DNA of 64,000 bases from Aromatoleum buckelii. Its GTDB lineage: Bacteria > Pseudomonadota > Gammaproteobacteria > Burkholderiales > Rhodocyclaceae. Location of the stretch: NCBI RefSeq assembly GCF_012910785.2, contig NZ_WTVH02000010.1, positions 992,001 to 1,056,000 of the forward strand, written 5' to 3'. The notes below the pieces were generated by a model. The model searched no databases. It was not told the DNA's origin and worked only from the letters and a program-made list of their open reading frames with translations. The stretch's first letter is position 1. Each line of letters begins with the position of its first letter. Of this stretch, positions 1-64,000 are shown piece by piece. Made by a program: the position numbers and the translations under genes.

Positions 1-161
1 TCGGCCGACGACGGCACGTCCATCGTCGCCTTGTCGGACTCGAGCGTGCAGATCGACTCGTCGACCTTGATCGAATCGCCCGGCTTCACGAACAGCTCGA
101 TGACGGGGACGTCGGAGAAATCGCCGATGTCCGGGACTTTCACTTCAACGATCTGGCTCAT
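1..161 (-). CDS. lpdA: Dihydrolipoamide dehydrogenase (PDH E3), N-terminal lipoyl domain, partial
   Basis: Only the first 53 codons lie in the window; the gene runs off the left edge. They encode a lipoyl domain with the lipoylation motif ESDKATMDVP, nearly the same as the two lipoyl domains of the E2 gene upstream. In betaproteobacteria the E3 subunit of pyruvate dehydrogenase carries such an N-terminal lipoyl domain ahead of the FAD/NAD oxidoreductase core, and this position directly after aceE and aceF fits. The start is the ATG at 161, preceded by an AAGGAGA ribosome binding site in the 12-base gap after the aceF stop. The E3 core itself cannot be seen, so the product is inferred from the domain and the gene order. 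Confidence 0.85.
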   Translation of the reverse strand, partial: MSQIVEVKVPDIGDFSDVPVIELFVKPGDSIKVDESICTLESDKATMDVPSSA

Positions 162-173
162 GTCGCGGTCTCC

Positions 174-1940
174 TTACAGCATGACCCGACGGAAGTCGGA
201 CAAGAGCTGGGCGAGATAGACGTTGAAGCGCGTCGCGAGCGCCCCGTCGATGACCCGATGGTCGGCAGTCAGCGACATCGGCAAGGTGAGGCGCGGCACG
301 AACTGCTTGCCGTCCCACACCGGCTTCATCACCGACTTGTTGACGCCGAGGATCGCGACTTCCGGCGCATTGACGATCGGCGCGAAATACGTGCCGCCGA
401 TGCCGCCGAGGCTAGAGATTGTGAAGCACGCGCCGGACATGTCGGCGGGCCCCAGCTTGCCGTCGCGCGCTTTCTTCGCGAGCTCGCCCGATTCCGCAGC
501 GATCTCGAACACGCTCTTCTTGTCGGCGTTCTTGATGACCGGCACGACGAGCCCGTTCGGCGTGTCGGCGGCGAACGCGATGTTGAAGTACTTCTTGTAG
601 ACGAGGTTCATTTCACCACCGCTCGCGTCGAGCGAGGTGTTGAACTCGGGGAACTGCTGCAATGCGCGCACCGACGCCTTGATGATGAACGCGAGCATTG
701 TCAGCTTCTTGCCCGACTTCTCGTGCTCCTTGTTGATCGCGACGCGGAAAGCCTCGAGGTCGGTGATGTCGGCGTCCTCGTGGTACGTGACGGCCGGAAT
801 CATCACCCAGTTGCGCGCGAGGTTCTGTGCGGAGATCTTCTTGATGCGCGACAGCGGCTTGGTCTCGATCTCGCCGAACTTCGAGAAATCGACTTTTGGC
901 CACGGCAGCAGATCGAGGCCGCCGCCGACGCTTACGCCCGCCCCGGCCGCAGCGGCCTTGCCCGGCACGATGCCGCTCTGCATCGCGCCCTTGACGAACG
1001 CGGTGACGTCTTCCCGGACGATGCGGCCTTTCGGGCCACTCGCGCGGACCTGCGCGAGATCGACGCCAAGTTCCCGGGCGTAGGCGCGCACCGACGGGCT
1101 TGCATGCACCCTGCCGCCGAGGGCCACCGCGGACGGGGCGCCGGCCTGCGGCAACGCGGGAGCGGACAGCTTCGACTGCTCGAATGCCTCGGGCGCATCG
1201 GCCGGCGTCGCGTCGGCAGCTGCGATGCGGGCGGCGGCGGGCGCCGCGACGGGCGTTGCCGCGGGAGCGGGCGTTGCAGCGGGGGCCGGAGCGGCAGCCG
1301 CGCCAGCCGCGCTGTCGACGACGATCAGCACTGCTCCTTCGGAAACCCGGTCGCCGACTTTTACCTTCACTTCCCTGACGACGCCGGCGGCCGATGACGG
1401 CACGTCCATCGTCGCCTTGTCCGATTCGAGCGTCGCGATCGAGTCCTCGAGCTTGATCGTGTCGCCGACCTTGACGAACAGCTCGATCACCGGGACGTCG
1501 GAGAAGTCGCCGATGTCCGGGACTCTCACTTCGGTGCTGCGACCGGTCGCGGCGGGTGCGGGAGCAGGGGCAGGCGCCGGCGCAGCGGCGCCGGACGGGG
1601 CGGACGCTATCGACTGTTCCAGCGCGGCGCCAGAACTCGCAGGCGTCGCCTGCGCCGCCGCGTTGCCGGCCGCTTCCGGTGCGGCAGCGGTTCCGGCGCC
1701 GGCTGCCTCGACCTTGATCAGCACCTTGCCTTCGGCGACGCGGTCCCCGACCTGCACCAGCACTTCGCGCACAACGCCGGCGGCGGTCGACGGCACGTCC
1801 ATCGTCGCCTTGTCCGATTCGAGCGTCGCGATCGGGTCTTCGAGTTTGATCGTGTCGCCGGGCTTGACGAACAGCTCGATCACCGGCACGTCGGCGTAGT
1901 CGCCGATGTCCGGGACTTTCACTTCAATGAGTTCGCTCAT
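174..1940 (-). CDS. aceF: Pyruvate dehydrogenase E2, dihydrolipoamide acetyltransferase
   Basis: This 588-residue protein is the acetyltransferase core of the pyruvate dehydrogenase complex and moves the acetyl group from lipoyl-lysine to CoA. It has two lipoyl domains (about 4-77 and 137-211, each with the ESDKATMDVP lipoylation motif), each followed by an Ala/Pro-rich flexible linker, then a peripheral-subunit-binding domain (about 283-320, starting HASPSVRAYA), then a catalytic domain ending with the active-site motif TADHRVIDG. It lies 21 bases after aceE and 12 bases before lpdA, in one operon. Two lipoyl domains are usual for this family. Long Ala-Pro linkers are coded by repetitive GC-rich DNA. 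Confidence 0.97.
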   Translation of the reverse strand: MSELIEVKVPDIGDYADVPVIELFVKPGDTIKLEDPIATLESDKATMDVPSTAAGVVREVLVQVGDRVAEGKVLIKVEAAGAGTAAAPEAAGNAAAQATPASSGAALEQSIASAPSGAAAPAPAPAPAPAATGRSTEVRVPDIGDFSDVPVIELFVKVGDTIKLEDSIATLESDKATMDVPSSAAGVVREVKVKVGDRVSEGAVLIVVDSAAGAAAAPAPAATPAPAATPVAAPAAARIAAADATPADAPEAFEQSKLSAPALPQAGAPSAVALGGRVHASPSVRAYARELGVDLAQVRASGPKGRIVREDVTAFVKGAMQSGIVPGKAAAAGAGVSVGGGLDLLPWPKVDFSKFGEIETKPLSRIKKISAQNLARNWVMIPAVTYHEDADITDLEAFRVAINKEHEKSGKKLTMLAFIIKASVRALQQFPEFNTSLDASGGEMNLVYKKYFNIAFAADTPNGLVVPVIKNADKKSVFEIAAESGELAKKARDGKLGPADMSGACFTISSLGGIGGTYFAPIVNAPEVAILGVNKSVMKPVWDGKQFVPRLTLPMSLTADHRVIDGALATRFNVYLAQLLSDFRRVML

Positions 1941-1961
1941 GTTGTTGTCTCCCTGGGGCGC

Positions 1962-4637
<2,676 letters not shown>

Positions 4638-4739
4638 TCTCTGTCTCCTCATCGATTGAGGTTTGCGGTTTCCGCTCTTGTGGAGCAGTCGGGGCTGAAT
4701 CGTGGATCGCCGACCCTGCATCCGGTCAGCAAGTTTCAC

Positions 4740-4768
4740 ATTCTAAAATGTGTTTTCGTGATGCGCAA
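4740..4768 (-). promoter_or_regulatory. Candidate sigma-70 promoter of the aceE operon
   Basis: Read on the minus strand, TTGCGC (4768-4763), a 17-base spacer and TAGAAT (4745-4740) form a reasonable -35/-10 pair in an AT-rich patch about 100 bases upstream of aceE. The rest of 4638-5053 holds no convincing gene. The match is by eye only. Confidence 0.45.
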
Positions 4769-4975
4769 TAAAGATGCAGTAAATTTCATGGCGAATGACT
4801 CGCAGCGGGGGTCTTGCAGGCAGGTCACAGGCAGTTTGCTGCGGGAAGCGAAGGGACAGGTCGAACGTGTCTCGCGGCGACGCGCGGCTGCCAGGCGAAA
4901 GGGCCGGCGAAAGCAGTCGCGGCGGCGTGCGGAGTCGCGCAAAAGTGCGGGACCGCGGAAGATGCGGAGCAGTGG

Positions 4976-5024
4976 AAAAAAATCGGCCGGGGGAGAGGGA
5001 GGGAGGGAGAGGTCCCCCGGCCGA
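4976..5024 (-). terminator. Rho-independent terminator after the binding-protein gene
   Basis: A perfect 12-bp stem (TCGGCCGGGGGA at 4983-4994, its complement at 5013-5024) encloses an 18-base purine-rich loop. On the minus strand it is followed by seven T residues (4982-4976). It sits 30 bases after the stop of the minus-strand gene at 5054, so it should end that transcript before the aceE promoter region. Confidence 0.85.
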
Positions 5025-5053
5025 TGGGTAAAACGGGAGAGGAGGCGCCCGGC

Positions 5054-6232
5054 TCATTTGCCTGACGCTCTGCGCCGATCCTCGTCATAGGCGAACACCA
5101 CTTTGCCGTCTCGCACCTCGCCCATGAAAATGTCATGAACGCTGGTGATGGTCTCGTGGTTGTCCTTCGAGAAGGGCTGGTGATAAGTCATGATGACTCC
5201 CTCGACCTTCTCGCGCAGTTCTTCTAGCGCCTCGCGTATCCGGTCGCCTTCCGTGCTGCCAGCCTGCCGGATCGCGGCGGCGAGCAAGAGGAGGGAATCA
5301 TACCCTTGCGCCGCGGCCGGCGGCACCGGGATGCGCGCGCTGCCGCTGGATTTTTTCCACGCGTCGAGAAACGCGCGGCGCCGCGGCGTCGTCGGCTCGG
5401 CGATGAAGGTCTGCGGCATCCGCGCGCCTTCGGCATTCGGCCCGGCGTTGTCGATGAAGTTCGACATCGCCAGCGTCCAGCTGCCGATCAGCGGCACGCG
5501 CCAGTTCATCCGCGCCATGCCGTTGGCGATCTGCGCGAGTTCGGGGCCGATGCCGTAGGTCAGGATCGCTTCGGCGCCGGCCTCGCGCGCGCGGCGTAGC
5601 TGCGTCGTCATGTCCGATTCGCGGATCTGGAAGCGCTCGACGGTGACCGGATGGACGCCGCGTGCGGCGAGCGCGCGCTCGAGGTCCTCGCGGCCGAGCT
5701 GGCCGTAGTTGGTCGCATCGTGGAAGATCGACACGCGCTTCAGGCCGCGCCGGTCGATCGCTTCCATGACGATCATCGCCGCTTGCAGCGTGTCGTTCGC
5801 CGAGATGCGGAAGACGAAATTGTCCGGATATTGCGGCGGGACGAACTGCTTCGTGATGACCGAACCGGTCGCCACCGACGTGATCACCGGAATGCGCGCA
5901 TGCTGGTACGCGCGCTGGCTCGCGAGCGCGACGCCGGTGTTGACGATGCCGAGGCCGGCGACGACGTGCTCCTTCTCGATGAGTTCCTGGACGACCTGGG
6001 CGCCGCGCTCGTTGCGCGCCTCGTCGTCGCGTTCGATGAGCTCGATGGGCCGGCCGAGAACGCCGCCGCCGGCGTTGATTTCGGCCGCGGCGATGCGGAT
6101 CCCCTCGCGCATCGAGATGCCCATCGGGCTCGAGCCGCCCGTGAAGGGGCCGGACACCCCGATCCGCAGCGGCGGCGCGGCGTGGACCGACAGCGCGAGC
6201 AGGCACAATAGGGCAAGGATCAGGCGTGGCAC
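5054..6232 (-). CDS. ABC transporter periplasmic binding protein, branched-chain amino acid (LivK) type
   Basis: The protein (about 392 residues) begins with a signal peptide (PRLILALLCLLALSVHAA) and continues with the class I periplasmic-binding-protein fold typical of LivK-like receptors: LRIGVSGPFTGG near the N-terminus, then the usual GRPIELIERDDE segment. It should bind a small ligand in the periplasm. GTG at 6232 is preferred because it opens directly on the signal peptide; the open frame continues upstream into the divergent kinase gene, which is unlikely to be coding, and no strong ribosome binding site is visible. No permease or ATPase gene is adjacent, so the partner transporter is elsewhere or the protein serves sensing. 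The gene is divergent from a sensor kinase. Confidence 0.8.
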   Translation of the reverse strand: MPRLILALLCLLALSVHAAPPLRIGVSGPFTGGSSPMGISMREGIRIAAAEINAGGGVLGRPIELIERDDEARNERGAQVVQELIEKEHVVAGLGIVNTGVALASQRAYQHARIPVITSVATGSVITKQFVPPQYPDNFVFRISANDTLQAAMIVMEAIDRRGLKRVSIFHDATNYGQLGREDLERALAARGVHPVTVERFQIRESDMTTQLRRAREAGAEAILTYGIGPELAQIANGMARMNWRVPLIGSWTLAMSNFIDNAGPNAEGARMPQTFIAEPTTPRRRAFLDAWKKSSGSARIPVPPAAAQGYDSLLLLAAAIRQAGSTEGDRIREALEELREKVEGVIMTYHQPFSKDNHETITSVHDIFMGEVRDGKVVFAYDEDRRRASGK

Positions 6233-6484
6233 GCGAAGTCTGCCAGGGTTGTCGTCGAAAGGGCAATTTACGCGGCATGCGGCCGGGCAAGAATTGGCGA
6301 AAACCCGCAGCGCCGGATTGCGCCCGTCGCGGGTGCGGGCCTCCTGAATCCGCTCCAACGGTAGGGGAAAGACCCGATGTCGCCGATGACGCGCCGCGGC
6401 AAGAATGCGCTCGAGCCATCGGGCGACGCTTTCGCTGCCCTGCGCTTCACTCCGGAACTGCCGTCTGCCTTGGTCTTCGCTTTC

Positions 6485-9193
6485 ATGAACGACATCGATT
6501 CGTCCCGTTTCACGCGAGCCCGCTGGTACTGGACCGCGCCGTACGTGGCCGTGGGCGTGTTCGCGCTGACGATGCTCGCGCTGGTGTGGCTGCTGCAGAC
6601 GCGTGAAGCCGAGAGCGAGCGCAACGCGGTGGCGCGCGACGTCCAGTGGGCGGAGCAGACGATGCGCCTGCACATGCAGGGCACCGAGGAGTTTCTCGGG
6701 CAGCTCGCGCGGGATCTGGCTGCCGACGCGCTCGACATGGACGGCTTCCAGGTGCGCGCGAACCAGCACATCGCGAACAACGCCGAGCTGGTGAATATCG
6801 TGTGGGTCGGTCCGGAGGAGGCGGTGCGCTGGTCGGCGCCGTTCGACACCACCGACTGGCTCGTCGGCGACGGGCTGTCCGGCCTGCAGACGCAGGCGTT
6901 CTACCGTGCGCGCGAACTTTCACGGCCGAGCTACGGCGCGCCCTACGCGAATCCGCGCGACAAGGTGGTGCTCGAAGTCTATGTGCCGGTGCGGCGCGGG
7001 CGCGAATTTCTCGGCGCGGTGATCGGCGTATATTCGATCGACCGCATGGTCCGCCACCTCGTGCCGAGCTGGTTCGCCGAGAAATACCGGCTCGCGCTGA
7101 TCAGCGACAAAGGCGAGAGCCTGGCCGTCAATTCGCGCGTGCGCGATCTCGACGAGAGCGTGTCGTACCAGATTCCGCTCGATCCGCCGGGCAACGGGCT
7201 CACGCTGCGGGCCACCGCGTTCCGCACCGGCAGCCAGCTGCCCCAGGCCTTGCCGACAGCGATGATCCTCGGCCTGTCGGTGATCGTGCTGTGGAGCCTG
7301 TGGCTGCTGCGCACCCACGTGCAGCGCCGCGTGCAGGTCGAGAAGGAACGTGACCGCCTCTTCAACCTGTCGCTCGACCTGCTGTGCATCGTCGGCCTCG
7401 ATGGCGTATTCCGCCGCGCGAACCCCGCATTCGAGCGGATTCTCGGCTACGCGCCGGACGACCTGCTCGGTCACCCGCTGCTCGATCTGGTGCATCCCGA
7501 CGACGTCTCCGCCACAGTCGAGCAGATGCGCCGGCTGTCGGCAGGCGAGCCGGTGAGCTTGGAGAACCGTTGCCGCTGCGTCGACGGCAGCTTCAAGTGG
7601 CTTGCGTGGAGCATCAACCCGGTACGCGAGGAGAAGCTCGTCTACGCCGTCGCGCACGACATCACCGGTCGCAAGGCGGGCGAGGATGCGCTGCGCGCCG
7701 AGTCGTCGTTCCGCAAGGCGATGGAGGAATCCGTCGTCACCGGGATGCGGGCGATCGATCTGGACGGACGCATCATCTATGTGAACCCCGCGTTTTGCCG
7801 CATGGTCGGTTTCGAGCCTGACGAACTCATCGGCGCGTCGCGGCCGTTCCCGTACTGGCCGCTCGAGGACCTGCAGCTGTGCAGCGACAACCTCGACTTG
7901 ACACTGCTCGGGCGGGCGCCGCCCGGGGGGTTCGAGATGCGCATTCGGCGCAAGAACGGCGAGCGGCTCGACGCGCGCTTCTACCTGTCGCCGCTGATCG
8001 ACAACAGCGGCACGCAGACCGGCTGGATGGCCTCGGTGACCGACATCACCGAGCCTAAGCGCATCCGCGCGGCGCTCGAAGCCGCCCACGAGCGCTTCGA
8101 GGCGGTGCTCGACGGGCTCGAAGCGGCCGTGTTCGTCGCCGACGCGGGCAGCGATGAAATCCTGTTCGCGAACCGCGCATTCAAGAGCATCCACGGTTTC
8201 GACGCCGTCGGGCGTACGGTGCATGGCGTCGCGGTGCCGCAGCCCGAGCGCGGTGACTACCGGCTCGACCCGCACGCCCTCAAGCCGGCCGACATGCCAC
8301 GCGAACTCTTCGATGGCGAACTGCAGCATCCGCTGTCGGGGCGCTGGTACCACGTGCGCGAGCGCGCGACGCGCTGGGTCGACGGCCGCGTCGTGCGCAT
8401 GGGGATCGCCACCGACATCACCGAGCGCAAGCAGACCGCTGAGGTCTCGCGCCAGCAAGCCGAGCGCCTGCAGCGCACGTCGCGCCTGATCACGATGGGT
8501 GAGATGGCTTCGACGCTCGCGCACGAGCTCAACCAGCCGCTGGCCGCGATCGCGAACTATTGCATGGGCTGCGTGACCCGCATCCAGGCGGGGAACGTCC
8601 GCGGCGAAGACCTGCTCGCGGCGATGCAGAAAGCGAGCTTCCAGGCCGAGCGGGCCGGCAAGATCATCCGCCGCGTGCGCGAGTTCGTGAAAAAGAGCGA
8701 GCCGCGCCGCAGCGCGGTGCAGATTTCCGAAGTGCTCGACGACGCGATCGGGTTCGCGGAAATCGACGCCAAAAGGATGAGCTCGCGCATCGTCTCGGAC
8801 GTCGCGGCCGCACTGCCGGCGGTGTTTGCCGACCGCATCATGATCGAGCAGGTGGTGCTGAACCTCGTCAAGAACGGCATCGATTCGATGGCCGACCTGC
8901 CGCGCGACGAACGCGTGCTGATCGTGAGGGCGCGCGCGCTCGGGCCGAGCGCCGTCGAAGTGTCGGTCATCGACCGCGGCCACGGCATCGGGGAGGATGA
9001 TCGTGCGCGCCTCTTCACGCCGTTCTACACGACCAAGGCCGAAGGGATGGGGATGGGGCTGAACATCTGTCGTTCGATCATCGAGTTCCACGATGGGCGT
9101 CTGGTGGTCGACTCGAACCCCGATGGCGGTACCATCTTCTCCTTTACGCTGCCTACGGAGGTTGCCAGTGAGCGAGTCGTCCGGCGTGCCTGA
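6485..9193 (+). CDS. Membrane sensor histidine kinase with extracytoplasmic sensor and three PAS domains
   Basis: The 902-residue protein has a transmembrane segment near residues 12-35, a periplasmic sensor region, a second segment at about 259-276, then three PAS-type domains (about 295-395, 415-525, 540-645), a HisKA domain with phospho-acceptor His680 in LAHELNQPLAAI, and an HATPase domain (VLNLVKNGID, GMGMGLNICRSI). It is of the FixL-like class that keeps the HELNQPL box. The ATG at 6485 starts just before the first membrane segment; an in-frame ATG at 6377 with GGGGAAAG upstream is an alternative. Its stop overlaps the next gene, a FixJ-like regulator, by 26 bases, so the two form a two-component pair. 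The ligand is unknown. Confidence 0.88.
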   Translation: MNDIDSSRFTRARWYWTAPYVAVGVFALTMLALVWLLQTREAESERNAVARDVQWAEQTMRLHMQGTEEFLGQLARDLAADALDMDGFQVRANQHIANNAELVNIVWVGPEEAVRWSAPFDTTDWLVGDGLSGLQTQAFYRARELSRPSYGAPYANPRDKVVLEVYVPVRRGREFLGAVIGVYSIDRMVRHLVPSWFAEKYRLALISDKGESLAVNSRVRDLDESVSYQIPLDPPGNGLTLRATAFRTGSQLPQALPTAMILGLSVIVLWSLWLLRTHVQRRVQVEKERDRLFNLSLDLLCIVGLDGVFRRANPAFERILGYAPDDLLGHPLLDLVHPDDVSATVEQMRRLSAGEPVSLENRCRCVDGSFKWLAWSINPVREEKLVYAVAHDITGRKAGEDALRAESSFRKAMEESVVTGMRAIDLDGRIIYVNPAFCRMVGFEPDELIGASRPFPYWPLEDLQLCSDNLDLTLLGRAPPGGFEMRIRRKNGERLDARFYLSPLIDNSGTQTGWMASVTDITEPKRIRAALEAAHERFEAVLDGLEAAVFVADAGSDEILFANRAFKSIHGFDAVGRTVHGVAVPQPERGDYRLDPHALKPADMPRELFDGELQHPLSGRWYHVRERATRWVDGRVVRMGIATDITERKQTAEVSRQQAERLQRTSRLITMGEMASTLAHELNQPLAAIANYCMGCVTRIQAGNVRGEDLLAAMQKASFQAERAGKIIRRVREFVKKSEPRRSAVQISEVLDDAIGFAEIDAKRMSSRIVSDVAAALPAVFADRIMIEQVVLNLVKNGIDSMADLPRDERVLIVRARALGPSAVEVSVIDRGHGIGEDDRARLFTPFYTTKAEGMGMGLNICRSIIEFHDGRLVVDSNPDGGTIFSFTLPTEVASERVVRRA

Positions 9194-9803
9194 GCAGAAC
9201 ATCTACATCGTCGACGACGACGAGGCCCTGCGCGATTCGCTCGTGTGGCTGCTCGAATCGAGCGGTTACCGCGCAGTCGCCTTCGAATCGGCGGAGCAGT
9301 TTCTCGCCGCGTACCAGCCGGCGATGGCCGGCTGCCTCGTGCTCGACGTGCGGATGCCGGGCATGAGCGGTTTCGAACTGTTCGAGGAACTGCGCCGCCA
9401 GCGTTCGACGCTGCCGGTGATTTTCATCACCGGCCACGGCGACGTGCCGATGGCGGTGTCGGCGGTCAAGAAAGGCGCAGTCGATTTCATCGAGAAGCCG
9501 TTCGGCGACCGCGACATGCTCGGGCTGATCGAACGGTGCCTCGCCGCCGAACAGGAAAGCCGCGGCAAGCGCCGGCTCGAAGCCGACACCACGCGCCGGC
9601 TCGGCAGTCTGACGCAGCGCGAACGCGAAGTGCTCGACCTGATCATCGCCGGCAAGCTCAACAAGCAGATCGCCGACGTCCTCGGCATCAGCATCAAGAC
9701 CGTCGAAGTGCATCGTGCAAGGGTGATGGAGAAAATGGGCGCCCACTCGCTCGCCAAACTGGTTCAGCACGTCATTTCCGCCGAGCCAGACGCGGCACGC
9801 TGA
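9168..9803 (+). CDS. FixJ/LuxR-type response regulator
   Basis: A 211-residue regulator: a receiver domain ([10 protein letters not shown], phospho-acceptor Asp60 in LVLDVRMPG, the FITGHGD segment, KPF with the conserved Lys) and a C-terminal LuxR/GerE helix-turn-helix ([12 protein letters not shown] ... [16 protein letters not shown]). It should bind DNA when phosphorylated by the overlapping upstream kinase. GTG at 9168 is chosen because GGAGG lies 7 bases upstream and the receiver domain starts directly after it; earlier in-frame codons would lie inside the kinase gene. Targets may include the binding protein or chemoreceptor next to it, but that is a guess from position. Confidence 0.9.
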
Positions 9804-9822
9804 GCGGTTTCGCTCCGGGAAG

Positions 9823-9848
9823 GTGCCGCCCGCCGGCGCGGGCGGCAC
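9823..9848. terminator. GC-rich hairpin after the response regulator gene
   Basis: An 11-bp perfect stem (GTGCCGCCCGC and its complement) with loop CGGC lies 19 bases after the regulator stop. It lacks a following T run, so it may be a terminator of unusual type or an RNA-stabilising hairpin. Confidence 0.4.
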
Positions 9849-9922
9849 GCCTAAAGTTTCGCTGCGCCGGTCCGATAAGAACCCCGTCGGTTTCCGCTTC
9901 AATATTTCCCCCGGGGTGTTTC

Positions 9923-11563
9923 GTGCCAAATTTTTTCCATCTGAAAGTGGGCACTCGCCTGCGTCTCATTGTCCTGATCGCATTCGGGCTGTTCGCTGCG
10001 GTCATGTGGCAGTCGCTCGCCTCGCTGGGCGAAGTGATGCTCGACGAACGCAAGAGCAGCACCCGTTACGCCGTCGAGTCGGCGCATGGCGTGATCGAGC
10101 ATTTCCAGCGGCGGGAACTCGCCGGGGAGATGAGCCGCGACGACGCGCAGGCCGCGGCAATGGGTGTTATCAAGAGCATGCGTTACGGTGACGGAGAATA
10201 CTTCTTCATCCTCGACATGCACCCGCACACGCTGATGCATCCGGTCAATCCCGATCTCGATGGCAAGGACATGCGCGCCGCGGCCGACCCGAACGGAAAG
10301 CGCATGTTCATCGAATTCGTCGAAGTCGTGGGCAAGTTCGGCGCCGGCTACGTCGACTACGTGTGGCCGAAGCCGGGCAAGAGCGAACCGCAGCCGAAGG
10401 TGTCCTACGTGCAGGGGTTCGCGCCGTGGGGCTGGCTGGTCGGCAGCGGCGTGTATGTCGACGATGTCGACGAGACGTTCTGGCAGCACACGCGCTACAC
10501 CTTCGTCTTCGGCGCCCTCGCGGCGCTGCTCGTGATCCTGCTGTCGTGGCGCATCGGGCGCGGAATCCTGCGCCAGCTCGGCGGAGAACCGTCGGAGCTG
10601 CAGCAGGTGGCCGGTCAGATCGCCGAACGCGACCTGACTTCGCACCTCAAGGTCGCGGCAGGCGACACGCGTAGCATCACGTATGCGATGGAGCAGATGC
10701 AGTCGCGCCTTGCCGAAGTGATCCGGCGGGTCCGCGACAACGCTCGCGACGTGACGGTGGCGGTGCGCGAAGCGGCCGATACCGGGCGCTCGATCCACGA
10801 AGCGTCGATGCGCCAGTCGGAAGTCGCGGGTGGCACTGCGGCGGCGATCGAGCAGATGGCGGTGAGCATCGCGCATGTGTCGGAGAACACTGAAGAAGTG
10901 TGCGGCAACTCGCAGCGCACCGTCGAAGTCGCGCTGCGCGGCGAAGGGCTTGCGCGCGACGCGTCGGAGGGCATCGCGCAGATCTCCGCCACCGTCACCA
11001 GCGCTGCGGCGCAGATCCAGGTGCTGCGCGACCGCTCCGGTGAAATCGGCAAGATCGCCAACGTGATCCGCGAGATTTCCGACCAGACGAACCTGCTCGC
11101 CCTGAACGCCGCAATCGAGGCGGCGCGAGCCGGTGAACAGGGACGCGGCTTCGCGGTCGTCGCCGACGAGGTGCGCAAGCTCGCCGAGCGCACCGGCGCC
11201 GCGACGACGCAGATCTCGCAGGTCATCGTCTCGGTGCAGGCCGAAACGGAAAGCGCGGTCGCCAGCATCGAGCAGATCGTGTCGAAAGTCGATTCGGGCG
11301 CGCGCCTGTCCAAGCAGGCTGCCGAGGCGCTGCACGAGATTCGCGAGGGCGCGCGGGACACGCTGGTGCGCCTCGAGGAAGTGGTGTCGTCGATGAAGGA
11401 GTTGTCCTCGGCGAGCAACAGCGTCGCGACGAACATGCAGGAAGTCGCCGAGGTCGCCGAGCGCAGCAGCGCCGAGATCCGCGGCAGCAACGAGTCGACG
11501 GCGCGCCTCAGGCACAGCGCCGAAGCGCTGGAGCAGCTGACGGCCGGATTCCGTATCGGCTGA
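9923..11563 (+). CDS. Methyl-accepting chemotaxis protein with periplasmic Cache domain
   Basis: The 546-residue receptor has a first membrane segment (about 9-28), a periplasmic single Cache domain ([18 protein letters not shown] is typical), a second membrane segment (about 195-213), a HAMP region and a cytoplasmic signalling domain with the hairpin-tip signature [19 protein letters not shown]. It should relay ligand binding to CheA/CheW. GTG at 9923 is the start because it lies just before the first membrane segment; the open frame upstream runs through the regulator gene in the wrong frame. No CheB/CheR-binding pentapeptide is visible at the C-terminus. The receptor sits beside a two-component system and a binding protein. 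Confidence 0.88.
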
Positions 11564-11667
11564 TTTCCGCTCCCGTCGCGGCAACGTTGCGTCGCTTGAT
11601 CTGGATCAACGGAGTAAAGTCGACCGATCGGTAATCTTTGTGCTCTTTAATCCCCGGGGTCCATCCG

Positions 11668-13539
11668 ATGTCTGCGTCCCAGCCCGTGCCGGCAGCGGCC
11701 CGGCTTTTTCTGTCCGGTAACGAAGCCGTGGCGCGTGCAGTGTGGGAGGCCGGCACGCGTGTCGCCGCCGCCTATCCCGGCACTCCGTCGACCGAAATTC
11801 TCGAGGTGCTGGCGAAGTATCCCGACCTGTACACCGAATGGTCGGTCAATGAAAAGGTGTCGCTAGAAGTCGCGCTCGGCGCATCGATGGTCGGCGCTCG
11901 CGCGTTCTGCGCGATGAAGCACGTCGGCCTGAATGTGGCGTCCGATGCGCTGATGACGATGACCGTAACCGGCACCGAGGGCGGGCTCGTGATCGCCGTC
12001 GCCGACGACGTCGGCATGTCGTCGTCGCAGAACGAGCAGGATTCGCGTTACTGGGGGCGTTTCGCGCATCTGCCGGTGCTCGAGCCCGCCGACTCGCAGG
12101 AAGCCTATGCGATGACGCGTGCGGCGTTCGAACTCTCCGAGCGCTTTCGCACGCCGGTGATCCTGCGCCTGACGACGCGCATCTGCCACGTCAAGGGTGT
12201 CGTCGTCGCCGGTGAGCGCGAGGCGGTCGAGCCGGGCGGTTTCACGAAGGACCCGCGCCGCTGGGTGATGGTGCCGGGCAACGCGAAGCCGCGCCTGCCG
12301 CTGATGTTCGAGCGCGAAGCCGCGGTGCGCGCCGAAGCCGAGACTTCGCCGCTGAACTTCGTTGTCGACGGCAGCGACCGGCGTATCGGCTTCGTGACTT
12401 CCGGCCCGGCCTTCATGCACGTGCGCGAGGCTTTCCCCGATGCGCCGGTCTTCAAGCTGGGTCTCTCCTGTCCGCCGCCGCTCGATAGCCTCGGCAAATT
12501 CGCCGCGACCGTCGACACCGTGCTGGTCGTCGAGGAGACCGAGCCGCTGCTCGAGACCGAGCTCAAGGCCGCCGGCATCGCGTGCCACGGCAAGGATGTG
12601 CTGCCGCGCACCGGTGAACTCGCGCCCGACGCGCTGCACCTCGGCGTCGCCCGCTTGCGCGGCGAAGTCGTCGCCGAGCCCGAGCACGTCGTGCCGCAGC
12701 AAGTGTTCCCGCGTCCGCCGACGATGTGCGTCGCGTGTCCGCATCTGGGCGTCTATTACACGCTGTCGCAGATGCGCAACGTGATGATTGCCGGCGACAT
12801 CGGCTGCTATACCCTCGGTGCCGGCCATCCGTGGAACGCGCTCGACTCCTGCATCTCGATGGGCGCGTCGATGGGCACTGCGCTCGGCATGGACAAGGGG
12901 CGCGGCAAGGTCGATGAGAACAAGAAGGTCGTCGCCGTGATCGGCGACTCGACTTTCATGCACATGGGCATGCAGGGCCTGCTCGACATCACGTGGAACC
13001 GCGGCAACGTCACGGTGCTCTTGCTCGACAACCGCGCCGTCGGCATGACCGGGGGGCAGGACAACCCGGGCAGCGGGCGCGACCTGCACGGCGAGGAAAC
13101 CACGCGCGTCGATTTCGCCAAGCTGTGCGAAGCGCTCGGCGTGAAGAAGGAGCGCATCCGCGTCCTCGATCCGTACCAGCTGCCGGTGCTGTTCAAGGCG
13201 CTGCGCGAAGAGACGAAGATCGAGGAGCCGTCCGTCATCATCACCGATCGCCCGTGCGTGCTGATCGACCACTACGTGCCGACGAAGCCGTACCTGGTGA
13301 AAGAGGATCGTTGCACGGGCTGCGGCAACTGCGTCGATGTGGGGTGTCCGGCGATTCACGTGACCCGTCGCGACAAGGAGGTCAAGGCGTCCGGCAAGGA
13401 AGTCGACCTGTCGTTCGTGCGCATCGACACTTCGGCCTGCACCGGTTGCGGCCTGTGCGTGCAGCCGTGCGCGCCCGAAGCGATCATCCACGCCGAGCCC
13501 GTGCAAACGCTGCAGCCCGTGCAGTTCGTCAGGAAATGA
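11668..13539 (+). CDS. iorA: Indolepyruvate:ferredoxin oxidoreductase, alpha subunit
   Basis: The 623-residue protein oxidatively decarboxylates aryl-pyruvates (indolepyruvate, phenylpyruvate) to aryl-acetyl-CoA with ferredoxin as acceptor. It has an N-terminal pyrimidine-type thiamine domain (AYPGTPSTEI, KHVGLNVASDALM), a central region, a thiamine-diphosphate-binding domain (GDIGCYTLG ... GDSTFMHMGMQGL) and a C-terminal 2x[4Fe-4S] ferredoxin domain (CTGCGNCVDVGCP and CTGCGLCVQPCAP). The ATG at 11668 is preferred over a TTG 30 bases upstream. The stop overlaps the beta-subunit start as ATGA. In Rhodocyclales this enzyme commonly takes part in aromatic amino acid use via phenylacetate. Confidence 0.95.
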   Translation: MSASQPVPAAARLFLSGNEAVARAVWEAGTRVAAAYPGTPSTEILEVLAKYPDLYTEWSVNEKVSLEVALGASMVGARAFCAMKHVGLNVASDALMTMTVTGTEGGLVIAVADDVGMSSSQNEQDSRYWGRFAHLPVLEPADSQEAYAMTRAAFELSERFRTPVILRLTTRICHVKGVVVAGEREAVEPGGFTKDPRRWVMVPGNAKPRLPLMFEREAAVRAEAETSPLNFVVDGSDRRIGFVTSGPAFMHVREAFPDAPVFKLGLSCPPPLDSLGKFAATVDTVLVVEETEPLLETELKAAGIACHGKDVLPRTGELAPDALHLGVARLRGEVVAEPEHVVPQQVFPRPPTMCVACPHLGVYYTLSQMRNVMIAGDIGCYTLGAGHPWNALDSCISMGASMGTALGMDKGRGKVDENKKVVAVIGDSTFMHMGMQGLLDITWNRGNVTVLLLDNRAVGMTGGQDNPGSGRDLHGEETTRVDFAKLCEALGVKKERIRVLDPYQLPVLFKALREETKIEEPSVIITDRPCVLIDHYVPTKPYLVKEDRCTGCGNCVDVGCPAIHVTRRDKEVKASGKEVDLSFVRIDTSACTGCGLCVQPCAPEAIIHAEPVQTLQPVQFVRK

Positions 13540-14153
13540 GCGACATGTCGAAAGTGACCAACATTCTCGTGTGCGGCGTCGGCGGGCAGGGCGTCATGAC
13601 CGCCACCGAAATCCTCGCCGAAGCGGCGATCTCGCTCGGCTTCGACGTCAAGAAAACCGAAGTCGCCGGCATGAGCCAGCGCGGCGGCGTCGTCACGTCG
13701 CACCTGCGCTTCGGCCACGAGGTGCTGTCGCCGCAGATTCTTCCGGGCGAGGCCGACCTGCTGATCGGCTTCGAGTCGGCCGAAGCGCTGCGCTGGGGCC
13801 ACATGCTGCGCCCGGCCGGCGTCGCGCTCGTCAATAGCGGGCGCATCGTGCCGCCGGTCGTCAATATCGGCCTGTTCGACTATCCCGAGCAACCGGTCGC
13901 GCAGATGCGCACGCTCGGCCTGCGGGTGCATGATTTCGACGCGACGGCCCTCGCGGTGCAGCTCGGCAACATCCGCCTCGGCAACACGGTGATGCTCGGC
14001 GCGAGTTCGGACTGGCTGCCGTTCCCGGCGGAAGTGCTGCGCGACGCGGTGTTGGCACGCTTCGGTAGCCGCAAACCGAAGCTCGTCGACGCCAATCGCG
14101 AGGCGTTCGCCGCCGGCCGGCGCGCGGTCGCGGGAGAAACGCTCGCCGCGTGA
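13536..14153 (+). CDS. iorB: Indolepyruvate:ferredoxin oxidoreductase, beta subunit
   Basis: This 205-residue protein is the gamma-type subunit of the 2-oxoacid oxidoreductase family, with [19 protein letters not shown] near the start and the [10 protein letters not shown] motif characteristic of this subunit. It forms the active enzyme with IorA. ATG at 13536 overlaps the iorA stop; a second ATG at 13545 has AGGA at better spacing and may be the true start. Translational coupling with iorA is expected. Confidence 0.93.
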
Positions 14154-14215
14154 GCGTCGCACGCGCACAGGCCCCTGATCGTGCGATAAAATCGCCGGTT
14201 TTTGGGATAACGACG

Positions 14216-15088
14216 ATGACCGCTCGCATTCTTGACGGCAACGCCCTTTCCGCGCGCGTCCGCGGCGAACTCGCCGAGCGCGCCGCCGCCCTTGCCGCCC
14301 GGGGCGTGCAGCCGTGTCTCGCGGTGATCCTGGTCGGCGCGAACCCCGCGTCGGCAGTGTATGTGCGCAACAAGGTTGCCGCGTGCGAGAAAGCGGGCAT
14401 CCGTTCGCTGCGTTTTGATTTTGCCGCCGATGTCGATGCCGGCGAAGTCATGGCGAAGATCGCCGACCTCAACGCCGATCCCGCGGTGCATGGCATCCTC
14501 GTGCAGCTGCCGTTGCCGAAGCAGTTCAATGAAGCCGAAGTGCTCGAGGCGATCCGCGTCGAGAAGGATGTCGACGGCTTCCACGCCGAGAACGTCGGCC
14601 GGCTGTCGCAGGGCCAGGAAGCGTTCCTGCCGTGCACGCCGCACGGCGTCATGAAAATGCTCGAAGCCGGGGACGTGCCGGTGCAGGGCGCCGAAGCGGT
14701 TGTCATCGGCCGCTCGAACATTGTCGGCAAGCCGATGGCGATGCTGCTGACCAACGCCGGCGCGACCGTCACCGTCACCCACTCGAAGACGCGCGACCTC
14801 GCGTTCCACACCCGTCGCGCCGACATCCTCGTCGCCGCGATCGGCAAGCCGCGTTTCGTCACCGGCGACATGATCAAGCCGGGGGCCGTCGTCATCGACG
14901 TCGGAATCAACCGCCTGAACGAAGGGCCGGATGCCGGCAAGCTGTGCGGCGACGTCGACTTCGAGTCGGCGAAGGAGGTGGCGTCGCTGATCACGCCGGT
15001 GCCGGGCGGCGTCGGCCCGATGACGATCACGATGCTGCTCGCGAACACCGTCGAGTCGGCCGAGCGCGTCGCGCGCCGCAAAGGTTGA
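14216..15088 (+). CDS. folD: Methylenetetrahydrofolate dehydrogenase / methenyltetrahydrofolate cyclohydrolase
   Basis: The bifunctional FolD interconverts 5,10-methylene-THF, methenyl-THF and 10-formyl-THF with NADP. The 290-residue length is normal. Family motifs are present: [14 protein letters not shown] with the catalytic Lys, [30 protein letters not shown] and [13 protein letters not shown] at 14216 is used because MTARILDGN is the typical N-terminus. It is followed 4 bases later by purE, placing one-carbon supply beside purine synthesis. Confidence 0.96.
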
Positions 15089-15092
15089 GACG

Positions 15093-15587
15093 ATGAGCGA
15101 CAAGCCCCTCGTCGGGATCATTATGGGCTCGAATTCCGACTGGCCGACGATGCAGGCCGCGGCGAAGATGCTCGCCGAATTCGACGTGCCGTACGAGGCT
15201 CGCGTGGTGTCCGCCCACCGCACGCCGGACCTGATGTTCGTCTATGCCGACAGCGCGCGCGAACGCGGCCTCAAGGCGATCATCGCCGGCGCAGGCGGCG
15301 CGGCACACCTGCCCGGCATGGTCGCGGCGAAGACGACGCTGCCCGTGCTCGGCGTGCCGGTGCAGTCGAAAGCGCTGTCGGGGCAGGATTCGCTGTTGTC
15401 GATCGTGCAGATGCCGAAAGGCATCCCGGTCGCGACTTTCGCAATCGGTGAAGCCGGTGCAGCCAATGCGGCGCTTTTCGCCGTCGCGCTGCTCGCGAAC
15501 GAGGACGCCGCACTCGCCGAAAAACTCGCCGCGTTCCGCGCCCGCCAGACGCAGGCGGTGCTCGACATGACCCTGGATCCGGTATGA
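15093..15587 (+). CDS. purE: N5-carboxyaminoimidazole ribonucleotide mutase
   Basis: A 164-residue class I PurE that converts N5-CAIR to CAIR in purine synthesis. The family signature is clear: [13 protein letters not shown] at the N-terminus, [11 protein letters not shown] with the active-site His, and [12 protein letters not shown]. It starts 4 bases after folD and is followed by purK, its pathway partner. Confidence 0.96.
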
Positions 15588-15669
15588 CAGTCCCCACGCT
15601 CGCGGCGCTAGCCGCTACGCTGCCCCTGAGGACGAACGCATTCCTGGGGACGCTCTTGCGGAGGGCGCG

Positions 15670-16830
15670 ATGATCCTCCCTCCCGCAATCCTCGGCATGC
15701 TTGGTGGCGGCCAACTCGGCCGCTTCTTCGTTTCTGCCGCCCACGAAATGGGTTACCGCGTGTGGGTGCTCGATCCGGACTCGCACAGCCCGGCCGGCCT
15801 GATCGCCGACCGCCACCTCGTCGCCGCCTACGATGACTACGCCGCACTCGACGAGCTCGCGGCGACCTGTGCTGGCGTGACGACCGAGTTCGAAAACGTC
15901 CCGGCCGCAACGCTCGATTACCTCGCCAAATTCCTTTCGGTGCACCCTTCGGCGAGCGCTGTCGCGGTATGCCAGAACCGCATCGCAGAGAAGACTTTTC
16001 TCGCCGACAACGGCCTGCCACACGGCCCGTTCGCTGTCGTCCGCCACGAGGCCGAAGTCCGCAACGCTGGTGCGGGCCTGTTCCCCGCAGTCCTCAAGGT
16101 GGCCCGCTTTGGCTACGACGGCAAGGGGCAAGCGCGTGTCGCAAATCCCGATGAAGCCTTGCACGCGTTCCATCAGTTCGGCGGCGAAGCCTGCGTGCTC
16201 GAGAAGATGCTGGACCTCGACTGCGAATTGTCGGTCGTCCTCGCGCGCGACGAGGCGGGCAACGTGCGCTGTTTCGATCCGTGCGAAAACCGCCACCGTC
16301 ACGGCATTCTCGACGTCACCATCGCGCCGGCCGGGGTCGCCGCGGCACTCATCGCGCGGGCCCGCGAGGTCGCCGGACAGATCGCGGGGAAGCTCGGCTA
16401 TGTCGGCACGCTCGGCGTCGAGTTCTTCGTCTGCGGCGGCGCACTTTACGTGAACGAAATGGCGCCCCGCCCGCACAACAGCGGCCATCACACGATCGAT
16501 GCCTGCGTCACCAGCCAGTACGAGCAGCAGGTAAGGGCGCTGTGCGGACTGCCGCTCGGCGAGCCGCGCGCGCACAGCGCCGCGGTGATGGTGAATCTGC
16601 TCGGCGAACTCTGGTACGACGACGCGCATGCCAGCAGCACATACCGTGAGCCCGACTGGTCCGTGCTCCACGCAGTGCCCAATCTCCGGCTGCACCTGTA
16701 CGCGAAACATCACGCGCGCGCAGGGCGAAAAATGGGGCATTTCACGGTGATCGGCGATGACGCCGAAAAAACGCTCGCCGCGGCGCTGCACGGGCGGGCA
16801 GCGATCGGCATCCGCGATGACGAGCGCTGA
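15670..16830 (+). CDS. purK: 5-(carboxyamino)imidazole ribonucleotide synthase
   Basis: A 386-residue ATP-grasp enzyme making N5-CAIR from AIR, bicarbonate and ATP, the substrate for PurE just upstream. It shows GMLGGGQLGRFF at the N-terminus, an ATP-grasp core (KVARFGYDGKGQ), and the C-terminal MAPRPHNSGHHTIDAC motif typical of PurK. The ATG at 15670 has GGAGG 6 bases upstream. The 82-base gap after purE is longer than other spacings in the run. The stop overlaps the next gene by 14 bases. Confidence 0.95.
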   Translation: MILPPAILGMLGGGQLGRFFVSAAHEMGYRVWVLDPDSHSPAGLIADRHLVAAYDDYAALDELAATCAGVTTEFENVPAATLDYLAKFLSVHPSASAVAVCQNRIAEKTFLADNGLPHGPFAVVRHEAEVRNAGAGLFPAVLKVARFGYDGKGQARVANPDEALHAFHQFGGEACVLEKMLDLDCELSVVLARDEAGNVRCFDPCENRHRHGILDVTIAPAGVAAALIARAREVAGQIAGKLGYVGTLGVEFFVCGGALYVNEMAPRPHNSGHHTIDACVTSQYEQQVRALCGLPLGEPRAHSAAVMVNLLGELWYDDAHASSTYREPDWSVLHAVPNLRLHLYAKHHARAGRKMGHFTVIGDDAEKTLAAALHGRAAIGIRDDER

Positions 16831-17872
16831 CGTCGCTCCGGCGATCCCGGACGACGAGATCCGCCGCGCCGCCGGGCTGCTGCGCGCGGGTGAACTCGTC
16901 GGCATGCCGACCGAGACGGTCTACGGGCTTGCCGCCGATGCGCTCAATGTTGCCGCGGTCGGCAGGATCTTCGCCGCGAAAGGCCGTCCCGCCGACCACC
17001 CGCTGATCGTCCACCTGCCCGACGCCGGCCATCTGGCGCGCTGGGCGCGCGAGATTCCGGACGACGCTTTCGCGCTTGCCCGCGCCTTCTGGCCCGGGCC
17101 GCTGACCCTGATCCTGAAGCGCCACCATGGCGTCCCCAACGCCATCACCGGCGGCCAGGACACCGTCGGCCTGCGCGTGCCGGACCACCCGGTCGCGCTC
17201 GCGCTGCTGCAGGCTTTCGATTCGGGCATCGCTGCGCCATCCGCCAACCGCTTCGGGCGCATCAGCCCAACGACCGCGGAGCACGTGCGGCAGGAACTCG
17301 GCGACAAGGTCGCGCTGATCCTCGATGGCGGCCCGTGCGCGGTTGGCATCGAATCCACGATCCTCGACCTGTCACGCGATGCACCGCAGATCCTGCGCCC
17401 CGGCGCGATCTCCGCCGCAGACATCGCCCGCGTCATCGGTCGCCCCGCGCAGTTCCGGACAGCCCCGATCGGCCAGGCCAGCATCGGGGACGACAGGGAC
17501 GGCGCCACCGACGACGGCGAACCGCGCGTATCGGGCTCGCTATCGGCGCACTACGCGCCGCGCACGCCCCTGCAGATGGCCGCCGCTTCGCAACTCGTCG
17601 AACTCGCGGCCACGCTCGCCGCGGAAGGAAGCCGTGTCGCCGTTCTGGCGCGCCGCTGCCAGGATCCCCAGGATGCACGCCTGATCTGGCGCGCCGCACC
17701 GATCGACGCTGCCGGCTATGCGCACGCACTCTACGCGAACCTGCGCGACCTCGACGCCTGCAGCGCTGATTTCATCGTCGTCGAAACCCTGCCCGCAACC
17801 GATGAGTGGCAAGCGATCAACGACCGCCTCGGCCGCGCCGCGGCCGGCTCCGGAGACGCCGACGAAACGTGA
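16817..17872 (+). CDS. Threonylcarbamoyl-AMP synthase, Sua5 type
   Basis: The 351-residue protein makes threonylcarbamoyl-AMP for the t6A modification of ANN-decoding tRNAs. The YrdC domain (about 10-210) carries GMPTETVYGLAADA, KGRPADHPLIVH, PGPLTLIL and APSANRFGRISPTT; a C-terminal Sua5 domain follows, with SGSLSAHYAPRTPL at the junction. The presence of the C-terminal domain marks it as full-length Sua5 rather than short TsaC. ATG at 16817 overlaps purK; the shorter N-terminus is preferred over an upstream in-frame start inside purK. The gene ends 50 bases before tRNA-Ala. Confidence 0.93.
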   Translation: MTSADVAPAIPDDEIRRAAGLLRAGELVGMPTETVYGLAADALNVAAVGRIFAAKGRPADHPLIVHLPDAGHLARWAREIPDDAFALARAFWPGPLTLILKRHHGVPNAITGGQDTVGLRVPDHPVALALLQAFDSGIAAPSANRFGRISPTTAEHVRQELGDKVALILDGGPCAVGIESTILDLSRDAPQILRPGAISAADIARVIGRPAQFRTAPIGQASIGDDRDGATDDGEPRVSGSLSAHYAPRTPLQMAAASQLVELAATLAAEGSRVAVLARRCQDPQDARLIWRAAPIDAAGYAHALYANLRDLDACSADFIVVETLPATDEWQAINDRLGRAAAGSGDADET

Positions 17873-17913
17873 AAAACCCCTTTCAAAATGAAAACGTCAC
17901 CGCTATAATTCGC

Positions 17914-17919
17914 CGCTCT
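17914..17919 (+). promoter_or_regulatory. -10 box of the tRNA-Ala gene
   Basis: A consensus TATAAT lies 4 bases before the mature tRNA 5' end in an AT-rich stretch after the Sua5 gene. The distance is short for a -10 box, and no good -35 is seen at 17 bases, so this is a tentative call. Confidence 0.35.
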
Positions 17920-17922
17920 TGA

Positions 17923-17998
17923 GGGCCGATAGCTCAGCTGGGAGAGCGCTGCGTTCGCAATGCAGAGGTCGAGGGTTCGATCCCCTTTCGGTCCACCA
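17923..17998 (+). tRNA. tRNA-Ala (anticodon CGC)
   Basis: The 76-base sequence folds into a full cloverleaf: 7-bp acceptor stem (GGGCCGA with TCGGTCC, one G-U), D arm GCTC/GAGC, anticodon stem CTGCG/TGCAG with loop TTCGCAA giving anticodon CGC, T arm GAGGG TTCGATC CCCTT, and an encoded CCA. It decodes GCG alanine codons, frequent in this high-GC genome. It stands at the border of an insertion-sequence-rich accessory segment. Confidence 0.96.
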
Positions 17999-18002
17999 AT
18001 TC

Positions 18003-18032
18003 AAAAAGGCCAGACGTTGCTCTGGCCTTTTT
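18003..18032 (+). terminator. Terminator of tRNA-Ala
   Basis: A hairpin with stem AAAGGCCAGA/TCTGGCCTTT, loop CGTTGC and a T run lies 5 bases after the tRNA. The A run on the other side makes it potentially bidirectional. Confidence 0.9.
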
Positions 18033-18207
18033 CACGTCCGCTCGAAACGCCAGCACTGGCGCGGGTTCCGGCGATCCGTGCGAAAGGTGCGGGCGCGCCA
18101 GAAACCCCACATTCGTCATAAATCACACAAAAATGAGGCAGAGAGGGCTCTCTACTCTCTGTTTGTGCGAAAGGCGGTTTCGCACGCGTCCTATGAAGAT
18201 CAACGGG
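18033..18207. other. No gene seen; start of accessory mosaic
   Basis: This stretch between the tRNA terminator and the first gene fragment has no credible reading frame. I searched it by eye for a repeat of the tRNA 3' end that would mark an integration site and saw none. Confidence 0.4.
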
Positions 18208-18546
18208 TTACGAAGGCCGGTTTGAATCATGATTTGGTTGGCGAGGGCGACTGCGCTCGAGCCTATGACGTGAGCAAAGCCGAGAGATACGTGCTTGGAC
18301 GTCGTGGGTGCGGGCATTACGGCGTCCCCCGGCTCTGCCGATCGTTGTCGGTAGTCGTGTAGGGTGTTTTGAACGCTCTCCATAGTCTTCATCGTGAACT
18401 TCGACGCGAACGTCTGGATCCCCCCAAAGCATGCAAGGGCCCGTCGCTAGCGGGAGCTCGCCCTTGGCAATTAGGCGGTTCATGGCCCTGGACTTTGCGT
18501 CACGTTCTTTCGGGCTGTATCCGTTGTACCAGTTTCCGTCAGCCAT
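18208..18546 (-). pseudogene. Probable fragment of a small HDEDY-motif protein
   Basis: Read from ATG 18546, the first half looks like a real protein: WYNGYSPKERDAKSRAMNRL, then a GPCxxWGDP segment and VEVHDEDYGE. I recall small proteobacterial proteins with a Cys-containing turn followed by HDEDY, but cannot name the family. After that motif the sequence becomes Arg-rich and unlike the expected continuation, suggesting a frameshift or loss of the 3' half. It lies among insertion-sequence remnants. Confidence is low because it rests on recalled motif shape only. Confidence 0.3.
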
Positions 18547-18624
18547 GCGGAGCCTCACAAAGGACTGCCACGGAGTGCTTTCTTACCGATCGACGTCGCG
18601 TTAAAACGGCGCTCACGGACATTG

Positions 18625-18736
18625 CGGGTACATTCCGCCAGCCGAAGCCGAGGCAAGTTATTACCGCAACCTGAGCGAGCAGGCGGTCGTCGCCTGACTC
18701 AAACAAAACGGCCTCCGCGAAACCCGGGGCGATTCA
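18625..18736 (+). mobile_element. Remnant (3' end) of an IS3-family element
   Basis: This 112-bp stretch matches, in reverse orientation and with few differences, the right-hand end of the complete IS3 element at 54911-56222: the last codons of its orfB ([10 protein letters not shown] ... SEQAVVA stop), the 3' untranslated part and the terminal inverted repeat ending GGGGCGATTCA. The rest of the element is missing, so it is a dead relic of a second copy. The left breakpoint is at about 18625, where similarity stops. Confidence 0.88.
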
Positions 18737-18958
18737 CTTTGAAGGCGTAGTCCGCCTTGGGTCGTGACAAGCGGCGCTGAGAGCCATGTTTACGGCTGCC
18801 ATTGGCGTATGTCTTTCAAGAGCTTTTGATCTCGACCGACGGTTTTCGGTCAGCATTGAAGTGGTCGAAGCGTCATTGCCCTCACTTGCTCCCCGTTACC
18901 CACAAGCGCTAATATTTGGTTTGATCCTGGTCGCCCACCCACCACCAGAATTCCTAAG

Positions 18959-19006
18959 AAGGATCAGCAGGTTACGCCAAGTAGCCTACTGGTCCTTTTC
19001 TCTTTT
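18959..19006 (+). terminator. Strong hairpin with following T-rich tract
   Basis: Arms at 18959-18975 and 18981-18997 pair in 16 of 17 positions (with G-U pairs) around loop GCCAA and are followed by TTCTCTTTT. It would end a plus-strand transcript, but no intact gene lies directly upstream, so it probably belonged to a gene lost when this region was rearranged. Apart from this hairpin, 18737-19084 contains no gene I can support. Confidence 0.6.
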
Positions 19007-19084
19007 GTGCCCCTGTTGCACATCTCCAGTGTGATCAAAGTGTGATCACGCACGAGCAGTCACAACCACGACTGCCTACGGGAA

Positions 19085-19648
19085 GTGTCCCAAGTCGGTT
19101 CACCGGCTGTCAAGCAACGCGCTTGGTCCCGCATCAAGGCAACCGCAGCGGAACAGCGGGAACTGTGGCGGGAGGTTGGAGAGGCACTGTTGGCGGGTCG
19201 GAAGGCGAACAAGGCCGACCAGAAGTTCAGCCAGTGGCTCAAGGCACATGGCTTCGATGACATCAAGACCAACACACGTGCTGATGCTATGTGGTGGGCA
19301 GGCCATGCTGCTGGTCTCCGCTCGGCGGATACCGAACTGACCCACCCAGCGCAACTGCGGAAGTGGTTCAACGAGCAGGAGAAGACCTCTAGCCTCCCCG
19401 AAGACCTCCAGCAGATTGACGCTGAGAAGGTCGAGACCATCGAGCTTGACCAGCGATCCACTGAGAAGGTCGCCAAGGTCATCAACCGCGCCAAGTCCGG
19501 TGATGAAGGGAGTGAGACCGCGAAGAGGCACGCTGGAATGATCTATCATATGTCTTTGTTCTTCCTTCCAGGGAATCATGGTGAAGGTGCTTATAGCCCA
19601 CAAAGAGAGAATTCAACGTGCCCAGTTGCGGCTTCAGAAACTTACTAA
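19085..19648 (+). CDS. Hypothetical phage- or plasmid-type protein
   Basis: Starting at GTG 19085, the frame encodes about 187 residues. The N-terminal part (AAEQRELWREVGEALLAGRK, DQKFSQWLKAHGFDD, NTRADAMWWA) resembles hypothetical proteins found on prophages and plasmids that I cannot name; no catalytic motif is visible. The last 35 residues look non-natural, overlap another small gene in a different frame, and run into the IS630 end, so the true C-terminus may be shorter or frameshifted. Codon use is less GC-rich than the housekeeping genes around it, which fits acquired DNA. Confidence 0.5.
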   Translation: MSQVGSPAVKQRAWSRIKATAAEQRELWREVGEALLAGRKANKADQKFSQWLKAHGFDDIKTNTRADAMWWAGHAAGLRSADTELTHPAQLRKWFNEQEKTSSLPEDLQQIDAEKVETIELDQRSTEKVAKVINRAKSGDEGSETAKRHAGMIYHMSLFFLPGNHGEGAYSPQRENSTCPVAASETY

Positions 19649-20744
19649 CTTTATTGAAAGTAATGTCAGATGATCGCGTACTGGCACTCGGGCTGATGGA
19701 AGAACGATTTGACGAGCCTCGGCAGTCGTTGAATCCGACGCAGTGCGCCGAGCGCCAGCCGCTTCATTTCGTCCTTGTCCTGCACCAGGCGCTTCGAGAC
19801 CTGGCGCTTCACATGCGCCCAGACCTGTTCATCGGGGTTCAGTTGCGGCGAGTACGGCGGCAGGTAGAAGAGCTTGAGTTGGCCGTTCAGGCTGTCGACG
19901 TAGGCTCGAACCAGCTTCGCCTTGTGAATGGGGTGCCCGTCGACGATGACGAAGACCGGCTTGTCGGCGCCGATCATCAGGCGCTTGAGGAAGTCGCGAA
20001 ACACCGTGGCGGTGACCGAACCCTCGTGGAGCATGAAGCGAAACTCGCCCTGCGGGCTCACCGCCGAGATCATGTTCAGCGAGAAGCGCCGGCCGGTGAC
20101 CTCGACCACCGGCGTCTGCCCACGCGGCGCCCACGTCGTGCCGGTGTGGTAATCGGAACGGATTCCCGACTCGTCGGCGAAGTAGATCGTCGCGCCTGTC
20201 GCACGCGCTTCGGCGCGGATCGCCGGATAGGTTTCCGCTTCCCAGTGCCGCACCAGCGCGGCGTCCTGTTGCCATGCCTGGTAGAGCGGCTTCTGCGCGC
20301 TGAATCCGAGCACCTTCATGAGCCGGCTGACCGTGGCGATCGACAACGCCTTGCCGAACTGCCGAATGATCAGCGCGCGGATCAGCGACAGCGTCCACAA
20401 GCCGAACTCGAACTTGTACTGCAGCGGCGTGTGATCCCGAACGGCCTGAGCGAGACAGCGCATCTCCTCGGCGCTCACCTTCGACGGACGCCCCGGGATC
20501 GGCTTGGCGAGCAGCGCGTTCTGCCCGCCGCTGGCGAAGTCGGCCAGCCACCGAAAGACGCTGCGCACATTCACGCCGAAGGCGGCCGCTACACTTTGCG
20601 CTGTCTGCCCTTCGCGGACCGCCTTGATCGCCTGTTGGCGCATCACCTGAAGCGAGTGGTGGTCGATCGCGCGACCGTCCGAGTTCCGTTTGCATTTCAT
20701 CCGCGTATTGTCTCATAGCATGACAATACTTACGAGAAGGTTAG
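19645..20744 (-). mobile_element. IS630-family insertion sequence, complete
   Basis: A 1100-bp element with imperfect terminal inverted repeats (left CTAACTTTATTGAAAGTA, right, inverted, CTAACCTTCTCGTAAGTA), flanked on both sides by the dinucleotide TA (19643-19644 and 20745-20746), the classical IS630 target duplication. It carries a single intact transposase on the minus strand. Both ends and the open reading frame look intact, so it may still be active. Confidence 0.9.
19666..20700 (-). CDS. IS630-family transposase
   Basis: The 344-residue protein has an N-terminal helix-turn-helix (VAAAFGVNVRSVFRWLADF), a winged-helix linker and a DDE catalytic domain: ADESGIRSDY, VIVDGHPIHKAK and YLPPYSPQLNPDEQVW supply the Asp, Asp and Glu. 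This is the usual single-frame length for the family. The ATG at 20700 is the first in the frame and lies inside the element. Confidence 0.95.
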   Translation of the reverse strand: MKCKRNSDGRAIDHHSLQVMRQQAIKAVREGQTAQSVAAAFGVNVRSVFRWLADFASGGQNALLAKPIPGRPSKVSAEEMRCLAQAVRDHTPLQYKFEFGLWTLSLIRALIIRQFGKALSIATVSRLMKVLGFSAQKPLYQAWQQDAALVRHWEAETYPAIRAEARATGATIYFADESGIRSDYHTGTTWAPRGQTPVVEVTGRRFSLNMISAVSPQGEFRFMLHEGSVTATVFRDFLKRLMIGADKPVFVIVDGHPIHKAKLVRAYVDSLNGQLKLFYLPPYSPQLNPDEQVWAHVKRQVSKRLVQDKDEMKRLALGALRRIQRLPRLVKSFFHQPECQYAII

Positions 20745-21043
20745 TAATTCCGACTGGACGGCAGCCAGAGAGAAAGCCACGTGGTCTGCATGGCTCTTGT
20801 GGGGCGGTCTCCTGTTACTAGGCGCGTCGTTTGTCGGCGCGCATCCAAAATTACCCAGCCGTGCGCGTTGAATTTTACCCAGGGACTTTAGCCATGCGTC
20901 ATTGCAGTGACTACCCTTCAGTGTAGTCCAACGGATCGGTTCCCGGTTTCGATGCTCGGTTTCTGGAAGAGCCGCCTGCTCGTGCGCAGAGGGAACCCGC
21001 GCAGGGCGTAGCCCGAAGCGGGTTCCCTCTGCGCGGCGGCCGC

Positions 21044-21847
21044 TCAAAAGGGTTCATCCTCCGTCTCGGCGATCCTGCCACGCTTGCTCTGCTCGCGCGC
21101 CCGGATGCGCGACTGCGCGTCGGCCGAGCTTTGATGGAAGCGGTAGGACTCGTTGCCGGTCTCGACGATGTGGCAGTGATGGGTGATCCGGTCGAGCAGC
21201 GCCGTGGTCATCTTTGAATCGCCGAACACGGTCGCCCATTCGCCGAAGGTCAGGTTGGTCGTGATCATGACGCTGGTGTGCTCGTAGAGCTTCGAGAGCA
21301 GGTGGAAGAGCAAGGCCCCGCCCGACTGGCTGAAGGGCAAATATCCGAGCTCGTCGAGGATGACCAAATCCATGCGCAGCAAGGAGAAGGCAAGCCGCCC
21401 GGCCTTGCCCGCGGCCTTCTCCTGCTCGAGCAGATTCACGAGGTCCGCGGTGGAGTAGAAGCGCACCCGTTTGGCGTGACCGGTGATGCCGCTGACCCCC
21501 AGCGCGGTCGCCAGGTGCGATTTCCCGGTACCCGTTCCGCCGATGAACACGGCGTTGTGGGCCGCTTCGGTGAAGGACAGGGTAGCCAGTTCGTGGATCA
21601 GTTCGCGATCAACCTTCGACTGTTCGAAGTCGAAACCGGCCAGGTCGCGATGCACCGGGAACTTTGCCGCGTGCAGCTGGTAGGCGATCGAGCGCACGTG
21701 CCGGTCGGTGTCCTCGGCCCGCAGCAGATGTTCGAGAAGCCAGCGCGAACTCTGCACGGTCGCCTCCCCTTGGGCTGTCAGTTCAGCCCACGCGTCGGCC
21801 CTGCCGTACAGGCGCAGGCTCTTGAGTTCGGCGATCAGGTCACGCAT
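21044..21847 (-). CDS. istB: IstB, IS21 helper ATPase
   Basis: This 267-residue AAA+ ATPase assists IstA transposition. It shows the Walker A motif [11 protein letters not shown], the Walker B region [11 protein letters not shown] and the sensor segment [11 protein letters not shown]. It starts 8 bases inside the 3' end of istA, so the two are translationally coupled. Length and domain order are normal for DnaC-like IstB proteins. Confidence 0.95.
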
Positions 21848-23330
21848 GGCTGACCTCCCCGCGCAGGCGGTCGTAGCGTTGCGGATCGGCCTCTGGCGCC
21901 TCGTTGAGAGTGAGCGCCGTGGCGACCTGCGCAGGCGGCGGGGCCGTTTTGAGGCGGCTCAGTACGTTCTCGACGTGCTCGGGGCTGGGGCGCCCCGATT
22001 CGAGCACGATTTCGATGGCCACCAGCACGGCCTCCAGTCCGTGCGCGGGGACGGCGGCAAGGACTTTGGCCATGAGGCGGTCGCCGCCTTCGCGCTTGAG
22101 GAGCAAGGCGCGTAGCCGCTGCAGGGGCCCGGGCATGTCGGCGAAGGGGGCGCCGTTTCGGAGCGCCCCGGGCTTGCGTGCGATCAGCGGCAGATAGTGC
22201 TGCCAGTCGTAGCGGGCCTCGTTGCGGCCGAAGCTGCGCACGTGGCGTGCCACCACCGCATCGTGCGCGACGAGGTCGATGCGCTCCGGATAGACGCGGA
22301 TGCCGACCACCTGACCCACCAGTTCGCAGGGCGCCGAGTAGCGGCAACGGTCGAAGCTCACGAGGCAGGTGCTCGACACCTTGCCGACGGTCTCCACATA
22401 GCCGTCGAAGGGCACGATCATCGGCATCAGCTGCGCCCGCTCCTGGTCGAGCATCTCGGCCAGGGTGAGGTCGTAGTCGGGATGCTTGAGCTCCTGCCAC
22501 AGGCTGCGGCAGCGCGCCAGCAGCCACAGGTTCAATTCCGTGAAGGAGCCAAAGCGCACCGCCGCCGCGTCCTGCCAGATGCGCCGCCGGCTGTCCTGCA
22601 CGTTCTTCTCGACGACGCCTTTCTCCCAGCCCGCCGCCACGTTGCAGAAGTCCGGGTCGGAGAGGTAATGCGAGGCCATCGCCGCGAAGCGCGTATTGAC
22701 CACGCGCGCCTTGCCCTTTTTCACGCGGTCGACGGCCGTCTTCATATTGTCGTAGATGCCACGCCGGGCGATTCCCCCCAGGGCTGCAAACGCCCGCGCA
22801 TGCGCGTCGAAGAGCATTTCGTGGCTCTGCGTCGGGTAGGCCTGCACGACAAAGGCACGGCTGTAGCACAGCTTCAGAGGGGCGGCGAGGATCTTGCGCC
22901 ACACCCCGCCAATCACGAGGTGTTCCTCGCTCCAGTCGAACTGGTGCGCTTCGCCCGGTTCGAACTGCAGCGGCACGAACGCCTTGGTGACCGCGGCGCC
23001 GCCCTGCACGCGCCAGCGCCGGATGAATTCGGTGACGCGGCTATAGTCGCCGTCAAACCCCTGCGCCTGCAGTTCGGTGAAGAGCTTGAGCGCGCTGCGC
23101 CGATCCCGCACCGGTCGTCGCGCATCGACCTCCAGCATCTTCACGAGCTGCGCGGCATACGGCGTGATCTTCGTGTCGCCGCCGCGGCGCCGGTACTTCG
23201 GCTCCACCCCATCGGGCGCATTCAGCCCATTGCGGATCGTCTTGCGCGTCAGCCCCGTGCGTCGCTCGATCTCCGACAGCGACAGCCCGTCACGGTAGTA
23301 CAACCTTCTCACTTTACCCAGCATGTTCAT
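21840..23330 (-). CDS. istA: IstA, IS21 transposase
   Basis: The 496-residue transposase begins [20 protein letters not shown], with a helix-turn-helix ([15 protein letters not shown]), a DDE integrase core ([14 protein letters not shown] for the first Asp, IYDNMKTAV for the second, [11 protein letters not shown] for the Glu) and a C-terminal domain ([11 protein letters not shown]). The frame is open for about 220 more codons upstream into the IS407-type element, but these are not IstA-like; the ATG at 23330 is therefore the start. Its own promoter region has been replaced by the neighbouring element. Confidence 0.93.
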
Positions 23331-23399
23331 GTGACCTGCCTGGGGATTTTCGGACCACGTGAAACTTGAGAGGATGGCTTCCAACAAGAAGAGGAAGTC

Positions 23400-23663
23400 A
23401 TGCGAAAGAGCCGATTCACGGAAGCCCAGATGGTGACGATCCTGCGCGAAGCGGACAAGGCGCCGGTCGCCGAAGTGGCGAAGAAGCACGGAGTGAGCGA
23501 GCAGACGATCTACACGTGGCGCAAGCACTTCGGGACGATGGACGCCGACGAGGTCAAGCGGCTGCGCCAGCTCGAACAGGAGAACGCCCGGCTGAAGAAG
23601 TTGCTGGCCGAGCGTGACCTCGAGATCGAGGTCATGAAGGAGATCGCGGCAAAAAAATGGTGA
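23400..23663 (+). CDS. IS3-family OrfA
   Basis: The 87-residue protein has a helix-turn-helix (KAPVAEVAKKHGVSEQTIYT) and a C-terminal leucine-zipper-like coiled coil (KRLRQLEQENARLKKLLAER), as in OrfA of the IS407 subgroup. It ends in AAKKW at the A7 slippery run, where -1 frameshifting would fuse it to OrfB to make the active OrfAB transposase. Confidence 0.93.
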   Translation: MRKSRFTEAQMVTILREADKAPVAEVAKKHGVSEQTIYTWRKHFGTMDADEVKRLRQLEQENARLKKLLAERDLEIEVMKEIAAKKW

Positions 23664-24511
23664 GCGCACCCGCCCGTCGCCGACAGGTTGCGTACGCCCG
23701 AGGGCGGGGGCTGTCGGAACGCCGGGCGTGTGCGCTGATGTCGGTGGCGCGCTCAGCCATGCGCTATGAGTCGAGAATGCAGCGCAAGGATGCCCCGGCG
23801 CTGGCCGCGATGGGCCTGCTGTCGGCCCAATATCCCCGTTATGGCTACCGCCGCATTCAGGTGTTTCTCGAACGTCAGGGATATCCGATGAGCAGCGACC
23901 GAGCGTGGCGACTGTGGCGGCAAGCCGGGCTGCAAGTGCCCAGGAAGCGATGCAGGAAGCGGATTGCCGCCTCGCGGCCGCGACCGCGGCCACCGACGGG
24001 GGCGCGACAGGTCTGGGCCTATGATTTCGTGTTCGACGCCTGCGCCAACGGACAGCAGCTCAAGTGTCTGACGGTGATCGACGAGTTCACCCGCGAGTGC
24101 CTTGCGATCGATGTCGCCGGCTCGATTCGTTCGGGGCGCGTGATCGAGGTGCTGTCGCAACTGGTCACAGTCCACGGCGCACCGAAGGTGCTGCGTTCGG
24201 ACAACGGGCCGGAATTCGTCTCCAAGGCCCTGTTGAAATGGGCCGCGGGGGAGAATCTCGATCTGGCGCTGATCGATCCGGGCAAGCCGTGGCAGAACGG
24301 CACGACGGAGAGCTTCAACGGAAAATTCCGCGACGAGTGCCTGTCGATGGAATGGTTTCGCAACCGCGTCGAAGCCAAGGTCGTCATCGAGCAATGGCGC
24401 CGACATTACAATGACGTTCGCCCGCACTCGAGCCTCGGCCGGAGAACTCCGGCAGAGTTCAAGCGCCTGTGTATTTCAACCACCCACCCGGAAGCCGTTC
24501 TCCAGGAATGA
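23657..24511 (+). CDS. IS3-family OrfB transposase
   Basis: The 284-residue catalytic part contains an IS3 HTH_21 region (PRYGYRRIQVFLERQG) and the DDE domain: VWAYDFVFDAC for the first Asp, LRSDNGPEFVSKAL for the second, and PWQNGTTESFNGKFRDECL for the Glu, with the IS407-type RPHSSLGRRTP end. ATG 23657 overlaps orfA by 7 bases; production as an OrfAB fusion by frameshift is likely. It appears intact. Confidence 0.95.
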   Translation: MVSAPARRRQVAYARGRGLSERRACALMSVARSAMRYESRMQRKDAPALAAMGLLSAQYPRYGYRRIQVFLERQGYPMSSDRAWRLWRQAGLQVPRKRCRKRIAASRPRPRPPTGARQVWAYDFVFDACANGQQLKCLTVIDEFTRECLAIDVAGSIRSGRVIEVLSQLVTVHGAPKVLRSDNGPEFVSKALLKWAAGENLDLALIDPGKPWQNGTTESFNGKFRDECLSMEWFRNRVEAKVVIEQWRRHYNDVRPHSSLGRRTPAEFKRLCISTTHPEAVLQE

Positions 24512-24931
24512 GTGGTCCGAAGAAATCAGGCAGGTCAGATCGGCCACGGGCTGCTGGTGTTCTTGTGTGCCGAGCGCGGCGACACCGAAGACGAAGGCGA
24601 GCGCCTGCTCGCCAAGTTGCTGAAATTACGCATCTTCCCAGATGCTCAGAGACGCATGAACCGGTCGGTGCAGGATGTGGACGGGGGGCTGTTGATCGTG
24701 AGTCAATTCACGCTGGCTGCTGACACCTCGGGCGGCAATCGGCCTAGTTTCAGCGGAGCTGCCGCGCCCGCCGACGGACTGCGTCTGTACGAGGCGTTCG
24801 TGCGGTGTGCTCGCGACTTGCATGCCGAGGTCCAGACCGGCGAGTTCGGTGCCGACATGCAGGTTCATCTGGTCAACGATGGCCCGGTCACCGTGCCGCT
24901 GAGGATCCTGCCGACGGCGCTGGCCGACTGA
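24512..24931 (+). pseudogene. dtd: D-aminoacyl-tRNA deacylase (Dtd), 5' end replaced by insertion sequence
   Basis: From 24538 the sequence encodes most of Dtd: [31 protein letters not shown], the catalytic [12 protein letters not shown] and the Gly-cisPro-type end [12 protein letters not shown]. Dtd removes D-amino acids from mischarged tRNAs. About 25 N-terminal residues, including the first beta strand, are missing because the IS407-type element ends inside the gene. A GTG at 24512 in the terminal repeat keeps the frame open, so a chimeric protein starting VVRRNQAGQ could be made, but loss of the native start and first strand makes function doubtful. The missing 5' part is not on the other side of the element. 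Confidence 0.85.
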
Positions 24932-24973
24932 TCCGGTTGTTGTCGTCATTATTTCCACTCAAAGACCGAATCC

Positions 24974-25501
24974 ATGACGATCCGTACTCTTCTTCGCATG
25001 GGCGACCCGCGCCTGCTCCGGCCGGCCGCGCCGGTCGACGCCTTCGACACCGCAGAAGTCGCCGCGCTTGTCGTCGACATGTTCGACACAATGGTGGCCC
25101 ATGGTGGCGTCGGGCTTGCCGCGCCACAGATCGGCGTCGGGCTGCAGGTGGTGATATTCGGTTTCGAGCGCAGCGAACGCTACCCGGACGCTCCGCCCGT
25201 GCCGCATACGGTCTTGCTGAACCCGGTGATCACCCCGCTCGGCGAACTTGTCGAGGAGGGCTGGGAAGGGTGCCTGTCGGTTCCCGGACTGCGCGGCATG
25301 GTTCCGCGCCACACGCGCATCCGCTATCAGGGCGTCGATCCGCAGGGGCGGACGATCGATCGCGTTGTCGAAGGTTTTCACGCCCGGGTGGTGCAGCACG
25401 AGTGCGACCATCTGGCGGGAGTGCTTTATACGATGCGGGTGCGCGACTTCAGTCGCTTTGGCTACACCGATGTGCTGTTCCCCGAGCTGGACAAGGCATA
25501 G
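24974..25501 (+). CDS. def: Peptide deformylase
   Basis: The 175-residue enzyme removes the formyl group from the N-terminal methionine of new proteins. All three family motifs are present: [18 protein letters not shown] with the metal-binding Cys, and QHECDHL with two metal-binding His and the catalytic Glu. It begins 42 bases after the damaged dtd gene. A second def is often present near fmt in betaproteobacteria, so this may be an additional copy. Confidence 0.95.
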
Positions 25502-25757
25502 CCTGAGGCGATCCCGGTTCGTGATCCCGCCTGTCACCGCCCGACAAAGTTGGGCTCACCGCGATCCATGCCCAAGGCGCGATTGGGCAGAAGGGCAGTT
25601 GTCGGCCGCTCTCCGCTAGTCCTGCGCAGACGGCCGGGCTTATTCTCCGCATTCGCGACTACCGCTGCGAACTGTCGGCAAGGCCGCGGGTCGACTGCGG
25701 CACGGATCCTACGAATGCGGCGGGGATGTTTTATCCACGACAACGGGAAGAAATCGA

Positions 25758-26384
25758 ATGGAGCAGGAACTCCTCTGGAGCAAGCGCTACCGCGACGCCG
25801 GTGACGAGTACCTGTTCGGCACCGGGCCGAACCGCTTTCTCGCGCGCCGCGCGGAGCTTCTCGCGAGCGGTCGCAACGCCATGTCGGTGGGCGATGGCGA
25901 GGGCCGCAATTCGGTGTGGCTGGCCGAGCAGGGGCTTGACGTGACCGCGGTCGAAATTTCCGGTGTCGCAATCGAAAAAGCCCGTCGCCTCGCGGTCGGT
26001 CGTGGTGTGGATGTGGATTTCGTCCGGGCGGACGTCATGGCGCCTCATTGGCCTCCGACGGAGTTCACCGGGGCTTTCGACTGGGTCGTCGGAATTTTCA
26101 TCCAGTTCGTCGGCGCTGCCGCGCGCGAACGGCAGTTCGCCGCGATGAAGCAGCTTGTCCGCCCAGGCGGGCGGATCCTGTTGCAGGGCTACACTCCGAA
26201 GCAACTCGAGTACCGCACCGGCGGACCTTCGGCGGTGGAGAACCTGTACACGAGCGAGCTGCTGCGCGATGCGTTTTCCGACTGGGAGATCGAGGAGCTC
26301 GTCGAATACGAGGATGACCTCTCGGAAGGCACGGCTCACCGCGGCTGTTCTGCTCTGATCGGGCTCGTTGTGCGCAAGCCTTGA
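25758..26384 (+). CDS. Class I SAM-dependent methyltransferase
   Basis: The 208-residue protein has a Rossmann-type methyltransferase core: motif I SVGDGEGRNSVWLAEQG, motif II VTAVEISGVAIEKAR, FVRADVM, and the post-IV segment RPGGRILLQGYTPKQLEY. It resembles the TehB-like or thiopurine-methyltransferase-like group; the substrate cannot be told from sequence. It is preceded by GGGAAGAAATCG. The 256-base gap before it holds nothing recognisable. Confidence 0.82.
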   Translation: MEQELLWSKRYRDAGDEYLFGTGPNRFLARRAELLASGRNAMSVGDGEGRNSVWLAEQGLDVTAVEISGVAIEKARRLAVGRGVDVDFVRADVMAPHWPPTEFTGAFDWVVGIFIQFVGAAARERQFAAMKQLVRPGGRILLQGYTPKQLEYRTGGPSAVENLYTSELLRDAFSDWEIEELVEYEDDLSEGTAHRGCSALIGLVVRKP

Positions 26385-26418
26385 AAAATTCTTCCCCACT
26401 CCTCCCCGCCGGGCGGTG

Positions 26419-26658
26419 ATGACGGAATTTCTGGACGCGCTGCAGTGGCCGGCGATGATCGTCACGCTCGTCGCCGCATGGCTCGTCGGATCGCGGGATT
26501 CGCGCAAGCGCAGCTGGGGCTTCTGGTGCTTCATCGCTAGCAACGTGCTGTGGATCGCGTGGGGCTGGCATGACGGTGCGTACGCGCTGATCGGACTGCA
26601 GATCGGGCTTTTCGCGCTGAACCTGCGCGGCGTCAGAAAGAACGACCCGAACGCCTGA
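26419..26658 (+). CDS. Small inner-membrane protein of unknown function
   Basis: The 79-residue protein has at least two hydrophobic segments (WPAMIVTLVAAWLVG and WGFWCFIASNVLWIAWGW) and a third weaker one (YALIGLQIGLFALNL), with positive residues between the first two (SRDSRKRS). This resembles small conserved membrane proteins of unknown role. It starts 34 bases after the methyltransferase stop, and could be co-transcribed with it. Confidence 0.65.
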   Translation: MTEFLDALQWPAMIVTLVAAWLVGSRDSRKRSWGFWCFIASNVLWIAWGWHDGAYALIGLQIGLFALNLRGVRKNDPNA

Positions 26659-26670
26659 CGTCTCCCAATA

Positions 26671-26698
26671 GGTCCGCAGAAACGAGGTCCGCAGAAAC
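26671..26698 (+). repeat. 13-base direct repeat
   Basis: GGTCCGCAGAAAC occurs at 26671-26683 and again at 26686-26698, separated by GA. Function unknown. Confidence 0.8.
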
Positions 26699-26702
26699 CA
26701 AG

Positions 26703-26725
26703 AAAAAGCCCGAGCACTTTCGGGC
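26703..26725 (-). terminator. Rho-independent terminator on the minus strand, no gene upstream
   Basis: On the minus strand, GCCCGA (26725-26720), a 6-base loop, TCGGGC (26713-26708) and five T residues form a classical terminator. No minus-strand protein gene precedes it within 1 kb, so it either ends a small RNA or is incidental. Confidence 0.6.
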
Positions 26726-27072
26726 CCGGGCTGAAATCCACACCAAAGGAGGAGGGTGGAGGAGACAACTGAAGAGTAGGCGAAGAGCTTGTGCGTTGCA
26801 ACAAGATAAGCAATGAATTTTTTTATCCTTCGATAAATCTTCCCCGTTCCCTCTGCCACTCTGACACTCCCGCGCCAAGGATAAGGGAATGACATGATGC
26901 GGTGCGCAACCTGTGGAAAGCCCGGTGGAAGCCTTTTGCCAGCTTCCTGACGGGGTGACGTACCATGCTGGGGCGGATGGGGCGACTACCGATCGACCTT
27001 CGCCGCCTTCCCCACGCTGCGCAGCAATCGCGCATGCACAAATGTAACCCGCACAGGAGCGGATTCGCACGC

Positions 27073-27933
27073 ATGAAAACTCCGAGCAGAATCGAACCGC
27101 TGGTGGCCGATGGTCTCGTCGACCACGTCATTCGTCAGCTCATGAGCGGCAAGGAAGCTATGGTCTATGTCGTCCAGTGTGGTGATGAAGTGCGCTGTGC
27201 GAAGGTCTACAAGGAGGCCAACAAGCGCGGTTTCCACAAGGCGGTCGACTACACCGAAGGGCGCAAGATCAAGAACAGCCGCCAGGCGCGTGCAATGGCC
27301 AAGGGCTCGCGCTACGGGCGGCAGGAACAGGAAGCCGCATGGCAGCACGCCGAGGTCGATGCGCTGCGCGTCCTCGCCGCGGCGGGCGTGCGTGTGCCGA
27401 TGCCTTACGACTTCCACGAAGGCGTGTTGCTGATGGAACTGGTGACCGATGAAGACGGCGAACCGGCTCCGCGGCTCAACGATGTGGTGCTGGGCGAGGA
27501 CGATGCGCGGCAGTATCACGCCGATCTCGTGCGACAGGTCGTGCGCATGCTTTGCGCCGGGATCGTCCACGGCGATCTCTCCGAGTACAACGTGCTCGTC
27601 GACCGGGCCGGCCCGGTGATCATCGATCTGCCGCAGGCCGTCGATGCAGCGGCCAACAACAACGCCCGCGCCATGCTCGAGCGCGACGTCGACAACCTCG
27701 CCGCGTACTTCAGTCAGTTCGCCCCGGAGCTGCGGGATACCGCCTACGGCAAGGAGATCTGGTCGCTGTACGAATCCGGGAAGCTGCAGCCCGAGAGCGC
27801 GCTCACCGGCGTCTTCCAAGTCGAACAAGGGCTCGCCGATCTCGACGAAGTCATGCAGGTCATCGAGGCGGCGCGCAAGGAGGAGGCGGTGCGGCAAGCG
27901 GGTAGAGCGGCTGCGGAGACTCCCGCTGCCTGA
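27073..27933 (+). CDS. RIO1-family protein kinase
   Basis: The 286-residue protein is an atypical serine kinase of the RIO family. It shows a nucleotide-binding N-lobe (LMSGKEAMVYVVQCGDEV, RCAKVYKE with the ATP-binding Lys), the flexible loop FHKAVDYTEGRKIKNSRQAR, the catalytic loop IVHGDLSEYNVLVD and the metal-binding IIDLPQAVD. ATG 27073 starts the conserved region; an upstream in-frame ATG at 26965 is less likely. RIO kinases act in ribosome maturation in archaea and eukaryotes; the role in bacteria is not established. No obvious functional partner is adjacent. Confidence 0.88.
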   Translation: MKTPSRIEPLVADGLVDHVIRQLMSGKEAMVYVVQCGDEVRCAKVYKEANKRGFHKAVDYTEGRKIKNSRQARAMAKGSRYGRQEQEAAWQHAEVDALRVLAAAGVRVPMPYDFHEGVLLMELVTDEDGEPAPRLNDVVLGEDDARQYHADLVRQVVRMLCAGIVHGDLSEYNVLVDRAGPVIIDLPQAVDAAANNNARAMLERDVDNLAAYFSQFAPELRDTAYGKEIWSLYESGKLQPESALTGVFQVEQGLADLDEVMQVIEAARKEEAVRQAGRAAAETPAA

Positions 27934-27960
27934 ACCCGGCGCCGCGACCAGCATCCCTTC

Positions 27961-28425
27961 TTACGGCGACTGCGGGGTGAACGCCGACACGTCGCCGGGT
28001 TTGCGCAACATCTTGTCGACTTCCGCATGGTGCAATTCCTCGACCTCGATCATCCGCCGCGCGAATTCCTCGAGCGCGACCGAGCGGTCCGTGACGAGCG
28101 TGAGGAGATCGCGGTACAGCTGCAGCGCGGCGCGCTCGGCTTCGAGGGACTCGCGCAGGATCGCCCCGATGTCGTGCTTGTGCGAGTCGAGCAGCGGGCC
28201 GATCGCGAGCGACGGGTAGGCGCCGAGCGTCGTGACCCATTCGCCGACCGTGCGCGCATGCATCAGCGACTCGTCGGCCTGCTCGCGCAGCCACGAGACA
28301 ATCGGGATGCGGCCGAAGCCGAACACGAGGAAGGAGTAATGCGTGTAGCGCACGACGCCAGCCAGCTCGGATTCGAGGATGCGGTTCAGGACCGCGACGA
28401 CCGGTTCCTTGTCGAATTCCCCCAT
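27961..28425 (-). CDS. Ferritin-like / bacterioferritin-type protein
   Basis: The 154-residue protein is four-helical with diiron ligands arranged as in bacterioferritins: Glu and Tyr in LNRILESELAGVVRYTHY, EQADESLMHARTVGEW (ExxH), ESLEAERAALQLYRD and EVEELHHAEVDKML (ExxH). It likely binds or oxidises iron; whether it forms a cage cannot be told. The start has GGAGG 6 bases upstream. It faces the RIO kinase gene convergently, 27 bases apart. Confidence 0.82.
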   Translation of the reverse strand: MGEFDKEPVVAVLNRILESELAGVVRYTHYSFLVFGFGRIPIVSWLREQADESLMHARTVGEWVTTLGAYPSLAIGPLLDSHKHDIGAILRESLEAERAALQLYRDLLTLVTDRSVALEEFARRMIEVEELHHAEVDKMLRKPGDVSAFTPQSP

Positions 28426-28549
28426 GACGTCCTCCGTTGTGACACTTCGCGAGACGCGCTCGCGTGTGGATTCACTCTAGACCACGGCCCGCTGCGCTGC
28501 CGGCGCAGGGAGTGCAACTCCGGAGGCTCGTCGCTGGGGTCGGCATGCC

Positions 28550-28828
28550 TTATTGGTGATTCGCGTCGTAGAGCGAGGGAGTGACTCCGGCGTCGGCCAA
28601 AAACTCGCGCAACTGTTTGATGGATTGTTTGCTGAACTCGTTGCTGTGGTGAGGGTGATGGAGGAAGAACTCGTGGCGATTCAACTCGACGCGGAAGCGT
28701 CCGCCGTGGCCTGGCTCGATGACGGCGCCGAGATGGTTGAGCAGCGACTCCACCTCGCGCCACTGAATGTTGCTTTTGGGCGGTTCGTGAAAAATCGATT
28801 CCAAGACGGCCCGGTGTTTGTGACTCAT
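28550..28828 (-). CDS. HicA-like protein without visible HicB
   Basis: The 92-residue protein has the double-stranded-RNA-binding-like fold sequence of HicA-type mRNA interferases: NIQWREVESLLNHLGAVIEPG, GRFRVELNRHEFFLHHPHH and KQSIKQLREFLADAGV. ATG 28828 has AGGAGG 7 bases upstream. Classical HicA is the toxin partner of an adjacent hicB; none is present in the 124 bases downstream or 223 bases upstream. The C-terminal half has the FxxHxPH pattern of this orphan subgroup, which may not be toxic. Confidence 0.72.
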   Translation of the reverse strand: MSHKHRAVLESIFHEPPKSNIQWREVESLLNHLGAVIEPGHGGRFRVELNRHEFFLHHPHHSNEFSKQSIKQLREFLADAGVTPSLYDANHQ

Positions 28829-29051
28829 GATCCGGCCTCCTATCGACGGGGCATCACGGTCGGTCGGCTGTCCATGCCGGCACGCATCGCGCAAGAATGG
28901 CGAAGACTTGCCTCGCCGAACCCATCGCAGCCTCCCCGGTCATGCGACGTGAATGAACGAATCCTAGTCCCTGGCGGGCTGCCACGCAATTTGCGATCGG
29001 TTTGACCATCGATTCGCGCTCGATTTTCTTCAATCAGTCAAGCCATTCGAA

Positions 29052-29957
29052 TCATCGGCGCAGGCGTTGCAGCAAGGTGACAGCGCCCAGCACGACGGCG
29101 CCGGCGATCACGCCGATCCCCGCTCCTGCCGCCGTATACAGCAAGCCGCTCAACAGCCCGCCGAAGGCTGCCGAAAAATCTTCCACGGAGTGAGCGAGCG
29201 CGGGCCAACCGTGCAGCAGGATGCCGCCGCCCACCATGAACATGGCTGCGGTGCCCAGGACCGAGAGTGTCTTCATCAGCCAAGGCGCGGTGCGCAGCAG
29301 CCCTGCGCCGAAGCTGCGCCGCAGGCGAGACGGGCTGCGCTGCAGGTGTAGCCCGAGGTCGTCGAGCTTGACGATGCCGGCCACCAGACCATACACGCCT
29401 GCCGTCATCAGCAGCGATATGCCGACCAGTACGCTCACCCGCTGCATCAGGGAGGCGGCCGCCACCGTCCCCAGCGTGATGACCACGATCTCGGCCGAAA
29501 GAATGAAATCGGTGCGCACTGCCCCCTTGATCTTTTCCTTTTCGAGCGCAACCAGGTCCACGCTCGGGTCGCTCAGCGCCTGCAAGGTTTTCCCATGTTC
29601 CGCTTCATCCTCGGCGGGTGAGTGCAGGAACTTGTGGGCCAGCTTTTCGAAGCCTTCGAAACACAGGAATGCACCGCCGATCATCAGCAACGGGGCGATG
29701 AGCCACGGCGCGAGCCAGCTGATCAGCAGTGCCGCCGGGACGAGGATCACCTTGTTCAGCAGTGAACCTTTTGCCACTGCCCAGACGACCGGGAGTTCCC
29801 GGTCTGGCTGTACCCCCGTGACCTGTTGTGCATTGAGGGCCAAGTCGTCGCCAAGCACTCCGGCCGTCTTCTTGGCCGCCACCTTGGTCATCGTGGCGAC
29901 GTCGTCCAGGATGCTCGCTATGTCGTCGATCAGCGCGAGCAAAGTGGTTCCGGCCAT
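29052..29957 (-). CDS. DUF808 (YedI-type) inner-membrane protein
   Basis: The 301-residue protein begins MAGTTLLALIDDIASILDDV, has the conserved soluble part TKVAAKKTAGVLGDDLALNA and several membrane segments (VILVPAALLISWLAPWLIAP, LMIGGAFLCFEGFEKL, VVITLGTVAAASLM, LLSGLLYTAAGAGIGVIAGA). This is the DUF808/YedI family, whose function is unknown. ATG 29957 is the standard N-terminus; the upstream open extension is not conserved in character. Confidence 0.88.
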   Translation of the reverse strand: MAGTTLLALIDDIASILDDVATMTKVAAKKTAGVLGDDLALNAQQVTGVQPDRELPVVWAVAKGSLLNKVILVPAALLISWLAPWLIAPLLMIGGAFLCFEGFEKLAHKFLHSPAEDEAEHGKTLQALSDPSVDLVALEKEKIKGAVRTDFILSAEIVVITLGTVAAASLMQRVSVLVGISLLMTAGVYGLVAGIVKLDDLGLHLQRSPSRLRRSFGAGLLRTAPWLMKTLSVLGTAAMFMVGGGILLHGWPALAHSVEDFSAAFGGLLSGLLYTAAGAGIGVIAGAVVLGAVTLLQRLRR

Positions 29958-30359
29958 GGCAAAGGCTCCGTGACAGACAGAAAATAGAAAATGAAAGTTT
30001 GTAGCAGATTCGGACGAGGGAACGTACAGGTTTCGGGCAAACACGGCACTGAACCGAGCCCATTGGATAAATCTTGCCGGGGAAATGCGACGTCCGGGTA
30101 GACGGCTGGAGCTTGTAGGCGGAACATTGCTGCCCACGAGCGTCGGACAATAAAGGCAAGCCAAGCGAACGCCAGCCGCAATCGCTTTTTTCAGCCATTG
30201 CCGGGACGACGCCAGGATCGACAGCGAGCGCCTGGAACACTTCCCAATTGCGGGTGTCACCTAGGACTGGCATGGCCCGGCTTACGAGGCCGGGCGGCAG
30301 ATTAGAATTTCGTGGAGCATGGCACTTGCCTTCCGCCACGACAATACATGGAGTTCAGA
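29958..30359. other. Divergent intergenic region, no gene
   Basis: The 402 bases between the divergent DUF808 and DUF3141 genes contain an AT-rich patch near 29975-30000 and otherwise no repeat, hairpin or reading frame that I can support. They probably hold both promoters. Confidence 0.5.
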
Positions 30360-32786
30360 ATGAATTTCCCGATACCGGTACCTTCGGCAGCGACACTGCC
30401 CCTGATGGATCCGTTCGGTTTCGCACGGTCCGCGTTCGACTACTGGCGGGATGCAGTCGAGCGCAGCGTGCTGTTCATGGACGTGATGCGCCATCGTGGC
30501 AACCAGTACCTCGAGCATATCGAGAAGACCAAGCCCAGCGTGCTGGGTTTCGAGACCGAAGTGCTGATGGACGGCCGTGAATTGCCGCGGCCGGTGAATT
30601 ACGAGCTGATGCGGGTCCTGCCTCCGGCGGGCATCGAGATCGACCCGCAGCGGCGGCCTTTCGTCGTCGTCGATCCGCGCGCAGGACACGGCCCGGGCAT
30701 CGGCGGTTTCAAGCCCGACAGCGAGATCGGCGTCGCGCTGCGCGCGGGGCATCCATGCTACTTCGTCGGTTTTCTGCCCTATCCCGAACCGGGTCAGACG
30801 GTCGAAGACGTGGTCGAGGCGGAGGTCGCATTCCTGCGCTGCGTCATCGAACGTCATCCGAAAACCGCAGAAAAACCGATGGTCGTGGGCAATTGCCAGG
30901 CCGGTTGGCAGATCATGATGGCCGCCGCGCTGGAGCCGGATCTGTTCGGCCCGATCCTTATCGCCGGTTCGCCGCTTTCGTATTGGGCGGGCGAGCGTGG
31001 CAAGGCGCCGATGCGCTACACCGGCGGCCTGTCCGGCGGCAGCTGGATGACGGCGCTGTTGAGCGATATGGGCAACGGGCTGTTCGATGGCGCGTGGCTG
31101 GTGCAGAACTTTGAAAACCTCAACCCCGCCAACACATGGTGGACCAAGCAGTACCGGGTGTTCGCGAACGTCGATACCGAGGCTGTGCGTTACCTGGAGT
31201 TCGAGCGCTGGTGGGGCGGCCACGTGGTGCTCGGCGGCCAGGAGATCCAGTACATCGTCGATAACCTGTTCATCGGCAACCGTCTTTCGACCGCCCAGCT
31301 GATGACCTCCGACGGGCGGCGCATCGACTTGCGCAACGTGCGTTCGCCGGTCGTGGTGTTCTGCTCGCGGGGCGACGACATCACGCCGCCGCCCCAGGCC
31401 TTGGGCTGGGTGCGCGACCTCTATGAAGGGGTTGACGGCATCATTGCCAACGAGCAGACGATTGTTTATTGCGTGCACGACAGCACCGGTCACTTAGGCA
31501 TCTTCGTTTCGGGCAGCGTCTCGCGCAAGGAGCACACCGAATTCACCGCCAACATGGACTACATCGACGTGCTGCCGCCGGGGCTCTACGAGACGTCGAT
31601 TTCGCGCGCCGATGAGCGTGCCGATGCCGGATTGATCGAGCGCGAGTACCTGCTGGAGTTCACGCCGCGCACTGTCGCCGAACTCGACAGGGAGATCGGC
31701 CATCGGCCCGACGATGAAGCGCGTTTCGCCACCGTCGCCCGCATCTCCGAGATCAACCTCGGCCTCTATCGCCTGTTCTTGCAGCCTTGGGTGCGCGCGT
31801 TGTCGACGCCCGAGTCGGCCAAATGGATGCGGCGCATGCATCCGAACCGTCTCGGCTACCGCCTGCTTTCCGACCGCAACCCGCTCACCCTGTCGCTGCC
31901 GGCGCTCGCCGAGAAAGTGCGGTCCGACCGCCATCCGGTCGGTGAGGACAACGTTTTCCGCAGGGCCGAGACCCTCGTTTCCGAGCAGATCGCTCGCGGT
32001 CTCGACACGTGGCGAGACCTGCGCGACAAGGCCAGCGAACAGCTTTTCCTGAGCATCTATGGCCAGCCGCTGCTGCAGGTTCTCGTCGGCCTGCGCGCCG
32101 ACGGACAGGCGCACCGCCGTCGCCCCGGCACCGAACTGGAGCATCGTCGCTTCATCCAGCGCCGTCAGGCCGAGCTTCACGCCCGTGTTGCAGCGGGCGG
32201 CAGTCACGAGGCCAAGATGCGTTCGATCATCTACGTGTTGGGCGGAGCCCCTGCCACCGACGAGCGCAACTTCAAGCGGATGCGTGCGTCGCGTGCGGAA
32301 CTCGAGCCGAGCCTCAAGCTGGCCGACTTCAAGCACCTGCTGCGCGAGCAGTTCTTCATTCTCAAGCACGACCGCGAGGAGGCGCTGGAGGCGATTCCGA
32401 CCTTGCTCAAAGGACAGAGTGCCGCGGATATCGATGGCCACCTGACGCAGATCGAGCATGTGCTGGCCGCCAGCGGTGACCTCAGCGCCCATGCTGCGGA
32501 TCGCTTCAAACGCATCAAGTCGCTGTTCCACCGTGCCCGCCCGAACGCTACGGCTGTGGCCCAGACCTCCGCGGGCGCGGCCCCGGAATCCTCGCCGGTC
32601 GGCGCGACCGAGCCTGGTTCGCCTGCGCCAATCGCCAGAACCGCGGAGGCTCAACAGACGGTGACGAGCGGTCTACCGGCGGCCGAAGCGCAGGGCGCAC
32701 AGGATGGCGACATCGGCCTGCCGGACGGCGACAAGCCCGCCGCTGCCTCGCGACGACGCGCGGCGCGCAAACCGCGCAACGCCTGA
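30360..32786 (+). CDS. DUF3141 protein, PHA-synthase-like alpha/beta hydrolase
   Basis: The 808-residue protein has an N-terminal alpha/beta-hydrolase region resembling polyhydroxyalkanoate synthase. A nucleophile elbow VVGNCQAGWQ places Cys where PhaC has GxCxG, FCSRGDDITPPP supplies an Asp, and HDSTGHLGIFVSG supplies the His. About 400 further residues are unlike PhaC, and the C-terminal tail is Ala/Pro-rich and basic. This is the DUF3141 family, whose function is unproven; the intact Cys-Asp-His set suggests acyl-transferase or hydrolase activity. ATG 30360 has GGAG 6 bases upstream; ATG 30348 is an alternative. No phasin or phaA/phaB gene is nearby. Confidence 0.82.
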   Translation: MNFPIPVPSAATLPLMDPFGFARSAFDYWRDAVERSVLFMDVMRHRGNQYLEHIEKTKPSVLGFETEVLMDGRELPRPVNYELMRVLPPAGIEIDPQRRPFVVVDPRAGHGPGIGGFKPDSEIGVALRAGHPCYFVGFLPYPEPGQTVEDVVEAEVAFLRCVIERHPKTAEKPMVVGNCQAGWQIMMAAALEPDLFGPILIAGSPLSYWAGERGKAPMRYTGGLSGGSWMTALLSDMGNGLFDGAWLVQNFENLNPANTWWTKQYRVFANVDTEAVRYLEFERWWGGHVVLGGQEIQYIVDNLFIGNRLSTAQLMTSDGRRIDLRNVRSPVVVFCSRGDDITPPPQALGWVRDLYEGVDGIIANEQTIVYCVHDSTGHLGIFVSGSVSRKEHTEFTANMDYIDVLPPGLYETSISRADERADAGLIEREYLLEFTPRTVAELDREIGHRPDDEARFATVARISEINLGLYRLFLQPWVRALSTPESAKWMRRMHPNRLGYRLLSDRNPLTLSLPALAEKVRSDRHPVGEDNVFRRAETLVSEQIARGLDTWRDLRDKASEQLFLSIYGQPLLQVLVGLRADGQAHRRRPGTELEHRRFIQRRQAELHARVAAGGSHEAKMRSIIYVLGGAPATDERNFKRMRASRAELEPSLKLADFKHLLREQFFILKHDREEALEAIPTLLKGQSAADIDGHLTQIEHVLAASGDLSAHAADRFKRIKSLFHRARPNATAVAQTSAGAAPESSPVGATEPGSPAPIARTAEAQQTVTSGLPAAEAQGAQDGDIGLPDGDKPAAASRRRAARKPRNA

Positions 32787-32978
32787 TCGCGTTTCACAGT
32801 CACGCCACGTCCCCTCCGCCTGCCGAACGTCACCGATCGGCCGGACGGCGGGGGAGGGAACGCAGCCGCACCACCTCGTGCCGCTGCGTCGCTTCAATCG
32901 CACACCTCTGGGCACGTTGCCTGGCGGGTGGCGACGGACCACAGTGGATGCTAAGAATAAACGACACATTCTCCAAGG

Positions 32979-33251
32979 ATGCGGACCATGACGTACTTCT
33001 TACCGGTCGTCATCGCCGCGGCACTGTTCATGGCCGCATGCGAGAAGAAAGAGGAGCCGCCTCCCGACGTTCCCGCCGAGCCGCCCGCCCAGCAGGAAAA
33101 TGCGCCGCCGCCGGTGACCCCGCCTCCGCCGCTTCCGGAAGCGGATCCGCCCAACGAGCCAACTCCCCCCACGCCGCTCCCGGGACAGGCGAACGACCAT
33201 TCGAATCCGGCGTTCAAGGAGGGCGGCAAGAAGGATCCGGCGGCGAACTGA
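32979..33251 (+). CDS. Small proline-rich lipoprotein
   Basis: The 90-residue protein has a lipoprotein signal (YFLPVVIAAALFMAAC, with lipobox FMAAC) followed by a Glu/Pro-rich extended region (EEPPPDVPAEPP, PPPVTPPPPLPEADPP). It should be lipid-anchored in the envelope with a stretched, disordered tail. Function unknown. The start could also be the ATG at 32988. Confidence 0.7.
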   Translation: MRTMTYFLPVVIAAALFMAACEKKEEPPPDVPAEPPAQQENAPPPVTPPPPLPEADPPNEPTPPTPLPGQANDHSNPAFKEGGKKDPAAN

Positions 33252-33338
33252 TCGCGTCGCCTTGAGGCCCGGATACCGGGCGGCCTGAACTCGCCCATGC
33301 CAAATCGTTTCTGGCTTCACGCTGAACAGGAGTCGAAG

Positions 33339-33668
33339 ATGACACGCAACACGGTAATGACGGGAGTGTTCGCCAGCCCGGGCGAGGCGCAACAGGCCAA
33401 ATCGCGTCTTCTGGAAGCCGGCCTGGCGGAAAACTGCATTGCCATCAGCACGGATCTCACCGCCGACGGCGTCGCCGCCGAATTTCCCGGCCAGACGTAT
33501 TCGAATCAGCCGGGGCAGGGGCCGAGCGAGGAATTGCCGGATGTTGCCGACATGGCGCATATCGGAGCGTGCGTGCTGACAGTGGAGCTCGCCTCGAACA
33601 CCGACCGCAAGGCAACGGAGCTCATCCTGCGCCAGTCCGGGGCTCGCATTGTCCCGTCCGAACATTAA
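33339..33668 (+). CDS. Hypothetical soluble protein, general-stress-protein-like
   Basis: The 109-residue protein starts MTRNTVMTGVFASPGEAQQA, a beta-alpha pattern seen in YflT-type general-stress proteins, and has no membrane segment or catalytic motif. ATG 33339 has AGGAG 6 bases upstream and is preferred to an earlier in-frame ATG at 33297. The family link is tentative. Confidence 0.6.
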   Translation: MTRNTVMTGVFASPGEAQQAKSRLLEAGLAENCIAISTDLTADGVAAEFPGQTYSNQPGQGPSEELPDVADMAHIGACVLTVELASNTDRKATELILRQSGARIVPSEH

Positions 33669-33772
33669 CCGTCTGTTTCGATTCTCCGTCGTGCCGCTGC
33701 TCTCCGTTAGAATCAGGACCTCCTGATTTTCATATCGGGGTTCAGCCCTGCGCCGGGCCCCGGATTCTGCGC

Positions 33773-34717
33773 ATGCCCCTCTCATCCCAGGCCAAGGCAC
33801 TGCTGGACATGGTCTACCGTGTCGGCGCCCCGCGTTTTCACGAGCTGTCCGTCGATCAGGCGCGACATTCATTCCGGAAATTGCAGTGGGCATGGGGTCT
33901 GCCTTCTCCGGCGGTTGCGACGACAGCGGAAGTGGCGATGACGCGGGCGGACGGGAGCACCTTGAACGCGCGCCTGTACCGCCCGCTGGAGAGCGCGGAG
34001 GACGACGAGCTTCCGCTGCTGATCTACTTTCACGGCGGCGGCTGGTGCGTCGGAGACCTCGAAAGTTATGACGTTCTTTGCCGTCAGCTGGCAAACGGCT
34101 CGGGCTGCGCGGTGTTGTCGATCGACTATCGGCTCGCGCCCGAGAATCCCTTTCCGGCCGCAGTCGAGGATGCTATTTTTTCTATTGAGTGGGCAGCAGA
34201 ACAGGCGCAACTGTTGGGCATAGACCGTGAATGTATTGCATTGGGGGGCGATAGTGCGGGCGGAAACCTTTCGATCGTCGGCGCGCTCCTCGCCCATGAA
34301 CGGGCAAGTGTCGCCATCCGGTTCATGTTCCTGGTCTATCCGAGCACCGAGATCGCCAGCGAGCGCCCGTCGCGCCAACTTTTCAGCCAGGGGTATCTCC
34401 TCGACCGGGAGAGCCTCGAATGGTTTTACGGTCACTACCTTCCGGCAGGCGATGACGAGGACTGGCGTGCGTCCCCGATGCGCGCGCCGTCATTGGCCGG
34501 ATTGCCGCCGATCCTTCTCGTCACGGCGGAATGCGATCCTCTGGCGGACGATTGCAGGGCCTTTGCAGAGCGGGTACGAGCGGAGGGGGGGGAGATCGAA
34601 CACGTCGCGGTGGACGGGGTCGTCCACGGGTTCATCACGCTGGGACAGTTTTTTCCGCAAGCCACGCATGCCGTGGACCGGATCACTGCCGGCCTGCGCC
34701 AGGCAGTCCGGGCCTGA
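33773..34717 (+). CDS. Alpha/beta-hydrolase, hormone-sensitive-lipase-type esterase
   Basis: The 314-residue protein has the oxyanion-hole motif YFHGGGWCVGD, the nucleophile elbow ALGGDSAGGNLS, an Asp in VTAECDPLADD and a His in VDGVVHGFITLG. This is the HSL/bacterial carboxylesterase family acting on short acyl esters. ATG 33773 starts the recognised N-terminus. The reading frame upstream is non-coding. Confidence 0.9.
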   Translation: MPLSSQAKALLDMVYRVGAPRFHELSVDQARHSFRKLQWAWGLPSPAVATTAEVAMTRADGSTLNARLYRPLESAEDDELPLLIYFHGGGWCVGDLESYDVLCRQLANGSGCAVLSIDYRLAPENPFPAAVEDAIFSIEWAAEQAQLLGIDRECIALGGDSAGGNLSIVGALLAHERASVAIRFMFLVYPSTEIASERPSRQLFSQGYLLDRESLEWFYGHYLPAGDDEDWRASPMRAPSLAGLPPILLVTAECDPLADDCRAFAERVRAEGGEIEHVAVDGVVHGFITLGQFFPQATHAVDRITAGLRQAVRA

Positions 34718-35022
34718 CGGTCGATTCGTCGAGGGCACTACCTGAGCCCGAAGACCGGATGAAGCGGGAGTGGGCAGTAGAGGGGGGAATGCTGCGATGC
34801 CGCAACCCAAATTGCACATGGAGCAATGCGCACCGCGACCCGACAGTGTCGGTTGAACGTCGCGAATATGCAGGTCTGATGTACATGCCGTCCAGCAGGG
34901 ACTATCGTGTGGACGAGCCGGAAGTGGATGTAATCGCGGTAGGTACGTGTCTCGGTCCGGAAAGGGATGAATCCTTTCGGGGCCAAGTGATTCCGATTGC
35001 ACGCGTAATCCAGGATGTGCCG
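34718..35022. other. Leader region upstream of the PEP-CTERM cluster
   Basis: The 305 bases upstream of the sugar transferase are open in its frame, but the translation is not like the family and begins inside the esterase gene. I looked here for a -24/-12 sigma-54 promoter like those of the PEP-CTERM genes and did not find one. Confidence 0.4.
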
Positions 35023-36408
35023 ATGCTAAAAATATTCAGTCACTATTTTCCGTCCCACGTCCTGCAACAGGTCGTTTTCGACGCCCTCGTGCTTTTCATG
35101 GCGGTGATATTCGCGGTGGCGGCACAGGTGCGAGGCGGGGCGGTCGACTGGCGCGTCATCGTGCCTTCGGCGCTGCTTTTCGCGTTCGCGATGATTCTGC
35201 TGAACAGCGCGATGGGTCTGTATCGGCCGGCTGAAGGGGAGCGGTCGACGCGCACCACGATAGGGCGCGTGCTGATCTCGATTGTGGTGAGTATCCCGGT
35301 GGCTTTCGGAGTGTTCCTCGTGCTTCCGTGGAACTATTTCGCCTCCGAGGCAATGCAGATCTCGGTAATGCTGTTGCTGGGTCTCGTCCTCCTGATGCGG
35401 GCGATGGTCAACCGTCACTGGGCAACTTCGATGTTCGCCCCGCGCGTGCTGATTATCGGTACCGGGGCGGACGCGCTGACGGTGGAGCGATCGCTCGGCA
35501 GCCCGATGCGCAGCGGCATGGAAGTAGTCGGCTTCTACGCGGTGGAAGGGGAGGATTCGGTCGACGTCGACCGGGGCCGCGTGCTCGATTGCAAGGACCT
35601 TCTTCAGACGGTCCGGCAGCTTCGGGTGAACGAGGTGATCGTCGCAGTGCGGGAACGCCGAGGCGGTGTCCTTCCGATTCGTGAACTGCTCGACTGCAAG
35701 GTGTGGGGCGTGCGGGTGCTGGATCTGTCGTCCTTCTTCGAGCGTGTGCAGGGACAGGTCCGCATCGATTCGCTGAAGGCCAGCTGGCTGATCTATGGCG
35801 ACGGTTTCAGGCAAGGCCTCGCGCGCGCGTTCGTCAAGCGCTGCTTCGATCTGGCTGCATCGTCGATCCTGTTGCTGGCCGCCCTGCCGGTGATGGCGGT
35901 CACCGCGCTGCTGATCGCGCTGGAGGATGGCGCGCCGATTTTCTATCGGCAGGAGAGGGTCGGGCTGGGCGGGCGGGTATTTCGCGTCATCAAGTTTCGC
36001 AGCATGCGGCGCGACGCCGAAAAGGACGGCAAGCCGCGGTGGGCGGTATCCGGTGACGACCGGGTTACACGGGTCGGGAGGGTGATCCGCAAGCTGCGCA
36101 TCGACGAGCTCCCGCAGATTTTCAACGTCCTGAAAGGTGAAATGAGTCTCGTCGGACCCCGCCCGGAGCGCCCGTTCTTCGTCGATCAACTGGCGCAGGA
36201 GATCCCCTTCTATGCTGTTCGCCACTGCGTCAAGCCGGGCGTCACCGGCTGGGCGCAGGTTCGATACCAATATGGCGCTTCGGTGGACGATGCCATTCAA
36301 AAGCTGCAATACGATTTGTATTACGTGAAGAACCACACCGTCGTGCTCGATACCCTCGTGCTGTTCGAAACGGTCCGGGTCGTCCTGACCGGGGAGGGCG
36401 CGAACTGA
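35023..36408 (+). CDS. Polyprenyl-phosphate sugar phosphotransferase, PEP-CTERM-associated type
   Basis: The 461-residue membrane enzyme transfers a sugar-1-phosphate to undecaprenyl phosphate to start exopolysaccharide units. It begins MLKIFSHYFPSHVLQQVVFD, has four to five membrane segments, a CoA-binding-like middle domain (VLIIGTGADAL), a fifth/sixth membrane segment (AASSILLLAALPVMAVTALL) and the catalytic bacterial sugar transferase domain: FYRQERVGLGG, FRVIKFRSMRRDAE, LRIDELPQIFNVLKGEMSLV, GPRPERP. This is the EpsB-like type usually coupled to exosortase systems. ATG 35023 gives the family's typical N-terminus. Confidence 0.92.
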   Translation: MLKIFSHYFPSHVLQQVVFDALVLFMAVIFAVAAQVRGGAVDWRVIVPSALLFAFAMILLNSAMGLYRPAEGERSTRTTIGRVLISIVVSIPVAFGVFLVLPWNYFASEAMQISVMLLLGLVLLMRAMVNRHWATSMFAPRVLIIGTGADALTVERSLGSPMRSGMEVVGFYAVEGEDSVDVDRGRVLDCKDLLQTVRQLRVNEVIVAVRERRGGVLPIRELLDCKVWGVRVLDLSSFFERVQGQVRIDSLKASWLIYGDGFRQGLARAFVKRCFDLAASSILLLAALPVMAVTALLIALEDGAPIFYRQERVGLGGRVFRVIKFRSMRRDAEKDGKPRWAVSGDDRVTRVGRVIRKLRIDELPQIFNVLKGEMSLVGPRPERPFFVDQLAQEIPFYAVRHCVKPGVTGWAQVRYQYGASVDDAIQKLQYDLYYVKNHTVVLDTLVLFETVRVVLTGEGAN

Positions 36409-36499
36409 CCGGATATCGGCTACCGCCTTTCGCCGATACGGCGGAGGGGGACAATCCAGGTCCTGTTGTCGCCGAAACGACTTGCTCGGGGGGGAGCTG

Positions 36500-38605
36500 A
36501 TGGGTGTCGAGCTGTCCGACGTCGCGGTATGGGGCTACGGCGGAGCCGCTGGAGCTTACCTTCTTTTCGGTCTGTACCTTCTGCTCGCATGGCGCGGCGG
36601 CATTCCGGGCGGTTTTCTGCTTCTTGCCGTGGGCAGCAGCGCGTCATGGGCGCTGGCCGGCACTTTTCTCGTCCTCTATCCGAGCGCGTGGCTGGCGGTG
36701 GTGGCCGCGGCGCTGGATGTCTTCCGCAGCGCCTGTTGGTTCGCGTTCCTGCTTGTATTGCTGCGGCCGTTGGGGGGACATCGGCTGCGGTGGCCCGCGG
36801 CGTTCGCTGGGCTCGTGGTCGCCGCCGAGCTGATCGCGGTAGCGCTTTCCGCCCTCGATCTGCCCGTCGACCTCAAGCCGGCAAGCCTGATGCTAGCTGC
36901 CTTTCTGGTGGCCGCGGTGTTCGGCCTGGTGCTCGTCGAGCAGCTTTTCCGTGCGATACCGACGGAATCGCGCTGGGGACTGAAACCGTTGTGCCTCGGC
37001 CTCGCCGCAGGCTATGTGTTCGAACTGTACCTGTTCGCCGATGGATTCCTGTTCGGCCGGCTCGATCCGGACGTGTGGGGGGTGCGGGGCATCGCCCATG
37101 CTCTGGTAATTCCTCTGGTCGCCGTTTCAGCGGCCCGTACGCCGTCGTGGACGCTCCAGATCTCGGTATCACGGGAGATGGCGTTCCATTCCACTGCACT
37201 CGCGGTGTCGGGCCTGTACCTGCTGGTGATCGCGGCGGCCGGATACTACGTTCGCTATTTCGGCGGGAACTGGGGCAGGGCGCTGCAGCTGACCCTGCTG
37301 TTCGCCGGGCTCCTGCTGCTGCTGGTTTTCCTCTTCTCGGGATCGCAGCGGGCCCGTCTGAGAGTGTTCATCAACAAGCACCTGTTCCCCTACCGCTACG
37401 ATTATCGCAACGAATGGTTGCGCTTCACCCAAGCGCTATCGTCCGCGGGCGGCACGCTGGACCTTGGACAATCGGTCATAAAGGCCCTTTCGGACCTGGT
37501 CGAGAGTTCCGGCGGAACGCTCTGGCTGAAGGACGCGAGCGGCCGCTTCTCGGTCAATGCGCGCCTCAATCAGGGGGCTTCGGACGCTTTCGAGGACGAT
37601 GGCAGTGCTCTATGCCGTTTTCTCGACGAGCGCGAATGGGTCATCAATCTCGAGGAGTTCCGCTCGCGTCCCGCCCACTATGATGGGTTGGCGTTGCCGC
37701 GGTGGCTGTCCGCAATACCCGACGCGTGGCTCGTCGTGCCGCTCAAATCGTCGGGCGCGCTGGTCGGTTTCGTGGTGCTCAATTCACCTCGCACCGCGTT
37801 CGAGATCGACTGGGAAGTGCTCGATCTGCTGAAGACGGCGCAACGCCAGGCCGCGAGCTATCTCGCCCGCATGCAGGTCACCGAAGCCTTGCTCGAGTCG
37901 CGCAAGTTCGACTCCTTCAACCGCATGTCGGCGTTCGTCGTTCACGACCTGAAGAATCTCGTCGCCCAGCTGTCGCTGATGCTTCGCAACGCCGAGCGCC
38001 ACAAACACAATCCGGCGTTCCAGGAAGACATGCTCGACACGGTCGCGCATGTCGAATCGCGCATGCGCGCGCTGATGGCGCAATTGCAGGAAAAACGTTC
38101 GATCGATCCGCACAGGCGAGTCGATCTTTGTGCGCTGGCCGACCGTATCCAGGCGGCGAAGCGCCATCAGCAGCCGACGGTGGAGGTGTTCGCGGACCGC
38201 GATGAGCGCCTCCAAGTCCAGGCGCATCCCGAACGGCTCGAGCGGGTGATCGGACATCTCGTGCAGAACGCGCTCGATGCGACGCAGGACCATGGCAAGG
38301 TGACAATGAAGGTGGATATGCCGGACCGGTCTTCGGCCCGTATCACTGTCGAGGACAGCGGCTGCGGAATGACATCGGAGTTCATGAAAGAGCGCCTGTT
38401 CAAGCCGTTTCACACAAGTAAATCCACGGGAATGGGTATTGGGGTCTACGAGACCCAGCAGTACATTCATGAACTGGGAGGCCGTATTCATTTTGACAGT
38501 GAAGCGGGGCGCGGTACCTGCGTGACCGTGGTATTGCCCGTTTCTGCCCGGGCCGATCCGGATTTGCCAGCAACACGGGAAAAGGTACGCGAAAATCATG
38601 AATGA
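36500..38605 (+). CDS. prsK: PrsK, PEP-CTERM system histidine kinase
   Basis: The 701-residue kinase has seven to nine membrane helices in its first 300 residues, a GAF-like domain (SVIKALSDLVESSGGTLWLK), a histidine-containing helix SAFVVHDLKNLVAQLSLML with the phospho-acceptor in VVHDLKN, and an HATPase domain (LVQNALDAT, STGMGIGVYETQQYIHELGG). This architecture is that of PrsK, partner of the sigma-54 activator PrsR. ATG 36500 follows GGGGGAG. The gene overlaps prsR by 8 bases. Confidence 0.93.
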   Translation: MGVELSDVAVWGYGGAAGAYLLFGLYLLLAWRGGIPGGFLLLAVGSSASWALAGTFLVLYPSAWLAVVAAALDVFRSACWFAFLLVLLRPLGGHRLRWPAAFAGLVVAAELIAVALSALDLPVDLKPASLMLAAFLVAAVFGLVLVEQLFRAIPTESRWGLKPLCLGLAAGYVFELYLFADGFLFGRLDPDVWGVRGIAHALVIPLVAVSAARTPSWTLQISVSREMAFHSTALAVSGLYLLVIAAAGYYVRYFGGNWGRALQLTLLFAGLLLLLVFLFSGSQRARLRVFINKHLFPYRYDYRNEWLRFTQALSSAGGTLDLGQSVIKALSDLVESSGGTLWLKDASGRFSVNARLNQGASDAFEDDGSALCRFLDEREWVINLEEFRSRPAHYDGLALPRWLSAIPDAWLVVPLKSSGALVGFVVLNSPRTAFEIDWEVLDLLKTAQRQAASYLARMQVTEALLESRKFDSFNRMSAFVVHDLKNLVAQLSLMLRNAERHKHNPAFQEDMLDTVAHVESRMRALMAQLQEKRSIDPHRRVDLCALADRIQAAKRHQQPTVEVFADRDERLQVQAHPERLERVIGHLVQNALDATQDHGKVTMKVDMPDRSSARITVEDSGCGMTSEFMKERLFKPFHTSKSTGMGIGVYETQQYIHELGGRIHFDSEAGRGTCVTVVLPVSARADPDLPATREKVRENHE

Positions 38606-39956
38606 CAAGCGGCGTACGCTGCTGATCGTCGAGGACGATCCGGCGCTTCAGAAACAGATGCGCTGGGCTTTCGACGCTTTCGAAACAGTTGTTGCGAGCG
38701 ATCGGGAAAGCGCGATCACGCAATTGAGGCGTCATGAGCCGGCGGTCGTGACGATGGACCTCGGGCTGCCCCCCGCGCCCGATGACGCCGTCGAGGGATT
38801 TCGCCTGCTGGGGGAAATGCTCGCGCTGGCCCCCGATACCAAGGTCATCGTCCTGACTGGGCAGCATGACCGCGAAAACGCGGTGAAGGCGGTCGCGATG
38901 GGGGCCTATGATTTCTTCGGCAAGCCTTTTGAACCCGAGTTGCTCGGCCTGACGATCGACCGCGCTTTTCGCCTGCACGACCTGCAAATGGAAAACCTGC
39001 GTCTGGCAGCGCTCCAGGGAAGCAGCCTGTCCGCCGTCCTGACGCGGGATTCGGCGATGCTCAAGGTCTGCCGCACCGTCGAGAAAGTGGCGCCGGCGAA
39101 CGTCACGGTCGCGCTCCTCGGGGAAAGCGGCACCGGCAAGGAAATCCTGGCGCGCGGCCTGCACGCGATGTCGACGCGCGCCAAGGAGCGCTTTGTCGCG
39201 ATCAACTGTGCAGCCATCCCGGAGACTCTGCTCGAGAGCGAACTGTTCGGCTACGAGAAAGGGGCTTTTACCGGGGCCGTGAAACAGACGCAGGGCAAGA
39301 TCGAAGCTGCGCACAAGGGGACTTTTTTCCTCGACGAAATTGGCGATCTGCCGATGGCGCTGCAGGCGAAGCTGCTGCGTTTCCTGCAGGAGCGGGTCAT
39401 CGAGAGGATCGGCGGCAGGGAAGAGATCGCGGTCGATGTGCGGATCGTGTGCGCGACGCACCGCGATCTGAAGGCGCAGATCAGCGCCGGGCTGTTCCGC
39501 GAGGACCTCTATTACCGGCTTGCCGAAATCGTCATCGAAATCCCGCCACTGCGCGACCGCGACGGCGACGCGGTGCTTCTCGCGCATGCGTTCGTGCAGC
39601 GCTTCGCGCAGGCCAATGGACGGGGAACGATGCACCTGGGCGACGACGCGGTGGCGGCAATCGAATCGCATCGCTGGCCGGGCAACGTGCGGGAACTGGA
39701 GAACTGCCTCAAGCGCGCCGTCATCATGACCGAGGGAAGCCGCATCACGGCCGACGATCTCGGTCTGGACAGCGTCGACCCCGATCTGCAGCACCTCAAC
39801 TTGCGACAGGTGCGCGACGAGGCGGAACGGCGGGCCGTCGTACGGGTGCTGGCGCGCACCAACGGCAATATTGCCCGCGCGGCCGAGATTCTCGGCGTGA
39901 GCCGTCCGTCGCTTTACGACCTCATGAACCGTTTCGCTTTGAAGAAGGAGAACTGA
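38598..39956 (+). CDS. prsR: PrsR, sigma-54-dependent response regulator of the PEP-CTERM system
   Basis: The 452-residue regulator has a receiver domain (LLIVEDDPALQKQ, phospho-acceptor Asp in VTMDLGLPP), an AAA+ domain (GESGTGKEILARG Walker A, EKGAFTGAVKQ with the sigma-54-contacting GAFTGA loop, TFFLDEIGDLPM Walker B) and a Fis-type helix-turn-helix (NIARAAEILGVSRPSLYDLM). It activates transcription by sigma-54 RNA polymerase. It overlaps prsK and is followed by prsT. Likely target promoters lie at 56320 and 57736. Confidence 0.95.
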   Translation: MNDKRRTLLIVEDDPALQKQMRWAFDAFETVVASDRESAITQLRRHEPAVVTMDLGLPPAPDDAVEGFRLLGEMLALAPDTKVIVLTGQHDRENAVKAVAMGAYDFFGKPFEPELLGLTIDRAFRLHDLQMENLRLAALQGSSLSAVLTRDSAMLKVCRTVEKVAPANVTVALLGESGTGKEILARGLHAMSTRAKERFVAINCAAIPETLLESELFGYEKGAFTGAVKQTQGKIEAAHKGTFFLDEIGDLPMALQAKLLRFLQERVIERIGGREEIAVDVRIVCATHRDLKAQISAGLFREDLYYRLAEIVIEIPPLRDRDGDAVLLAHAFVQRFAQANGRGTMHLGDDAVAAIESHRWPGNVRELENCLKRAVIMTEGSRITADDLGLDSVDPDLQHLNLRQVRDEAERRAVVRVLARTNGNIARAAEILGVSRPSLYDLMNRFALKKEN

Positions 39957-39958
39957 TC

Positions 39959-42748
39959 GTGTCCGAGCGGAAAGTTTCAGCGCGGTCCTTCGCGGGTCGC
40001 ATCGTCACCGCCGCCCTGTGCGCGGCGCTGCTCACGGCCTGCGGCGACGATCCGGAGACGATGCTCCGATCGGCGAAGGAATATCTGGCGAAAGGGGACA
40101 CCAACGCGGCCGCGATCCAGCTGAAGAATGCGCTGCAGAAGGACGGCAGTCTTGCCGAGGCGCGTTTCCTCCTCGGACAGATCAATCTGGAGCAGGGCGA
40201 CGTTGCCGGCGCGGTCAAAGAGCTGCGTCGGGCTGCAGAGCGGGGTTATCCCGACGCGCAGGTCAGTCCGCTGCTCGCGCGCGCCCTTGTCCGGTCGGGA
40301 GAGTTCGATGAGGTGCTGAAGGCGTTCGATGGCAAGGCGCTCGAAGATCCTGCCGGGCAGGCGGCGCTGCTCGGTGCGGTTGGGGATGCGCATTTCGCCA
40401 AGAGGGAACTCGAAAAGGCGAGAGCCTCGTATGAGGCAGCCGTTGCGGTGGCGCCGTCCGACGCGCAGACCCGGGTCGGCCTGGGGCGCATCAAGTTTTT
40501 CGGCGGTGATCCAGACGGGGCGCTCGCCGAGGCAGATCGTGCTCTCGCGCTCAAGGCCGATGCTGCGCAAGCGCATGCGCTGCGGGCCGACGTGATGATG
40601 CTGCGCAATCAGCCTGCAGAGGTCGTGACTGCCCTCGAGGCTGCAGTCGCGGCACGTCCCGAAGCCGTCAACTACCACTTTGCCCTCGTGTCGGCCCTGC
40701 TGCGGGAAAACCGGTTCGATGCAGCGGTTTCGCGCCTCGATGCGATGAAAAAAATTGCGCCCCGGCACGCGTCGACGCGTTACCTGCAGGCGCTGGTGGA
40801 ATTGCGTAACAACCGGATGACGGAAGCACGTGACCAAGTTGCCGAGGCCGTTCGCCTTGCTCCCGATTTTCTCGCGGCGCGCCTGCTCGCAGGCGTCGTC
40901 TATGGCCGCCTGAACCAGCAAGTGCTCGCGCAGGAACACCTCGGCGTGGTGCTTACACGGGCTCCGCGCCAGGTGCTGGCGCGCCGGATGTTGGCGGCAT
41001 CGCAACTGGCTGCGGGCGAACCGAGTCGCGCCTTGGAGACGTTGCAGCCGCTGCTCGATGCAGCGTCGGTGGACAGTGCGACGATGGCGCTTGCGGGGAG
41101 GATCTACACCGCGACGGGTGATCTCGACCGCGCAGCGGAATATTTCGCGAAGGTCTCGGCCGCCGAGCCCGAGAACGCGAGCGCGCGCACGCGCCTGGGG
41201 GTTTCACGCCTGATGGGCGGCGACGCCGATCAGGCCATCGCCGACCTCGAAGCGGCGTCCGAACTCGAATCCGATGGCGGACAGGCCGATCTCGCGCTGA
41301 TTCTCGTCCATCTGCGGCGCGGGGAATTCGACAAGGCGATGCGTACCCAGCAGCAGCTCGAAGCCAAGCAGCCGGAAAATCCGCAGACCCACATCTTGAA
41401 GGGCGGAATCCTGATGGGCAAGAAGGACGTCGCGGGTGCCCGCGCGGCGTTCGAAAAAGCGCTCGAGCTGAATCCGGACTACCTCGCGGCGTCTGCCAAT
41501 CTCGCACGAATGGATATTGCCGATGGTCGTCCGGATGATGCCAAGAGGCGATTCGAGAAGATCGTTTCAGCCAATCCCAAAAACATCGAAGCCCATTTGT
41601 TCCTCGCCACGCTGCTGGAGCGCACGGGCGCCAAACCCGGCGAAGTGCTGTCGGCACTGGAACGCGCAGCCGGCGCCAATCCCGCGGCGGTGGCGCCACG
41701 GCTCGCGGTGACGCGTCATCACCTTGTGGCCGGGGAGGCGAAAAAGGCGCTGACCGTCGCCCAGGAACTGGCAGTCGCCCATCCGTCGGACGTACAGGTG
41801 ATCGGGTTGCTGGCACAAGCCCAGCTTGCGGCAGGCGATCGGCAGCAGGCGATCTCATCCCTCAACAAGCTGACCGGCCTGGTGCCCCAGACCCCGGGTC
41901 CGCTGATCAAGTTGTCAGACCTGCAGCGGCTCGCGAAGGATCATTCGGGAGCAGAACGCTCGCTGCGGCGTGCGCTCGAGCACAAGGCAGACCTCCTCGA
42001 CGCGCAGCAGCGTCTTGTCTCCCTGTTTGTCGAAGACAAGCGGATCGAGGAGGCCTTGGCCATTTCGAAGACAGTGCAGAGGCAGCGTCCGAAAGAGTCG
42101 ATCGGCCTGCTCGCCGAAGGCGATATTCACATGGCCGCCGGCACGTGGACGCCGGCGGTTCAGGCATACGGCAAAGCGCTCCAGCTTGCCTCATCGCCGC
42201 AGGCAGCCGTAAAGCTTCATGCCGCCCAGTTCAAGGCCGAGAAAGCGGCGGATGCTGCCAGGACGGCCGCGGACTGGATGCGCACCCATCCAAAGGATGT
42301 GACGATGCGCAACTATCTGGCGGAGCGGGCAGTCGCGGAGGGGCGCCTCGACGACGCGCGGAAGCTGTACGAAAAGCTCGATGAACTCGTTCCGAACAAC
42401 CCTTCCGTGATGAATAACCTCGCCTGGATCGCAGGTCAGCGTGGGGATCCGGCGGCGATCGAACTTGCCCGGACGGCGTTGTCCCTGTCCCCTGATAATC
42501 CCGCGATCCTCGATACCCTCGGGATGCTTCAGGTCGAGCACGGCCAGCGTGACGAGGGCCTCGACAACCTGCGCAAGGCCGTCAGCCTGGCACCGGACGC
42601 GGGGGTGCTCCGGCTGAATCTCGCCAAGGCATATCTCAAGGCGGATCGCAAAAGCGACGCGCTCAAGGAACTCGAGCATCTTGCCACGCAGGCGCCCGAG
42701 GGCAGTCCGCTGCGCGCGCAGGCGACGAGTCTGAAGCAGGGCTTGTAA
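39959..42748 (+). CDS. prsT: PrsT, TPR-repeat lipoprotein of the PEP-CTERM system
   Basis: The 929-residue protein begins with a lipoprotein signal (IVTAALCAALLTAC, lipobox LTAC) and consists almost wholly of tetratricopeptide repeats, with typical spacing of Gly-Asp and Ala-Pro-Asp turns (NPDYLAASANLARMDIADGR; PDNPAILDTLGMLQVEHGQ near the end). It matches PrsT of exosortase systems and probably scaffolds secretion or sorting complexes in the periplasm. GTG 39959 follows GAAGGAG and lies 2 bases after the prsR stop, so translation is coupled. No ATG alternative precedes the signal. Confidence 0.92.
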   Translation: MSERKVSARSFAGRIVTAALCAALLTACGDDPETMLRSAKEYLAKGDTNAAAIQLKNALQKDGSLAEARFLLGQINLEQGDVAGAVKELRRAAERGYPDAQVSPLLARALVRSGEFDEVLKAFDGKALEDPAGQAALLGAVGDAHFAKRELEKARASYEAAVAVAPSDAQTRVGLGRIKFFGGDPDGALAEADRALALKADAAQAHALRADVMMLRNQPAEVVTALEAAVAARPEAVNYHFALVSALLRENRFDAAVSRLDAMKKIAPRHASTRYLQALVELRNNRMTEARDQVAEAVRLAPDFLAARLLAGVVYGRLNQQVLAQEHLGVVLTRAPRQVLARRMLAASQLAAGEPSRALETLQPLLDAASVDSATMALAGRIYTATGDLDRAAEYFAKVSAAEPENASARTRLGVSRLMGGDADQAIADLEAASELESDGGQADLALILVHLRRGEFDKAMRTQQQLEAKQPENPQTHILKGGILMGKKDVAGARAAFEKALELNPDYLAASANLARMDIADGRPDDAKRRFEKIVSANPKNIEAHLFLATLLERTGAKPGEVLSALERAAGANPAAVAPRLAVTRHHLVAGEAKKALTVAQELAVAHPSDVQVIGLLAQAQLAAGDRQQAISSLNKLTGLVPQTPGPLIKLSDLQRLAKDHSGAERSLRRALEHKADLLDAQQRLVSLFVEDKRIEEALAISKTVQRQRPKESIGLLAEGDIHMAAGTWTPAVQAYGKALQLASSPQAAVKLHAAQFKAEKAADAARTAADWMRTHPKDVTMRNYLAERAVAEGRLDDARKLYEKLDELVPNNPSVMNNLAWIAGQRGDPAAIELARTALSLSPDNPAILDTLGMLQVEHGQRDEGLDNLRKAVSLAPDAGVLRLNLAKAYLKADRKSDALKELEHLATQAPEGSPLRAQATSLKQGL

Positions 42749-42798
42749 GGCACAGGATTCGGACACCGCGATACGAACACCAAAAAGGACCCTTCGCC

Positions 42799-44079
42799 AT
42801 GACAACTCTCGCTGTGATCGGCCTCGGCTACGTCGGGCTTCCCCTTGCCGTCGAGTTCGGGAAGAAATTCAAGACCATCGGCTTCGATCTTTCGGCCGAC
42901 AAGGTCGCGGCTTACCGCGACTTCGTCGATCCGACCGGGGAAGTGTCGTCAGACGATCTTCGCGCCGCGATTCATCTCGGTTGTCATTCCGATCCGGCTT
43001 CTATCCGCGAGGCGGACTTCATCGTCGTGGCCGTGCCGACGCCGGTCGACATTGCTCACAAGCCGGATTTCACTCCGTTGATCCGCTCGTCCGAAACGGT
43101 GGGGCGCAACCTCAAGCGCGGAGCGGTCGTGGTGTTCGAATCCACTGTGTACCCGGGAGCGACCGAAGAAGTCTGTATTCCGATCATCGAACGGGAATCG
43201 GGACTGAAGTGGAAGCAGGATTTCTTTGTCGGTTATTCCCCTGAGCGCATCAATCCGGGCGACAAGGAGCGCACGGTGACGAAAATCGTCAAGGTCGTTT
43301 CAGGCGATACGCCGGAGACGCTGCAGAAGGTCAAGGAAATCTATGGCGCAATCATAAGCGCCGGAGTTTATGCGGCCAGTTCCATCAAGGTCGCCGAGGC
43401 CGCGAAGGTCATCGAGAATACACAACGCGATCTCAATATCGCGCTGATGAACGAACTGGCGGTGATTTTCCACAAGATCGGAATCGATACCACCGAAGTG
43501 CTGCAGGCGGCCGGGACGAAGTGGAACTTCCTGCCGTTCAGGCCCGGCCTCGTCGGCGGCCACTGCATCGGAGTGGACCCGTATTATCTGACGCACAAGG
43601 CGGAAATGCTCGGCCATCATCCGCAGGTCATTCTCGCCGGGCGGCGCATCAACGACGGCATGGGGAAATACGTCGCCGAACAAACCGTCAAACAGATGAT
43701 CCAGGCGGGGCATCCGATCAGGGGCTGCGATGTCATCGTGCTGGGGCTCACGTTCAAGGAAAATTGCCCCGACCTGCGCAACAGCAAGGTCATCGACGTG
43801 ATCCGCGAGCTCGAGAGCTTCGGTTGCACCGTGCATGTCCATGATCCTGTCGCGGCGCCAGCCGAGGCCGCCCGCGAATACGGCATTCGTCTGGAGTCGT
43901 GGGAAGCGCTGCCGAAGGCCGCGGCAATGGTGGCGGCCGTTTCCCATGCGCCCTATCTCGATATGCAACTGGATGAGTTCGCAGGCAAGCTCCTGCCGGG
44001 CGGCGTTTTCTCCGACGTGAAATCGTCCTATGACGCCGATGCATTGGCCAAGGCGGGTGTAACGGTTTGGCGACTCTAG
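42799..44079 (+). CDS. UDP-sugar 6-dehydrogenase, TviB/WbpO type
   Basis: The 426-residue NAD-dependent enzyme oxidises UDP-linked (N-acetyl)hexosamine or hexose to the uronic acid. It shows the Rossmann motif VIGLGYVGLPLAVEFG, the VAVPTPVD segment, catalytic-region FRPGLVGGHCIGVDPYYL with the nucleophile Cys, and VLGLTFKENCPDLRNSK. The pattern favours the TviB/WbpO subgroup acting on UDP-N-acetylhexosamines. Position after prsT suggests acidic sugar supply for the exopolysaccharide begun by the sugar transferase at 35023. Confidence 0.93.
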   Translation: MTTLAVIGLGYVGLPLAVEFGKKFKTIGFDLSADKVAAYRDFVDPTGEVSSDDLRAAIHLGCHSDPASIREADFIVVAVPTPVDIAHKPDFTPLIRSSETVGRNLKRGAVVVFESTVYPGATEEVCIPIIERESGLKWKQDFFVGYSPERINPGDKERTVTKIVKVVSGDTPETLQKVKEIYGAIISAGVYAASSIKVAEAAKVIENTQRDLNIALMNELAVIFHKIGIDTTEVLQAAGTKWNFLPFRPGLVGGHCIGVDPYYLTHKAEMLGHHPQVILAGRRINDGMGKYVAEQTVKQMIQAGHPIRGCDVIVLGLTFKENCPDLRNSKVIDVIRELESFGCTVHVHDPVAAPAEAAREYGIRLESWEALPKAAAMVAAVSHAPYLDMQLDEFAGKLLPGGVFSDVKSSYDADALAKAGVTVWRL

Positions 44080-44132
44080 GAGCATCTGCTAGAACACCTG
44101 TATCGGCAGCCGGGCCAATGCCATTGGGGGGG

Positions 44133-45092
44133 ATGATGAAACGCTACAAACTCCGCCATGATCGCTGTCGTGCAGCGCTGCTTTTCGTCCTCGCGGCCGG
44201 CACCGTGGCGCCGTCCGCGTATGCCGGCGAGCGCAAGGAGCAGGGCATCCCCGACGCGAAGCTCGCAGCACATGCACGCTATCTTGTCCAGCAGGGCGTC
44301 GCCCACGAGCATGGCGAAGGCGTGCCCCGCAATCCGGTCCGCGCAGTCGCGCATTATTGCGAGGCGGCCCGCCTCGGCGATGCCGAAGCGATGTACGCCC
44401 TCGGCTGGATGTATGCCAACGGACGGGGGACGCAGCGTAACGATGCATATGCCGGAACGCTGTTCGCGATGGCGGCCGCGCGCGGGGACGTGCAGGCACG
44501 ACGGATGCTGCGCTTCACCGGCGGTCACAGCGGGCAGGTTCCCCCTTGCCTCAACGCCGCGCCGGCGGTCGCGCTCGACGACCATGAGTGGAATCCGGAG
44601 ACCCACATCCGCTCGCTGTCAGCCGAACGGCAGCGCATTGCGCGCATGATCATCGAGCTCGCCCCCACCTATCAGATCAGCCCCCGGTTCGCGCTGGCGA
44701 TCGCGGTGGCCGAGTCACGGCTCGATGCGGGAGCCGTCTCGCCGAAGAATGCAATGGGCGTCATGCAGCTGATCCCGGATACGGCGGCACGCTTCAACGT
44801 CCGCGATCCGTTCGATCCGCGCGAAAACATCAAGGGGGGGCTCGCTTATTTGCGCTGGCTGCTCGCGTATTTTCGCGGCGACATCGCGCTCGCGGCTGCC
44901 GGCTACAATGCCGGCGAGGGCGCCGTCGACCGGTACCGGGGTGTGCCGCCTTACCCTGAAACTCGCGCCTATGTGAGCCGTATATTGAACTTCGTCGCCC
45001 GCCGAGACCATCCGTTCGACAGCCGCATCGCACGGCCCAGTGTAAAAATGCCGGCAGGGCAAGCGGCAAGTGAGGGAGCAAGCGATACATGA
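44133..45092 (+). CDS. Lytic transglycosylase with Sel1-like repeats
   Basis: The 319-residue protein has a signal peptide (AALLFVLAAGTVAPSAYA), a Sel1-repeat region (VRAVAHYCEAARLGDAEAMYALGWMYANG) and a C-terminal soluble-lytic-transglycosylase domain with the catalytic Glu in AIAVAESRLDAGAVSPKNAM, then GVMQLIPDTAARF and AAGYNAGEGAVDRY. It should cleave peptidoglycan in the periplasm. ATG 44133 or 44136 follows GGGGGG. The stop overlaps the next gene start as ATGA. Confidence 0.9.
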   Translation: MMKRYKLRHDRCRAALLFVLAAGTVAPSAYAGERKEQGIPDAKLAAHARYLVQQGVAHEHGEGVPRNPVRAVAHYCEAARLGDAEAMYALGWMYANGRGTQRNDAYAGTLFAMAAARGDVQARRMLRFTGGHSGQVPPCLNAAPAVALDDHEWNPETHIRSLSAERQRIARMIIELAPTYQISPRFALAIAVAESRLDAGAVSPKNAMGVMQLIPDTAARFNVRDPFDPRENIKGGLAYLRWLLAYFRGDIALAAAGYNAGEGAVDRYRGVPPYPETRAYVSRILNFVARRDHPFDSRIARPSVKMPAGQAASEGASDT

Positions 45093-45886
45093 ATTTCAGC
45101 GCGGCGAACCGTGCGCTTCGGCGCAGCCTCGTTGTCGCCGCCACGACGGCCACTGCAGGGCTGATACCGCTTCCGGCGGTGGCAGACCTGGTCGACACGG
45201 TGTCGCGCATCAAGCCATCGGTGGTCGCGGTCGGCACCTTCCAGCGCACCCGGGCTCCCGCCTTCAAGTTCCTCGGCACGGGTTTCGCAGTCGGCGATGG
45301 AATGATGATCGCGACCAATGCGCACGTCGTCCCCGATGCGCTGGCCGATGATCAGATGGAAACCCTCGCGGTGGCAGTTCCCGGCGAGGGGCAGGCGACG
45401 ATCCGCAAGGTCAGCAAGCTTGCGATTGACAAGAACCACGATCTGGCAGTGTTGCGGCTCGAAGGCGGACCGCCGCTGCCTTCCCTGTCCGTCGACGTGT
45501 CTTCGGACCGCGTCCGCGAAGGTCAGAGCATCGCCCTGACCGGTTTTCCGATCGGCAGCGTCCTGGGACTGTCACCCGTGACGCACCGTGGCATCGTCGC
45601 CGCGATCACCCCGATCGGTATTCCGCAGCTACGTGCGCAGCATCTCAATCAGGCGCTGATCCGCCGCTTGTCGAAAGACCCTTTCCGCATTTATCAGCTC
45701 GATGCGACGACTTACCCCGGAAACAGCGGAAGCCCGGTATTCGATTCCGAGACGGGGCGGTTGGTCGGTGTGATCAACATGGTGTTCGTCAAGTCCACCA
45801 AGGAAAACATTCTGAGCGACCCGTCGGGCATCAGCTACGCGATTCCCGTCGAGTACCTGAAGGCGCTGCTGAAAGGGCTGGAATGA
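45089..45886 (+). CDS. Periplasmic trypsin-like serine protease without PDZ domain
   Basis: The 265-residue protein has a signal peptide and an S1C-type protease domain with catalytic His in MMIATNAHVV, Asp in KNHDLAVLRL and Ser in YPGNSGSPVFD. HtrA/DegP relatives carry one or two PDZ domains; none is present here. The 4-base overlap with the transglycosylase gene suggests co-translation and perhaps joint action on the cell wall. Confidence 0.88.
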   Translation: MNFSAANRALRRSLVVAATTATAGLIPLPAVADLVDTVSRIKPSVVAVGTFQRTRAPAFKFLGTGFAVGDGMMIATNAHVVPDALADDQMETLAVAVPGEGQATIRKVSKLAIDKNHDLAVLRLEGGPPLPSLSVDVSSDRVREGQSIALTGFPIGSVLGLSPVTHRGIVAAITPIGIPQLRAQHLNQALIRRLSKDPFRIYQLDATTYPGNSGSPVFDSETGRLVGVINMVFVKSTKENILSDPSGISYAIPVEYLKALLKGLE

Positions 45887-45925
45887 CGGGGCGACGCGCT
45901 CCCGGCTGTGCTGGAGGTTGCGAAG

Positions 45926-46000
45926 TGGTCTCCTCGGCGAGAATCGAACTCACATCTAGCGCTTAGGAGGCGCTCGTTCTATCCATTGAACTACGAGGAG
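45926..46000 (-). tRNA. tRNA-Arg (anticodon CCT)
   Basis: On the minus strand the 75-base sequence forms a cloverleaf: acceptor CTCCTCG/CGAGGAG, D arm GTTC/GAAC, anticodon stem AGCGC/GCGCT with loop CTCCTAA giving anticodon CCT, T arm GTGAG TTCGATT CTCGC and encoded CCA. It reads AGG arginine codons. Confidence 0.95.
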
Positions 46001-46011
46001 AGCGCGCAATT

Positions 46012-48135
46012 CTAGCCGTTCGAGCGCCGGTGACCAAGCACGCCTTTGCCGTTTCCGTGGATTTTGTGGTTGACGTGGCCATTGTGGGGTTCGCGCTGGG
46101 GAAGCGAAGCTTCTCCATTCTGCTCTTCGGCCTGCGCCGTCGAGGGAGGCGGTAGCAGGAAGTCGCGGGGGCGCGAGACGAAGCGCCGGACGATCATTTT
46201 TCCCAGTTCGCGTCCCTGCGCGAAGGTGATGCGGCGCGCGCGCAGCGCGACGTAGAGGGTCAGCGCGAAGCTCACTCCGAGGTTCGTGAGTCCGATGAGC
46301 GCGATGCCGGCTGCCGACAGCGCCGCGAGTTGCCAGCTCAACGTGAAATCCATGCCGACGGCAGCGTAGCCGACGTAGGCGGACGAGAAGGCGATGTGGC
46401 GGATGTCCAGCGGCAGGCCGAACAGGACCCCGAGTGCCGTCACGCCGCCGAGCAGGAAGCCGAAGAAGAAATTCGCCGCCAGCGCGCCGAGGTTGTTCTC
46501 GACATAAGCCGCGACGCGCTGCATGCGCGCGGCACCGAACACCCGACGAGGCCAGCGCAGCTGCAACAGCCGCTGCGGAATGCGTTCGTAGGCTGACAGG
46601 TTGTCGTAGTAGCCTGCGATCAGCCCGGACAGGAACAGGCAGAAACCGGCAATTGCCGCGAACAGGACCGCGCCGCTGACCGGATCGACCTGCCTGAGCA
46701 GTTCGCGCGCCTTGCCCGGCTCGGTGAACGGATCCCCGGTAAGCCAGTGGATCCCGATCGCGATCAGCATCGCCATTGGAATCGCGATGCCGATGTTGCC
46801 GAGGATTGCGGCAAGCTGGCTGCGCACGGTGCGCGCGATGAGCTCCACGAGGTTCTCGAGGTCGCTGTTCTTGCCCTGCGCTTCGCCGATCGAAGCGGCG
46901 ATCGCGTTGGCCGTCATCGCAGGCTGCTTGGTCGCGACCGTGCCGCCGAGAATGTGGATCAGCACGAAGCCGATGCCGTAGTTGAGACAGAACGCCAGGG
47001 CTTCGGTCATGGGGGCGAAACCCTCGCGGCCCAGCACGATCTTCAGGCCCGTCATCGCTGCGATGATCAGCCCGCCGAGCGCTGCCGAGCCGAGAATGCC
47101 GAAGTATTCGCGACGGGTCGAGGTGATGTAGTGCTCGCCGGTCTTGCTTGCGCTTTCGGTCATGCGCATCGACAGCAGTTCGACGTTCTGCCCCCAGTAG
47201 TCGGAGAGCTTGTTCTTGCGGCACTCGGCATGCACCAGTTGCTTGAAGATCCCGACGATCTGCGCCGCGACCGCGTCGATGCGTCGCTCGGCGTGCAGCT
47301 GATGGAGCAGGAACAGCAGGTCGGCCATCCGGTCGAGGTGCTGGCGGAGGCGTTCGAGCTTGAACGTGAGCGCCAGGCTGGTGCCGATCTTGGCCGCGCG
47401 CTTGCGGATCCGCAGGAGGACGTCGTCGCACTGGTCGAGCATCACCTGCAAGTGTTTTTCGTCTTCGACCAACTCGGAGCCGTCCTTCCAGGCGCGCCGA
47501 TAGTGGTCGAGATAGGCGACCAGTTCCTGGTTCTGCGCCAGAAAGGGCGATTCGTGTTCCTCGAGTGTGGGATCTACGCGGATCAGCTCGGGCTCCAGCC
47601 CGATTGCCGACACGTGATACGACAATACCCGCAGCGCCTCGAGGATTTCGGCGGCGGCGTGCGGCAGCCCGTAACCCTCTTCAGTGCTGTCCGCTTGGAG
47701 CGGAGTCGATCCGAAAACGCTGCGCAGGAACTCGATCCACTCCGCGTCCGGGATTGCGGTGACCCAGGCCTCGTCGTCCTTGCGGTGGAAGACGACACTC
47801 AGCACGTCCTTCATGTAGTCGGTGTCGACGACTTCGGGCAGCAGGCGCCCGGAAATGCGGTGTGCCGTCTCGGAAAAGAAACCGGTGGACGGGAGCAGGC
47901 CGGACGAGACGTACAGCGACACCTGCTTGCGCTCGCGAAAGAGGCGGATCAGCGCGTCGCACAGGCCTTCTGCAAGGTCGTGCCGGGAGGCGAGCGTGTG
48001 CGTCAGGCCGCGCAACCCCGCGATCGCCGCTTGCGTGTCGGAAGCTTTGGCCGGGCGCAACTCATCGACCAGCGCGACCCACAGTGCGAGATCGTCGTCG
48101 TGTTCTTCGCGGAATCGCCCCAACAATGCTTCCAT
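46012..48135 (-). CDS. Gcr-type 'site-specific recombinase' family membrane protein
   Basis: The 707-residue protein has a soluble N-terminal half rich in helices and a C-terminal half with six or so membrane segments (ILGSAALGGLIIAAMTGLKI, AIPMAMLIAIGIHWLTG, VLFAAIAGFCLFLSGLIAGY, FFFGFLLGGVTALGVLFGLP). It matches the family called site-specific recombinase after gonococcal Gcr. No tyrosine or serine recombinase motif is visible, and the membrane helices make DNA recombination unlikely; the family name is probably a misnomer. The gene ends 12 bases from tRNA-Arg. Confidence 0.85.
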   Translation of the reverse strand: MEALLGRFREEHDDDLALWVALVDELRPAKASDTQAAIAGLRGLTHTLASRHDLAEGLCDALIRLFRERKQVSLYVSSGLLPSTGFFSETAHRISGRLLPEVVDTDYMKDVLSVVFHRKDDEAWVTAIPDAEWIEFLRSVFGSTPLQADSTEEGYGLPHAAAEILEALRVLSYHVSAIGLEPELIRVDPTLEEHESPFLAQNQELVAYLDHYRRAWKDGSELVEDEKHLQVMLDQCDDVLLRIRKRAAKIGTSLALTFKLERLRQHLDRMADLLFLLHQLHAERRIDAVAAQIVGIFKQLVHAECRKNKLSDYWGQNVELLSMRMTESASKTGEHYITSTRREYFGILGSAALGGLIIAAMTGLKIVLGREGFAPMTEALAFCLNYGIGFVLIHILGGTVATKQPAMTANAIAASIGEAQGKNSDLENLVELIARTVRSQLAAILGNIGIAIPMAMLIAIGIHWLTGDPFTEPGKARELLRQVDPVSGAVLFAAIAGFCLFLSGLIAGYYDNLSAYERIPQRLLQLRWPRRVFGAARMQRVAAYVENNLGALAANFFFGFLLGGVTALGVLFGLPLDIRHIAFSSAYVGYAAVGMDFTLSWQLAALSAAGIALIGLTNLGVSFALTLYVALRARRITFAQGRELGKMIVRRFVSRPRDFLLPPPSTAQAEEQNGEASLPQREPHNGHVNHKIHGNGKGVLGHRRSNG

Positions 48136-48246
48136 GCTGCCTCGTCGATGGTGTTGTCTGCAAAATGTTGCACCGCATTATGCTCGAATGCGCCGCTATG
48201 GTAGCAGGCCGGTAAAATGGCTTTTCATTCCAATGAGTCCTTCACC

Positions 48247-50169
48247 ATGCCGCTGCTTTCTGTCGACAACGCCTGTCTCGCGTACGGGCACGTGGATCTG
48301 CTCTCACATGCGGACTTCCAGCTCGACGCGGGCGAGCGCGTGGCGCTGATCGGACGTAATGGCTCGGGCAAATCCAGCCTGCTGCGGGTGTTGGCCGGGC
48401 AGTCGTCTCTCGATGACGGGTCGGTGTGGCGGCAGTCCGGGCTGAAGGTGGCGTACGTCCCCCAGGAGGCCGATTTCCCGCTCGAACGCGACGTGTTCGC
48501 GACAATCGCCGACGGCCTGGGGGATGCCGCGCGCCTTCTCGTCGAGTATCACGCGGCGATGCACGCCGTCGCCGAATCGGCCAGTGAAGAGACGTTGGCG
48601 CGGCTCGAGGCGCTGCAGCACGCGGTCGAAGCCGCCGACGCGTGGCGGCTCAACCAGCGGGTCGATGAGATCCTGCTGCGCCTCGGCCTGCCCGGTGACG
48701 CGCTGGTTTCGAGCCTCTCCGGCGGCGGTGTCAAGCGCGTGTCGCTGGCGCGGGCGCTGGTGGCCGAGCCCGATCTGCTGTTGCTTGACGAGCCGACGAA
48801 CCACCTCGACCTGGACGGCATCCTGTGGCTCGAAGCACTGATCCGGGATTTCCGCGGCACGGTCGTCGTGATCACCCACGACCGCGTGTTTCTCGACAAC
48901 GTCGCCACCCGCATCATCGAGCTCGACCGCGGCAAACTCGCGAGCTATCCCGGGCGTTTCAGCGACTATCAGCGGCGCAAGGCGGAGGAGCTCGACGCGG
49001 AGGCGAAAGCGAGCGCGCGATTCGACAAGGTGCTCGCGCAGGAAGAAGTGTGGATACGCAAGGGGGTCGAGGCGCGGCGTACGCGTAACGAGGGCAGGGT
49101 ACGGCGGCTCGAGGCGCTGCGTCGTGACCGGGCGGCGCGGCGCGAGCGGCTCGGCAACGTGAAGCTCGCCGTCGACAAAGGCGAGCAGAGCGGCCAGATG
49201 GTCGCCGAACTGATCGACGTGACGAAACGCTTCGGCGATCGCGTCGTCGTGCGCGACTTCTCGACGCGCATCCTGCGCGGCGACCGCATCGGGCTGATCG
49301 GCCCGAACGGCGCCGGCAAGACGACGCTGCTGAAGCTGATCCTCGGCGAGATCGCCCCGGACGCCGGGACGGTGCGCCGCGGCACGCGCCAGACCGTCGC
49401 CTACTTCGACCAGCTGCGCGAGCAGCTCGACCCGGAACTGCCGCTGACCGAGGTCATCAGCCCGGGTTCGGACTTCGTCGAGATCGGCGGCGAGCGCAAG
49501 CACGTCATCGGTTACCTCGGCGATTTTCTGTTCGCGCCGCAGCGTGCGCGTTCGCCGGTGAAATCGCTGTCCGGCGGCGAGCGCAACCGGCTGCTGCTCG
49601 CCCGGCTGTTCGCGCGGCCGGCCAACGTTCTGGTGCTCGACGAACCGACCAACGACCTCGACATCGAGACCCTCGATCTGCTCGAGGAATTGCTGTCCGC
49701 GTACGAAGGCACGCTGTTCCTCGTCAGCCACGACCGCGCGTTTCTCGACAACGTCGTGACCCAAGTGATCGCGGCCGAAGGTGACGGGCGCTGGGGCGAA
49801 TACGCTGGAGGCTACGCCGACTGGCAGCGGGTCAAGCAGGCCGAAGCGGAGCGCGGCGCGGAGCAGGCGCGGCTTGCCGCGACGCAGGCCAAAAGCGCTG
49901 CGCCCGCGCCGAAAGCGGCTGCGGCGACAGCGTCGCGGGGCGGCAAACTGTCGTTCAACGAGAAAAGGGAGCTCGACGCGTTGCCCGACCGCATTGCGGC
50001 GCTGGAGGCGGAGCAGGCAGCGCTGCAATCGCGCCTGGCGGACCCGTCGCTGTACCAGGAAGCGCCGCAGGAAGCCGTGCCGATCAAGGAGCGGCTCGAT
50101 GCCGTCGAGCGGGAAATCGAAGAGGCGCTGGCGCGCTGGGAGGCTCTGGAGACGCGAGCGGGCGGGTGA
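48247..50169 (+). CDS. ABC-F family ATPase, Uup-like
   Basis: The 640-residue protein has two ABC ATPase domains without membrane segments: Walker A GRNGSGKSSLLRVLAG and GPNGAGKTTLLKLILG, signature LSGGGVKRVSLARAL and LSGGERNRLLLARLF, Walker B LLLDEPTNHLDL and LVLDEPTNDLDI. The C-terminal coiled-coil tail (KLSFNEKRELDALPDRIAAL) is typical of Uup. ABC-F proteins act on ribosomes or DNA recombination intermediates, not transport. ATG 48247 is chosen at the family N-terminus MPLLSVDNA. It is divergent from the gcr-like gene. Confidence 0.92.
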   Translation: MPLLSVDNACLAYGHVDLLSHADFQLDAGERVALIGRNGSGKSSLLRVLAGQSSLDDGSVWRQSGLKVAYVPQEADFPLERDVFATIADGLGDAARLLVEYHAAMHAVAESASEETLARLEALQHAVEAADAWRLNQRVDEILLRLGLPGDALVSSLSGGGVKRVSLARALVAEPDLLLLDEPTNHLDLDGILWLEALIRDFRGTVVVITHDRVFLDNVATRIIELDRGKLASYPGRFSDYQRRKAEELDAEAKASARFDKVLAQEEVWIRKGVEARRTRNEGRVRRLEALRRDRAARRERLGNVKLAVDKGEQSGQMVAELIDVTKRFGDRVVVRDFSTRILRGDRIGLIGPNGAGKTTLLKLILGEIAPDAGTVRRGTRQTVAYFDQLREQLDPELPLTEVISPGSDFVEIGGERKHVIGYLGDFLFAPQRARSPVKSLSGGERNRLLLARLFARPANVLVLDEPTNDLDIETLDLLEELLSAYEGTLFLVSHDRAFLDNVVTQVIAAEGDGRWGEYAGGYADWQRVKQAEAERGAEQARLAATQAKSAAPAPKAAAATASRGGKLSFNEKRELDALPDRIAALEAEQAALQSRLADPSLYQEAPQEAVPIKERLDAVEREIEEALARWEALETRAGG

Positions 50170-50361
50170 AGGGGTGCGAGAGGACCGGCACGTTCTGCGC
50201 GGACAGAAATGCGACATCGACGTCGATCGAATCGAGGGCTGTGTCAACGAGGGCATGGGTTGGGGGTGAGTCTTCGATTCGTCGGCTTGCGGGCCCCCTG
50301 AACCGGAGTGGCAGTCGCATAGGCCGGACGGACCGTGAAAAAGTCGAGCCGGGGATTTGGC

Positions 50362-50367
50362 TATAAT
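50362..50367 (+). promoter_or_regulatory. Candidate -10 box upstream of the oxidoreductase gene
   Basis: A consensus TATAAT lies 78 bases before the preferred start. A matching -35 is poor. The remaining 50170-50361 holds no supportable gene. Confidence 0.4.
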
Positions 50368-50444
50368 CGGTCCAAAAAACCGGGGCGTCCGAAACCGTGA
50401 CGTCCATATTCATGACGCATCCCAACCGAGAGGAGTTGCCCCAA

Positions 50445-51443
50445 GTGACTGCGCCGTTCAAAGCGTTCCTGATCGATCAGGACGAAAGCAGGAAAGTCTT
50501 CAGCCGCATGACAACGCTGACCCGCGAGCAACTCGACGCGGGCGACGTGCTGATCCGGGTCCATTATTCCAGCATCAACTACAAGGACGCGCTCGCCGCA
50601 ACCGGTGCGGGCAAGATCATCCGGCGTTTTCCATGCGTCGGTGGCATCGACCTGTCGGGCGAAGTCGTGGAAAGCGCGGATGCGCGTTTCCGCCCCGGCG
50701 ACAAGGTGATCGCGACCAGCTTCGACATCGGCGTGTCGCACCACGGCGGTTATGCCGAATACGCGCGCGTGCCGGCCGGGTGGGTCGTGCCGCTGCCCGA
50801 TGGACTGGATCTCTTCGAAGCGATGGCGCTCGGCACGGCCGGCTTCACGGCCGCGCTGGGGATCGTGCGAATGGAAGACAACGGGCTCGCCCCCGAGCGC
50901 GGCCCGGTCGTCGTGAGCGGTGCGACGGGTGGCGTCGGCGGACTTTCGATCGACATGCTGTCGCGCCTCGGCTATCACGTCGTCGCGCTGACCGGCAAGG
51001 AGGCCGAAGATGATTACCTGCGGATGCTCGGCGCCGCCGAGGTGCGACTGCGCAGCACGATCGACTTCGACAACGTGCGCCCGCTCGAAGCGACGCAATG
51101 GGCCGGCGCGGTCGATAACGTCGGTGGAAAGATCCTGCACTGGATCCTCGCGACGATGAAGCAGGCCGGCACCGTCGCGAGCATCGGCAACGCCGCGAGC
51201 TTTCATCTGGAGACGACGGTGTTTCCGTTCATCCTGCGTGGCGTGAGCCTGCTCGGCGTCGATTCGGGCTACATGAATTTTCCGACGCGCGAGCGCGTCT
51301 GGCAGCGTCTCGCGGGCGATCTCAAGCCGCGTCACCTCGCGGCCGTTACACGCACCATTGCGTTCGACGAATTGCCGGGTGCATTCGACGCCTTCCTGAA
51401 GGGCGAAGTGAAAGGTCGTACCGTCGTGCGGATAGGCGCCTGA
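50445..51443 (+). CDS. YhdH-type acryloyl-CoA reductase / quinone oxidoreductase
   Basis: The 332-residue medium-chain dehydrogenase/reductase lacks structural zinc Cys residues and shows YSSINYKDALAATG, PCVGGIDLSGEVVES, ATSFDIGVSHHGGYAEYARV, LGTAGFTAAL and the NADP-binding VVSGATGGVGGLSIDML. This is the YhdH family (acrylyl-CoA reductase). GTG 50445 follows GAGGAG; ATGs at 50397 and 50412 are alternatives with weaker ribosome binding sites. Adjacent genes give no pathway, though prpE nearby also handles C3 acyl-CoA. Confidence 0.88.
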   Translation: MTAPFKAFLIDQDESRKVFSRMTTLTREQLDAGDVLIRVHYSSINYKDALAATGAGKIIRRFPCVGGIDLSGEVVESADARFRPGDKVIATSFDIGVSHHGGYAEYARVPAGWVVPLPDGLDLFEAMALGTAGFTAALGIVRMEDNGLAPERGPVVVSGATGGVGGLSIDMLSRLGYHVVALTGKEAEDDYLRMLGAAEVRLRSTIDFDNVRPLEATQWAGAVDNVGGKILHWILATMKQAGTVASIGNAASFHLETTVFPFILRGVSLLGVDSGYMNFPTRERVWQRLAGDLKPRHLAAVTRTIAFDELPGAFDAFLKGEVKGRTVVRIGA

Positions 51444-51486
51444 CGACACCCGACGACCCCGGGCGTGTTACCGGAGATTCCCGATC

Positions 51487-52668
51487 ATGAGAGAGGAAGA
51501 GCATCAGCCGTTGCCGAAAGTGCTGATTGTCGACGACTCGCGCATGGTGCGGGCATCGGTCATCAAGCTGATCCGCGGGCGTTTCGAATTCCGCGAGGAG
51601 GCTGACGGCGAAGCCGGCTGGCAGGCGTTGCTGGTGGATCCGACGATTCACCTGGTGCTGACCGACATCGGCATGCCGCAGCTCGACGGGTATGGCCTGC
51701 TCGAGCGCGTCCGCGCGTCGAAGCTGTCGCGCATCCATGACCTGCCGGTGATCGTGATTTCCGGCGATGAGGACGATTCGGCGCGCGAACGCGCGCGCCG
51801 TCTCGGCGCCAACGATTTCATCACCAAAGGCATCGGCGCTGCGGAGCTGCTTGCCCGCCTCGATTCGCTGACCCGACTCGCGCAGACGCGGCGCGAGCTC
51901 GAGGAAAGCCGGGCGGCGCTCGCGAAGCATAGTCCCGTCGATCCGGTCTCGGGCCTGGTCACCGAGGCCTGCCTGAACTGGCGCGCGGAGCAGGAACTCG
52001 CGCTGGCGCGGCGTCGCCGCGGCAACATCAGTGCGATGGTCGTCGAGATCGACCGCTACGAGCAGCTCGTCGTGGTGCATGGCGCCCACGTCGCCCAGCT
52101 CGTCACGCGCAAGCTGTCGAAAATACTTTCCACCAAAGTGCGCAAGGAAGATACCGTCACGGAGCTTGCCCCGGCACGGTTCGCCGTGCTCTCGCCGGCA
52201 GGCGGCTGGGGCGGGTGCTGCGCGTTCGCGCTGCGCCTGCAGAAGGCGATGGAAAAGCTCGTGATGACCTATCGCGAGGAGCGCATTCGCATCAGCGTGA
52301 CGATCGGCGTGTCGAATGCGACGAACGACGACATCGGCACTGTGAGCGAACTGGTCGGGCTCGCAACGCAGCGAGCACAGACCGGCCGGCAAGCCGGAGG
52401 CAACCGTGTCATCGGCGACCGGGGAGAAGTCGCGCAGGCGTTCGTCGATCGGCTGAGCAGGCAGGCGGTCAGCATCGACCAGGCTCTCGAGCGTATCCGG
52501 GCCGGAGAAAGCGCCGAGCTCACGTCGCAGCTGCCGCAGGTCATCGCCACGCTGCTTCCGCTGCTGCAGTTGCTAGAATCACGGCTTCGTTGCGGAATCC
52601 CGCTCGATCGTCTGGAAAAATACCAAATGGACGGTAGTGCGGAAAACGACACCGCGGCGGAAAGTTGA
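51487..52668 (+). CDS. Response regulator with degenerate GGDEF domain
   Basis: The 393-residue protein has an N-terminal receiver domain (KVLIVDDSRMVRASVIKL, phospho-acceptor Asp in LVLTDIGMPQLDGYGL, VIVISGDEDD) and a diguanylate-cyclase-like fold from about residue 145. The active-site GG(D/E)EF is replaced: where it should stand the protein reads VTELAPARFAVLSP. Catalysis of cyclic-di-GMP synthesis is therefore unlikely. A C-terminal helical extension of about 90 residues follows. It may act as a protein-interaction or binding module. Confidence 0.85.
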   Translation: MREEEHQPLPKVLIVDDSRMVRASVIKLIRGRFEFREEADGEAGWQALLVDPTIHLVLTDIGMPQLDGYGLLERVRASKLSRIHDLPVIVISGDEDDSARERARRLGANDFITKGIGAAELLARLDSLTRLAQTRRELEESRAALAKHSPVDPVSGLVTEACLNWRAEQELALARRRRGNISAMVVEIDRYEQLVVVHGAHVAQLVTRKLSKILSTKVRKEDTVTELAPARFAVLSPAGGWGGCCAFALRLQKAMEKLVMTYREERIRISVTIGVSNATNDDIGTVSELVGLATQRAQTGRQAGGNRVIGDRGEVAQAFVDRLSRQAVSIDQALERIRAGESAELTSQLPQVIATLLPLLQLLESRLRCGIPLDRLEKYQMDGSAENDTAAES

Positions 52669-52786
52669 ACAGCATTGCCAATAGAAAAATATAAGGCAGT
52701 CACGGGGCGCTCCCGAGGTCCGGGATGGGAGCCGCAGGAGCGCCTGGAAGTCGTTCGCAAATGACGGGAATCTTGAAGGGAGAGGA

Positions 52787-54685
52787 ATGCTCATGACGAC
52801 GTACAAGGAATTTCATCGCCGTTCCATCGACAGCCGTGACGAGTTCTGGGCGGAAGAAGCCCGGCTCATCGACTGGAACAAGCAGCCCGAGCAGATCTGC
52901 GATTTTTCGCAGCCCCCGTTCGTGAAATGGTTCAAGGGAGGCGAGACGAACCTCTGCTACAACGCCGTGGATCGCCATGCCGCCGCGCGCCCCGACGACC
53001 GCGCGCTGGTGTATATCTCGACCGAGACCGACGAGGAGAAGGTGTACTCGTTTGCGCAGTTGCAGCGCGAGGTCGAACGCATGGCCGCGATCTACCAGGA
53101 ACTCGGCGTCGGCAAGGGCGATCGCGTGCTGATTTACATGCCGATGATCGCCGAAGCGGCGTTCGCGATGCTCGCCTGCGCACGCATCGGGGCAATTCAT
53201 TCGGTCGTGTTCGGCGGCTTTGCCGCGGGTTCGCTCGCGACGCGCATCGACGACGCGAAGCCGGTGCTGATGGTGAGTTCGGATGCCGGCATGCGCAACG
53301 GCAAACCGGTGCCGTACAAGCACCTCGTCGATGAAGCGTGCAAGATCGCCGAATTCCCGCCGCAGAAAGTCCTGATCGTGGACCGCGGGCTCGACAAGGG
53401 CTTCTCAAAAGTCGAAGGCCGCGACGTCGATTATGCCGAGCTGCGCGCGAAGCACCTCGACGCGAAAGTGCCCGTGACGTGGCTCGAGTCCTCCGAGCCG
53501 AGCTACATCCTGTACACCTCCGGCACCACCGGCAAGCCGAAGGGCGTGCAGCGCGACACCGGCGGCTATGCCGTTGCGCTCGCGTCGTCGATGAAGCACA
53601 TCTTCACCGGCTTTGCCGGAGAGACGATGTTCGCGACCTCCGACATCGGCTGGGTCGTCGGTCACAGCTACATCATCTACGGACCGCTGCTCGCCGGCAT
53701 GGCGACGATCATGTATGAAGGCACGCCGCTGCGCCCGGACGCCGGGATCTGGTGGCAGATCGTCGAGAAATACAAGGTCAACGTCATGTTCTCGGCGCCC
53801 ACCGCGGTGCGCGTGCTGAAGAAGCAGGACCCGGCTTTCCTGAAGAAATACGACCTGTCGTCGCTGAAGCATCTTTTCCTCGCCGGCGAGCCGCTCGACG
53901 AGACGACGCACAAGTGGATCATGGACGAGCTCGGCATCCCGGTCATCGACAACTACTGGCAGACCGAAACTGGCTGGCCGATGCTCTCCGCGGTGCGCGG
54001 CATCGAGGAGACGCCGATCAAGTACGGCTCGCCGAGCTTCCCCGTGTATGGCTACGACCTGCGCATCTTTCGCGAGGACGGCAGTGAATGCGGTGCCAAC
54101 GAGAAAGGCATCGTCGGCGTCATCCCGCCGTTGCCGCCGGGCTGTCTGTCGACCGTGTGGGGGCAGGACGACCGTTTCGTCAGCACGTATTTCACGCTGT
54201 TCCAGGACCCCGTCGTGTTCTCGTCGTCCGACTGGGGCATTAAGGACGAAGACGGCTACCACACGATCCTCGGCCGCATGGACGACGTCATCAACGTGGC
54301 GGGTCACCGGCTCGGCACGCGCGAGATCGAGGAGGCGATCCAGGCGAATGCGGCGATCGCCGAAGTCGCAGTCGTGGGCGTCGCCGATCCGCTGAAAGGG
54401 CAGATGCCGATGGCTTTCGCGGTGGTCAAGGACGCTTCGCGCGTCGATACCGCCGAGAAACGCGCCCAACTCGAGAAGGATGTCATGAAGACCGTCGACA
54501 CCCTGCTCGGTGCGATCGCCCGCCCCGCGCGTGTGCATTTCATCTCCGGGCTGCCGAAGACGCGCTCGGGCAAGATGTTGCGCCGCTCGATCCAGGCGCT
54601 CGCTGAAGGCCGTGATCCAGGCGACCTGACGACGATCGACGATCCGGGGACGCTCGAGCAGATCAGGACGTCGCTGGCGGGCTGA
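52787..54685 (+). CDS. prpE: Propionyl-CoA synthetase
   Basis: The 632-residue AMP-forming acyl-CoA synthetase activates propionate. It shows YILYTSGTTGKPKGVQRD (P-loop), NYWQTETGWPM, the hinge HTILGRMDDVINVAGHRLGT and the acetylatable Lys in LPKTRSGKMLRRSIQAL. The substrate assignment rests on the overall PrpE-type sequence, including the VQRDTGGY segment. GGAGAGGA precedes ATG 52787; ATG 52793 is an alternative. The 3' third of this gene has been duplicated downstream as a deleted ghost at 57246-57425. Confidence 0.92.
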   Translation: MLMTTYKEFHRRSIDSRDEFWAEEARLIDWNKQPEQICDFSQPPFVKWFKGGETNLCYNAVDRHAAARPDDRALVYISTETDEEKVYSFAQLQREVERMAAIYQELGVGKGDRVLIYMPMIAEAAFAMLACARIGAIHSVVFGGFAAGSLATRIDDAKPVLMVSSDAGMRNGKPVPYKHLVDEACKIAEFPPQKVLIVDRGLDKGFSKVEGRDVDYAELRAKHLDAKVPVTWLESSEPSYILYTSGTTGKPKGVQRDTGGYAVALASSMKHIFTGFAGETMFATSDIGWVVGHSYIIYGPLLAGMATIMYEGTPLRPDAGIWWQIVEKYKVNVMFSAPTAVRVLKKQDPAFLKKYDLSSLKHLFLAGEPLDETTHKWIMDELGIPVIDNYWQTETGWPMLSAVRGIEETPIKYGSPSFPVYGYDLRIFREDGSECGANEKGIVGVIPPLPPGCLSTVWGQDDRFVSTYFTLFQDPVVFSSSDWGIKDEDGYHTILGRMDDVINVAGHRLGTREIEEAIQANAAIAEVAVVGVADPLKGQMPMAFAVVKDASRVDTAEKRAQLEKDVMKTVDTLLGAIARPARVHFISGLPKTRSGKMLRRSIQALAEGRDPGDLTTIDDPGTLEQIRTSLAG

Positions 54686-54710
54686 CCCGAAAGAAACCTT
54701 TTCTCACCAG

Positions 54711-54741
54711 GACGAAGGCCCCTCGCGCGGGCGCCTTCGTC
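54711..54741 (+). terminator. Hairpin after prpE
   Basis: GACGAAGGC (54711-54719) pairs with GCCTTCGTC (54733-54741). There is no T run, so termination is uncertain. A related hairpin occurs after the ghost copy near 57446-57472. Confidence 0.45.
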
Positions 54742-54949
54742 GCGGTGGGTCGAGCCCCATTCACGACCGCTCACGGACCGTATCGCCTCGGCCGCATCAA
54801 AGCGCTGCCCGGGAGCATCCTCGCTTCGGGAATCGGGGCGAATTCCTTCGTCATCCCGTGACGGCGAGCCTCCACAAGTCGAATCCCACGAAGTCTCCGC
54901 ACTCGAAGGTTGAATCGCCCCGGGTTTCGCGGAGGCGGTTTTGTTTGAG

Positions 54950-55855
54950 TCAGGCGACGACCGCCTGCTCGCTCAGGTTGCGGTAATAGTTTGCCTCGGC
55001 TTCGGCTGGGGGAATGTACCCGATCGACTCAAGCAGGCGGTGGTGGTTGAACCATGAGACCCATTCGAGGGTGGCCAGCTCGACCGCTTCGACGCTTTTC
55101 CACGGGCCACGCCGGTGGATGACTTCGGCCTTGTACAGCCCGTTGATCGTCTCGGCCAGGGCGTTATCGTAGCTGTCGCCCCGGCTGCCGACCGACGGCT
55201 CGATGCCTGCTTCTGCCAGCCGCTCGCTGTAGCGGATCGAGACGTACTGCGAGCCGCGATCGCTATGATGAATCAAGGCGTTGCGTTCGGGTTGTCGCGC
55301 CCACAAGGCCTGTTCCAACGCGTCGAGAACGAATTCCGTGTGCATGGATCGGCTCACCCGCCAGCCCACGATGTAGCGGGCGAAGACGTCGATGACGAAG
55401 GCCACGTACACGAAACCCTGCCAAGTCGAGACATAGGTGAAATCGGAGACCCAGAGCTGGTTTGGCCGCTCGGCGGCGAACTGCCGATTGACGCGATCGA
55501 GCGGACAAGGTGCAGCAGGATCGGGCCGGGTGGTCCGAACCGCCTTGCCACGCATCGCGCCGCGCAGCCCTTGGGCCCGCATCAGTCGCTCGACGGTGCA
55601 GCGGGCGACCTCGAGGCCTTCGCGCTGCAACTGCCGCCACACTTTACGCGTGCCATACACCTGCAGATTCGCCTGCCACACCCGCTCGATGTGACCTTCC
55701 AGCACCTCGTCGCGGCGGGCTCGGGCACAGCGCAAAGCCGGATCACGCCGGCGTGCCACGGCGCGCCGATAGGCCGACGGGGCGACCTGCAGCACCTTGC
55801 AGATCGGCTCGACCCCGAAGCGCTCGCGGTGCGTGTCGATGAATCCGTTCATCAC
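54950..55855 (-). CDS. IS3-family OrfB transposase
   Basis: The 301-residue catalytic protein has an HTH_21-type N-terminal region ([17 protein letters not shown]) and the DDE triad in [30 protein letters not shown] and [17 protein letters not shown], and ends SEQAVVA. This is the classical IS3-subgroup OrfB. The GTG at 55855 overlaps the orfA stop by 4 bases; no A-rich slippery run is evident at the junction, so expression by coupled re-initiation or another frameshift signal is possible. Confidence 0.94.
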
Positions 55856-56172
55856 TTGTTGCGGCGGTCGAGCTCCGCCTGCGCGAAATACGCGCTGGCC
55901 AGGCGCAGGATCTCGTTGGCCTTCTTGAGCTCGCGCACCTCGCGCTCGAGCTCCCTGATGCGTTGCTGCTCGGCGCTCGTGAGCCCCTCGCGCTGGCCCG
56001 TGTCGCGCTCATGCTGCCGAACCCATCGGCGCAATGTTTCCGACGTGCAGCCAATCTTTGCCGCGATCGACACGATCGCCGCCCACTGGGATTCGTACTG
56101 ATCCTTGGCCTCGAACACCAGACGCACCGCGCGCTCGATCACCTCGGGGGAGAACTTCGCTGATTTCTTCAT
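55852..56172 (-). CDS. IS3-family OrfA
   Basis: The 106-residue protein begins [20 protein letters not shown], has a helix-turn-helix ([19 protein letters not shown]) and a leucine-rich coiled coil ([20 protein letters not shown]) ending with the IS3-typical [17 protein letters not shown]. It overlaps orfB by 4 bases. Confidence 0.94.
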
Positions 56173-56319
56173 GGCTCCATCTTCTCAAGAGTTGGAGCCT
56201 CCGCGAAACCCGGGGCGATTCAGGTTCGTGTCAGTGCGCCTTCGAGTGCGTCGGGATATTTTACACCCCGTTTCCGTGCATCAGGCATAAAGCCCATTCA
56301 AATGAAAGAGATAAGGGGT

Positions 56320-56336
56320 CTGGCATGGACTATGCA
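56320..56336 (+). promoter_or_regulatory. Sigma-54 (-24/-12) promoter of PEP-CTERM gene 1
   Basis: CTGGCATGGACTATGCA matches the sigma-54 consensus YTGGCACGNNNNTTGCW at nearly every position, with GG (56322-56323) and GC (56334-56335) exactly 10 bases apart. Transcription should start near 56347, leaving a leader of about 88 bases before the ATG at 56435. PrsR, encoded upstream in this window, is a sigma-54 activator. Confidence 0.82.
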
Positions 56337-56434
56337 AGCTGAAAGCCGGGCGGAGAAACGTCGAAGTTCCTCGAAGGAGCCGCGACTCTGGCCGGCCAGA
56401 TCCGAAGGTTCGATGTTGGAAAAGGAGATTTGTC

Positions 56435-57244
56435 ATGACCACGAGCACAGTCCGCAACACCTTGCTGGCAGCTAGCCTGATGGCAGGCGGATTAATCATG
56501 GGCGGGGTCGCTCATGCAACGCCGGGAACTCTCTTTACCGGAAACAACAGCCTTGCATTCGACCCCGACAGCGCCACGGTCCTTGGAGGCGGCAGTTTTG
56601 TCGATGTGTCCTCCACCGAGTTGGAATGGGTCGACACGGGGGACCCCACCGATAATCACAGCTTCCTGACGATTATTCCGCCGAGCAACACGGATGTGGC
56701 CATCTCCTCCGATTTGGGAGCGGAAGAGGTCGCGCGGATTCGGCATACGAACAACATCATCCCGGTGGGAAGCTTCGCTTTCACCGTCGATCTGCTCGAC
56801 CAGTTCACTCTTTCGGGCGCGACGTTCGCCCTCACTGGAACCAATCAACTCCCCGAACTGATCTTGGACGTGAATTTTACTGAAACGCCTAACGACCTGC
56901 CATGTCCCGCCCCGAATCCGCTGGGCAGCACCTGCGACGACATTTTCCAGATTGGTAACCTGGACCTTGTCATCGACTCGTTCCTGTTTACGGCCAATGG
57001 AGAACAATTCCTCCTCACGTTCGACGTAGACGCCAGCGCGGGCGAGGGAACGTTCTTTGACGACGCGGGCAACATCATCTACACCGCCGAAAATTTTGTA
57101 AGCGAGATCGTCATCACGGCGCGTATCGACCAAGCGGAAGTGCCGGAGCCCGGTACGCTCGCATTGCTCGGTATCGGCCTGGCCGCATTGCCGGGAGCGG
57201 GCATGTGGCGCAAGGCGAAAAAGGCTGGCATGAAGACGGCCTGA
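56435..57244 (+). CDS. PEP-CTERM sorted exoprotein 1
   Basis: The 269-residue protein has a signal peptide (LLAASLMAGGLIMGGVAHA), a beta-rich secreted domain and a C-terminal PEP-CTERM signal: VPEPGTLALLGIGLAALPG followed by basic residues WRKAKKAGMK. Such proteins are cleaved and attached or released by an exosortase and often associate with exopolysaccharide and flocs. Segments such as IRHTNNII and a Cys pair (CPAPNPLGSTC) resemble the THxN subgroup. GGAG lies upstream of ATG 56435. The neighbour at 57851 is its tandem duplicate. Confidence 0.93.
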   Translation: MTTSTVRNTLLAASLMAGGLIMGGVAHATPGTLFTGNNSLAFDPDSATVLGGGSFVDVSSTELEWVDTGDPTDNHSFLTIIPPSNTDVAISSDLGAEEVARIRHTNNIIPVGSFAFTVDLLDQFTLSGATFALTGTNQLPELILDVNFTETPNDLPCPAPNPLGSTCDDIFQIGNLDLVIDSFLFTANGEQFLLTFDVDASAGEGTFFDDAGNIIYTAENFVSEIVITARIDQAEVPEPGTLALLGIGLAALPGAGMWRKAKKAGMKTA

Positions 57245-57245
57245 T

Positions 57246-57425
57246 GAATGCGGTGCCAACGAGAAACGTATTGTCGGCGTTGTCCCGCCGCTGCCGAAGA
57301 CGCGCTCGGGGAGGATGTTGCGCCGCTCGATCCGGGCGCTCGCCAAAGGCCGTAACCCGGGCGATCTGACGATAATCGACGATCCAGCCCGGCTCGAGCA
57401 GCTCAGGACGTCGTTGGCGGGCTGA
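57246..57425 (+). pseudogene. Ghost of the prpE 3' end
   Basis: The sequence encodes CGANEKRIVGVVPPLP, matching prpE residues around 434-450, fused in frame to KTRSGRMLRRSIRALAKGR and onward to LRTSLAG stop, matching the prpE C-terminus. Relative to prpE, exactly 420 bases (54137-54556) are missing between two TGCCG repeats. There are no internal stops in its 59 codons but no start or promoter, so it is not expressed as prpE. It marks the left part of tandem duplication copy 2. Confidence 0.92.
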
Positions 57426-57735
57426 CCCGCAACCTCTCGCCCGATGGCGAAGGCCCCTCGCGGGCCTTCGTCCGTTTGGCGGAGTCCGATTTGGGACGGC
57501 TCACGGGACCGTAACGCCTCTGCCGTATCGAAGCGCTGCCCGGGACGATCGTCGTCTCTGGAATCGGCGCGAATTTCCCCCGTCATGTCCGGCCGCGTGC
57601 CTCGACAAGTCGAATCCCCTGAATTCTCTCCACTCGAAAGCTGGCGCAAGCACTCTTCCGGCGCCGTCGAAATATTTTACACTCTGCCTCCGTGCATAAT
57701 TCATAAAACCCAGTTAAATGAAAGAGATAAGTGAT

Positions 57736-57752
57736 CTGGCATGGACTATGCA
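57736..57752 (+). promoter_or_regulatory. Sigma-54 (-24/-12) promoter of PEP-CTERM gene 2
   Basis: The 17-base promoter CTGGCATGGACTATGCA is identical to that of gene 1, with GG at 57738-57739 and GC at 57750-57751. Its conservation while surrounding spacer bases have drifted between the two copies suggests selection. It lies 99 bases before the ATG at 57851. Confidence 0.82.
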
Positions 57753-57850
57753 GGAGGAGAACCGGGCGGAGAAACGTCGAAGCTTCTCGAGGGAGGCGCG
57801 ACTCTGGCCAGCCAGATCCGAAGGTTCGATGTTGGAAAAGGAGATTTGTC

Positions 57851-58669
57851 ATGACCACGAGCAGATTCCGTAACACTTTGCTGACAGCAAGCCTGATGGC
57901 AGGGGGATTAATCATGGGCGGAGTCGCTCATGCAACGCCGGGAACAGTATTCGAGGCGGAAAACCTCCTCGCGTTTATTCCCGGCTCCGTCGACCCCGGC
58001 GTCGGACTCGGCGGCTTTGTCAGTGCAACGGAGGATGAGTTGCAATGGCGCGACACGGGTAACCCAGCCAGTGCGCATAGCTTCCTGAGTATTCTTCCCC
58101 CGACCAACGATCCTGTTAACCTCGTGTCCGATGCCGGCTGGTTTAACGTCGCCCTGGTTGAGCACGAGAACAATGTCATTCCTGGTTCGACGTTCAATTT
58201 CACTGTCGATATGCGCGATAATTTCAGTCTCGCCGGCGCAACCTTCGATCTCACGGGCACCAGCAGCCTTCCGGAAGTCATTCTGGATGTAAGCTTCACG
58301 GAAACGCGGAACGTGGACCTGGCTGACTGCCCCGCGCCGAATCCGCTCGGGAGCGAATGCGACGACATTTTCGCAGTACCGAATCTGGACGCCGTGATCA
58401 ACACGTTCCTGTTCTCCGCCCTGGGCGAGAGGTGGATGCTCTCTTTCCAAATTGATCCCGACGAGGATACAGGCACGTTCTTCGACGATGAAGGCAACAT
58501 CATCTTCACTGCGGAAGCGGAGACAAGCCAATTGTTTATCCAGGCACGTATCGACCAAGTCGAGGTGCCGGAGCCGGGAACGCTCGCGTTGCTGGGTATC
58601 GGTCTGGCCGCGTTACCCGGAGCGGGTATGTGGCGCAAGGCGAAAAAGGCTGGCACGAAGAAGGTCTGA
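57851..58669 (+). CDS. PEP-CTERM sorted exoprotein 2
   Basis: The 272-residue protein is a diverged duplicate of the one at 56435: signal peptide (LLTASLMAGGLIMGGVAHA), secreted domain with VEHENNVIPG and Cys pair CPAPNPLGSEC, and C-terminal sorting signal VPEPGTLALLGIGLAALPG with basic tail. The signal peptide, the sorting signal and the DIF...NLD region are most alike; the mature middle has diverged. The start at 57851 is taken because it matches gene 1 and has GGAG upstream; the earlier in-frame GTG overlaps the promoter. Confidence 0.93.
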   Translation: MTTSRFRNTLLTASLMAGGLIMGGVAHATPGTVFEAENLLAFIPGSVDPGVGLGGFVSATEDELQWRDTGNPASAHSFLSILPPTNDPVNLVSDAGWFNVALVEHENNVIPGSTFNFTVDMRDNFSLAGATFDLTGTSSLPEVILDVSFTETRNVDLADCPAPNPLGSECDDIFAVPNLDAVINTFLFSALGERWMLSFQIDPDEDTGTFFDDEGNIIFTAEAETSQLFIQARIDQVEVPEPGTLALLGIGLAALPGAGMWRKAKKAGTKKV

Positions 58670-58695
58670 AGCGAGAGTTTCAGCCTGCTAACCGG

Positions 58696-58744
58696 ATGCG
58701 GAGTAACCGGCAGGATCTGAAAAGCCCTGTCGGTTACTCCGCAT
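58696..58744 (+). terminator. Long hairpin after PEP-CTERM gene 2
   Basis: A stem of 19 positions (ATGCGGAGTAACCGGCAGG at 58696-58714 against 58726-58744, one G-T pair) with an 11-base loop, followed by TTTCGTT. It lies 26 bases after the stop and probably ends the transcript; gene 1 has no such structure. Confidence 0.75.
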
Positions 58745-58775
58745 TTCGTTGAAGGGTGTTCAAGGCTTCACCCGG

Positions 58776-58803
58776 GAGGGGCATTTCGCAGGAAATGCCC
58801 CTC
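58776..58803 (+). terminator. Second hairpin, tandem terminator
   Basis: GAGGGGCATTTC and GAAATGCCCCTC form a perfect 12-bp stem with loop GCAG, followed by CTCACGTTTTTCC. It stands between convergent genes and may serve as back-up. Confidence 0.7.
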
Positions 58804-58879
58804 CTCACGTTTTTCCTGCCGCGCGTGCAGCACGCGCCGTGCTTCTTCGGCAGGACTGCGCTCGAGAGTCCCGCTTGTT

Positions 58880-60010
58880 TCATCCACGCGGATGCTTTTT
58901 GTCCAGGTAGCGCTCGAGAACCCGCGCCAGATAGTCTTCCCAGCGCGGTAGGCTCGTGCCGCTAGCCGACAGCCAGGCCAGATATTCTTTATTGTCGAAC
59001 CCTTGCTGGTCGCCGAGGTAGTCGACATAGATCGGAAGAGTCGCGAGGGCCCCCCTGCGGTGCGCCGGAGCGAAACGTATAGCGGCCTGTTGCACCACCG
59101 CGAACAAGCGGTGCGGCAACAGGATGCCGAACGGAACGGCGAGACCGTGGCGCCTGAATGTCTCCTGGACGCGCGATCGCAATGTCTTGAGCGGAATCGA
59201 ACGGTCGGGGCCCGAACACAGATGGTAGATTCGACCTACGGTCTGCTCATCGACGGTCGCGCGTGCGATTGCACTGGCAACGGCATCAACCGGGATGATG
59301 TCGAGTCGCACCTCGCCCAGATCCGGTAACACTCCATAAGTGCGGCGGCCGGAAAGAAATTCGCAGATGAAGTAGAAGATCTGGAAGTGAATGATGCGGC
59401 CGTCACGCGAATCGCCTATCACCATGCTGGGCCGATGCACCGTGATCGGCAGATGCTCCTGTTCGATCCCCGCGCGAACGAGAACTTCCGCTTCCGCCTT
59501 GGACTGCTCGTAGGTGTTGTGAAACGCGCGCGGTTCGTCGATCCAGCGTTCGGGCAGCGCGCCGGGACGCTTGCCCGCGATGCCTACGGTGCTGACGAAA
59601 TCCACTTTGCGCAAGGTTCCGCTGCGCGCCAGCGTGCGGGCCAGCGACAGAATTTCTTGTGCCGAACCGACTGCGGAGCGGCGCGCGTCGTCCAGCGTGT
59701 CGTTCATGCGCACGCTGGCTGCGCAGTGAATGATGTGCGTGGTGTCGGCGCACAGGGTCGCGTACTCGCTGTCGCTCAAGCCGAACCTGGGCTGCGATGC
59801 ATCGCCGCGCAGCGCGGTGAGCCGCGTGCGAGGTTCGGCGTCCGGCGCCAGCTTCCAGAACCGGCACAACTCTTCCATGCGTTCGGTCAGGTGATGTTCC
59901 GACTTTGCTCGCAGGAGAATGCGCACGCGCGTGCGCGTATCCGCGTACAGCAGAGGAACGAGGGCACTGCCGACAGCGCCTGACGCGCCGGTGACGAAAT
60001 AGGTATTCAT
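58880..60010 (-). CDS. Extended short-chain reductase, thioester/fatty acyl-CoA reductase-like
   Basis: The 376-residue protein has the NAD(P)-binding TGASGAVGSALVPLL, the FVSTVGIAGKRPG segment, catalytic YEQSK (YxxxK) and a substrate-domain sequence (RPSMVIGDSRDGRIIHFQIF) of the NAD_binding_4 / male-sterility family, which reduces acyl thioesters to aldehydes or alcohols. Its ATG overlaps the stop of the acyl-CoA ligase gene as ATGA, so ligase and reductase are probably made together to activate then reduce an acid. The substrate is unknown. Confidence 0.82.
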   Translation of the reverse strand: MNTYFVTGASGAVGSALVPLLYADTRTRVRILLRAKSEHHLTERMEELCRFWKLAPDAEPRTRLTALRGDASQPRFGLSDSEYATLCADTTHIIHCAASVRMNDTLDDARRSAVGSAQEILSLARTLARSGTLRKVDFVSTVGIAGKRPGALPERWIDEPRAFHNTYEQSKAEAEVLVRAGIEQEHLPITVHRPSMVIGDSRDGRIIHFQIFYFICEFLSGRRTYGVLPDLGEVRLDIIPVDAVASAIARATVDEQTVGRIYHLCSGPDRSIPLKTLRSRVQETFRRHGLAVPFGILLPHRLFAVVQQAAIRFAPAHRRGALATLPIYVDYLGDQQGFDNKEYLAWLSASGTSLPRWEDYLARVLERYLDKKHPRG

Positions 60011-61782
60011 GGGGCGTTGATCACTCGGGGTCGGGAGGGGGTGGTTGGCGCGCGTGGAGATGCACGGTCGTATGCTTCCTCGATCTGCGCGCGAAATCGT
60101 TCTTCGATCGGCTTGCGCCGAAGCTTGAGGTTGGCCGTGAGTTCGCCGCCTGCGACGGTGAACGCTTGCTGGCTGAGAATGATTGCCCCGGGACGCTGGT
60201 AGTCGCTAAAGCCTTCACAGGCGGCAGCGACATCAGCCGAGATGGCCGCGGATGTCGCCGCGGTGTGAATTTCACCGGCACGCGGGTGACGGGAGTCGAG
60301 CGCGAGAATGGCAACGGGGTAGGGCCGATCGCGTCCGACGACGACCGCATGATCGACGTAGTCGAGCTGCTTCAGTGCTGCCTCGATCGGCGCTGGAGCG
60401 ATGCGGCGGCCTGTCGAGGTCTTGAACACTTCGCTCTTGCGTCCCTCGAGCCAGACGTAGCCTTCGTCGTCGATCCTGGCGTAATCGCCGGTCTGCAGGA
60501 ATCCGTCGGCGCTGAGCGGCGCCACGTCGGCTGTTTCGCCGTAGTAGCCCGAAAACACGCCGGCACCGCGGACCAATAGCTCATGGTCGTCGGCGACCCG
60601 CAGTTCGTTGCCGGGAAGCGCCTGACCGACGCTTCCGAATCGAAAGCGCTGGGGGGTGTTCACGGCGACCGGAATCACGTTCTCGCTGATGCCGTAGGCT
60701 TCGAGGACAAGCCAGCCCAGCCCGTGGAAACGCTCCAGCAGCCAGCGCGGCATCGGCGCAGAGCCGCTAACCATGAACTGCAGTTCGTGCCCCATGACCG
60801 ACCGCACGCGGCCCAGAAGAGGTGTCGCGAGCGGGTGCAGCGCGCGCCACACCAGCGCCGGTCGTCGCCCGGCGCGGCGCGCTTCGGCAATGCGGCAGCC
60901 GACGGTCCATGCTCCATGGATGAGACCGCGAACCGGCGCAGGCTGCTTCGCGAGCTCGGCGAGGATCCCGGCGTGCAACTTCTCGAAGAAACGGGGGACG
61001 CCGAGGAAGAACGTCGGCTGGATCTGGGGTAGAAGGCGGACGATTTGATCCGGCTTGTCGACGAAATACGATCTCGCCCCGCAGCTCAACGCGCAGAAGT
61101 TGATGATGCGCTGAAAGAGGTTCGACAGGGGCAGCCAGCAAGCCAGACGTGAATCCTGTCGCAGCGAAGGAAAACGCTCGAGAATGGTGTCGCATGCCTG
61201 CGCGATCTGCCGATGCGAGTACGCGATACCTTTCGGCTGTCCGGTGCTGCCTGAAGTGAAGACGATCGTGGCTATGTCTTCGGGCAGGGGAGGAGACGCC
61301 GGGGAACGAGGGCCGCTCTGCGTTTCCAGCAGCCGTCCGAGAGTGCGAGCGTGGCCCGCCGAGGGGTGCGGCTCGCAGGTGATCGTGATCTGCGGAATCC
61401 GCCACAGCTCGCCGAACGTCCGAAGCATGTCGGCGGTGGAAGTTATCAGGAGGCGCGGCTTGGTGAGCTCCAGGATATGCCGCACGTTGCGCGGCGCGTC
61501 GTGTGCGTCGATGCCGACAACCACAGCCCCCACCGCAAGCGCCGCGAGCTGGCAATATTCCCATTCGGGCGAAGTGGGCAGCGTGATCGCTACCCGATCG
61601 CCGGTTTGCAGGCCGAGGTCGGAGAAATGTCCGGCGAGGGTGTCGACCCGTCGCGCGAGTTCGCGCCACGTGATCGGCTGCCATTCGCGCCCATCGACCT
61701 GATGCAGATATGCGAGTTGATCTGGCGATGCGGCGGCTCGAGCCTGCAAGCGCTCCGGCAGTGTCTGCAACGAAGCGTTCAT
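60007..61782 (-). CDS. AMP-forming acyl-CoA ligase (FadD/long-chain type)
   Basis: The 591-residue adenylating enzyme has TIVFTSGSTGQPKGIAYSH (P-loop), the FxxGVPRFFEKL segment of long-chain acyl-CoA synthetases, LEAYGISENVIPV, TGDYARIDDEGYVWLEGRKS and the C-terminal TANLKLRRKPIEERF with the catalytic Lys. It likely activates a fatty or other hydrophobic acid. The start lies 1 base after the PP-loop gene stop, and the stop overlaps the reductase start, giving a three-gene operon. Confidence 0.88.
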   Translation of the reverse strand: MNASLQTLPERLQARAAASPDQLAYLHQVDGREWQPITWRELARRVDTLAGHFSDLGLQTGDRVAITLPTSPEWEYCQLAALAVGAVVVGIDAHDAPRNVRHILELTKPRLLITSTADMLRTFGELWRIPQITITCEPHPSAGHARTLGRLLETQSGPRSPASPPLPEDIATIVFTSGSTGQPKGIAYSHRQIAQACDTILERFPSLRQDSRLACWLPLSNLFQRIINFCALSCGARSYFVDKPDQIVRLLPQIQPTFFLGVPRFFEKLHAGILAELAKQPAPVRGLIHGAWTVGCRIAEARRAGRRPALVWRALHPLATPLLGRVRSVMGHELQFMVSGSAPMPRWLLERFHGLGWLVLEAYGISENVIPVAVNTPQRFRFGSVGQALPGNELRVADDHELLVRGAGVFSGYYGETADVAPLSADGFLQTGDYARIDDEGYVWLEGRKSEVFKTSTGRRIAPAPIEAALKQLDYVDHAVVVGRDRPYPVAILALDSRHPRAGEIHTAATSAAISADVAAACEGFSDYQRPGAIILSQQAFTVAGGELTANLKLRRKPIEERFRAQIEEAYDRASPRAPTTPSRPRVINAP

Positions 61783-61783
61783 T

Positions 61784-62863
61784 TCAGGCGCGGCGCAACA
61801 GCGGAGGGTCGTAGGCGCCTCTCGGCAATGTGATGCGAAGATCGGCTTCGGCCAGACTCAACCAGTTCATGCTGCGGCGCACCTCGCGTCCCAAACCGAT
61901 CTTGTTGCGGATCATGAAGTTGACGAGGGGAGTCGCCAGCCGCCAGTAATTTCGGCTGGCCTTCCCTTCCCGAATCAGCGCCGAGAACTCGGGCACATAA
62001 GGGTTGTAACCGAAGTGCTTCAGGTCCGAAAACATCATCAGCCAGTTGATCGGGTAGTTGCTGACGATCGGGTTTGCGTGGGAGCTGCGCTGCACCAGCC
62101 CGAGCTCGGTCACCTTGCGAATCACCTGCTCCTGATCGTAGTCCCACGCGTGGTAAGGAGCGAGATAGCGCGGGAAGGGGGTGTTTTTCGGCAATTTGAG
62201 CGGATTGTAGAAAGCCGCGAGTTCGTCGGCGGAAAATTCCCCGCTCTCGACGAGGTGCGGCGGCGTCCAGTCCTCGCTTCTGATCAGCGCGGGATCGAAC
62301 TCGTAGAGCATGCGTTCGGGTTCGGGCTGGCCCGGCGAATAGCCTGCGAGAACGAGCGGGATATTTTTCTCCAGCGCCAGGCGGATTGCTGCGCCTTCAA
62401 ACAGCGGTGCGTAGACATAGGAAACGGTGTACACCGCGCCCCGCGCTTCCTGGTTGCACAAGAGGTAGCGAAAGAGCTTTGTCAGGAACCCGTGCGCGGG
62501 TCTGAAAACGACGTGATCGATGTCGAGCTTGCGCAGCGCAAGGCGGATGTTGTCCCATGCGACGGGCGGCAGGTCGATATCGCAGGTGAACGCGAGCACC
62601 CGCAAACCGTAATCGACTTTCAAGCGGTGAAGGAGGTACAAACTGTCCTTCCCGCCGCTGAGCGGCACGACGCAGTCGTATTCGGAGCCGGGATGGTTGC
62701 GCGCTGCTTTCAGGGTGGCTTCAAGGTTTTCGCGATACTTCAAAGCCGCGGAAGTCGCCTGAGTGTCGGGCGACCGGGCGCGGCAGAAGCTGCACTCTCC
62801 GCTGGCGTCAATATCAGCTCCGGGTACGATGTCCGGCAGCAAGCATGTCCTGCATTTTTTCAT
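61784..62863 (-). CDS. PP-loop ATPase, N-acetyl sugar amidotransferase (WbpG/PseA-like)
   Basis: The 359-residue protein opens with paired zinc-type Cys motifs (KKCRTCLLPD and GECSFCRA) and carries the PP-loop VVPLSGGKDSLYLLHRL, as in N-acetyl sugar amidotransferases that form amidino groups on surface sugars. Those enzymes usually work with HisH/HisF-like partners; none is next to this gene. It is the first gene of an operon with an acyl-CoA ligase and an acyl reductase, which is unusual for the family, so another amide or amidine-forming role is possible. Confidence 0.8.
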   Translation of the reverse strand: MKKCRTCLLPDIVPGADIDASGECSFCRARSPDTQATSAALKYRENLEATLKAARNHPGSEYDCVVPLSGGKDSLYLLHRLKVDYGLRVLAFTCDIDLPPVAWDNIRLALRKLDIDHVVFRPAHGFLTKLFRYLLCNQEARGAVYTVSYVYAPLFEGAAIRLALEKNIPLVLAGYSPGQPEPERMLYEFDPALIRSEDWTPPHLVESGEFSADELAAFYNPLKLPKNTPFPRYLAPYHAWDYDQEQVIRKVTELGLVQRSSHANPIVSNYPINWLMMFSDLKHFGYNPYVPEFSALIREGKASRNYWRLATPLVNFMIRNKIGLGREVRRSMNWLSLAEADLRITLPRGAYDPPLLRRA

Positions 62864-63084
62864 CCTGATTGATCCCCTGGGTCCGGCCGCTCGATGGGAG
62901 TTCTGTCACCGCCTGCGGATGATTCATCGAAACGGGAGTTTCGCGGCTCCTTGAAGGCCTTCGTTCGCTACGGATCTGCCCCACAGTTTCGCGGTCCACC
63001 GAATGCGAAAGCAAGAGCCGGAGTGCGCCATTATCCGGCGTCCGCTAGATTCTAGCCATCGGACCACGGAAAGGATGCAGGATC

Positions 63085-63612
63085 ATGACGGCAAAACGTG
63101 AAACACGCGCAGCAGCAACCGCCCGGTTTGCGATCGGCGAATGTTCGCTGGGGGCGATTCTCGTCGCCGCGAGCACGCGGGGAGTGTGCGCGATCCTGAT
63201 CGGCGACGATCCGGAGCGGCTCGCGTGTGATCTGCAGGATCGCTTTCCGCGAGCCATGCTGAGTGGCGGTGACCCCGATTTCGAGCGAAGCGTCGCGACT
63301 GTGGTCGGGTTTGTCGAAGCTCCCGGGCTCGGGCTGGATCTGCCCCTCGACATTCGCGGCACGGCATTCCAGCAACGGGTGTGGCAGGCGTTGCAGGAGA
63401 TTCCGGCGGGCCAGACAGCGAGCTACGCCGAGATCGCGCGGCGAATCGGCGCGCCGAAGGCCGTCCGGGCGGTGGCGCGAGCGTGCGCCGCAAACCCGCT
63501 GGCCGTTGCGATTCCGTGTCATCGCGCCGTGCGCAACGACGGGCAGCTGTCGGGTTACCGCTGGGGGATCGAACGCAAGCGTGCGCTGCTCGATCGCGAG
63601 GCCGGGCGATGA
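63085..63612 (+). CDS. ogt: Methylated-DNA--[protein]-cysteine S-methyltransferase
   Basis: The 175-residue protein removes alkyl groups from O6-alkylguanine. The C-terminal domain shows GTAFQQRVWQALQEIPAGQT (DNA-binding helix), SYAEIARRIGAPKAVRAVA and the acceptor Cys in AIPCHRAVRNDG. The N-terminal sequence (SLGAILVAASTRGVCAILIG) is like the Ada C-terminal half or Ogt. It overlaps the next repair gene by 4 bases (ATGA). Only its own upstream region is present, with no obvious Ada box. Confidence 0.92.
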   Translation: MTAKRETRAAATARFAIGECSLGAILVAASTRGVCAILIGDDPERLACDLQDRFPRAMLSGGDPDFERSVATVVGFVEAPGLGLDLPLDIRGTAFQQRVWQALQEIPAGQTASYAEIARRIGAPKAVRAVARACAANPLAVAIPCHRAVRNDGQLSGYRWGIERKRALLDREAGR

Positions 63613-64000
63613 CCGCGGTGCTGACTTGTGAAGTCGGGTTGCCGGCGGATTTCCGCACCGACGATGTGCTCGCTTTCCATCGCCGCGATCCGCTCGCGGT
63701 TGCAGAACGAGTCGAGGGGCAAACGCTGCAGAAAGGCGTCGCGTGGGAAGGCCGCCCGGCATGCCTGACGATCCGGTTCGACGACGCACAGGCGAGTGCC
63801 GAACTCACGCTCGACGGAGCGCCGAGCGCCGCTGCGCCTGCGGCGCTCGCACAGTTGCTGCCGCGCATGCTGGGCCTGACTCAGCACGTCGAGGTGTTCG
63901 AGCGGGCCTATCGCGACCATCCGCAACTGGGCCCGCTCATCGCCCGCCATCCCGGGCTGCGCGTGCCGCTGTCTGCGAGTCCGTTCGAAGCGCTCAGCTG
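63609..64000 (+). CDS. alkA: DNA-3-methyladenine glycosylase II-like protein, partial
   Basis: About 130 codons lie before the window edge. The sequence (LPADFRTDDVLAFHRRDPLA, then FERAYRDHPQLGPLIARHPG, LRVPLSASPFEAL) fits the N-terminal domain of AlkA-type glycosylases, which excise alkylated bases. The helix-hairpin-helix and catalytic Asp would lie beyond the edge. Coupling to the methyltransferase gene by a 4-base overlap supports an alkylation-repair unit. Confidence 0.82.
   Translation, partial: MTAVLTCEVGLPADFRTDDVLAFHRRDPLAVAERVEGQTLQKGVAWEGRPACLTIRFDDAQASAELTLDGAPSAAAPAALAQLLPRMLGLTQHVEVFERAYRDHPQLGPLIARHPGLRVPLSASPFEALS

Follow-up and report, generated by a model that had tools for sequence, protein, structure and literature searches.

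A well-resolved tandem duplication of the prpE end and a PEP-CTERM gene in Aromatoleum buckelii, with a mosaic signature

In the available portion of PMC1569441, exoproteins of the PEP-CTERM/exosortase (EpsH) type are encoded by single-gene units with a long upstream region, a 17-nt motif ending in TTTACA (motif 1, section 7), a −24/−12 site and a PEP-CTERM tail, in genomes that also carry PrsK/PrsR and an exosortase. Frequent duplication and loss of PEP-CTERM genes, and a quick turnover of the protein sets between related species, are inferred in that same portion. PepA of Aquincola tertiaricarbonis takes part in floc formation, and its PEP-CTERM gene depends on sigma-54 (available text of PMC9850573). 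In the open-licence literature we found no paper joining THxN with PEP-CTERM, or PEP-CTERM with gene conversion; for PEP-CTERM duplication or paralogs, only PMC1569441 was on point by title among the matches listed.

Here we describe two adjoining genes of this kind, c1 and c2, in a window of 64,000 nucleotides (the whole stretch of DNA analysed) from Aromatoleum buckelii (genome G000). The locus has the architecture given above. It differs from the systems in that portion of PMC1569441 in that a single duplication can be resolved, including the relic it left, a deletion, an IS insertion and the relative order of events, and in that cores and ends of the genes appear to differ in silent age. 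The features of the locus are as follows.

52787..54685, + strand: prpE, propionate--CoA ligase, intact (NCBIfam PRK10524.1 and TIGR02316, above cut-off)
54085-57244: copy 1 of the unit prpE 3' end, spacer, sigma-54 promoter, PEP-CTERM gene
54686..54910, + strand: copy 1 spacer, 3' of prpE, with the target repeat GGT at its end; 24% different from the copy 2 spacer
54911..56222, transposase on the − strand: IS3-family element, 1312 bp (NF033516), with 26-bp perfect terminal repeats and target repeat GGT
56249..56265, + strand: motif 1 of copy 1, 17 nt with TTTACA at its end (predicted PrsR site)
56321..56335, + strand: predicted sigma-54 −24/−12 promoter of copy 1, consensus match (TGGCATGGACTATGC)
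56435..57244, + strand: PEP-CTERM protein c1, 269 aa, THxN family (NF038125, 103.8 bits; TIGR02595)
57245-58669: copy 2 of the same unit
57245..57425, + strand: prpE relic, 181 bp (46 + 135 bp), from which 420 bp between TGCCG repeats are deleted in frame
57426..57642, + strand: spacer, copy 2
57665..57681, + strand: motif 1 of copy 2, predicted PrsR site
57737..57751, + strand: predicted sigma-54 promoter of copy 2, consensus match
57851..58669, + strand: PEP-CTERM protein c2, 272 aa, THxN family (NF038125, 100.4 bits), 65% identical to c1
58880..60010, − strand: thioester-reductase-like SDR protein (under that model's cut-off), the syntenic right edge

Self-comparison confirmed, at the level of sequence, that 54085-57244 and 57245-58669 are diverged tandem copies. 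Three collinear diagonals join them: 54085-54136 with 57245-57296 (88% identity), 54550-54912 with 57290-57643 (79%) and 56249-57244 with 57665-58669 (73%). The homology thus includes flanks that are not under selection, as expected of a tandem segmental duplication. For relic plus spacer, the top individual match reaches 297 bits, where 100 dinucleotide shuffles gave no more than 29.5 bits, and the diagonal therefore continues outside the exoprotein genes. The left part of copy 1 is the last 601 bp of prpE (54085-54685). In the relic, the diagonal offset changes from 3160 to 2740, which is exactly the 420 bp lost, and one TGCCG is left; 59 open codons and a stop remain in the prpE frame (57246-57425). 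Subtracting the 1312-bp IS3 and one GGT from copy 1, or adding the 420 bp to copy 2, gives 1844 bp in each case, a total in which small internal indels cancel out. The deletion, the open codons and the equal lengths agree with the preliminary description, as does its tandem duplication with a prpE ghost between the exoprotein genes, for which the collinear flanks and a matching structure in a second species speak. Its placing of the junction at a GACGGC microhomology did not hold. The c1/c2 homology reaches four bases beyond GACGGC and extends through the stop codon (ending ..GACGGCCTGA and ..GAAGGTCTGA, respectively), and the prpE homology of copy 2 begins at the base right after the copy 1 stop (TGAATGCGG), so the homology blocks abut.

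The second species is a congener, G007, which has the same duplication and the same 420-bp deletion, without the IS3 at the corresponding site. The relic clusters with the prpE genes of G000 and G007 (100% bootstrap), and two prpE sites private to these two among the genomes compared are present in it. We rejected the relic as a coding ORF: that of G007 is more decayed, with an in-frame stop and a further deletion. Two more full-length, ~100% identical copies of the IS3 lie elsewhere in the A. buckelii genome. An Rfam search at E 0.1 over 54000-59000, covering the shared leader, matched only the ALIL pseudoknot (RF01497), which lies inside the IS3. No single-copy state was found among the 17 genus genomes compared, and the tandem event is consequently deduced from structure. 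The other 15 genomes have no close homologue of c1 or c2, and their prpE homology stops at or near the stop codon. The vertical history of the region is not clean, because nearby genes place A. buckelii nearer to G005, which has no duplication, than to G007: acuI differs at 49/1191 positions from G005 and at 83/1185 from G007, and prpE, over 1893 positions, at 91 and 97. The acuI, prpE, prsKR and exosortase regions conflict as to which of the two is nearer.

Both proteins belong to the THxN family (NF038125, curated cut-off 85 bits), and each carries the C-terminal PEP-CTERM signal (TIGR02595, 23.5 bits against a cut-off of 16). Unlike PepA, with which they share the PEP-CTERM gene type with a sigma-54 promoter (predicted for c1 and c2), they fall below the floc_PepA model NF033554 (21.4 bits for c1 and 33.2 for c2; cut-off 80). 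THxN genes lie next to each other repeatedly in the family: of the 74 sampled genomes with a match, 9 have such neighbours. c1 and c2 differ from the rest as a divergent branch, with no match above 43% identity outside G000/G007 (E 1e-10 matches in the family-level sample of 395 genomes). They are sisters, with support of 100/99, in a THxN tree of 39 rows from which 7 of 42 THxN loci were left out for want of a usable ORF; the tree program flags as long the branch by which they join L032. That a core was brought in from a known distant homologue is unsupported, given that the two are sisters and that no nearer source occurs in the 395 family genomes. Mapping the changes onto structures was also tried; the AlphaFold mean pLDDT of 32.6 for the two proteins made the models unusable.

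Each gene would keep a full set of elements for expression and export: motif 1, sigma-54 promoter, leader, signal peptide and PEP-CTERM sorting tail. The spacing is the same in both copies, with 55 nt from motif 1 to the −24/−12 site, inside the 32-92 nt gap given in the available portion of PMC1569441, and 99 nt from that site to the downstream ATG. The presumed regulators lie in the window, ~17 kb from the pair:

36482..38605, + strand: prsK, XrtA/PEP-CTERM system histidine kinase (TIGR02916, 994.8 bits)
38598..39956, + strand: prsR, PEP-CTERM-box sigma-54 response regulator (TIGR02915, 736.6 bits)

A single exosortase was found in the genome (PF09721, G000:C4:66767, contig C4). PrsK/PrsR with sigma-54 would turn on c1 and c2, and the proteins would be cleaved and exported by this exosortase and placed in the extracellular polymer matrix. 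Two different mature domains may in this way be displayed via one route.

Codon and clock tests used only alignment columns filled in all four sequences (c1 and c2 from G000 and G007), that is, 192 codons and 46 four-fold sites in the core, and 75 codons and 39 four-fold sites in the ends. Omega between orthologues is ~0.15-0.19 for both genes. A two-site-class model raises the core omega on the between-copy branch (2dlnL 15.4), its variable class reaching ~2.1 between copies against 0.41 at the tips; a one-class model needs no extra omega there (2dlnL 1.8). For the ends, a raised omega between copies is preferred (1.12 against 0.06, 2dlnL 13.0), which runs counter to simple homogenisation. 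The ratio of paralogue to orthologue distance is 2.11 for spacer plus upstream region (95% bootstrap 1.73-2.68), 1.25 for four-fold sites of the ends (0.89-1.96) and 4.04 for those of the core (2.40-8.24); the four-fold difference between core and flanks is modest (bootstrap P 0.014-0.024). The internal/tip ratio in the codon model is ~8.5-10 for the core and ~0.3-0.6 for the ends (at most ~1.6 by likelihood profile), with a flank-derived value of ~2.2. Fixing the core ratio at 2.4 was rejected with two site classes (2dlnL 20.9, reached in 0/16 simulations) and with separate omegas for tips and internal branch (2dlnL 34.4); at 3.5, a value that the flank uncertainty still covers, the loss in the two-class core fit is 2dlnL 11.0. 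The mature cores appear to be of greater age than the duplicated DNA that surrounds them, in an argument that rests on four sequences and in which the core value could be inflated by clustered multi-base changes. The pair is probably mosaic, because silent sites point to a deeper history for the mature domains than for their surroundings.

We consider it the best explanation overall, with a probability of roughly 0.75, that a tandem duplication was followed by deletion in the relic and later by the IS3, with purifying selection on both genes and a mosaic produced by recombination. A segment from inside prpE to the PEP-CTERM stop codon would have been duplicated in the ancestor of G000 and G007. 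The second prpE piece, non-functional, would have undergone the 420-bp deletion between short repeats ahead of the lineage split, and its decay would have continued. The IS3 would then have entered the first spacer in the G000 lineage, which gives the order duplication, deletion, lineage split, IS3. Beside point mutation and selection, recombination may have converted the ends and flanks or exchanged one core. A single duplication under a single clock does not fit, and recombination is likely to be involved; the copies look mosaic, via gene conversion or core exchange. The preliminary description had proposed that diversifying selection on the mature regions alone followed one duplication. The sister position of c1 and c2, the similarity of signal and tail at the protein level and the raised omega of the two-class core model speak for this, and purifying selection on orthologues with faster protein change between copies, in one of the two codon models, is what survives of it. 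However, silent divergence is not increased by protein-level selection by itself, the core rejects the flank value of 2.4, and the one-class model needs no extra omega. We regard selection without recombination as unlikely.

It is possible, if on the improbable side, that the duplication dates back as far as the cores, and that gene conversion made flanks, promoter, signal, tail and relic alike before G000 and G007 split, so that the cores alone show their true age. The ends look youngest by both measures, as conversion between near-identical ends predicts. Conversion would nevertheless have had to act in a number of distinct segments, the relic among them, and yet neither restore the 420 bp nor delete prpE, and sites grouping by species are few (1 in the spacer, 1 upstream, 1 in the CDS, 0 in the prpE parts). 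By the same site patterns, we see almost no conversion after the split. A divergent allele of the whole unit might instead have come from another strain and been added beside the resident one, so that flank divergence is between strains and core divergence allelic. The neighbourhood recombines between species, as the conflicting nearness to G005 and G007 indicates, and the corresponding interval of A. anaerobium, which also has the SDR right neighbour, carries a PEP-CTERM gene of another kind. The private prpE sites and the grouping of the relic with G000/G007, and the lack of a nearer source of either core in the 395 sampled genomes, make such an origin quite unlikely. The chance that an assembly artefact or chance similarity explains the locus is negligible. 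Nothing was found in its favour; contigs C1 and C5 of G007 show identical hit coordinates, but the locus is on C2. Copies 73-88% identical, recurrence of the structure in another genome and far lower shuffle scores already refute it.

The interval downstream of prpE holds a PEP-CTERM-like ORF within up to ~12 kb in 11 of the 17 genus genomes (regex hits without a PEP-CTERM-like tail by eye were excluded). These are of several kinds by tail, some common to G001/G002/G009 and others to G005/G011. A tentative and rather doubtful extension is that this interval in Aromatoleum is a cassette slot, in which whole PEP-CTERM genes or mature cores are swapped by homologous recombination between conserved promoter-plus-signal and sorting-tail ends, and that here duplication and core exchange gave two adjoining cassettes.

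The duplication itself is well resolved and largely ordinary, and carries an interesting mosaic signature. To our knowledge, single PEP-CTERM turnover events are seldom resolved. In this locus the relic and spacers serve as a clock next to the genes, which makes it easier to tell recombination apart from selection on the mature protein. Should core exchange be right, floc- and biofilm-forming bacteria would swap matrix proteins as cassettes framed by constant ends for expression and sorting. If the cassette slot is also true, different matrix proteins would come under one PrsR/exosortase route.

The self-comparison of the window showed three collinear stretches (54085-54136 with 57245-57296, 54550-54912 with 57290-57643, and 56249-57244 with 57665-58669), and the tandem similarity is real at the place where the preliminary description put it. 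The top match of the prpE relic and spacer scores 297 bits, against 29.5 for the top of 100 dinucleotide shuffles. The features of the window concerned are as follows.

36482-39956: PrsK and PrsR genes
52787-54685: prpE, intact, over the cut-offs of two propionate--CoA ligase models
54911-56222: IS3 element with 26-bp perfect ends, target repeat GGT, an IS3 transposase and an ALIL pseudoknot (a frameshift pseudoknot)
56435-57244: c1, PEP-CTERM gene (copy 1), over the THxN family cut-off
57851-58669: c2, PEP-CTERM gene (copy 2), over the THxN family cut-off

The genes c1 and c2 are 65% identical and are sisters (support 100/99) in a 39-row THxN tree. The relic between them measures 181 bp. Its 420-bp deletion, as described earlier, is seen as a shift in offset from 3160 to 2740, with one TGCCG of two left. 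Both copies come to 1844 bases when the IS3 element and one target repeat are subtracted from copy 1 and 420 bases are added to copy 2. The proposed junction at a GACGGC microhomology is unsupported: the homology between c1 (..GACGGCCTGA) and c2 (..GAAGGTCTGA) extends across the stop codon, and that to prpE starts at the very next base.

High-identity c1/c2 genes are present only in A. buckelii (G000) and one congener (G007) among 17 genomes of the genus. Of the rest, G010 has four THxN genes, all more distant, and the remaining 14 genomes gave no match at E 1e-12. G007 shows the same arrangement and the identical 420-bp deletion, and IS3 is absent at this site. Its relic carries an in-frame stop and an extra deletion of about 41 bp. 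Because G007 has the arrangement and the deletion without IS3, the order of events as read from the sequences is duplication, then the 420-bp deletion, then separation of G000 and G007, then IS3 insertion in G000. Two further near-identical full-length IS3 copies (three in all) exist in G000, and the element has therefore probably been active recently. Several copies of about 91% identity occur in G007, none at the duplicated locus. The IS match coordinates are the same on G007 contigs C1 and C5, probably a duplicated contig in the assembly; the locus lies on contig C2 and is thus untouched by this oddity.

The relic clusters with G000/G007 prpE at 100% bootstrap. At nine diagnostic prpE sites, where G000 and G007 agree and differ from G005, G008 and G011, the G000/G007 state is found at 8 of 9 in the G000 relic and at 6 of 8 (one gap) in the G007 relic; farther relatives carry this state too at several sites, and only two of those common to both relics are private to G000/G007. 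From this grouping and these site states, the own lineage's prpE is the most likely source of the relic. The single-copy state was not found: in the 15 other genus genomes prpE homology stops at or near the stop codon. G000 is somewhat nearer G005 than G007 in acuI and prpE, clearly nearer G007 (0.065) than G005 (0.112) in prsKR, and slightly nearer G005 (0.042) than G007 (0.048) in the exosortase region (2,098 columns). Recombination between species appears to have affected this neighbourhood, and the absence from G005 may reflect loss or replacement. Over its last ~40 bp, prpE of G000/G007 is set apart as a block from that of G005/G008/G011; this part holds 7 of the 13 sites uniting G000 with G007, which suggests a recombination edge.

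The preliminary description read the locus as duplication followed by diversification of the mature regions. The mature parts of c1 and c2 are 56% identical (113/201), with similar signal and tail proteins, and orthologue omega (c1-c1, c2-c2) is 0.15-0.19, whether the full gene or its mature part is taken, so both genes have been kept. In a codon model (four taxa, 192 core codons), the core branch between copies has a raised omega with two site classes (2dlnL 15.4) and needs none with one class (2dlnL 1.8). The ends (signal and sorting tail) also favour a raised omega between copies (1.12 vs 0.06, 2dlnL 13.0). Faster protein change between copies is thus likely.

The silent age of the cores, the mature middle parts, exceeds that of the flanks, a pattern that plain duplication plus divergence does not produce. 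The paralogue/orthologue distance ratio is 2.19 for the spacer and 2.03 upstream; the relic (1.34) is a poor clock because one partner is functional prpE. At four-fold sites the ratio is 1.25 for the ends and 4.04 for the core (95% bootstrap 2.40-8.24), with P (core not above flanks) of 0.014-0.024. Fisher tests of core versus ends at these sites gave p 0.003, 0.003, 0.059 and 0.089 for four non-independent between-copy pairs, and free branch lengths were preferred to proportional ones (2dlnL 14.2, 4 df; 24.8, 8 df). When the tips share one omega and the internal branch has its own, the core internal/tip ratio comes out near 10; under two site classes it is 8.5. The flank value worked out from distance ratios is about 2.2-2.4. 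A ratio of 2.4 is rejected for the core (2dlnL 34.4 and 20.9, respectively; top value in 16 simulations under 2.4, 3.2), as is 3.5, inside the flank uncertainty (2dlnL 11.0, two-class model). The ends fit best at 0.3-0.6, the fit dropping past about 1.6. With faster protein change likely and the silent age of the cores above that of the flanks, selection and recombination are both partly true as readings. At 177 of 180 informative CDS sites the two c1 genes pair with each other, as do the two c2 genes, which places the recombination, on site patterns, mostly before the G000/G007 split.

Motif 1 lies 55 nt from the sigma-54 -24/-12 site, and that site 99 nt from the ATG, in both copies. This layout agrees with the published one (PMC1569441), in which the gap is 32-92 nt (mean 62.8) and the start codon follows after 71 nt on average. 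The regex for motif 1 + sigma-54 matches 8 of the 12 THxN loci compared from other genomes (a count without shuffle control). The genome has nine motif-1 matches, both copies included (reversed control, four), and five TIGR02595 matches; the combined regex found no site near the other three PEP-CTERM genes. The sole exosortase found is on contig C4. We infer PrsR control of both genes and delivery of their proteins to the extracellular matrix; pepA, a gene of a related kind, is reported to be RpoN-dependent and to function in floc formation (PMC9850573). All four gene copies share the same last 40 leader bases before the ATG (56395-56434, 57811-57850). These follow closely on a palindrome (TCTGGCCGGCCAGA), which has one base changed in G000 c2, and mark a possible leader element; the region has no Rfam match. 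Among the 17 genus genomes, PF09721 exosortase was not found in G006, G012 and G015, nor PrsR over cut-off in these and G004.

PEP-CTERM-like ORFs of several kinds lie 3' of prpE in 11 of 17 genus genomes (16 loci covered to between 6 and 12 kb past prpE, plus the window for G000; regex matches judged by eye). A. anaerobium (prpE locus L061) has there:

L061 9689-10627: another PEP-CTERM gene, in the interval from prpE to the gene that also borders the c1/c2 locus on the right

Its product is over the TIGR02595 cut-off and under those of THxN and PepA, and the gene has motif 1 and a sigma-54 site. The interval, around L061 8420-10700, also holds a putative exosortase-associated acyltransferase gene; an acyltransferase-like gene matching this A. 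anaerobium protein occurs soon past prpE in 13 of 16 genomes. Motif 1 with a sigma-54-like site lies within a few kb of prpE in 5 of 80 loci (regex, without chance control): that of A. anaerobium and four from Thauera, Azoarcus and Denitromonas (L048 12116 (-), L050 11379, L056 13304 and L060 13110).

THxN genes stand side by side in 9 of the 74 genomes that gave a match in the family sample (G000, G007, G010, G145, G270, G308, G398, G406 and G414). PEP-CTERM genes are often duplicated and lost, as PMC1569441 infers; the c1/c2 locus is of the same kind, here with a well ordered event. The prpE-side slot and the mosaic cores are worth following.
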